Of a stretch of DNA of 24,243 nucleotides, positions 1 to 24,243 are shown one piece after another. Origin of the DNA: a virus. A program made the position numbers and the translations under genes. Positions within the stretch are counted from its first letter, which is position 1; every line of letters begins with the position of its first letter. The notes beneath the pieces are model-generated. The model did not search any database. It was not told the DNA's origin and saw nothing but the letters and a program-made list of their open reading frames with translations. The DNA lies in IMG/VR virus record IMGVR_UViG_3300048785_000006, positions 1 to 24,243 of that record; one strand, given 5' to 3'.

Positions 1-2
1 AT

Positions 3-464
3 AGTTATTGTGCTGCATTCACTGTAAATATGTACAAAGAAACATTTGATCGTTATGGATTGAAGTCACCTGTTCCAATGTATGCAGGAGTTTCTAGGTT
101 TGCAGAGTATTGTGTCAAGCATCCATTCGACTTCAAAGTTATCTCTACTAAGAAAATGAATTGGGGAATTGATAAACCACAGGTTGGTGATCTTATCTCT
201 TGGAAACATGGATCATCAACTTTCAATGGATTTGGTTACATGGGGCATCAAGGATTAACAAGAGAACAAGTACTAGTAGATGTTCACTCAATCGAAGCTA
301 ATACAAAAGCTGGTGCTGGTGGAGATCAGTCAGGTGCAGTCAAAGGTGATCTAAGATATGGTCACGAAGGTGTTTACAAGAGAACAAGAAGTATTGCATT
401 GAATACCAAATTTCCAATAATGTATTTCATCAGATTGAACAAGAGGCAATATGACATTAAGTGA
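3..464 (+). CDS. CHAP-like cysteine peptidase / cell-wall hydrolase, 3' part only
   Basis: The frame is open from the first bases of the window, so the true start lies upstream; the first Met, at base 30, is internal. The visible part begins SYCAAFTV, which fits the catalytic-Cys segment of CHAP/NlpC-type peptidases. It is followed by GDLISW, then a His in YMGHQGL, then a segment VDVHSIEANT and finally GVYKRTRS. This order of Cys, GDLI, GH, an IEANT-like strand and a closing R-rich strand is the pattern of CHAP-fold peptidoglycan hydrolases or amidases. Lying just upstream of the tail tube gene, it could be a tail-associated lysozyme or an endolysin. It overlaps the next gene by 14 bases. The fold is inferred from motif order; the N-terminus is not seen. 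Confidence 0.6.
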   Translation, partial: SYCAAFTVNMYKETFDRYGLKSPVPMYAGVSRFAEYCVKHPFDFKVISTKKMNWGIDKPQVGDLISWKHGSSTFNGFGYMGHQGLTREQVLVDVHSIEANTKAGAGGDQSGAVKGDLRYGHEGVYKRTRSIALNTKFPIMYFIRLNKRQYDIK

Positions 465-993
465 AGGATTCTTCTCAGCAGATAGAAAGACCAAAAAGAT
501 TTATGGTGATGATGAACAATCTCTCACAACAAAGATACAAGGATATCTTGAGAGGGATAAGAACTTTGAGCCTAAGTCTTCCAAAATCAAGAAAGATAGT
601 CTAGGGAGATTCTATGTTGATTACTCTTTCTTGCTCAAGGACAAGGATAGTAAGGATGGAATCTTTGACAAGATTGGCAGAGGCATAAATAAGGCTACAG
701 AGGTCGTTAAGAAGGTTGTTGATGCCATCCCTAGGCAAGGGACACTAACAGCCATAAATGGGTTCAAATTGGGGCAGGAAAGGGCAAAGTTTGTTAAGGA
801 TCACCCTGATGTTGTCTTCAGTAAGCCTTATAGAACTGAAAGTGGACACATGGCAGTCAACTATTCTGCTAAGAATCCTGTAGCTAAAAAGCCTACTGGT
901 GAAGATCGTATAAATAACATACAGAGAGCATTGAATACACTCTCAGACCAACAACTTAAAAGTATTGAAGCTATTATAAAAATAAAGGAGTAA
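451..993 (+). CDS. Hypothetical phage protein, 180 aa
   Basis: I do not recognise this protein. It is lysine-rich and soluble-looking, with no signal peptide or membrane segment. The first 70 residues are charged, the middle (about 70-95, GIFDKIGRGINKATEVVKKV) could be an amphipathic helix, and the C-terminus (about 150-178) looks helical. The start at 451 has a good ribosome binding site (AAGAGG, spaced from the ATG) inside the end of the peptidase gene, so the two are probably translationally coupled. It ends seven bases before the tail tube gene and carries a perfect late-promoter box (909-916) in its 3' end. From position it may be a tail or lysis accessory protein, but nothing in the sequence shows a function. 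Confidence 0.75.
   Translation: MTLSEGFFSADRKTKKIYGDDEQSLTTKIQGYLERDKNFEPKSSKIKKDSLGRFYVDYSFLLKDKDSKDGIFDKIGRGINKATEVVKKVVDAIPRQGTLTAINGFKLGQERAKFVKDHPDVVFSKPYRTESGHMAVNYSAKNPVAKKPTGEDRINNIQRALNTLSDQQLKSIEAIIKIKE
909..916 (+). promoter_or_regulatory. Late promoter box TATAAATA before gp19
   Basis: A perfect match to the T4 late-promoter -10 element lies inside the end of the upstream gene, 84 bases before the tail tube start. A dedicated late promoter for the highly needed tube protein makes sense. Because it lies in coding sequence, a chance match is possible. Confidence 0.5.
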
Positions 994-999
994 CATCAA

Positions 1000-1584
1000 A
1001 TGGCAGAACTAAGCTTATCAAAATTCAGAGCAAACGTATCAGACCTTGCTCGTCCTAACCGTTTTTGGGTTTCTATTGGTGATCCAAGCAACGACATTGC
1101 AGAAAATGGTGATGATAACCAAGTTGAACTAACATCTTGGCAGGACAGTCACTCATTCCTAGCTAAAACAACTTCACTACCAGGACGTACCATTGGTAAC
1201 ATTGAAGTGAACTGGCAGGGAATGAAGTACAACATTGCTGGTGATCCAACTTTTGAAGATATCACCTTCACCTTCCTTAACAACTATGAATTCGATCTAC
1301 GTGAGTTCTTTGAAACATGGATTGAAAAGGTTGCTCAGATGGGAACCAATGAGAGAAGTCAGCCTGGTACTTACAAGTCTGATGTAATCACTATGCAACA
1401 ACTAGGTAGAACTCAAGGTGATGTACTTGCTACCTACAAGCTAATTGGTGCTTACCCAACTTCCCTAGCTGCACTTGAGCTATCAATGGAAAACAATGAC
1501 CAGACTGAAGAAATTTCAGTTACCATTAAGTATGACTATTTTGAATATGGTCTAGGTGAAACTACCGTAAGCAACGAACCATAA
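1000..1584 (+). CDS. 19: Tail tube protein (T4 gp19 family)
   Basis: This is the tube subunit that polymerises inside the contractile sheath and forms the DNA channel. At 194 residues it is a little longer than T4 gp19 (163). Family features visible are the N-terminal FRANV..LARPNRFWVSI strand, the FLAKTTSLPGRTIG segment near residues 53-66, the VNWQGMKYNIAGDPTFEDITFTFLNNYEF block near 69-97, and a C-terminal strand set ending in ISVTIKYDYFEYG. A spaced AAAGGAG ribosome binding site supports the ATG at 1000. It is followed at once by a strong terminator, so it ends a transcription unit. Its GC-ending codons in highly expressed positions resemble those of the capsid gene and suggest high expression. 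A second gp19-like gene lies at 2861. Confidence 0.92.
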   Translation: MAELSLSKFRANVSDLARPNRFWVSIGDPSNDIAENGDDNQVELTSWQDSHSFLAKTTSLPGRTIGNIEVNWQGMKYNIAGDPTFEDITFTFLNNYEFDLREFFETWIEKVAQMGTNERSQPGTYKSDVITMQQLGRTQGDVLATYKLIGAYPTSLAALELSMENNDQTEEISVTIKYDYFEYGLGETTVSNEP

Positions 1585-1606
1585 GTCAACCTTCTTACAC
1601 AGTAAC

Positions 1607-1642
1607 AAAAGAGCTACCTTGTCAAAAGGGTAGCTCTTTTTG
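1607..1642 (+). terminator. Rho-independent terminator after gp19
   Basis: AAAAGAGCTACC (1607-1618) pairs with GGTAGCTCTTTT (1629-1640), a 12-bp perfect stem with a ten-base loop whose 3' arm runs into a T tract. It closes the gp19 unit, and the next late promoter begins one base after it. Confidence 0.9.
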
Positions 1643-1650
1643 TATAAATA
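1643..1650 (+). promoter_or_regulatory. Late promoter TATAAATA for the membrane-protein unit
   Basis: A perfect T4-type late box followed by CC, directly after the gp19 terminator and 38 bases before the next start codon. The bases ATTTATA at 1663-1669 are complementary to TATAAAT at 1643-1649 and lie just before the ribosome binding site (AAAGGAAGG, 1671-1679), so a small leader hairpin is possible in read-through RNA. Confidence 0.8.
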
Positions 1651-1687
1651 CCAGTGTATAAAATTTATAGAAAGGAAGGTGATACAT

Positions 1688-2011
1688 ATGGCCGATACCA
1701 ACGACATAGGATCAGTCAAGGCTTTACTCAATGATGCCAGAGAAAGGATCAAAGAATCAGAAGATAGAAGCAAAGATGCTATAGACAGACTAGATGAAAG
1801 AGTAAAGATTCGTCTAGATGATCACGAAAAATCAGTGGCTACACTTATACTTGAGATTGGTAAATGGACACCTCTTCTGACCAATCTACAAAAAGCAGAT
1901 GAACACAAAAAAACCTTAACCATCATGTTAGTCACTTCTTTCATTACTAACATTGCGATTGCTATTGTAAGCATCTTCGTATGGTTCGTTAAGAGTGGAG
2001 GACTAAAGTAA
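1688..2011 (+). CDS. Small tail-anchored membrane protein, possible holin-like
   Basis: This 107-residue protein starts MADTND; the frame is open further upstream, but the strong AAAGGAAGG site fixes the start at 1688. Residues about 8-62 are a charged heptad-like helix rich in Arg, Asp, Glu and Lys, probably a coiled coil. Residues about 77-101 form one hydrophobic segment (TIMLVTSFITNIAIAIVSIF), and the protein ends in a short basic tail. The layout of coiled coil plus one C-terminal membrane helix is that of XhlA-like haemolysin/holin accessory proteins. It overlaps the next membrane protein by one base (TAATG), which suggests coupled translation. A role in lysis or membrane anchoring is an inference from architecture only. 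Confidence 0.75.
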   Translation: MADTNDIGSVKALLNDARERIKESEDRSKDAIDRLDERVKIRLDDHEKSVATLILEIGKWTPLLTNLQKADEHKKTLTIMLVTSFITNIAIAIVSIFVWFVKSGGLK

Positions 2012-2850
2012 TGGTAGATAAACTAACTGCATTGGCTCAAGGATTGTGGAATATATTCTCTTGTATCAACGGCAATCCCTCTCTACACAACATAGGTATG
2101 AAACTTACTATCATGTTGTTCTTCTCTATGTTTCTAATGGTCATACTACAAATAAGAACAAAGATCACCTTTGATAAGAAACATATCGTTGCTTTCATTG
2201 GTGCTGTCATTCTCTTTGTTAAGGTAATGACTCTATTCGTATTTGAATGGACTTGGCAGATAGGATTGTATGATGATTGGTTACTACACTTTCTATATCC
2301 ACCACTAGAACACTTCTGGAATATGTTGTTCCTTGGATGTATGGCTTACTATACTCTACACATCTATGACTACTACCCAGGATTACTAAAGAAGATTCTA
2401 TGGTATATCCCTATCACTATCATAACATTCTTCATATACTCTACTGTGCAATGGAAAGATTATTTCCTATCACATCTACCAGCAGTATCACAGTATGAAC
2501 TATGTATGTCAGATTGGCAAAACCATTTGATCATTGCAGTCATTGCTCTATACATTTTTGTTATTGCTATTGTGAAGTATAGAAAATATAATTGTTACCT
2601 TTCAGCATTCTGGACAGTTATATTCATAGAACATGCATCTAGGTTCTATCTATCATACAATCTATACCAAACAGATATTACTGAAACACTTCTCAACTCA
2701 CTAGAGACTTGGGCATTACCACTATTGATTCTTCACTTCATCAATGCTTATGTTAACAGAGACTACCTTGTTGTGAAAGATAGACGCAGAAGAGTTGTTG
2801 AAGACTCAGCATTCATACCATGTGATGATTGTACAAATACTAATCCTTAA
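2011..2850 (+). CDS. Seven-helix integral membrane protein of unknown function
   Basis: The 279-residue product has about seven hydrophobic stretches, near residues 28-48, 58-78, 92-114, 127-147, 170-190, 195-215 and 228-248. It ends in a short cytosol-like tail with a basic cluster (DRRRRVVED) and CDDCTN. There is no catalytic motif that I recognise. Conserved-looking polar and aromatic residues (EWTW, DDWLLHF, EHFWNM, FIEHASRFY) lie in or near the helices, a composition seen in membrane sensor or input modules rather than in transporters. It is coupled to the preceding small membrane protein and lies between two tail-tube-like genes. Such a polytopic protein is unusual within a virion gene block. 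It could act in lysis control, superinfection exclusion or envelope sensing; none of these is shown by the sequence. Confidence 0.8.
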   Translation: MVDKLTALAQGLWNIFSCINGNPSLHNIGMKLTIMLFFSMFLMVILQIRTKITFDKKHIVAFIGAVILFVKVMTLFVFEWTWQIGLYDDWLLHFLYPPLEHFWNMLFLGCMAYYTLHIYDYYPGLLKKILWYIPITIITFFIYSTVQWKDYFLSHLPAVSQYELCMSDWQNHLIIAVIALYIFVIAIVKYRKYNCYLSAFWTVIFIEHASRFYLSYNLYQTDITETLLNSLETWALPLLILHFINAYVNRDYLVVKDRRRRVVEDSAFIPCDDCTNTNP

Positions 2851-2860
2851 AGGAAACTAA

Positions 2861-3325
2861 ATGTCTAAAACAAATTTGTTCAAAGTTAGTAACTTTAACC
2901 TGAACCTGAAAGATCAAGAAGCTATAGAACTAATGACAGTAGAAGTTAATATCCCTGGGATTACTCTAGGAGAACTTAACATCGGTAGACCTGTAGTAAG
3001 AGATTTAAGAAACGGTGACTCACTTACCTATGATGATCTAGTAGTAACTGTTCTCTGTGATGAAGAACTCATGGCATTCAAAGAAGTATACCAGTACATG
3101 ATGAAAGCGGCTGATCCTGAAACTGCTGACATTGATGTTGTATATCCTGTATTCGATTCAACTCTGTTGATCACTACAAACAAAAACAACATCCAACACA
3201 AACTAACTTTCTATAACTGCTTCTTCAAAAACATTGGGGCAATGCAATTGACTTCACAAAGTTCTGAAGAAGAACAAATAACTTTTCCTCTTACTCTTGG
3301 ATTTAGTTATTACCTGTTTGAGTAA
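2861..3325 (+). CDS. Second tail-tube-like structural protein (gp19 superfamily)
   Basis: The 154-residue protein begins with an FKVSNFNLNL strand, then VNIPGITLGELNIGRP (about 29-44), DLRNGDSLTYDDLVVTVLCDE (about 48-68) and a C-terminal strand FPLTLGFSYYLFE. The pattern of a strand, a PGI..GE turn, a D-L-x-x-GD segment and a long strand leading to an E-rich helix is that of the small tube-fold proteins of contractile phages. These include gp19 and the tube-initiator/terminator type proteins such as the gp54 domain. It is diverged from the gp19 at 1000. It has its own AAAGGAAA site ten bases after the upstream stop. Likely roles are tail-tube initiator or terminator, or a baseplate hub part; the assignment to the fold is moderately sure, the exact role is not. 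Confidence 0.65.
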   Translation: MSKTNLFKVSNFNLNLKDQEAIELMTVEVNIPGITLGELNIGRPVVRDLRNGDSLTYDDLVVTVLCDEELMAFKEVYQYMMKAADPETADIDVVYPVFDSTLLITTNKNNIQHKLTFYNCFFKNIGAMQLTSQSSEEEQITFPLTLGFSYYLFE

Positions 3326-3330
3326 ACTAT

Positions 3331-3810
3331 ATGAGACAAAGCAAATACAATCAAATAACTGACGCTTACCCAATGTTAAAGCATCCTGAGAAATATACAG
3401 GCACTAGACCTTTAACATTGAGGTCAGGTTGGGAGATCAAACTAGTATTCAAATGGATAGATATCAATCCATCTGTTATATCTTGGAAGTCTGAGTCTAC
3501 TATTATAAAGTATCTTAGTCCTCTAGATAACAAGTATCATAGATACTACATGGATTTTACTTTACTAGTTAGAACAAAATCTGGTGAAGAAAAAGAAGTG
3601 TGGATTGAAGTTAAACCATTTTCATCATGTAGTCCACCTAAAGAACCTAAAAGAAAAACTGACAGTTACATATATCAACTTAGAGAATATTTCAAAAATC
3701 AAAGTAAATGGTCAACAACAAAAAAAATTATAGAAGAAAAAAAACAACAAGGTCATAACTGTGAATTTATAATACTAACAGAGAAGGAGTGTCCTTTCTT
3801 TTTAAAGTAA
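3331..3810 (+). CDS. 4: Head completion nuclease, T4 gp4-like (TnsA/PD-(D/E)XK fold)
   Basis: The T4 family finishes DNA-filled heads before tail joining. This 159-residue copy shows the family's conserved parts: HPEKYTGT near the N-terminus, RSGWEIK (31-37), SWKSESTIIKY (51-61), HRYYMDF (70-76) and WIEVKP (91-96). The likely PD-(D/E)XK active site is Glu35, Asp75, Glu93 and Lys95, as in TnsA-type nucleases. Its ribosome binding site is weak, so it may be coupled to the upstream gene, five bases away. The second half is markedly richer in AAA lysine codons (12 AAA, 2 AAG) than the first half (4 and 4), and this side faces a homing endonuclease gene, suggesting gene-conversion history. Confidence 0.85.
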   Translation: MRQSKYNQITDAYPMLKHPEKYTGTRPLTLRSGWEIKLVFKWIDINPSVISWKSESTIIKYLSPLDNKYHRYYMDFTLLVRTKSGEEKEVWIEVKPFSSCSPPKEPKRKTDSYIYQLREYFKNQSKWSTTKKIIEEKKQQGHNCEFIILTEKECPFFLK

Positions 3811-3818
3811 TGGTTCGT

Positions 3819-3826
3819 CATAAATA
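3819..3826 (+). promoter_or_regulatory. Late promoter-like box CATAAATA inside a start-sequestering hairpin
   Basis: A one-mismatch late box lies 36 bases before the GIY-YIG endonuclease start. ATAAGTA at 3824-3830, overlapping the 3' end of the box, is complementary to TACTTAT at 3857-3863, which includes the A and T of the start codon. RNA read through from gp4 would contain both arms; RNA started at this promoter would begin about where the left arm ends and so leave the start codon free. This resembles the control known for T4 I-TevI and gene e. Confidence 0.55.
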
Positions 3827-3861
3827 AGTATATCATCTATATTGAAAACGGAGGATTACTT

Positions 3862-4731
3862 ATGTATCATATTGTTTATCTTACAACAAATCTTATTAAC
3901 AACAAAATCTATGTTGGTGTTCATTCACCTACAAATCTTGATGATGGATATTTTGGGTCAGGAAAAGTGTTGAAATGGGCAATTAGAAAATACGGTAAAG
4001 AAAATTTTAAAAGACAAATACTTCATTACTGTTTAGATGTAGAACATGCGTACACTATAGAAACACAGATAGTTGATGATTGGTTCATCAATCGTAAAGA
4101 TACTTATAATTGCTTTTTAGGTGGTAAAGGTAATAGATGTAACAAACATACAGATATTTCTAAAGCTATTATAAAGGAAAAAAGAAAACTACAAGTAATG
4201 AAACCAATGTCAGATGAACATAAAAAAAGATTATCTATATTATTCACTGGAAGAGAAGTTAGTGATGAACAAAGAAAAAAACAAAGTGAAACAATAAAAG
4301 AAAAATATAAAAATGGATATAAACAATCTGAAGAGTCTATACTGAAATGTAAAGAAACTAAAAAGAGAAATGGTTATGTTGTATCTGAAGAAACAAGAAA
4401 CAAAATGTCTGAAAATGGTGCAGGTAAATATGAAAGAACACAAGAACATAGAGATAAAGTTTCCAAATTCCACAAAAATAAACAACTAAGTACTGAAACT
4501 AAAGATAAAATGTCATTAGCATCAAAAGGAAAATCTAAAAGTGAAACACATAAAAATAATTTGGCTAATGCAAATAGGGATGAGATAAAAAGGAAAGAAC
4601 ATTCAGATAGATTAAAAGGTAGGATAGCGATAAACAATGGAGTTAATAACAAATATATTGATCCAATGTTATTAACTGAATATATTGTCAATGGATGGAT
4701 TCTAGGGGTTAAGAAAAATGTTTCAATATAA
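3862..4731 (+). CDS. GIY-YIG homing endonuclease with NUMOD3-type repeats
   Basis: A 289-residue selfish nuclease that cuts an intron- or intergene-less homologous site and is copied in by repair. The catalytic domain (about 1-95) has IVYLTTN (4-10), IYVGV (16-20), the YFGSGK segment (30-35), IRKYG (41-45), Glu67 and the YNCFLGG segment with Asn83. The rest is a Lys-rich DNA-binding tail with repeated NUMOD3-like units (PMSDEHKKRLS, EVSDEQRKKQS, VVSEETRNKMS, LSTETKDKMS, KSETHKNNL). A strong GGAGG site (3850-3854) supports the start. The gene is far more AT/AAA-rich than its neighbours, as expected for a mobile gene. Its last 14 bases overlap the next gene's start, so it sits neatly between gp4 and that gene. 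Confidence 0.9.
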   Translation: MYHIVYLTTNLINNKIYVGVHSPTNLDDGYFGSGKVLKWAIRKYGKENFKRQILHYCLDVEHAYTIETQIVDDWFINRKDTYNCFLGGKGNRCNKHTDISKAIIKEKRKLQVMKPMSDEHKKRLSILFTGREVSDEQRKKQSETIKEKYKNGYKQSEESILKCKETKKRNGYVVSEETRNKMSENGAGKYERTQEHRDKVSKFHKNKQLSTETKDKMSLASKGKSKSETHKNNLANANRDEIKRKEHSDRLKGRIAINNGVNNKYIDPMLLTEYIVNGWILGVKKNVSI

Positions 4732-5152
4732 TAATGTCTACTACTATCGTTATGTCCCTGTTACTCTAGGAACTATTCATATCTATGATCAATTTCCTCT
4801 AGTAATACCACTAGAGATAAAAGGGCAGATTATGTTAGCTTGCAATTTGCATTGGATTCCTGGAGTTCTTCGTAGAAAGTTCGTACAAGTAATTGTAGAT
4901 ATGAAAAGAAAGTGTATCAACCAGTCAATGTTTCATCTATGGTACAGAACTATTAAGTATCAACCACCACTACAGTTCGCTCTACAAGCTGTAAGAAAGT
5001 ATTACATGTCACGTTGTACTAATGTAAAACTAATTGATCAAAACCATTGGGATATGTTGACTGTAGTAAGCGGTTCTCTCTATAAGGCCAGGTATTTACA
5101 GCGAAGTAAACACGATGTTACTAGACACATTCTAAGAGACAATAGAAGATAA
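4718..5152 (+). CDS. Conserved phage protein, paralogue of the gene at 19332
   Basis: I do not know its function. The 144-residue protein shows YYRYVP (9-14), HIYDQFPLVIPLE (21-33), NLHWIPGVLRRKF (43-55), a later LQAVRKYY helix near 89-96 and a basic C-terminus. The same elements in the same order occur in the protein at 19332 (FRYKA, LHVYDKVPII, NFHWIP, RRKF, LQAIRMYY), so the two are paralogues. Proteins with this layout (an aromatic start, a PLV strand, an N-x-HW/Y-x-P turn, an R-rich helix) recur in T4-type phages of several hosts; a virion or DNA-packaging role is plausible from its place between gp4 and portal gp20 but is not shown. It overlaps the upstream endonuclease by 14 bases and the opposing minus-strand gene by 21 bases, tail to tail. 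Confidence 0.75.
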   Translation: MFQYNNVYYYRYVPVTLGTIHIYDQFPLVIPLEIKGQIMLACNLHWIPGVLRRKFVQVIVDMKRKCINQSMFHLWYRTIKYQPPLQFALQAVRKYYMSRCTNVKLIDQNHWDMLTVVSGSLYKARYLQRSKHDVTRHILRDNRR

Positions 5153-5854
5153 AAGTGTATCTATGTTCTTGAATTCTGTATACGGAATTCTAGTAAGGGT
5201 TATGTTATTTTTGATACAGAAATTATTTTTAAGTTCATCTCTATACTTAACAAGTTCAAAATTTTTAGCACATGTTTCATCTGATTTGTCAGAACTAAAA
5301 CTTGTTGGAACAAAATGTTGAATACCATCATACTCAATACAGATGTTATGATCTGGAAGATAGAAATCAAATGGTATAGGATATTTATCTCTACAATCTA
5401 CAAATCTATGTTCTTGTATGAAGCTTATGTTGTTATCCAATAGAAAACTTCTTATGTATGATTCTCCCTTGGAAGATTTACATATCTTACAACCATGAGT
5501 CAAATGATTGTGTGGACTTTGTTCAAATACACCATGTATAGGACAAATGATTTTAACTTTTCTATCATACCCTGTATACTCTACTAAAGAGTAATCAAAC
5601 TTATAACCATGAGATTCTATTGCTTTAGCAATCCATTCTTCAGTTGATAACTTTGAGTTGTTCACACACTTAGAGCATCCAATACCTTGTAGGTGACTAT
5701 AAGATTTCTGCTCAAAGACTCTATGTATGGAGCAAATAATTTTAACTTTTGCATGTGAATTAGTGTACTCAACTTGTGAATAGTCATACTTGTTGTTGTG
5801 AATTTCATTTGCTCTTGAGACAAATACTTTTGTTGTAAGTTTTTTGGTAGACAT
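5132..5854 (-). CDS. Minus-strand homing endonuclease: zinc-finger repeats plus Vsr-like nuclease domain
   Basis: A 240-residue protein. I chose the start at 5854 (MSTKKLT) because GGAGAG lies eight bases before it; the longer open frame lacks such support. Two repeats of about 63 residues (YDYSQVEY...KVKIIC..H..FEQ...HL...GC.KC and YDYSLVEY...KVKIIC..HGVFEQ...HL..GC.IC) have Cys/His sets at C41/H44/C60/C63 and C104/H107/C122/C125, zinc-binding treble-clef units of the DUF723 kind. The C-terminal domain (about 130-228) has E131, PFDF with D163, ICIEYDG with E174 and D176, QH at 179-180 and KYRDE, typical of Vsr/EDxHD-type homing nucleases. It is the only clear minus-strand gene here and has its own late promoter, sitting between the paralogue gene and the portal gene. 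Confidence 0.88.
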   Translation of the reverse strand: MSTKKLTTKVFVSRANEIHNNKYDYSQVEYTNSHAKVKIICSIHRVFEQKSYSHLQGIGCSKCVNNSKLSTEEWIAKAIESHGYKFDYSLVEYTGYDRKVKIICPIHGVFEQSPHNHLTHGCKICKSSKGESYIRSFLLDNNISFIQEHRFVDCRDKYPIPFDFYLPDHNICIEYDGIQHFVPTSFSSDKSDETCAKNFELVKYRDELKNNFCIKNNITLTRIPYTEFKNIDTLLSSIVS

Positions 5855-5948
5855 TACTTGACTCTCCATAAATAAGATGTGACAAGGACAGCAGTTTCTC
5901 CATACTGTTTCCACTTGATTGCGAGTCAGTGGATTACTTGTTCACTAG

Positions 5949-5956
5949 TATTTATA
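5949..5956 (-). promoter_or_regulatory. Minus-strand late promoter TATAAATACT for the homing endonuclease
   Basis: Read on the minus strand, TATAAATACTAG is a near-ideal T4 late promoter 95 bases before the endonuclease start. ATAAATA of the box (5955 to 5949) is complementary to TATTTAT (5874 to 5868), which lies directly before the ribosome binding site GGAGAG (5867 to 5862). A T-G pair extends this to eight. A weaker extra pairing, TGACTC with GAGTCA, also covers part of the ribosome binding site. Confidence 0.75.
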
Positions 5957-5981
5957 TAAAAACATTTGTAAAGGAAAACTA

Positions 5982-7703
5982 ATGGGTATATTTGATGGAC
6001 TAAGAGAAAGATGGGATATCATGACAGAAGAGTTGAACAGAACCTTCTACTCTGATCGTGAAGCATTCCAAGACAAGCACAAAAACTTTTCACAAATCAG
6101 TAAAGAGATGGACAATGAGAATCCTTATATAAGCTATGATCCATTCTCTATGTACACCAATAACTTTGCTCTTGGTGGATCAAACAGTATGCCAGTTAAT
6201 ACTGCTGATATGATTCGTAAGTGGAGAGAAGCTTCTATCCTACCTGAAGTAGATGAAGCACTAAACGAAATCTCTTCTGAAGCAATTGTATTTGATGAGA
6301 TTGATCCTGTTGTAGATATCAACATGGATGATATTGAACTAACAGAGAATATCAAATCAAAAATCAGAGAGTCATGGGATAAGATTCTTTATCTACTAGA
6401 CTTCAATGAGAAAGGTGAAGAACTATTTCGTCAATGGTATGTAGACTCAACTCTTAACTTTGAAGTTGTTTATAACAACAGAAGAATGAAAGATGGTATT
6501 CAGAAACTAATTCTATTACCACCATTCGATATCATGAAGTATAAGAATGCACAAGACTCTACCATCAAATGGTTCATCAATACCCATCAGACCTACAATC
6601 CTATCAAGGACTTGGAGAATGCTGAGATCACTTACTTTGATGAACAGATCACACAAATCAACTCTGGTGTTATGTCACCTGACAAGCGTTGCTACTACAG
6701 TCCTATTCAGAAAGCAATGAAAGCTATTAACCAATTATACCTATTGGAAGATACATTGATCATCTACAGGATCACACGTTCTACTGAGAAAAGAGTATTC
6801 AAGGTTGACACAGGAAACCTTCCTAAGTCTAAAGCTGAAGAGTACATGAAAGGATTGATCAACAAGTATCGTCAGAAGAAAGTATACAATACTGAAACTG
6901 GTACAATTGATAATGCTGCTAAATCAATTTCAGTTCTAGAAGACTTCTGGTTCTCTATCAATTCAAGTACTGGTAAAGGAACTTCAGTTGATACACTACA
7001 AGGTTCTACTTCTAACTTCGGTGGCTTTGATGATATAGAATATTTCTTGAACAAAGTATATTCTTCCCTTTGTGTTCCTAACAACAGAAGATCAAAAGAA
7101 GATAGAGTTACTATCAACAGTAACATTGACATTGAAAAAGATGAAATGAAATTCTTCAAATACATTCAGAAGCTAAGAAGGAAGTTCAATAATCTATTCG
7201 TTGACTTGATGAAGAAAGATTTAATTTCTCGTCAGGTATTATCTCTTGATGATTGGAAAAAGATTCAAGAGAAGATCAAGTTCAACTATGCTTCTTCTAA
7301 TGAAATCTCTATGATCAAGAAAGCACAGATCAATCAGGTTAAACTTGATGGTGCTAACAATGCTATCGGATTGGTTGAGGCAAGGATTCTGTCACCATTA
7401 TGGATTCAGAAGAACATCCTTAGACTATCTGATGAAGAGATTGCTGAGATCAATGAGCAACTTGAAGTCACTGGTTCAGGACAAGCTGATGCACTTGGTA
7501 ATGATCCTTCTGCTGGTGGTGGAGGTGGTGCTGGTGGGCCAGTAGGTGGTGGTGAAGATATCCCAGGGTATAGTGAGGTAGGTGGGCCAATGCAACCTAA
7601 CAACCAACCTTTACCAGCAGAAGGTGGGGATGATGCAGGAGCAGCACCAGCAGCTACTCCAGCAACAGGTGGAAGTAGTAGGTTCCAACAGAGAACCAAA
7701 TAA
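5982..7703 (+). CDS. 20: Portal vertex protein (T4 gp20 family)
   Basis: The portal forms the dodecameric ring through which DNA is packaged and to which the tail binds; it also nucleates prohead assembly. At 573 residues it is slightly longer than T4 gp20 (524). Visible family features are the N-terminal IFDGLRERWD, the MIRKWREASILPEVDEALNEISSEA block (about 78-102), LPPFDIMKYKNAQD (about 183-196), and the central LEDTLIIYRITRSTEKRVFKVDTGNLPK core (about 256-283). The APNNRR-like clip SLCVPNNRRSKEDR also fits. The C-terminal 75 residues are a Gly/Ala/Pro-rich, presumably disordered extension (GGGGGAGGPVGGGE) that is not part of the conserved fold. An AAAGGAAA site precedes the start. In T4 this gene is followed closely by gp67/68/21; here an adhesion block intervenes. 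Confidence 0.95.
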   Translation: MGIFDGLRERWDIMTEELNRTFYSDREAFQDKHKNFSQISKEMDNENPYISYDPFSMYTNNFALGGSNSMPVNTADMIRKWREASILPEVDEALNEISSEAIVFDEIDPVVDINMDDIELTENIKSKIRESWDKILYLLDFNEKGEELFRQWYVDSTLNFEVVYNNRRMKDGIQKLILLPPFDIMKYKNAQDSTIKWFINTHQTYNPIKDLENAEITYFDEQITQINSGVMSPDKRCYYSPIQKAMKAINQLYLLEDTLIIYRITRSTEKRVFKVDTGNLPKSKAEEYMKGLINKYRQKKVYNTETGTIDNAAKSISVLEDFWFSINSSTGKGTSVDTLQGSTSNFGGFDDIEYFLNKVYSSLCVPNNRRSKEDRVTINSNIDIEKDEMKFFKYIQKLRRKFNNLFVDLMKKDLISRQVLSLDDWKKIQEKIKFNYASSNEISMIKKAQINQVKLDGANNAIGLVEARILSPLWIQKNILRLSDEEIAEINEQLEVTGSGQADALGNDPSAGGGGGAGGPVGGGEDIPGYSEVGGPMQPNNQPLPAEGGDDAGAAPAATPATGGSSRFQQRTK

Positions 7704-7716
7704 AATTTGACTGAAG

Positions 7717-7754
7717 TTTATAGCATTATTGTAACTTATAAATAATGCTATAAA
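7717..7754 (+). terminator. 14-bp perfect hairpin after portal gene (terminator/processing candidate)
   Basis: TTTATAGCATTATT (7717-7730) pairs perfectly with AATAATGCTATAAA (7741-7754) around a ten-base loop. The stem is long but AT-rich and lacks a good T tract, so termination may be partial. The loop and right arm contain the late promoter box at 7737-7744. Confidence 0.55.
7737..7744 (+). promoter_or_regulatory. Late promoter TATAAATA nested in the hairpin, for the tail fibre
   Basis: A perfect late box starts in the loop and ends in the right arm of the 14-bp hairpin, 38 bases before the tail fibre start. Transcripts begun here would lack the left arm and could not form the hairpin, whereas read-through from the portal gene would. 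Confidence 0.75.
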
Positions 7755-7782
7755 TTTATCTACACCAATAGAGAGTACAACT

Positions 7783-10700
7783 ATGTCTACTAGAGATCAG
7801 CTTAAAAATACTTGGACTACCAATCACAAACTAACTCAATCCGATTACTATGACTTCATAGACTCTGTATGGTTCAAAGGTGAATTGACTGAGAGTTCTT
7901 TCTTTCAAGTTGATATTACCTACAGTGAATTATTGTCCTTAGTAAATGCTGGTACACTTTCAAATACTCTCATCTACAGAATTACTGACTATAGAACTGT
8001 TCATTTCATCAATGGTCTTCCAGTTGGAACTATTGGAACTCAATACAACAGTTGGAACAATTCATCTCCTGTAGAAGTTCTTCTAGTCAAAGCTAAAACA
8101 TCTTCTGTACTATACAAAGAAGCTCTATCAGAATCATATCCTAATGATATTGTTCATTATGATATCAATCCAATTGATCCAATTGATCAGTCTATGTTTG
8201 GTAAGATCATATACAGGAATGATACTCTCAATCACATTGAAGCTTCCTACGATTGGAGAAACTTTCAGTTTGTAAGATGGGAGACTAGCAATAACTCTGG
8301 TGTGTTTGATTCTGTTGTATATACTCCTTTCAACAAACTAATAACAAAAACTTTTAATAGTCTTAGTTTGTGTAACAACATAAAGATTGAATCATATATG
8401 TTGTCTGGTAGTGATACTCCTACAGCTAACAATATGGTATTCAATGGTGCAACTACAAACCTAACTGTAGGTGTCAATTCTTACAATATGACATTCCTTG
8501 ATATGGTTATGAGCGCATCTATTGGAAGTAATGTTTATGGAATACTTGCATCAGGAATGATTACAAACTTCAAACTTTGTAATAGTGTGAATACTTTTGC
8601 TTTGCCTACTGGTCAAGATAAAATTTTTGAAAATAAAGATGGGCAAATACTTGTCTCAAGATATGTTCCTGAGTCTGTCTATAATGTTTTGACTACAGGT
8701 GCAAATGCCGATAGTCTTCACGTACATAATCTTAAAGCTGACCTAGTTAATGGTTTGATTCCTGTAGGACAACTACCATACACTACTGCTGCATCTGCTG
8801 CGGTTGCATTCTCTATAGCTGCTTCTGCTGCCATGTTAGCTGCAATAGCTGCATCTGGTTCTGCTATGCTTAGTGCTACTGCTGCATCAGCTTCTATGTT
8901 AGTTGTAGCTGCTGCATCTGGTATCTCAATTGCTAGTTCTGTATCAGCTTCTGCAAGTTCAGTTTCCGCTAACCTATCTGCAATCTCAGCCTCCGCTTCT
9001 ATGTTGATTGCTACAACTAAAGCAGACCTAGCTGCTGCTGCTGCATCTGATGCAACTTCCATTGCTGGTTATGGTGGATTGTCATTCACTCTAGCTGATA
9101 TCAAAATGGATGGGGTTGCATCTCTTGGTGTACTTACTACAAACCCTAGAGCAGACCATGTTCACCCTACTGATACTTCAAGAGCAGCATTGGCACATAA
9201 CCAAGATGCTTCTACTATTACTTCAGGAATTTTGAACGTACATTCTACAATTCCTGTTACTAACATACTACGTTCAAATCTAGGAAACCCTACTGTTGGA
9301 GAACTAGCGTTATTCGAGCAACAAGCTACCAACAAGACACAATTTCTTCCTTATGCTAACATAGTACCAGAATATACTACAGATGGTACTACATGGAATC
9401 CTTGGGCTATTACTAACTCTGATCTAGCTAAAATTGTATCAGGTAGACCATCACTTACTACCGTACAAATTACAAATGGATGGAACAAAGTTAGGTTTAC
9501 ATTTCAAGCACAATCTTATGTGTATCTAAACTGGCTTTATATGTTCAACTCTACAAATGGTAATACTTGTAGTTGGACTATAGAGAAAAGTTTTGATGGT
9601 ACAGTTTGGAATAGTGTAGTAGCTGATAGTGGACAAGCAAGTTCATGGCCTGGACATATGTTCCTACCACATGCTACTATTCCTTGGAACAACAATCCTA
9701 CTTCAGGATCACATTTTAAATATGCTAGGGTTACTATCAATCCTACTTGGATAAACGGTAACACTATTACAATCTACAACATAGATTGGTGGGGTGGACA
9801 TCCTTCAGCTAGGAGAGAGATATATGATTGGAATGAAAATGGTGAAATGATTGTAAACCAAACATTCAGATCAATCATAGCTACAGGTACATCTCCATTC
9901 ACAGTTGCTTCAACTACGATGGTATCTAACCTGAATGTACAGTATCTGAATGGACAACCTAGTAGTTACTATTCACCTTTAGTTTCTCCTACTATAACTA
10001 CACCTTCATTCCTTGGTAATGTTTCTATATCTGCGGTTTCATCAACAGCTTTGATAACAAACTTGAATGCTCAGTACTTGAATGGTCAACTTGGTAGCTG
10101 GTATGCACCTATAACTTCTCCTAGATTTAATACTCTAGTAGGTATAGGCCCATTGTCAGGAAGTAATGTTAACATAAATGGAAACCAAATATATGCTATT
10201 AACAATGGAGCATCTGGTGATCTTTACATACAGTATTCTAGTAATGGATATACTTTCCTTAATACATTAGGTGGTAAGGTTCTCATAGGTACATCTGGTG
10301 ATAATAGTTCAGGTGCTAAGTTACAAGTTTCTGGATCAATCACTACATCAGCAGTTGATGGTAAAGGTATAGGGTTATTTGATACTGATCCATCAATCTA
10401 TGGAATTCATATGTCTAGCATTGGTAGTGCTAATGCTGGAAGAATCTCAGGAGAAACAACCTCAGATTTCAACATGTATTTCAACATGGCATACTCTTCT
10501 TCTAATAGAGGATTTGTATTCCAGAGTTATTCACCATCAGCTTCCAAATTTTTTGGAATTCATCCTGATGGGGTTAGATCAAATGTACCATTGTTGAATC
10601 CTACAATCAAAAACTATTCAGAAACTCTTAATGCCATACCTGGTAGTGGAGCAATGGTTATAGACTTAACAATGGGTACTATGCATAAGATTACAACAAC

Positions 10701-10926
10701 AGGTTCTGTATCAGCTACACTACCAGCTTCTGTTGTTGGTAAATCATATACAGTTCTAGTTACATACGGTGGTGTTCATACAGTTAGGTGGTTAGGTGGT
10801 TCTGTTATCAAATGGTCTGGTGGTGTAATTCCTACATCTACAAGTGTGAATGGTAAGACTGATATATATTGTTTCATGTGTGATGGTACTAACACCTATG
10901 GTGCTGCTGGAGGAACTAACTACTAA
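7783..10926 (+). CDS. Large tail fibre / receptor-binding protein, 1047 aa
   Basis: A fibrous virion adhesin. Residues 1-330 include LIYRITDY (63-70), KIIYRNDTLNHIEASYDWRN (141-160) and FQFVRW (161-166), a module seen in phage fibres with beta-helical folds. Residues about 332-426 are almost pure Ala/Ser/Met/Ile (for example AASAAMLAAIAASGSAML), the low-complexity shaft typical of fibres such as lambda Stf. Residues about 510-700 look like a carbohydrate-binding beta-sandwich of the discoidin kind (a WTIEKSFDGTVWNSV strand, then FKYARVTINPTW and WWGG). Two NLN-x-QYLNGQ repeats follow (about 717 and 761), then a tip ending KSYTVLVTYGGVHTVRWLGG and a GAAGGTNY tail. The ATG has a GAGAG site. Its stop overlaps the next gene's start. 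Confidence 0.85.
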   Translation: MSTRDQLKNTWTTNHKLTQSDYYDFIDSVWFKGELTESSFFQVDITYSELLSLVNAGTLSNTLIYRITDYRTVHFINGLPVGTIGTQYNSWNNSSPVEVLLVKAKTSSVLYKEALSESYPNDIVHYDINPIDPIDQSMFGKIIYRNDTLNHIEASYDWRNFQFVRWETSNNSGVFDSVVYTPFNKLITKTFNSLSLCNNIKIESYMLSGSDTPTANNMVFNGATTNLTVGVNSYNMTFLDMVMSASIGSNVYGILASGMITNFKLCNSVNTFALPTGQDKIFENKDGQILVSRYVPESVYNVLTTGANADSLHVHNLKADLVNGLIPVGQLPYTTAASAAVAFSIAASAAMLAAIAASGSAMLSATAASASMLVVAAASGISIASSVSASASSVSANLSAISASASMLIATTKADLAAAAASDATSIAGYGGLSFTLADIKMDGVASLGVLTTNPRADHVHPTDTSRAALAHNQDASTITSGILNVHSTIPVTNILRSNLGNPTVGELALFEQQATNKTQFLPYANIVPEYTTDGTTWNPWAITNSDLAKIVSGRPSLTTVQITNGWNKVRFTFQAQSYVYLNWLYMFNSTNGNTCSWTIEKSFDGTVWNSVVADSGQASSWPGHMFLPHATIPWNNNPTSGSHFKYARVTINPTWINGNTITIYNIDWWGGHPSARREIYDWNENGEMIVNQTFRSIIATGTSPFTVASTTMVSNLNVQYLNGQPSSYYSPLVSPTITTPSFLGNVSISAVSSTALITNLNAQYLNGQLGSWYAPITSPRFNTLVGIGPLSGSNVNINGNQIYAINNGASGDLYIQYSSNGYTFLNTLGGKVLIGTSGDNSSGAKLQVSGSITTSAVDGKGIGLFDTDPSIYGIHMSSIGSANAGRISGETTSDFNMYFNMAYSSSNRGFVFQSYSPSASKFFGIHPDGVRSNVPLLNPTIKNYSETLNAIPGSGAMVIDLTMGTMHKITTTGSVSATLPASVVGKSYTVLVTYGGVHTVRWLGGSVIKWSGGVIPTSTSVNGKTDIYCFMCDGTNTYGAAGGTNY

Positions 10927-11402
10927 TGTTTAGTAATAGATTTTTTTGCACATCAAACAGTACAGGGAATAGGTATTGGAGAATAATTGGTACTACTCCT
11001 TCTTGGACTCCATATAGTGGACATGCATATTTCAATCTATTATATACAATATCTTTTTATAATGCAATTAACTGTACTGGAACAGATTTGTGTATAGGTA
11101 AATCAACTATTGCATCCTCAGAATGGGTAGGTACTGATCCTGCAACTAATGCGAATGATAATAACTCAGGAACTTTTTGGGCATCAGGTAATGACTCAAA
11201 CTCAGATTCACCTCAATGGTGGGGAGTTGATATGGGTATAAATACGGTTGTACATAGTGTTTCACTGAATACATATGGTGCATCATATCAATCAACATCA
11301 TATTCTCTTCAGTACTCTAATAACAATATTAATTGGTTTACACAATCAGTGTTTGCTTGTGGTAGTGATACAAATGCAGTACTACAGTTTAACAACTTAT
11401 AA
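10926..11402 (+). CDS. Stand-alone discoidin-like (F5/8 type C) carbohydrate-binding protein
   Basis: A 158-residue protein consisting almost wholly of one beta-sandwich binding module. Features are RYWRI (17-21), an IASSEWVGTDPATNANDNNSG loop (62-82), the FWASGNDS turn, PQWWGVDMGINTVVHSVSL (about 95-113) and TSYSLQYSNNNINWF (about 123-137). In F5/8 type C domains these correspond to the ligand-loop segment, the W-G-D-x-G strand and the LQYS-DG-W strand. It begins inside the fibre gene's stop (TAATG) with GGAGG just before, so it is translated with the fibre. The fibre itself has a related region. It may be an accessory receptor-binding subunit, a fibre cap, or a domain split off from a longer fibre. 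Confidence 0.75.
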   Translation: MFSNRFFCTSNSTGNRYWRIIGTTPSWTPYSGHAYFNLLYTISFYNAINCTGTDLCIGKSTIASSEWVGTDPATNANDNNSGTFWASGNDSNSDSPQWWGVDMGINTVVHSVSLNTYGASYQSTSYSLQYSNNNINWFTQSVFACGSDTNAVLQFNNL

Positions 11403-11419
11403 ACGAAAGGTGAAATGAA

Positions 11420-12007
11420 ATGTGTCTTGGAATAGATTTGAGTATGAGAAGTACAGGGTTGTTCTACAAGAATGGTGATGTTACCAAGTACAAACTTGTA
11501 GTTCCTCCTAAAGATTATTGTGATGAAGAACTTCTTGTGTATGTATGTACACAGATTTCATTGTTCATACAAGAAACAAATCCTGAGAAGATCAATCTTG
11601 AAGGATTATCTTTTGGTTCTGTGTCAAGTTCCAAAGACCTTATAGCTGGAAACTTCTGGTCTGTTCGTAAGATGCTCTACACAGACTATCCTAGGATAGA
11701 AGTTGAGATCATTCCTGTTCTATCATGGCGTAGTCCTTTGTTCAACAAAGAGGAAAGAGCTAACTTGAAGTTGACTGTTTCACTTGTTAAGAAGTTGAAA
11801 GAGGTAATGGCTGATCTTCCCAAGGATGAAAAGAAAGCTATGGCTCTTGAGAATGAATCCCTGATTAGATCAGCCGATATCAAGCATTTGACATGGTGTA
11901 AGCTTCCAGAGGTACTGAGGGCTGAGTTTGAAGCGATAGGCTTTAAAAAGGGCTGTTATGACCTCACAGATGCATATTTCATCTGCAACCATACAATCAC
12001 TAAATAA
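11420..12007 (+). CDS. RuvC-like Holliday junction resolvase
   Basis: This 195-residue RNase H-fold nuclease would resolve branched DNA during recombination-dependent replication and before packaging, the job that gp49 does in T4. Motif 1 is LGIDLSMRSTGL with Asp6; motif 2 is KINLEGLSFG with Glu61; the C-terminal motif is YDLTDAYFIC with Asp181 and Asp184. These four acidic residues match the RuvC catalytic tetrad, and the spacing (6, 61, 181, 184) fits a RuvC with an inserted middle segment rich in Lys. An AAAGGTG site supports the ATG. Finding it between fibre genes and micro-genes, within the portal-to-protease gap, is an unusual location. A RuvC-like nuclease of slightly different specificity remains possible. 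Confidence 0.85.
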   Translation: MCLGIDLSMRSTGLFYKNGDVTKYKLVVPPKDYCDEELLVYVCTQISLFIQETNPEKINLEGLSFGSVSSSKDLIAGNFWSVRKMLYTDYPRIEVEIIPVLSWRSPLFNKEERANLKLTVSLVKKLKEVMADLPKDEKKAMALENESLIRSADIKHLTWCKLPEVLRAEFEAIGFKKGCYDLTDAYFICNHTITK

Positions 12008-12019
12008 AGGAGTAAACGA

Positions 12020-12112
12020 ATGGGAGTTTTTCTTTGCAGGAGTTGTGGATCAAGTTGGAATGCTAAGAATTGGGCTGTATGTCCTTTCTGTGGAAGTGTT
12101 CATATTGACTAA
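12020..12112 (+). CDS. Zinc-ribbon microprotein, 30 aa
   Basis: A very short gene: MGVFLCRSCGSSWNAKNW then AVCPFCGSVHID. It has two CxxC knuckles (Cys6/Cys9 and Cys21/Cys24), each followed by Gly, the exact form of a rubredoxin-like zinc ribbon. A perfect AAAGGAG site lies seven bases before the ATG, and the stop precedes a strong terminator, so it is the last gene of the fibre unit. It could bind nucleic acid or a host protein such as RNA polymerase. The coding evidence (ribosome binding site plus ordered Cys pairs) is good; the function is unknown. Confidence 0.75.
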   Translation: MGVFLCRSCGSSWNAKNWAVCPFCGSVHID

Positions 12113-12124
12113 GAAGGTATCCAA

Positions 12125-12167
12125 CTTCTCTGGAGGAATATATCTACCCTGCTCCAGAGAGGCTTTT
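12125..12167 (+). terminator. Rho-independent terminator after the zinc-ribbon gene
   Basis: TCTCTGGAG (12127-12135) pairs with CTCCAGAGA (12152-12160), extendable by a G-T and a C-G pair to 12125/12162, followed by TTTTG. The loop is 16 bases. Confidence 0.75.
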
Positions 12168-12182
12168 GTATTGTAACACGAA

Positions 12183-12197
12183 GACAAACGTTTTGTC
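12183..12197. repeat. Short palindrome GACAAACGTTTTGTC
   Basis: Six bases on each side pair (GACAAA with TTTGTC) around a three-base centre, 40 bases before the next small gene. It may be an operator or a small RNA hairpin; no T tract follows on the + strand. Confidence 0.3.
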
Positions 12198-12236
12198 AAA
12201 TTTAAATCAAAATAATTTCAAAAGGAATCAAAAACT

Positions 12237-12392
12237 ATGTTAGATCAATCATTTATCACAATGGTAGGAAAGAAGAATTATAAAGAGTTTGAAGCGGAGA
12301 TAAATAAGGAAGTAGAGTTGAAGATGAAGACTCACTTAGCTGGATTCACTTCTTACATTGAGAAGAACACCTTCAGCAAGGAAGACAAATAA
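12237..12392 (+). CDS. Small protein, 51 aa, possible prohead core protein (gp67/68-like)
   Basis: The product begins MLDQSFITMVGKKNYKEFEA and is predicted helical and highly charged (many Lys and Glu). The elements FITMVGKKNY, KEFEAEI and the later KMKTHL resemble the short helical segment found in small prohead-core or capsid-internal proteins of T4-type phages. Its place between the portal gene and the protease gene matches that of T4 genes 67 and 68, although here the region is expanded. An AAAGG site lies upstream and the stop is 19 bases before the tailspike-like gene. The coding call is fairly safe; the core-protein role is an inference from position and composition. Confidence 0.6.
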   Translation: MLDQSFITMVGKKNYKEFEAEINKEVELKMKTHLAGFTSYIEKNTFSKEDK

Positions 12393-12411
12393 TTTTTAGG
12401 AGAACACAGAT

Positions 12412-14058
12412 ATGAGTGGCACTTCAATACTAGGCCCAATCAAAGTAAACAATGTAGCACCTGGGGCTGATGGTAACATTGTACTTGAAAACGTTGGTAT
12501 CAATTACCATAAGATCATCACAGTTAGACAAGATGGAACAGGTGACTTCAATAACATTAATGATGCACTTACCTTTGCTAGAGGAATCTCTATCGGTGGT
12601 GATGGATTCATTACTGTTACTATTGGTGATGGTATCTGGTATGAAGATTCACAACTAAACTTCTTCCATGAGAACGGTGATAGATTTGCTGTTGAAGCAG
12701 AGAATCTTTACAATAGAAATATTCTATCCATTAATACTACAAGAAATACTTCTTCTGTTGCTCCTTCAGGATGTAACTACTATGAGTACTTCGTTGTACT
12801 AGATAGTACTGCTAACATCATTCCTGGAGATTACATTGGTATCTTCCCTGCATACCTAAACAATCCAAACAACATTGATGATGCTAAAATCATTGCTGGA
12901 TCACATAAGATCATGTCTGTGAACCCAGGTGGAAAGCCTACCAACACTATCTCATTTGAAGTTAAATTTGATAATGGATTCATTCCTTCAAACACTATCA
13001 GTGCAGGGCCAGTATCTGGTGCTGTTACAATCAAGAAGACTATCCTTCAAGCTACTAATACTTTTATGACTAATGTGTATAACAGAATTTGGTACTATGA
13101 TACTAACAAGAGTTCAATATCTAACTACAGTGTCAACTTTCCTGAAGATTCAAATCTTATTAGTTGGAAGACTAATACAAATGACTGTTACTTCATGCTA
13201 TTGAGTAACGTTAAGAAAGTTAGTGGATTTGTTATCAGAGGTGGATGTGATATTACATATTGGGGTACTGACGCAAATCCATCAGGTGTTCCTGGATTTG
13301 GAACAAATCCAGCAAATATGTGGATTGAATCAAGGGGTGTAGGTTGTAGACCATATGCATCATCAACTAATGCATTTGATGCTTCTAACAAAATGATCCT
13401 AAGTGATATTAGTATTGACAACTGGCGTAATGGTGGGTTGATTCAAACCAATGGGATTGAAGCGTATAACCTTACTGCTTGTAACTGTGGATCAGGATTT
13501 TCATTGAATACTGCTTACTCAACTATAAGAAACTTCAATGGTGTTAACAACAACTATTATGCATTCTCTGTAGCTGCTGGTTTTTGTTCTATGTCTAATC
13601 CATATATCATTGGTAATGCATTTCTTCCTGGGAATCCAAGACAAGTAAACTGGATTTATGGTGGTATCACAACTACAGGTTCTATTGGTATGTCAAGTCC
13701 TGTACTAATGGGGAATAACATTTCACTAAGTCCAGTATGTAACGGTACAATTATTTGTAACACTTCATACTTTGATAAGTTCTCTTACCAATCTGGTTGG
13801 GTTGATGAATTTGCAGTATTACAACTTCGTCAATGTGATAATAATGTTTACATTTCTAACCTAACTGGTGGTGTTAATAGTATGGCATTCTACGGTAACA
13901 GTAACGGAATGATGAACATAACATCATATGCTGCGGCTGTTGCTGCTGGTCGTATCAGTGTTGCTGCTTTCTCTAACATGCCTGTTATCTTACAGAATGC
14001 TACATCAGCTACTATAGCAGCAAACATTTCAATGAATGGAACAATCATTAGCTACTAA
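12412..14058 (+). CDS. Tailspike-like beta-helix protein, 548 aa
   Basis: The N-terminus SILGPIKVNNVAPGADGNIV is a phage-fibre type attachment strand. Residues 36-78 (IITVRQDGTGDFNNINDALT and then FITVTIGDGIWYE) match the opening turn of pectin-lyase/pectinesterase-like right-handed beta-helices. The rest is rich in Asn, Gly, Ser and Ile with repeated short strands (for example IRGGCDITYWG, MILSDISIDNWRNGG, LTACNCGSG, LTGGVNSMAFYGNS) as expected for a parallel beta-helix. The C-terminus is Ala/Ser-rich and ends NGTIISY. It likely binds, and possibly cleaves, a surface polysaccharide; no catalytic residues can be assigned by eye. An AGGAG site precedes the ATG. With the fibre at 7783 it would give the phage at least two receptor-interacting spikes. 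Confidence 0.8.
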   Translation: MSGTSILGPIKVNNVAPGADGNIVLENVGINYHKIITVRQDGTGDFNNINDALTFARGISIGGDGFITVTIGDGIWYEDSQLNFFHENGDRFAVEAENLYNRNILSINTTRNTSSVAPSGCNYYEYFVVLDSTANIIPGDYIGIFPAYLNNPNNIDDAKIIAGSHKIMSVNPGGKPTNTISFEVKFDNGFIPSNTISAGPVSGAVTIKKTILQATNTFMTNVYNRIWYYDTNKSSISNYSVNFPEDSNLISWKTNTNDCYFMLLSNVKKVSGFVIRGGCDITYWGTDANPSGVPGFGTNPANMWIESRGVGCRPYASSTNAFDASNKMILSDISIDNWRNGGLIQTNGIEAYNLTACNCGSGFSLNTAYSTIRNFNGVNNNYYAFSVAAGFCSMSNPYIIGNAFLPGNPRQVNWIYGGITTTGSIGMSSPVLMGNNISLSPVCNGTIICNTSYFDKFSYQSGWVDEFAVLQLRQCDNNVYISNLTGGVNSMAFYGNSNGMMNITSYAAAVAAGRISVAAFSNMPVILQNATSATIAANISMNGTIISY

Positions 14059-14070
14059 GGATAATATCAA

Positions 14071-14658
14071 ATGAAAGTATACGTTAAGAGTAATACTGTA
14101 GTAAGAATAACAACCGACAATTATGATTGGAATGATGAGACTGCAATCTATGACCTAATACGTTACATGGATGATAAGTTCAACTATGCAACTCCTATGA
14201 CTAGGAGAATACCAGCAGACCCAAGTAACCCTAACTCTGCTAAGTATGTGCTTGAGGAAAGATTTGTAGTTCAGGTAGGTGATCCTGATCCTATCAACTA
14301 TGCATCTGATGCTGATGTTCGTTTGATGAAACATACTGAATTCAAAATCATATTCAACGCTAGGATGTTAGATGGTGCAACCACTAGGAGTCTAGACAAC
14401 AATTTCAAAGTTGATATTGACTTTGACTCTACCAACAAACTTAACTCACTTAGAAGTCTTGCTATCATTGCAGGACTTGAAGGTGTTTCTATCAGAGACT
14501 ATGATAACAACACACAACTAATATCTATGGCAGATTTTGATAAGGTATTAGTTGAGATTGGTATGGATGTTCAAGCTTTGTTTTCTACAAAGAATGATCT
14601 ACAGGATGCAGCAGCAAGTCTACCAATCGAAGAAGTTAAAGTATTACACTGGATATAA
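14071..14658 (+). CDS. DUF4376-like virion or fibre-accessory protein, 195 aa
   Basis: The first 130 residues are a mixed beta region with acidic patches (YDWNDETAIYDL, VVQVGDPDPINY, FKVDIDFDSTNK). The C-terminal 50 residues (IRDYDNNTQLISMADFDKVL followed by VEIGMDVQALFSTKNDLQDA) look like the DUF4376 domain found at the ends of phage fibre or fibre-assembly proteins: a short motif N-x-x-x-x-MADFDKV, then a helix pair with LFSTKNDL. It lies 12 bases after the tailspike-like gene with an AAGGAT site and just before the protease gene, so it is probably a partner or chaperone of the spike. The role is inferred from context. Confidence 0.6.
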   Translation: MKVYVKSNTVVRITTDNYDWNDETAIYDLIRYMDDKFNYATPMTRRIPADPSNPNSAKYVLEERFVVQVGDPDPINYASDADVRLMKHTEFKIIFNARMLDGATTRSLDNNFKVDIDFDSTNKLNSLRSLAIIAGLEGVSIRDYDNNTQLISMADFDKVLVEIGMDVQALFSTKNDLQDAAASLPIEEVKVLHWI

Positions 14659-14679
14659 ATTTTAACATAGGAGTAAGAA

Positions 14680-15369
14680 ATGCAACCAACACTTTTAATT
14701 GAAGAAGTAGATTTTGATCTAGTACAAACACAGATCATTGAAGAAGATGCTCTAGAAGAAGGAATGCCTAAGACTAAGAGTTTCTATATCACAGGCCCAA
14801 TGCTTGTGAGTGAAGCAGAGAATGGTAACAAGAGAAGGTATCCTAGACCTGTAATTGAAGCACAGGTTAACAAGTATCAGGATGTTATCAAGGATAGACG
14901 TTCTGTTGGTGAGTGTGAACATCCTACCACTTCTTCTATCAACATGGAACGTATCTCCCATCTAATCACTGAACTAAAGATGGAAGGTAACATTGCTATG
15001 GGTAAGGCTAAAATCCTTGATAAGATGCCTCTTGGTTCTGTTCTAAAGAATCTTATTGAGTCTGGTGTTAAGGTAGGAGTTTCCTCAAGAGGAACTGGTT
15101 CACTAAAGAATGGTATTGTTCAGAATGACTACAATATGATTTGTATTGACTCAGTGTTCAATCCTTCTGGCCCAGGTTGTTTTATGCAATCTATTACTGA
15201 AGGTAAGGAATGGATTCTTGAGAATGGAGTTCTTACTGAACAAGAGATCAAAGTTGTTAAGGAAGAAATGGATGAGATTGTGGTTGTAAACCCATACTCA
15301 CTACAGGAAAGACAAGCTGCTTTCATGAAATTGTTTCAGGATACTCTAACAAAAATCTCCAAGAAATAA
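14680..15369 (+). CDS. 21: Prohead core protease (T4 gp21 family)
   Basis: This serine protease sits in the prohead core and cleaves scaffold, core and capsid proteins to allow expansion and packaging. At 229 residues it is near the T4 length (212). Visible features are FYITGPML (35-42), NGNKRRYPRPVIE (48-60), GECEHP with His81, the LGSVLKNLIESGVKVGVSSRG block (118-138) with the nucleophile Ser in VGVSSRGTGS (Ser135 or Ser136), and DYNMICIDSVFNPS (150-163). His and Ser match the assemblin-like gp21 catalytic pair. An AGGAG site precedes the start. It ends a unit, being followed by a terminator and a late promoter. A homing endonuclease separates it from its usual neighbour gp22. Confidence 0.93.
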   Translation: MQPTLLIEEVDFDLVQTQIIEEDALEEGMPKTKSFYITGPMLVSEAENGNKRRYPRPVIEAQVNKYQDVIKDRRSVGECEHPTTSSINMERISHLITELKMEGNIAMGKAKILDKMPLGSVLKNLIESGVKVGVSSRGTGSLKNGIVQNDYNMICIDSVFNPSGPGCFMQSITEGKEWILENGVLTEQEIKVVKEEMDEIVVVNPYSLQERQAAFMKLFQDTLTKISKK

Positions 15370-15390
15370 GTAATGATTCTATGAACTTAG

Positions 15391-15422
15391 AGCATAATCT
15401 AGTAGGGGTTATGCTTTTTTTT
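15391..15422 (+). terminator. Terminator after gp21, T tract fused to late promoter
   Basis: AGCATAA (15391-15397) pairs with TTATGCT (15409-15415), followed by eight T. The last T of the tract is the first base of the TATAAATA box. Confidence 0.75.
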
Positions 15423-15429
15423 ATAAATA
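15422..15429 (+). promoter_or_regulatory. Late promoter TATAAATACT for HNH endonuclease and gp22
   Basis: A perfect late box with the favoured ACT extension. TATAAATACT (15422-15431) is an exact ten-base complement of AGTATTTATA (15517-15526), which overlaps the second to fifth codons of the endonuclease gene. Read-through RNA from gp21 could therefore fold over the start, while RNA begun here would lack the upstream arm. Confidence 0.85.
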
Positions 15430-15457
15430 CTTTTAAGTTATTAGTTTGATTAAAAAG

Positions 15458-15487
15458 GACTGTCACGATATTGGCGTATCTACAGTC
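15458..15487 (+). other. Leader hairpin upstream of the HNH endonuclease
   Basis: GACTGT (15458-15463) pairs with ACAGTC (15482-15487), with an inner GATA/TATC stem (15467-15470 with 15477-15480). It lies between the late promoter and the strong AGGAGGT site (15500-15506), so it would be present in late RNA. Confidence 0.45.
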
Positions 15488-15513
15488 TCTAACCTAAACA
15501 GGAGGTCAGCTTC

Positions 15514-16197
15514 ATGAGTATTTATATTCAAAAAGTAGAAGAGATTGCTCTTTCAAATAAGTATACAAAGTGGTATCTGAACATTTGTAGAAATGCAAAT
15601 AAAAGATGTACCAATAGAAAAGATGCTAAACAGTTATTGGGATATACAGAAGCTCATCATGTCCTTCCTAAATGTTTTAAAATAGGTGGAGAGAAAGATA
15701 AAGAAAATTTAGTTTACCTTTCTGGAAGAGAACATTTTATTATTCATTGGTTAGCCACTAAAATGTTTGAGAATACATCAAAATCTAAATTATCATATGC
15801 ATTTAAACTTATGTGCAACAAATCTAAAAGATATAACATTAGAATTACTAGTATGGCATATTCAGCATTAAAGAAGATGAAGATGCCTAGAACAAAAGAA
15901 CATAGTATGAAAATTGGTGCTTCACATAAAGGTAAACTAAGTCCATTTAAAGATTTACCATTATCAGAAGATACTAAATATAAGATGAAAGAAGCGTGGA
16001 AATTAAGAGATAAAGATTTAATGTCTGAAAAGATAAGAAATACTAGAAAAGAAAGAAATATTCCTGCTCCAAATAAAGGAATACCACATACAGAAGAAAC
16101 TTTAGAAAAAATGAGAAAGCCTCGTTCAGAAGAAGCAAAAGCTAATATGAGAGGTGCTAAACAAAGAAAAAGAGATTTATTAAATTTAGGTCAATAA
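15514..16197 (+). CDS. HNH homing endonuclease with NUMOD3-type repeats
   Basis: A 227-residue selfish nuclease lying between gp21 and gp22. The HNH core is EAHHVLPKCF (46-55) with His48/His49, then Asn65 in ENLVYLSGREHFIIHWLA, with His74 and His78, the beta-beta-alpha metal finger. The C-terminal part is Lys-rich with NUMOD3-like repeats (PRTKEHSMKIGASHKGK, LSEDTKYKMKEAW, PHTEETLEKMRK, PRSEEAKANMRG). A perfect AGGAGGT site supports the ATG at 15514. The gene uses AAA and AT-ending codons much more than gp21 before it and the later part of gp22 after it. It probably targets a site in or near the gp21-gp22 junction of related phages lacking it. Confidence 0.9.
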   Translation: MSIYIQKVEEIALSNKYTKWYLNICRNANKRCTNRKDAKQLLGYTEAHHVLPKCFKIGGEKDKENLVYLSGREHFIIHWLATKMFENTSKSKLSYAFKLMCNKSKRYNIRITSMAYSALKKMKMPRTKEHSMKIGASHKGKLSPFKDLPLSEDTKYKMKEAWKLRDKDLMSEKIRNTRKERNIPAPNKGIPHTEETLEKMRKPRSEEAKANMRGAKQRKRDLLNLGQ

Positions 16198-16236
16198 GTT
16201 ATTAAAAATTTATAAAGGAAATAAAGGAAAATTAAA

Positions 16237-16941
16237 ATGGCCGAAGATGTAAAAACCGGAAAAGATTCACTTCAATCATTATTTGAAGGAATTGAATCTG
16301 AACTATTAACAGATGATGTTAAGCTACAAATTGCAACTCTTTTTGAAGCTTCTGTTAATGAAGCTATAGCTCAAAAAGAACAAGAACTTGAAGAAAGTAA
16401 TAAAACTGAACTTGCTACTTTCAAAGAAGATTTAGTTGCTCAGTGCGATAGTTATCTTGAGTACTTCACTAAAGAGTACATCAAAGAAAATGAGCAGATC
16501 GTTGAAGACTTCACCAAGGTTCGTCTTGCAGAAAAGGTTCTTAGGAACTTCCAACAAATGGTAGAAGCATTCAATGTGTCTCTATCTGATGAATCTGTTT
16601 CTTCCGAAGAAGAAATTGATGAACTCAAAACTGAGAACACCAAGCTTGTTAACAAGCTAATTGAATCCCGTAAAGAAACTGAAACTGTGAAGAAAGCAAC
16701 CATGATCAGTGAAGCTTCTGGCAAACTTGAAACCGATATGCAACGTGACAAGCTTGTTGAAATGGCAAAGAAACTAGAGTTTGACGAAGAACTATTCTCT
16801 GAAAAGCTTGAAGTACTTGTTACCAAGATTCTTACTGAGAAAGTTGAAGCTGCTCCTGAGAAGCTTGAAGAAAAAGTTGAAGCTGCTGCTCCTGAAAAGA
16901 AAGTTGCAAGCACCATGAGTAGTTACCTACAAAACATTTAA
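16237..16941 (+). CDS. 22: Prohead scaffolding protein (T4 gp22 family)
   Basis: gp22 forms the core on which gp23 assembles and is then degraded by gp21. The 234-residue protein (T4: 269) is acidic, rich in Glu, Lys and Ala and almost wholly helical. It has a central FTKEYIKENEQIVEDFTKVR and LRNFQQMVEAFNVSL region (about 76-116), a coiled-coil EEIDELKTENTKLVNKLIES (124-143), and a C-terminal KVASTMSSYLQNI that fits the family's conserved ending. Gene order gp21, gp22, gp23 confirms it. Its first eight Lys codons are seven AAA and one AAG, whereas later ones are mixed (about 11 AAG to 8 AAA). This shift faces the homing endonuclease and suggests co-conversion. Confidence 0.9.
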   Translation: MAEDVKTGKDSLQSLFEGIESELLTDDVKLQIATLFEASVNEAIAQKEQELEESNKTELATFKEDLVAQCDSYLEYFTKEYIKENEQIVEDFTKVRLAEKVLRNFQQMVEAFNVSLSDESVSSEEEIDELKTENTKLVNKLIESRKETETVKKATMISEASGKLETDMQRDKLVEMAKKLEFDEELFSEKLEVLVTKILTEKVEAAPEKLEEKVEAAAPEKKVASTMSSYLQNI

Positions 16942-16975
16942 CAATAACAAAACTTATAAAGGAGAAAAAATTCAA

Positions 16976-18388
16976 ATGGCCGATTCAGTATTACTAGAAA
17001 AATGGACTGAACTAATTGATACAGACAAAGCACCTGCTGTTCAATCCAGAGAACAAATGGCACAACTTCTTGAGAACCAAGAAGGATATCTTAACGAAAC
17101 CGCTACCGTACAGGCAGACGTTGCTCAATACACACCAATCCTTGTACCAGCAGTAAGACGTATTTTCCCTAACCTACTAGCGAATGAAATCGTTGGTGTT
17201 CAACCTCTAAAGCAACCTACTGGTTACGTTTATGCACTACGTTACCTTTACGGTGATGGCGCAGGAATCAACGCAGTAGATCGTGGTAAGTTTAACCGTG
17301 ACCTTACTGGTGCTGATGCAGTATTCACTACTGTTGGTATCCTTCTAACTGGTATTACCCAACTAGCAACTGTTGCTGCTTCCGCAACCTTTACTAACGG
17401 TGCAGTATCTTCAGTTGGACAGATCATGTACGCAGAGCTAGGTCGTTTCCTAGTTCGTATGCCTGATGCTAACGGTGCTGCTCTAGCAGTAACTCCATCC
17501 GTATCTGCTTTCTCAACTGGTGTTAACTCCACTGTTGTTGCTGGTTTCCAGAATGAAGTTGGGTACTCCCTAATCTTCAAGAACTACACTGGCCCAATGT
17601 CAACAGCAACTGGTGAATACTTGGGTGCAAACATCAAGAACCTCCAGCTAAAGATTGAAAGGGCGCAAGTAGAAGCTCAGACTCGTAGACTAAAAGCTGA
17701 GTACACCCTAGAAATGGCTCAAGACCTAAAGAATATTCATGGAGTTGATGCAGAGAAAGAACTTATCAACATCATGGAATACGAAATTGGCGCAGAGCTT
17801 GACCGTGAACTAGTAGACCTAATCAACAGCAAGGCTACTGTTACACCAGCTTGGAACTACGGTTCTGTCAACGTTGCTAACGGTTCTGCCGATGGTCGTT
17901 GGGAAGCAGAAAAGATTCGTACTCTTTACAACCGTCTTCTACGTGAAGCAAATCAAATTGCTCTAACTACTCGTAGAGGTTCTGCTAACTTCATCATCTG
18001 TTCCTCAAACGTATGTGCTGCTCTTGAAACTCTTTCTGGTTTCATGTATGCTGCTGTACCTGGTACAGTTAAACCAACCATTGGTGTTGCTAAAGTTGGA
18101 ACACTAGATGGACGTTTCACTGTTTACATGGACACTTTTGCTTATACCGACTACATTACTCTTGGATACAAGGGAACTGGTTACGACAACGGTATTATCT
18201 ACTGCCCATACATTCCTCTACAAATGCAGAAAGTAATTGACCCTGTTACTTTCCAACCAAAAATCGGTTTCATGACTCGTGATGCGATTGCGGCTAACCT
18301 ATACGGAACTCAGACCTACTACAGAACTTTTGCAGTTAACTTCGGTTCTTCTTCATTCGGTGGTGGTTACACTGGTATCACTTGGTAA
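16976..18388 (+). CDS. 23: Major capsid protein (T4 gp23 family)
   Basis: The shell subunit, 470 residues (T4 gp23: 521). Typical segments are LENQEGYLNE (33-42), TPILVPAVRRIFPNLLANEI (53-72), VGVQPLKQPTGYVYALRYLYG (73-93), the KIERAQVEAQTRRLKAEYTLEMAQDLKNIHG block (about 228-258) and the C-terminal GFMTRDAIAANLYGTQTYYRTFAVNF stretch. gp21 cuts after motifs of the type (I/L)xE; LLE at residues 31-33 is a possible site, so the pro-region would be shorter than in T4. Codon use is the most GC-ending in the window, as expected for the most abundant protein. An AAAGGAG site precedes the start and a double hairpin follows the stop. Confidence 0.96.
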   Translation: MADSVLLEKWTELIDTDKAPAVQSREQMAQLLENQEGYLNETATVQADVAQYTPILVPAVRRIFPNLLANEIVGVQPLKQPTGYVYALRYLYGDGAGINAVDRGKFNRDLTGADAVFTTVGILLTGITQLATVAASATFTNGAVSSVGQIMYAELGRFLVRMPDANGAALAVTPSVSAFSTGVNSTVVAGFQNEVGYSLIFKNYTGPMSTATGEYLGANIKNLQLKIERAQVEAQTRRLKAEYTLEMAQDLKNIHGVDAEKELINIMEYEIGAELDRELVDLINSKATVTPAWNYGSVNVANGSADGRWEAEKIRTLYNRLLREANQIALTTRRGSANFIICSSNVCAALETLSGFMYAAVPGTVKPTIGVAKVGTLDGRFTVYMDTFAYTDYITLGYKGTGYDNGIIYCPYIPLQMQKVIDPVTFQPKIGFMTRDAIAANLYGTQTYYRTFAVNFGSSSFGGGYTGITW

Positions 18389-18393
18389 TCAAC

Positions 18394-18419
18394 TGGTGGT
18401 GATCTTCTGATCACCACCA
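18394..18419 (+). other. Perfect hairpin directly after the capsid gene
   Basis: TGGTGGTGATC (18394-18404) pairs with GATCACCACCA (18409-18419) around a TTCT tetraloop. No T tract follows, so it may protect the 3' end of capsid mRNA rather than terminate it. Confidence 0.7.
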
Positions 18420-18427
18420 ACAACCCT

Positions 18428-18462
18428 AAAGGGAGCTAGGATTTTTCTAGCTCCCTTTTTTT
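18428..18462 (+). terminator. Strong terminator of the capsid unit
   Basis: AAAGGGAGCTAG (18428-18439) pairs with CTAGCTCCCTTT (18447-18458) around a seven-base loop; the T run reaches 18462. It is the strongest terminator in the window. Confidence 0.93.
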
Positions 18463-18464
18463 AA

Positions 18465-18493
18465 TTGACAAACAACTTCCAGCATGTTAAGTT
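18465..18493 (+). promoter_or_regulatory. Sigma70-like promoter after the capsid terminator
   Basis: A perfect -35 TTGACA (18465-18470) is separated by 17 bases from TAAGTT (18488-18493), with an extended -10 TG at 18485-18486. It would let the host polymerase read the small gene at 18525 early in infection. Confidence 0.6.
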
Positions 18494-18524
18494 GTCTGAA
18501 ATAAAACTCAAAGCGAGGCAAGTC

Positions 18525-18705
18525 ATGGGATTCAAGAAAAGCGAAACACGTAAGAAACTGGACAAGATGAAGGGCGCAGCAAATGAAGGGCGCAGCAAAT
18601 GAAGGGGATCGTTTACCTCCTATCCCTGCACCTAGGACTTTCAAGGGTTCCTTGAAAGATCGCAGGGACAATCCTAAACACAAGAAAGACCTTGTGGAGG
18701 ATTAA
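18525..18705 (+). pseudogene. Small basic-protein gene split by a 16-bp tandem duplication
   Basis: As it stands, the ATG at 18525 (GAGG site upstream) gives only 25 codons, MGFKKSETRKKLDKMKGAAN and then EGRSK, ending at 18602. A perfect tandem copy of 16 bases shifts the frame by one. Removing one copy gives a single 54-codon frame ending at 18705, whose second half reads EGDRLPPIPAPRTFKG and ends HKKDLVED. The second half can also start at an ATG created by the repeat (18583), giving 40 residues. The intact product would be short, very basic and Pro-containing; I do not recognise its family. It has its own sigma70-like promoter. It could be a frameshifted relic, a phase-variable gene or a sequencing error. 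Confidence 0.6.
18567..18607 (+). repeat. 16-bp perfect tandem duplication
   Basis: ATGAAGGGCGCAGCAA occurs at 18567-18582 and again at 18583-18598, followed by a partial third start ATGAAGGG. Because 16 is not a multiple of three, copy number changes switch the reading frame of the small gene. Confidence 0.95.
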
Positions 18706-18708
18706 AAT

Positions 18709-18738
18709 TTGACTTGGGCCTATCCTTTGTGGTAAGAT
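18709..18738 (+). promoter_or_regulatory. Sigma70-like promoter upstream of HU gene
   Basis: TTGACT (18709-18714), an 18-base spacer and TAAGAT (18733-18738). It lies four bases after the stop of the broken small gene and about 70 bases before the HU start, suggesting early expression. Confidence 0.45.
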
Positions 18739-18760
18739 GATTTTAGTCAGTTCTGAGTGG

Positions 18761-18768
18761 CATAAATA
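18761..18768 (+). promoter_or_regulatory. Late promoter-like CATAAATACT for HU gene
   Basis: One mismatch from the late consensus, with the favoured CT after it, 41 bases before the HU start. With the sigma70-like site upstream, HU would be made both early and late. Confidence 0.55.
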
Positions 18769-18808
18769 CTCATGAAGGGCAAATCAAAAACCGATTAAAG
18801 GAATCAAA

Positions 18809-19075
18809 ATGAAAGCAACCGTAGAAGCAATCGCACAGCAGTTCGGAATCACCAAGAAACTCGCAAAAGAAGTAGTTGACGCAACCATCGAATCACTAAC
18901 CGAAACTCTTGTTACTGAAGGTAAAGTAAAAGTTACTGGTCTAGGTAGTTTCTCAGTGAAGACCAAACCAGAACGTGCTGGTCGTAATCCAAAAGATGGA
19001 ACTCCACTAACCATCAAAGAGCATAAGGTTGTTAAGTTCACCCTTACCAAGTCTCTCAAGGTAGCAGTTCAGTAA
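18809..19075 (+). CDS. HU/IHF-family DNA-binding protein
   Basis: An 88-residue histone-like protein that would bend and compact DNA. The N-terminal helices (VEAIAQQFGITKKLAKEVVD then ATIESLTETL) are followed by the family signature GLGSFSVKTKPERAGRNPKD (44-63) with the Arg-Asn-Pro tip at 59-61, and the ending VVKFTLTKSLKVAV. Length is that of bacterial HU (about 90). AAAGGAATC precedes the ATG. It stands alone between two terminators with both an early-type and a late-type promoter, so it is an independent unit. It may organise replicating phage DNA or be packaged with it; it could also redirect host nucleoid functions. Confidence 0.93.
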   Translation: MKATVEAIAQQFGITKKLAKEVVDATIESLTETLVTEGKVKVTGLGSFSVKTKPERAGRNPKDGTPLTIKEHKVVKFTLTKSLKVAVQ

Positions 19076-19097
19076 CAAAGAAGTTCAATACAATAAG

Positions 19098-19134
19098 ATG
19101 CCCATGATCGTTCATCTTTCATGGGCATTTCTTT
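19098..19134 (+). terminator. Rho-independent terminator after HU gene
   Basis: ATGCCCATGA (19098-19107) pairs with TCATGGGCAT (19119-19128), followed by TTCTTTT. A ten-bp perfect stem. Confidence 0.9.
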
Positions 19135-19149
19135 TACACAAGAGGTATG

Positions 19150-19335
19150 ATGCAAGTCAAAATTGTTTATGATCCATATGAGTATGAGTATATTGCATTC
19201 ATTGAAGGGATAACTTCTATCTCAGGGTATGGTCAAACCGAAAAAGAAGCTATCGTTGACTTCCTGCATCAATGTGAAAAGAATCCAAAGTTCCACCAAT
19301 CAACAATACAACTCCTGTTAAGTAAAATCCAATGA
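19150..19335 (+). CDS. HicB-like small protein, 61 aa
   Basis: The protein MQVKIVYDPYEYEYIAFIEG has the HicB-type partial RNase H fold: strands KIVYD and YIAFIEGI, the ISGYGQTEKEAI motif (23-34) and a helix DFLHQCEKN. ATG codons occur at 19147 and 19150; I prefer 19150 because AGAGG at 19141-19145 is otherwise too close. No HicA-like toxin is present next to it, so it is probably an orphan regulator or a mere fold relative rather than half of a toxin-antitoxin pair. It overlaps the next gene by four bases (ATGA), starting a run of coupled small genes. Confidence 0.75.
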   Translation: MQVKIVYDPYEYEYIAFIEGITSISGYGQTEKEAIVDFLHQCEKNPKFHQSTIQLLLSKIQ

Positions 19336-19754
19336 GACTAGATTACAACAAACTATATCACTTCAGGTATAAAGCTAAAGGTGAAGGGCAACTTCACGTT
19401 TACGATAAAGTACCTATCATTTTCATCATTGATGTAAGACCTAACAACTCTATCTTGGCTGTTAACTTTCACTGGATTCCCTTTCGTATCAGGAGAAAGT
19501 TCTTTGATGCTGTAAGAGAGATAATGGATAAGACAGAAATGGTTGGTAAGAAAGTTGAACGAATGAGACTGACTTACGAACTACTCAAGAAACCAGAATA
19601 CAGAACAGGACTACAAGCTATCAGAATGTACTATGTACAGAACATGACCGCAGTTAAAGTGATCCCTGAAGCTACTTGGAATCTTGTATTTGGATACGGT
19701 ATCAAAGAATACAGAATGCGTAAGGTGTACAAACGCACTGGATATAAGGACTAA
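19332..19754 (+). CDS. Conserved phage protein, paralogue of the gene at 4718
   Basis: A 140-residue protein with the same ordered elements as the protein at 4718: YHFRYKA (9-15), LHVYDKVPIIFII (21-33), NFHWIP (45-50), RRKF (54-57), a helix with LQAIRMYY, then VKVIPEATWN and a basic tail. The identity is moderate, so the duplication or separate acquisition is old. This copy lies in an accessory operon rather than beside head genes, which suggests that the two copies have taken separate jobs. The function is unknown to me. The start overlaps the upstream stop by ATGA. The stop is four bases before the next ATG. Confidence 0.78.
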   Translation: MRLDYNKLYHFRYKAKGEGQLHVYDKVPIIFIIDVRPNNSILAVNFHWIPFRIRRKFFDAVREIMDKTEMVGKKVERMRLTYELLKKPEYRTGLQAIRMYYVQNMTAVKVIPEATWNLVFGYGIKEYRMRKVYKRTGYKD

Positions 19755-19758
19755 ACGA

Positions 19759-20163
19759 ATGGAACTAAAAGAAGGTTGGTTACTGAGACAAATCCAAGCA
19801 GCATCTGCTGAAGTTGCTACTTGGTCAAACTCAAAAAAAGAAGTTATGTTCTGTTGTAATGGTCACACTTGGATGCATCCTACATATCCAAAAGAGAACA
19901 TGCAACTATTGACTTGTAAATGTTGTGCCAGAGAAATGGTTCGTTTCTCTTGGGGTACAAGTTTCGTGATAGTAAAGAGAGGGGAAGAAGGAAACTGTAT
20001 GCATAAGCAAACAGAGATAGATGATCATATACTAACCAATAGACAGAAAGCACAGATCATTAACAAAACAAAATTCTGGTGTTATGGTTGTGATGGATGT
20101 TTAGTTGGTAAGTGTCCAAACTGTGGTTGGGAAAATAATAGTGGGAGAAAACTAAAACTATGA
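19759..20163 (+). CDS. Cys-rich zinc-binding protein, 134 aa
   Basis: I take MELKEGWLLR at 19759 as the start, because the longer frame runs back through the preceding gene. The N-terminal helix (WLLRQIQAASAEVATW) resembles the start of small phage accessory proteins. Two Cys clusters follow: FCCNGHTW with Cys32/Cys33/His36 and CKCC with Cys53/Cys55/Cys56; then WCYGCDGCLVGKCPNCGW with Cys108/111/114/119/122. The last CPNCG is a zinc-ribbon knuckle. The protein is probably a nucleic-acid or protein-binding adaptor. It overlaps the next gene by ATGA. No family is recognised with certainty. Confidence 0.78.
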   Translation: MELKEGWLLRQIQAASAEVATWSNSKKEVMFCCNGHTWMHPTYPKENMQLLTCKCCAREMVRFSWGTSFVIVKRGEEGNCMHKQTEIDDHILTNRQKAQIINKTKFWCYGCDGCLVGKCPNCGWENNSGRKLKL

Positions 20164-20432
20164 AGTACAGTGAAATGAAGTATCCAACCAGACAGGATAT
20201 GAGAAACGAAATTGGTAGACTTCAATCCATGTTGAAACATAACCATATAAATATGGAAACTGGAGCAGTTATGTATAGTGTTCATAATGTATTACCAAGT
20301 GACGGTGTTGTTGTAAAAACTTTGGATATATACAATAGAGAACAAAGAGCATACAGAAGAGGATTCCAATGGTTCACCGAAGATGGGCATGACATGGGAA
20401 TTGTTGAATGTTGGGAACCAATAAACTTATAA
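20160..20432 (+). CDS. Hypothetical protein, 90 aa
   Basis: I do not recognise it. The N-terminal half is helical and charged (MRNEIGRLQSMLKHNHIN), the C-terminal half looks beta-rich (VVVKTLDIYN, RGFQWFTEDGHDMGIVECWE). It is coupled to the upstream Cys-rich gene by an ATGA overlap and is the last of four small genes before the glycosyltransferase. A TATAAATA box inside it (20246-20253) could serve the next gene. Confidence 0.7.
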   Translation: MKYSEMKYPTRQDMRNEIGRLQSMLKHNHINMETGAVMYSVHNVLPSDGVVVKTLDIYNREQRAYRRGFQWFTEDGHDMGIVECWEPINL

Positions 20433-20445
20433 AGGAAACGAATGA

Positions 20446-21279
20446 ATGATAAAAGATTTTTGTAACATTGGGATACTATCCTACAACAGACTGAACTACA
20501 CCAAGCAATGCATCGAAGCAATATACAAAACCAAAGGTAGTTATCCATTCAAGATCACTGTAGTTGAGAATGGTTCTACTGATGGATCACTAGAATACCT
20601 GCAAGAATGCAAAAAGCAAGGTCTAATAGATAATCTCTGTATCAATACCAAGAACGTTGGTGTTGCCAAAGGTGCTAATGCTTGCTGGACTAAAGAACCT
20701 ACTGCACAATACTTTCTCAAACTAGACAATGATATGGTTGCACAGAAAGTAGGTTGGTTGGATGATATGATCAAAGTCTTTACCTCTACTCCTGCTAGGT
20801 TTCATCCTGCATCACTTGGATACAACGTAGAACCTACATCATATCCTATCAATCATCCTGCAAACATCAGAGTCAAGCAAGGTAACATTGGTGGTGCTTG
20901 TCTTCTTATCCCTAGATCAACTGAGGATTGCATTGGTTACTTCAATGAAAACTACTCAGTTTACGGAGAAGAGGATGCAGATTATCATGTTAGAATAGCC
21001 ATTAGGGGTGGTTACAACGCATATATGGAAGACGAAGATGCATTCTTTCATCTACCTGCTGGTAAAGCTGCTGTGATTGATACAAGCAAACCTGGGTTTC
21101 ATGCAACTGATGGTTCAGAAGAAATCAATGAGAAAGATTATCGTGATTTCAAAGATAGCTTCAGGGAAGTTAATGTTCCTAAGTTAATGGACAACATTAG
21201 GAAGTATCAAGCTAATCACAGTACTACCTACATCAAGACAAACGCCAAACAAGATTTTAGGTTTCGTTGGATGAAGTGA
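20446..21279 (+). CDS. Family 2 glycosyltransferase
   Basis: A 277-residue GT-A fold enzyme that transfers a sugar from a nucleotide-sugar. Features are the first strand NIGILSYNR (7-15), VVENGSTDGS (39-48), the KNVGVAKGAN nucleotide-binding segment (69-78) and LKLDNDM with the DxD-type metal site Asp94-Asn95-Asp96. GNIGGACLLIPR and YGEEDADYHVRIAIRGGYNA in the second half form the acceptor side with the usual ED pair. No membrane helix is seen, so it is cytosolic. It begins a cluster of sugar-modifying genes. AAAGGAAA precedes the ATG. The acceptor could be modified DNA bases, virion proteins or a host surface glycan; this cannot be told from the sequence. Confidence 0.88.
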   Translation: MIKDFCNIGILSYNRLNYTKQCIEAIYKTKGSYPFKITVVENGSTDGSLEYLQECKKQGLIDNLCINTKNVGVAKGANACWTKEPTAQYFLKLDNDMVAQKVGWLDDMIKVFTSTPARFHPASLGYNVEPTSYPINHPANIRVKQGNIGGACLLIPRSTEDCIGYFNENYSVYGEEDADYHVRIAIRGGYNAYMEDEDAFFHLPAGKAAVIDTSKPGFHATDGSEEINEKDYRDFKDSFREVNVPKLMDNIRKYQANHSTTYIKTNAKQDFRFRWMK

Positions 21280-21314
21280 CAAAGTAATGCGGCAGGTGGT
21301 AACGATGTTGTTTT

Positions 21315-21361
21315 GGTGACAGAATTTTCTTATATATAGTAGAAGATTCTGTCACCTTTTT
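21315..21361 (+). terminator. Terminator after the first glycosyltransferase
   Basis: GGTGACAGAAT (21315-21325) pairs with ATTCTGTCACC (21346-21356), followed by five T. The loop holds TATATATAG, a weak match to a late box, echoing the hairpin-plus-promoter layout at 7717. Confidence 0.88.
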
Positions 21362-21385
21362 AAAATGAAAGAAAGGAAAATATAA

Positions 21386-22171
21386 ATGAACTGTATCCTA
21401 TTCGCAGTCTACTTACCATCAACCAAAAAGAAGTTTGTGCTGGAAGAAATTTTTGAACACATCAGGAAGTTTGATAAGTCTTCCAAGATATTCATTGGCA
21501 TCCAACACAACTCCATTCCAGAGACTGAAGAGATTCTTAGAAAGACTTCTAGGAATCTTAACATAGAGTGTAGAAGAGTTCCAGTACATATGATGATTGA
21601 TTCAGATGCATCATCATTCATTACTGCATTGGAACTGTATGCTGACTCTGATATGGATTTTGAATTGGTATTCTTTGTTCACTCAAAAGGAATCACTTCA
21701 GGAAATGATCCTCTAAGGAAGCAGATGTATGATCTTATCTTTGATAAGAAAGTTCTTGGAGAGAAGCTTAGTGATCCTAAAGTAGGCTCTTACAGCCCAT
21801 ATTTGACCATTACAGACGTAAAAGAAGACATTAACAAGATGGGTTGTATGTCTATTTTCAATCCAAAACTATGTACTCAGACAGTACTTGAGTATTACTA
21901 CATCAATACTTTCTTTGTTATGAAGAACCATGTTCTAGGTGACTTCATTGAAAGTGTATCTCCAAAGTTTTTCAACACTAACATTTCTGAATACTCAGAT
22001 CGTTGGATGATGGAAAGAGATTTCTCTCACATAGCAGACATGCAAGGATATCTACCATCAGCATCATGGTTTCATGGGAACTATTCAACCAATTTTACAA
22101 TACCAACCACTCATAAATATCATGAGAAACTAGACAAATGGAACAAGGAAAACGAAAATGAGCGTAACTAA
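21386..22171 (+). CDS. Putative glycosyltransferase with VHSKG motif
   Basis: The 261-residue protein starts with a strand CILFAVYLPS and has IFIGIQHNS (35-43), then LVFFVHSKGITSG (about 94-106). The last is the (Y/F)-x-H-(S/T)-K-G signature found in GT-A-like glycosyltransferases of capsule and LPS gene clusters. A later MMERDFSHIADMQGYLPSASW region fits the C-terminal half of the same group. It lacks a plain DxD. AAAGGAAA lies before the ATG; its end overlaps the methyltransferase start by 14 bases. The family assignment rests on one strong motif and on neighbours. Confidence 0.65.
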   Translation: MNCILFAVYLPSTKKKFVLEEIFEHIRKFDKSSKIFIGIQHNSIPETEEILRKTSRNLNIECRRVPVHMMIDSDASSFITALELYADSDMDFELVFFVHSKGITSGNDPLRKQMYDLIFDKKVLGEKLSDPKVGSYSPYLTITDVKEDINKMGCMSIFNPKLCTQTVLEYYYINTFFVMKNHVLGDFIESVSPKFFNTNISEYSDRWMMERDFSHIADMQGYLPSASWFHGNYSTNFTIPTTHKYHEKLDKWNKENENERN

Positions 22172-22733
22172 CGATGAAATAACCAACAACGATATTTGGG
22201 ACAAAGCAAAGCAGTATGGTATTCAACAACTAGAATCTGAATATCTCAGAATGGTCGATATGATTCCTAACGGTGCAAAAGGAATTGATATTGGTTGTTA
22301 CTCAGGTGGAACTACAATTGGTTTCTCAATGATCTGTTCTAAACTAGCATCAGTCGATCTCAACAAATCTTTTGATACTGCTGAGACTGAAGCTAACTGT
22401 GAACATAGCTTCTTCACAGGAGATTCTAGAAACCCTGCTATCATTCAAGGTGTTGAGGATTACTTCAATGGAGAACTAGTTGATTTCCTATTCATTGACG
22501 GTGATCATTCAGCCTATGGTGCAGAGCAAGATTACCTGAACTACAAACATCTAGTTCGTGCTGGTGGAATGATTTTCTTCCATGACATTGTTGATTCAGA
22601 CTTCCATAGGATGCATGGTTGTATGGTATCCCAAGCTTGGGAGAGAGTAAGAACCAATCACAAAGTATGGCAAGAACTAAAAGAAGATGAAGGACAAATT
22701 TGGGCTGGAATAGGAGTGTTGATCGTTGAATAA
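22158..22733 (+). CDS. SAM-dependent methyltransferase (class I, CmcI/TylF-like)
   Basis: A 191-residue Rossmann methyltransferase. Motif I is GIDIGCYSGGTT (42-53), the acidic end of strand 2 is SVDLN (65-69), and DFLFIDGDHSAYGAEQDY (109-126) followed by LVRAGGMIFFHDI (132-144) is the Methyltransf_24 signature, with an Asp/His set like the metal site of sugar O-methyltransferases. It is likely to methylate a sugar or a small acceptor, which fits a glycan cluster. It overlaps both neighbours, so it is made with the glycosyltransferases. Confidence 0.87.
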   Translation: MSVTNDEITNNDIWDKAKQYGIQQLESEYLRMVDMIPNGAKGIDIGCYSGGTTIGFSMICSKLASVDLNKSFDTAETEANCEHSFFTGDSRNPAIIQGVEDYFNGELVDFLFIDGDHSAYGAEQDYLNYKHLVRAGGMIFFHDIVDSDFHRMHGCMVSQAWERVRTNHKVWQELKEDEGQIWAGIGVLIVE

Positions 22734-23187
22734 CATCAAATATCTAAAGTATATCCTTACTCACAAGTATCATGTTGCCAAAGAATGTTTCAAGCTAGGT
22801 CTATACTGGCGAGGACTAACACATGATCTATCAAAGTTTCTACCTTCTGAATGGTTTGCATACAAAGGTTACTTCTATGGTACTGACATTTCTGTGTCTG
22901 AACACACAAAGAAAGAAGATTTTGACTATGCTTGGTTAAGACACATTCATAAGAACAAACACCACTGGCAACATTGGGTTCTTCGTTACGATGATGGTCA
23001 GAAAATCCCACTAAGAATGCCTGACAAATACATCAAAGAAATGGTGTGTGATTGGATCGGAGCAGGAATTGCTATCACAGGCAAGCGTGAAGCAGACAAA
23101 TGGTATGCTGCTAACAAAGACAAAATGAACTTGAACATCTTCACACAAATTCAAGTTGAATACTACCTCAAAAAGGCTTTCAAATGA
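22726..23187 (+). CDS. DUF5662-like His-rich protein, TTG start
   Basis: A 153-residue protein with LTHDLSKFLPSEWFAY (31-46) and HIHKNKHHWQHW (73-84), the conserved HD-S-K and HxHxNxHHWxHW parts of the DUF5662 family. The many His suggest a metal-binding, HD-like site. There is no upstream ATG: the frame is closed by TGA at 22720, and the first internal Met is about residue 98, so a TTG start at 22726 is required. AGGAG (22712-22716) lies nine bases before it. It overlaps the methyltransferase stop by eight bases and the next gene by four. Its reaction is unknown. Confidence 0.82.
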   Translation: MNNIKYLKYILTHKYHVAKECFKLGLYWRGLTHDLSKFLPSEWFAYKGYFYGTDISVSEHTKKEDFDYAWLRHIHKNKHHWQHWVLRYDDGQKIPLRMPDKYIKEMVCDWIGAGIAITGKREADKWYAANKDKMNLNIFTQIQVEYYLKKAFK

Positions 23188-23969
23188 TTTCAATAGCTAT
23201 GACTTTCAAGGGAAGAGAAGATTTCCTTGACTTCAAACTAAAACAATTACTGTATATGAACTTCAATCCTAAAGACATTGAAGTTTGTATCACAGTACCT
23301 GAATACACTCAAAGACTAATGGAAGTTGTGAACTACTACTACAAAAGTTTCCATCAGATCAAACTAGCAATCTCCGATAGAGATAAACTTCCATTCAAGA
23401 TTACAACCAATCAACCTACTTGTGATATGAATGCTCAAATCTGTAACCAAGTATCATTTGAAAAGGTTATCAGAACTGATCCTGAAGTTCTCTTCTGTGA
23501 TCCTAACCAATTACAATACATTTCAAATATTCTTGATGATCCAGAGATTTGTTTGTGGCATGATACAATCAATCCACCACCTGATGCTCCTATCTCTCTC
23601 TTTGATAACATGTTCTCATTCGCAGGTAAGCATAACTGTGAATCAAATACTTGCTGCTGCTTCAGTAAGTCAGAATTCATCAAGCAAGGTGGATTCGATG
23701 AACGATTTGCTCTAGGTGTTGCTGCTGAAGATTCATACTTCATCAATGGATTCACCAAACGTGGTAAGTCAATCAAGTCAGAGTATGATGTTATCCATCA
23801 GTTTCATGGTACACCTTGGAATGCTAGAGCAGATTTGATGGAAATCTACTACGCTTACACTCTACCTTTGTTCTTAGGAATGGAAGAAAGGCAGGAAAAA
23901 TCGAACATAAATAATACCGAATGGCAAAGACCTGAAATGCTATCAAATGAACTAGTCTATAAGGAATAA
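23184..23969 (+). CDS. Putative glycosyltransferase, GT-A type, 261 aa
   Basis: The N-terminus MISIAMTFKGREDFLDFKLK is a GT2-like first strand and helix (strand, then R-x-x-F-L). VCITVPEY forms the second strand, NAQICNQVSFEKVIRTDPEV takes the place of the donor-binding region with an RTDPE acidic turn, and FSKSEFIKQGGFDERFALGV then AAEDSYF (about 160-186) is the classical GGFDE...ED end of GT2 enzymes. Overlap of four bases with the DUF5662 gene shows coupling. It lacks a textbook DxD, so donor use is open. Confidence 0.75.
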   Translation: MISIAMTFKGREDFLDFKLKQLLYMNFNPKDIEVCITVPEYTQRLMEVVNYYYKSFHQIKLAISDRDKLPFKITTNQPTCDMNAQICNQVSFEKVIRTDPEVLFCDPNQLQYISNILDDPEICLWHDTINPPPDAPISLFDNMFSFAGKHNCESNTCCCFSKSEFIKQGGFDERFALGVAAEDSYFINGFTKRGKSIKSEYDVIHQFHGTPWNARADLMEIYYAYTLPLFLGMEERQEKSNINNTEWQRPEMLSNELVYKE

Positions 23970-23973
23970 ACTA

Positions 23974-24243
23974 ATGGCACAAATCACAAGTCACACTATC
24001 GTAAAAAATGAACCCTTCCTCTTCTACACAATTGGTGCTGTCTACAACTATGTTGATAAGATTCTTCTATGTGATACTGGTACAGATGATTCTTTCTGTA
24101 TAGAACAACTTGAAAAAACTCTTGCATATGATCAAGATCGTCAAAACAAAATTCAGTTTTCAAAAATCAAGATTGATTCTAAGCTAGGGCATCAATGGTC
24201 TAGCTATGATGCAAACGTAAAAGGACTATTCAATCCTGCTGAT
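23974..24243 (+). CDS. Glycosyltransferase-like gene, 5' part only
   Basis: The first 90 codons are present and the gene runs off the window. MAQITSHTIVKNEPFLFYTI and YVDKILLCDTGTDDSF are the opening of a GT2-type enzyme: V-K-NE, an aromatic helix, then ILLCDTGTDD in place of the usual V-D-x-x-S-x-D loop. An AAGGA site precedes the ATG, four bases after the upstream stop. It continues the sugar-modifying cluster. Confidence 0.75.
   Translation, partial: MAQITSHTIVKNEPFLFYTIGAVYNYVDKILLCDTGTDDSFCIEQLEKTLAYDQDRQNKIQFSKIKIDSKLGHQWSSYDANVKGLFNPAD

Follow-up and report, generated by a model that had tools for sequence, protein, structure and literature searches.

A putative antisense RNA family over the translation starts of homing endonuclease genes in T4-like phages

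The DNA analysed here, a stretch of 24,243 nucleotides from an IMG/VR virus record (IMGVR_UViG_3300048785_000006) that is referred to below as the window, is part of a T4-like phage contig and also carries gp23. Between the genes for the prohead protease (gp21) and the scaffold (gp22) lies a plus-strand gene (15514-16197) for an HNH/NUMOD3 homing endonuclease of 227 amino acids, which matches phrog_655 (E 2.2e-34) and, above the cut-off, NUMOD3. Its identity as a MobE-like HNH homing endonuclease is given both by this family match and by its insertion relative to an empty site in L015, a relative with a gp21 that is 83% identical, in which gp21 and gp22 are present without an endonuclease between them. 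The comparison with this empty site (GATTAAAA / TTTTAGGTCAATAA) places the inserted cassette, which comprises leader and open reading frame, at approximately 15454-16186 of the plus strand, and the final codons of the endonuclease (LGQ-stop) come from the resident spacer. Also resident are the sequence AAGTTAT..GATTAAAA and, upstream of it, the gp22 promoter, a plus-strand late-promoter octamer (TATAAATA, 15422-15429) with a predicted +1 near 15435; L015 shares the spacer TATAAATACTAGTAAGTTAT..GATTAAAA, and the cassette starts 3' of the promoter, at about 15454. Just 5' of this promoter, after gp21, a hairpin followed by a T run resembles an intrinsic terminator (15389-15417, plus strand), with a 12-pair stem for which 0.2 are expected in shuffled sequences.

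In a preliminary description of this DNA, the gene was singled out for a ten-base complement between its late promoter and its first codons. The two segments, TATAAATACT at 15422-15431 and AGTATTTATA at 15517-15526, are indeed perfect reverse complements; the second lies directly 3' of the start codon (ATG, 15514-15516), and a leader hairpin (GACTGT...ACAGTC, 15458-15487) and the plus-strand Shine-Dalgarno sequence AGGAGG (15500-15505) are both present, as had been reported. Perfect ten-base inverted pairs spaced by 30-120 nt are not rare in the window, where nine distinct ones occur, this one included, so that the pair by itself proves little; in shuffles of 15400-15560, such a pair arose in 10 of 400 cases, and the last two bases of the arms (CT/AG) can be due to chance. 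Chance does not account for the octamer TATTTATA that follows the ATG, since 116 of the 127 related leaders keep TATTTA within 14 nt past the start codon, compared with 0-2 of about 125 in windows of equal size further into these genes. The two arms also differ in origin, because the promoter is resident, being already there in the endonuclease-less L015, and the complement after the ATG arrived with a cassette that begins downstream of it.

Several HNH relatives, found by their proteins, have the same order of elements, namely a late promoter, a hairpin, TCTAAC..CTA, AGGAG, ATG and then TATTTAT. A scan with the pattern TCTAACNCTAN{2,6}AGGAGN{4,10}ATG, from which the promoter, the hairpin and TATTTAT were left out, yielded many more, and a covariance model of the sense strand that spans only the part from the hairpin to the ATG (R1) matched at least 92, at least 21 and at least 60 sequences in three locus sets. 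After clustering, at least 127 non-redundant leaders remained for the family counts. The leaders are restricted to endonuclease genes of T4-like phages, where they precede GIY-YIG, HNH and other endonuclease genes. Among 113 downstream proteins scanned, 69 matched phrog_314 and 46 matched phrog_655, besides other HNH and endonuclease families, and nearly all of those inspected singly were endonuclease-like. The T4-type major capsid protein (gp23) was found in all seven of the searched leader contigs of at least 100 kb. Two jumbo T4-like contigs carry the leader in many copies, 13 in the IMG/VR contig of L130 (G007, 360,683 bases) and nine in that of L067 (G029, 329,321 bases), and the downstream genes that were read in these contigs are endonuclease-like and mostly unlike one another. 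In L294 (211-1146), a leader-bearing endonuclease-like protein continues in frame into a head-closure domain of the gp4-like kind (phrog_218, residues 174-311), and in L281 (150-260), on a contig with other leader copies, the leader is followed by a very short frame (MSTI, then stop), which looks like a decayed endonuclease gene whose leader was kept.

Cultured phages are represented as well. A copy with both promoters was found in Rhizobium phage RHph_I1_18, before a GIY-YIG-like gene that begins with TTG followed by AC-TATTTAT; this copy lies at 80302-80359 of MN988519, with the RNA on the minus strand, and came from a BLAST search of named phages with leader DNA, which is an insensitive method. 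In Variovorax phage V45v66 and Pseudoalteromonas phage XG4, both reached through protein matches, the RNA core is present and the minus promoter is not well placed. All three phages have the T4-type capsid protein. With strict filters, the covariance model R3 (described below) found no copy in a T4 genome, Citrobacter phage Merlin or several cyanophages; these absences are soft, because the strict-filter search also missed the weak copy of RHph_I1_18. Of 119 pattern matches in bacterial genomes from GTDB, 80 (L315-L394) were searched and none held a copy, the best score being 16.8 bits (E 0.12). Against Rfam 15, the window gave no match at the gathering threshold and 12 loci gave no notable match at E<=1. 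The novelty of the family was judged from Rfam 15 and the open-licence literature.

The position of the conserved structure, its conservation, its covariation and its strand-specific wobble pairs were observed on the antisense strand. R3, a model that was built without the window, recovers the window on the minus strand at 15510-15458 with 51.9 bits (E 4.8e-11), the next best hit scoring 8.4 bits. In this core, the predicted fold consists of a 5' hairpin (15489-15509, CUGACCU-CCUGUUU-AGGUUAG), which overlaps the complement of the Shine-Dalgarno sequence, and a 3' hairpin (15458-15487), which is the leader hairpin mentioned above and is made of stem1 (GACUGU/ACAGUC), an internal loop and stem2. 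After the last hairpin follows the U-rich tail CUUUUUAAUCA (15447-15457, minus strand), a predicted 3' end, and family-wide the 14-nt tail is A-rich in the sense strand, that is U-rich in the antisense strand (0.53 versus 0.38 in the background). In an alignment of 95 antisense sequences, 95.2% of the cells are paired, and each of the 16 pairs has changed on both sides; double-changed cells number 345 versus 92 in shuffles, and none of 500 shuffles reaches the observed count. An alignment of 45 sequences is paired in 97.5% of its cells and in 100% of those of the 5' helix and stem1, and stem1 has double changes at every pair. Read as antisense RNA, the 5' helix runs without interruption over 8 bp (CUGAUGCU/AGCGUUAG) and is paired in 45 of 45. 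In the antisense alignments, none of 500 shuffles and no slide gave as much covariation as was observed, although the leader sequences are related and the shuffle counts are therefore not probabilities.

Which of the two strands carries the functional RNA can be read from the wobble pairs. An A.C mismatch on one strand corresponds to a G.U pair on the other. In the sense reading, stem1 has 25 A.C cells against one G.U (22 against one among distinct stems), and the 5' helix has 56 A.C against three G.U; as antisense RNA, stem1 has 550 Watson-Crick pairs, 20 G.U and no A.C. This bias is conservative, since the model that collected the sequences was a sense model and should have favoured G.U. The antisense strand also folds more stably, with a mean minimum free energy of -18.0 versus -12.9 kcal/mol for the sense strand (coding controls, -7.4 and -6.5), and does so in 122 of 127 leaders (p 4e-22). 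The leader had initially been modelled as a sense-strand structured RNA (R1), a reading that the wobble bias and the folding stability disfavour. A stable antisense fold under selection, as expected of control by a cis-antisense RNA, is thus present. The 25:1 strand bias in wobble pairs offers a reusable test for the strand of a functional RNA in overlapping transcript pairs.

The minus strand also has a predicted promoter for such an RNA. The late-promoter octamer TATAAATA lies at 15519-15526 of the minus strand, within codons 2-5 of the endonuclease gene, and five nucleotides after it follows the predicted antisense +1, a G at 15513, in the geometry of T4 late promoters, whose core is (N)ATAAATA. 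The family arrangement on this strand is ATAAATA - 5 nt - G(CUG), and the predicted start is GCUG in 107 of 121 members; in the window, as in a T4-type late promoter of a T4-like phage, (N)ATAAATA stands about 5-6 nt before the +1. In cyanophage S-PM2, the late promoter has been reported to be NATAAATA (PMC2984593). Conservation of the promoter is independent of the reading frame. TATTTA follows the start codon at an offset of two nucleotides in 81 leaders, one in 15 and zero in 14, and is thus kept in all three frames; among the 84 genes that encode MxIY, 79 use ATT-TAT (32% expected) and all 84 have T as the third base of codon 2 (35% expected). A protein-level constraint on 'MxIY' was considered as the cause and is ruled out by the three frames and the codon choice. 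The conserved CAGC and TATTTA are separated by 5 nt in 75 of 113 leaders, though the ATG shifts inside this gap. On the plus strand, 5 nt separate the promoter from the start of the hairpin in 70 of 121 leaders, a distance from which that of the window differs. The base before ATAAATA depends on the strand, being mostly G or T on the plus strand (A in 4 of 99) and A in 32 of 78 cases on the minus strand, where it is constrained by codons. The preliminary description was right about a late-promoter match on the minus strand inside the gene; where it saw no gene for this promoter to serve, there lies a conserved antisense RNA, and in the family the opposing promoter is positioned for its RNA to cover the translation start.

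The reading that we consider likely is that two late promoters converge on the leader and that the minus-strand one drives an antisense RNA of about 65 nt, which covers the Shine-Dalgarno sequence and represses translation of the endonuclease. The sequence after the ATG would be a T4-type late promoter that forms part of a portable homing-endonuclease cassette. During late transcription, the plus-strand promoter would produce the endonuclease mRNA, and the minus-strand promoter an RNA that runs from the base before the ATG (about 15513) through the Shine-Dalgarno sequence to about 15447 and terminates past its second hairpin with the U-rich tail. In the window, this predicted RNA (GAAGCUGACCUCCUGUUUAGGUUAGAGACUGUAGAUACGCCAAUAUCGUGACAGUCCUUUUUAAUCA) has two hairpins, the first of which overlaps the anti-Shine-Dalgarno sequence, and the U-rich tail, with a folding energy of -15.8 kcal/mol. 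It is complementary to the Shine-Dalgarno sequence and most of the 5' region of the mRNA, so that pairing with the leader would block initiation and would keep the endonuclease scarce despite strong late transcription. The firing of the minus promoter, the ends and termination of the RNA and repression by pairing are what we infer from the sequences, which suggest that the antisense RNA probably restrains these selfish, DNA-cutting endonucleases. Points against this reading are the strand-dependent base before ATAAATA, the poorly placed or missing minus promoter in two of the three cultured phages and the unusual distance of the plus promoter in the window. The complementarity of the arms would then be a by-product, since two convergent promoters with one consensus are reverse complements of each other.

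The preliminary description had explained the complement by a switch: in RNA reading through from gp21, the promoter segment would pair over the beginning of the coding sequence and so mask the start, which late RNA, lacking the 5' arm, would leave free. Control of this kind, the type of I-TevI, Aeh1 mobE and gene e, is well documented for T4 endonucleases (PMC2988022, PMC3014915), and a short RNA (15422-15530) does form the arms, with probabilities of about 0.97-1.0 across most pairs; with the real upstream sequence from the end of gp21, however, the arms pair with probabilities of 0.07-0.32, and the start is almost equally exposed in both RNAs, its opening costing 10.1-11.5 kcal/mol in the read-through RNA versus 10.5 in the late RNA. 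Sequestration confined to the read-through RNA is therefore not what the folds give. In the family, the pairing of bases -1 and +8 is slightly above shuffles (46 versus 38 +/- 4, wobble included). Among 111 relatives, arm pairing exceeds 0.5 in 37, but its median is 0.06, and the read-through effect shifts by just 0.3 kcal/mol when a shuffled hexamer takes the place of TATTTA. Nor do relatives show the compensatory changes that a switch would leave, as leaders with a CTAAATA promoter have TATTTAT in 17 of 19 cases and TATTTAG in none. From these three results it follows that TATTTA does not track the plus promoter. The terminator-like hairpin just 5' of the plus promoter should moreover limit read-through from gp21, and in T4 gp21 too belongs to the late genes, so that an early/late contrast is not needed here. 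We regard the switch as quite improbable.

It is also conceivable, if unlikely, that the minus promoter and its RNA form the 5' leader of an upstream gene that points the other way, the promoter having been displaced into the endonuclease gene when the cassette inserted. Of 83 loci, 45 have a minus-strand frame as the longest one upstream, minus-strand frames often begin 15-100 nt away, and T4 endonuclease genes are known to contain promoters of their neighbours (PMC2988022). The features are the same, however, in the 24 loci, the window among them, whose upstream gene has the orientation of the endonuclease gene: TATTTA is present in 23 of 24, as in 41 of 45 with an opposite-strand neighbour, and stem1 has four A.C and no G.U. 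This argues against the antisense RNA being simply a neighbour's leader, as does its predicted end in a terminator-like hairpin; in about half of the family loci, those with an upstream gene on the minus strand, the transcript might additionally serve as that gene's leader. Least of all do we expect UAUUUA after the AUG to act in the mRNA, as an RNase E site or an aid to ribosome entry, with hairpins that stabilise the sense mRNA. The transcripts of segB, segG and Aeh1 mobE are known to be processed by RNase E (PMC2988022), and the sense mRNA would start at the hairpin, but the wobble bias and the folding stability favour the antisense strand and the spacing of TATTTA is fixed to CAGC rather than to the AUG.

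Control by a convergent antisense RNA, as preferred here, has counterparts in other mobile elements. In IS10/Tn10, RNA-OUT, a 69-nt antisense RNA from the opposite strand, covers the translation initiation region and blocks initiation for the transposase, and control rises with copy number (PMC5006887). Like the RNA-OUT:RNA-IN pair, the phage module sits on an enzyme gene of selfish DNA and would yield an RNA of about 65 nt, with convergent promoters and several cross-complementary copies per phage. The likeness is one of design, with repression inferred for the phages; their RNA differs from RNA-OUT in having two hairpins, a fixed plan of sequence and structure and T4-type late promoters, and, unlike in IS10 with its transposase, a single module accompanies endonucleases of unrelated protein families. 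FinP of F-like plasmids is a two-stem-loop antisense RNA complementary to the traJ ribosome-binding site, where it likewise blocks initiation (PMC5415839), and thus resembles the phage RNA, with its two hairpins against the ribosome-binding site of the target, although FinP is a plasmid regulator and is stabilised by FinO. In T4-like phages themselves, CfrI of cyanophage S-PM2 is an antisense RNA that overlaps a homing-endonuclease gene (PMC2984593); compared by description, it differs in its length of about 225 nt, its link to psbA and its lack of a described leader family. The window protein belongs to the MobE-like HNH endonucleases (phrog_655), and the T4 genome searched with R3 is without such a leader RNA. 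The hairpins that sequester the ribosome-binding sites of I-TevI, I-TevII, I-TevIII, segB, Aeh1 mobE and gene e (PMC2988022, PMC3014915) are alike in that an RNA structure next to a late promoter would, in the phage leaders too, govern late translation of an endonuclease, but those hairpins act in cis in read-through mRNA, whereas here the conserved structure is on the opposite strand.

Candidates for hairpins of the cis-acting kind were also seen. At the GIY-YIG endonuclease gene that starts at 3862 of the window, the octamer CATAAATA stands at 3819 and its ATAAGTA (3824-3830) complements TACTTAT over the ATG; the segment 3819-3864 has the classic geometry of read-through sequestration on a small scale. 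At an HNH gene in L011 (2960-3020) and L014 (895-935), with TATAAATATACCTA ... TAGGTATG, a 5' arm that spans -5 to +1 relative to the late promoter pairs over the ATG, which makes it a good candidate for control of the I-TevI type. A second endonuclease gene of the window (phrog_559, 5132-5914, minus strand) has a leader flanked by two late-promoter octamers that face each other at a distance of about 90 nt (TATAAATA at 5956-5949, minus; CATAAATA at 5867-5874, plus), with a hairpin between them. The RNA models gave no match at this leader (5867-5956), which may be an independent instance of the same convergent-promoter design.

Within one phage, the antisense RNA of one copy is predicted to pair strongly with the leaders of the others, with mean energies of -51 to -70 kcal/mol versus -18 for control segments, so that regulation in trans is possible. 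That the portable family forms a regulon, in which each copy pairs with the other leaders of the same phage, is a tentative proposal; if true, it would mean multicopy inhibition like that of IS10 and possibly the exclusion of incoming rival endonucleases in coinfection. If transcribed, these RNAs would be an uncatalogued family of small RNAs of T4-like phages that is common to unrelated selfish endonucleases (GIY-YIG, HNH and others). If the proposed control is true, it would show how endonuclease genes curb their own expression under strong late transcription, and that control modules move among endonucleases independently of the enzyme.
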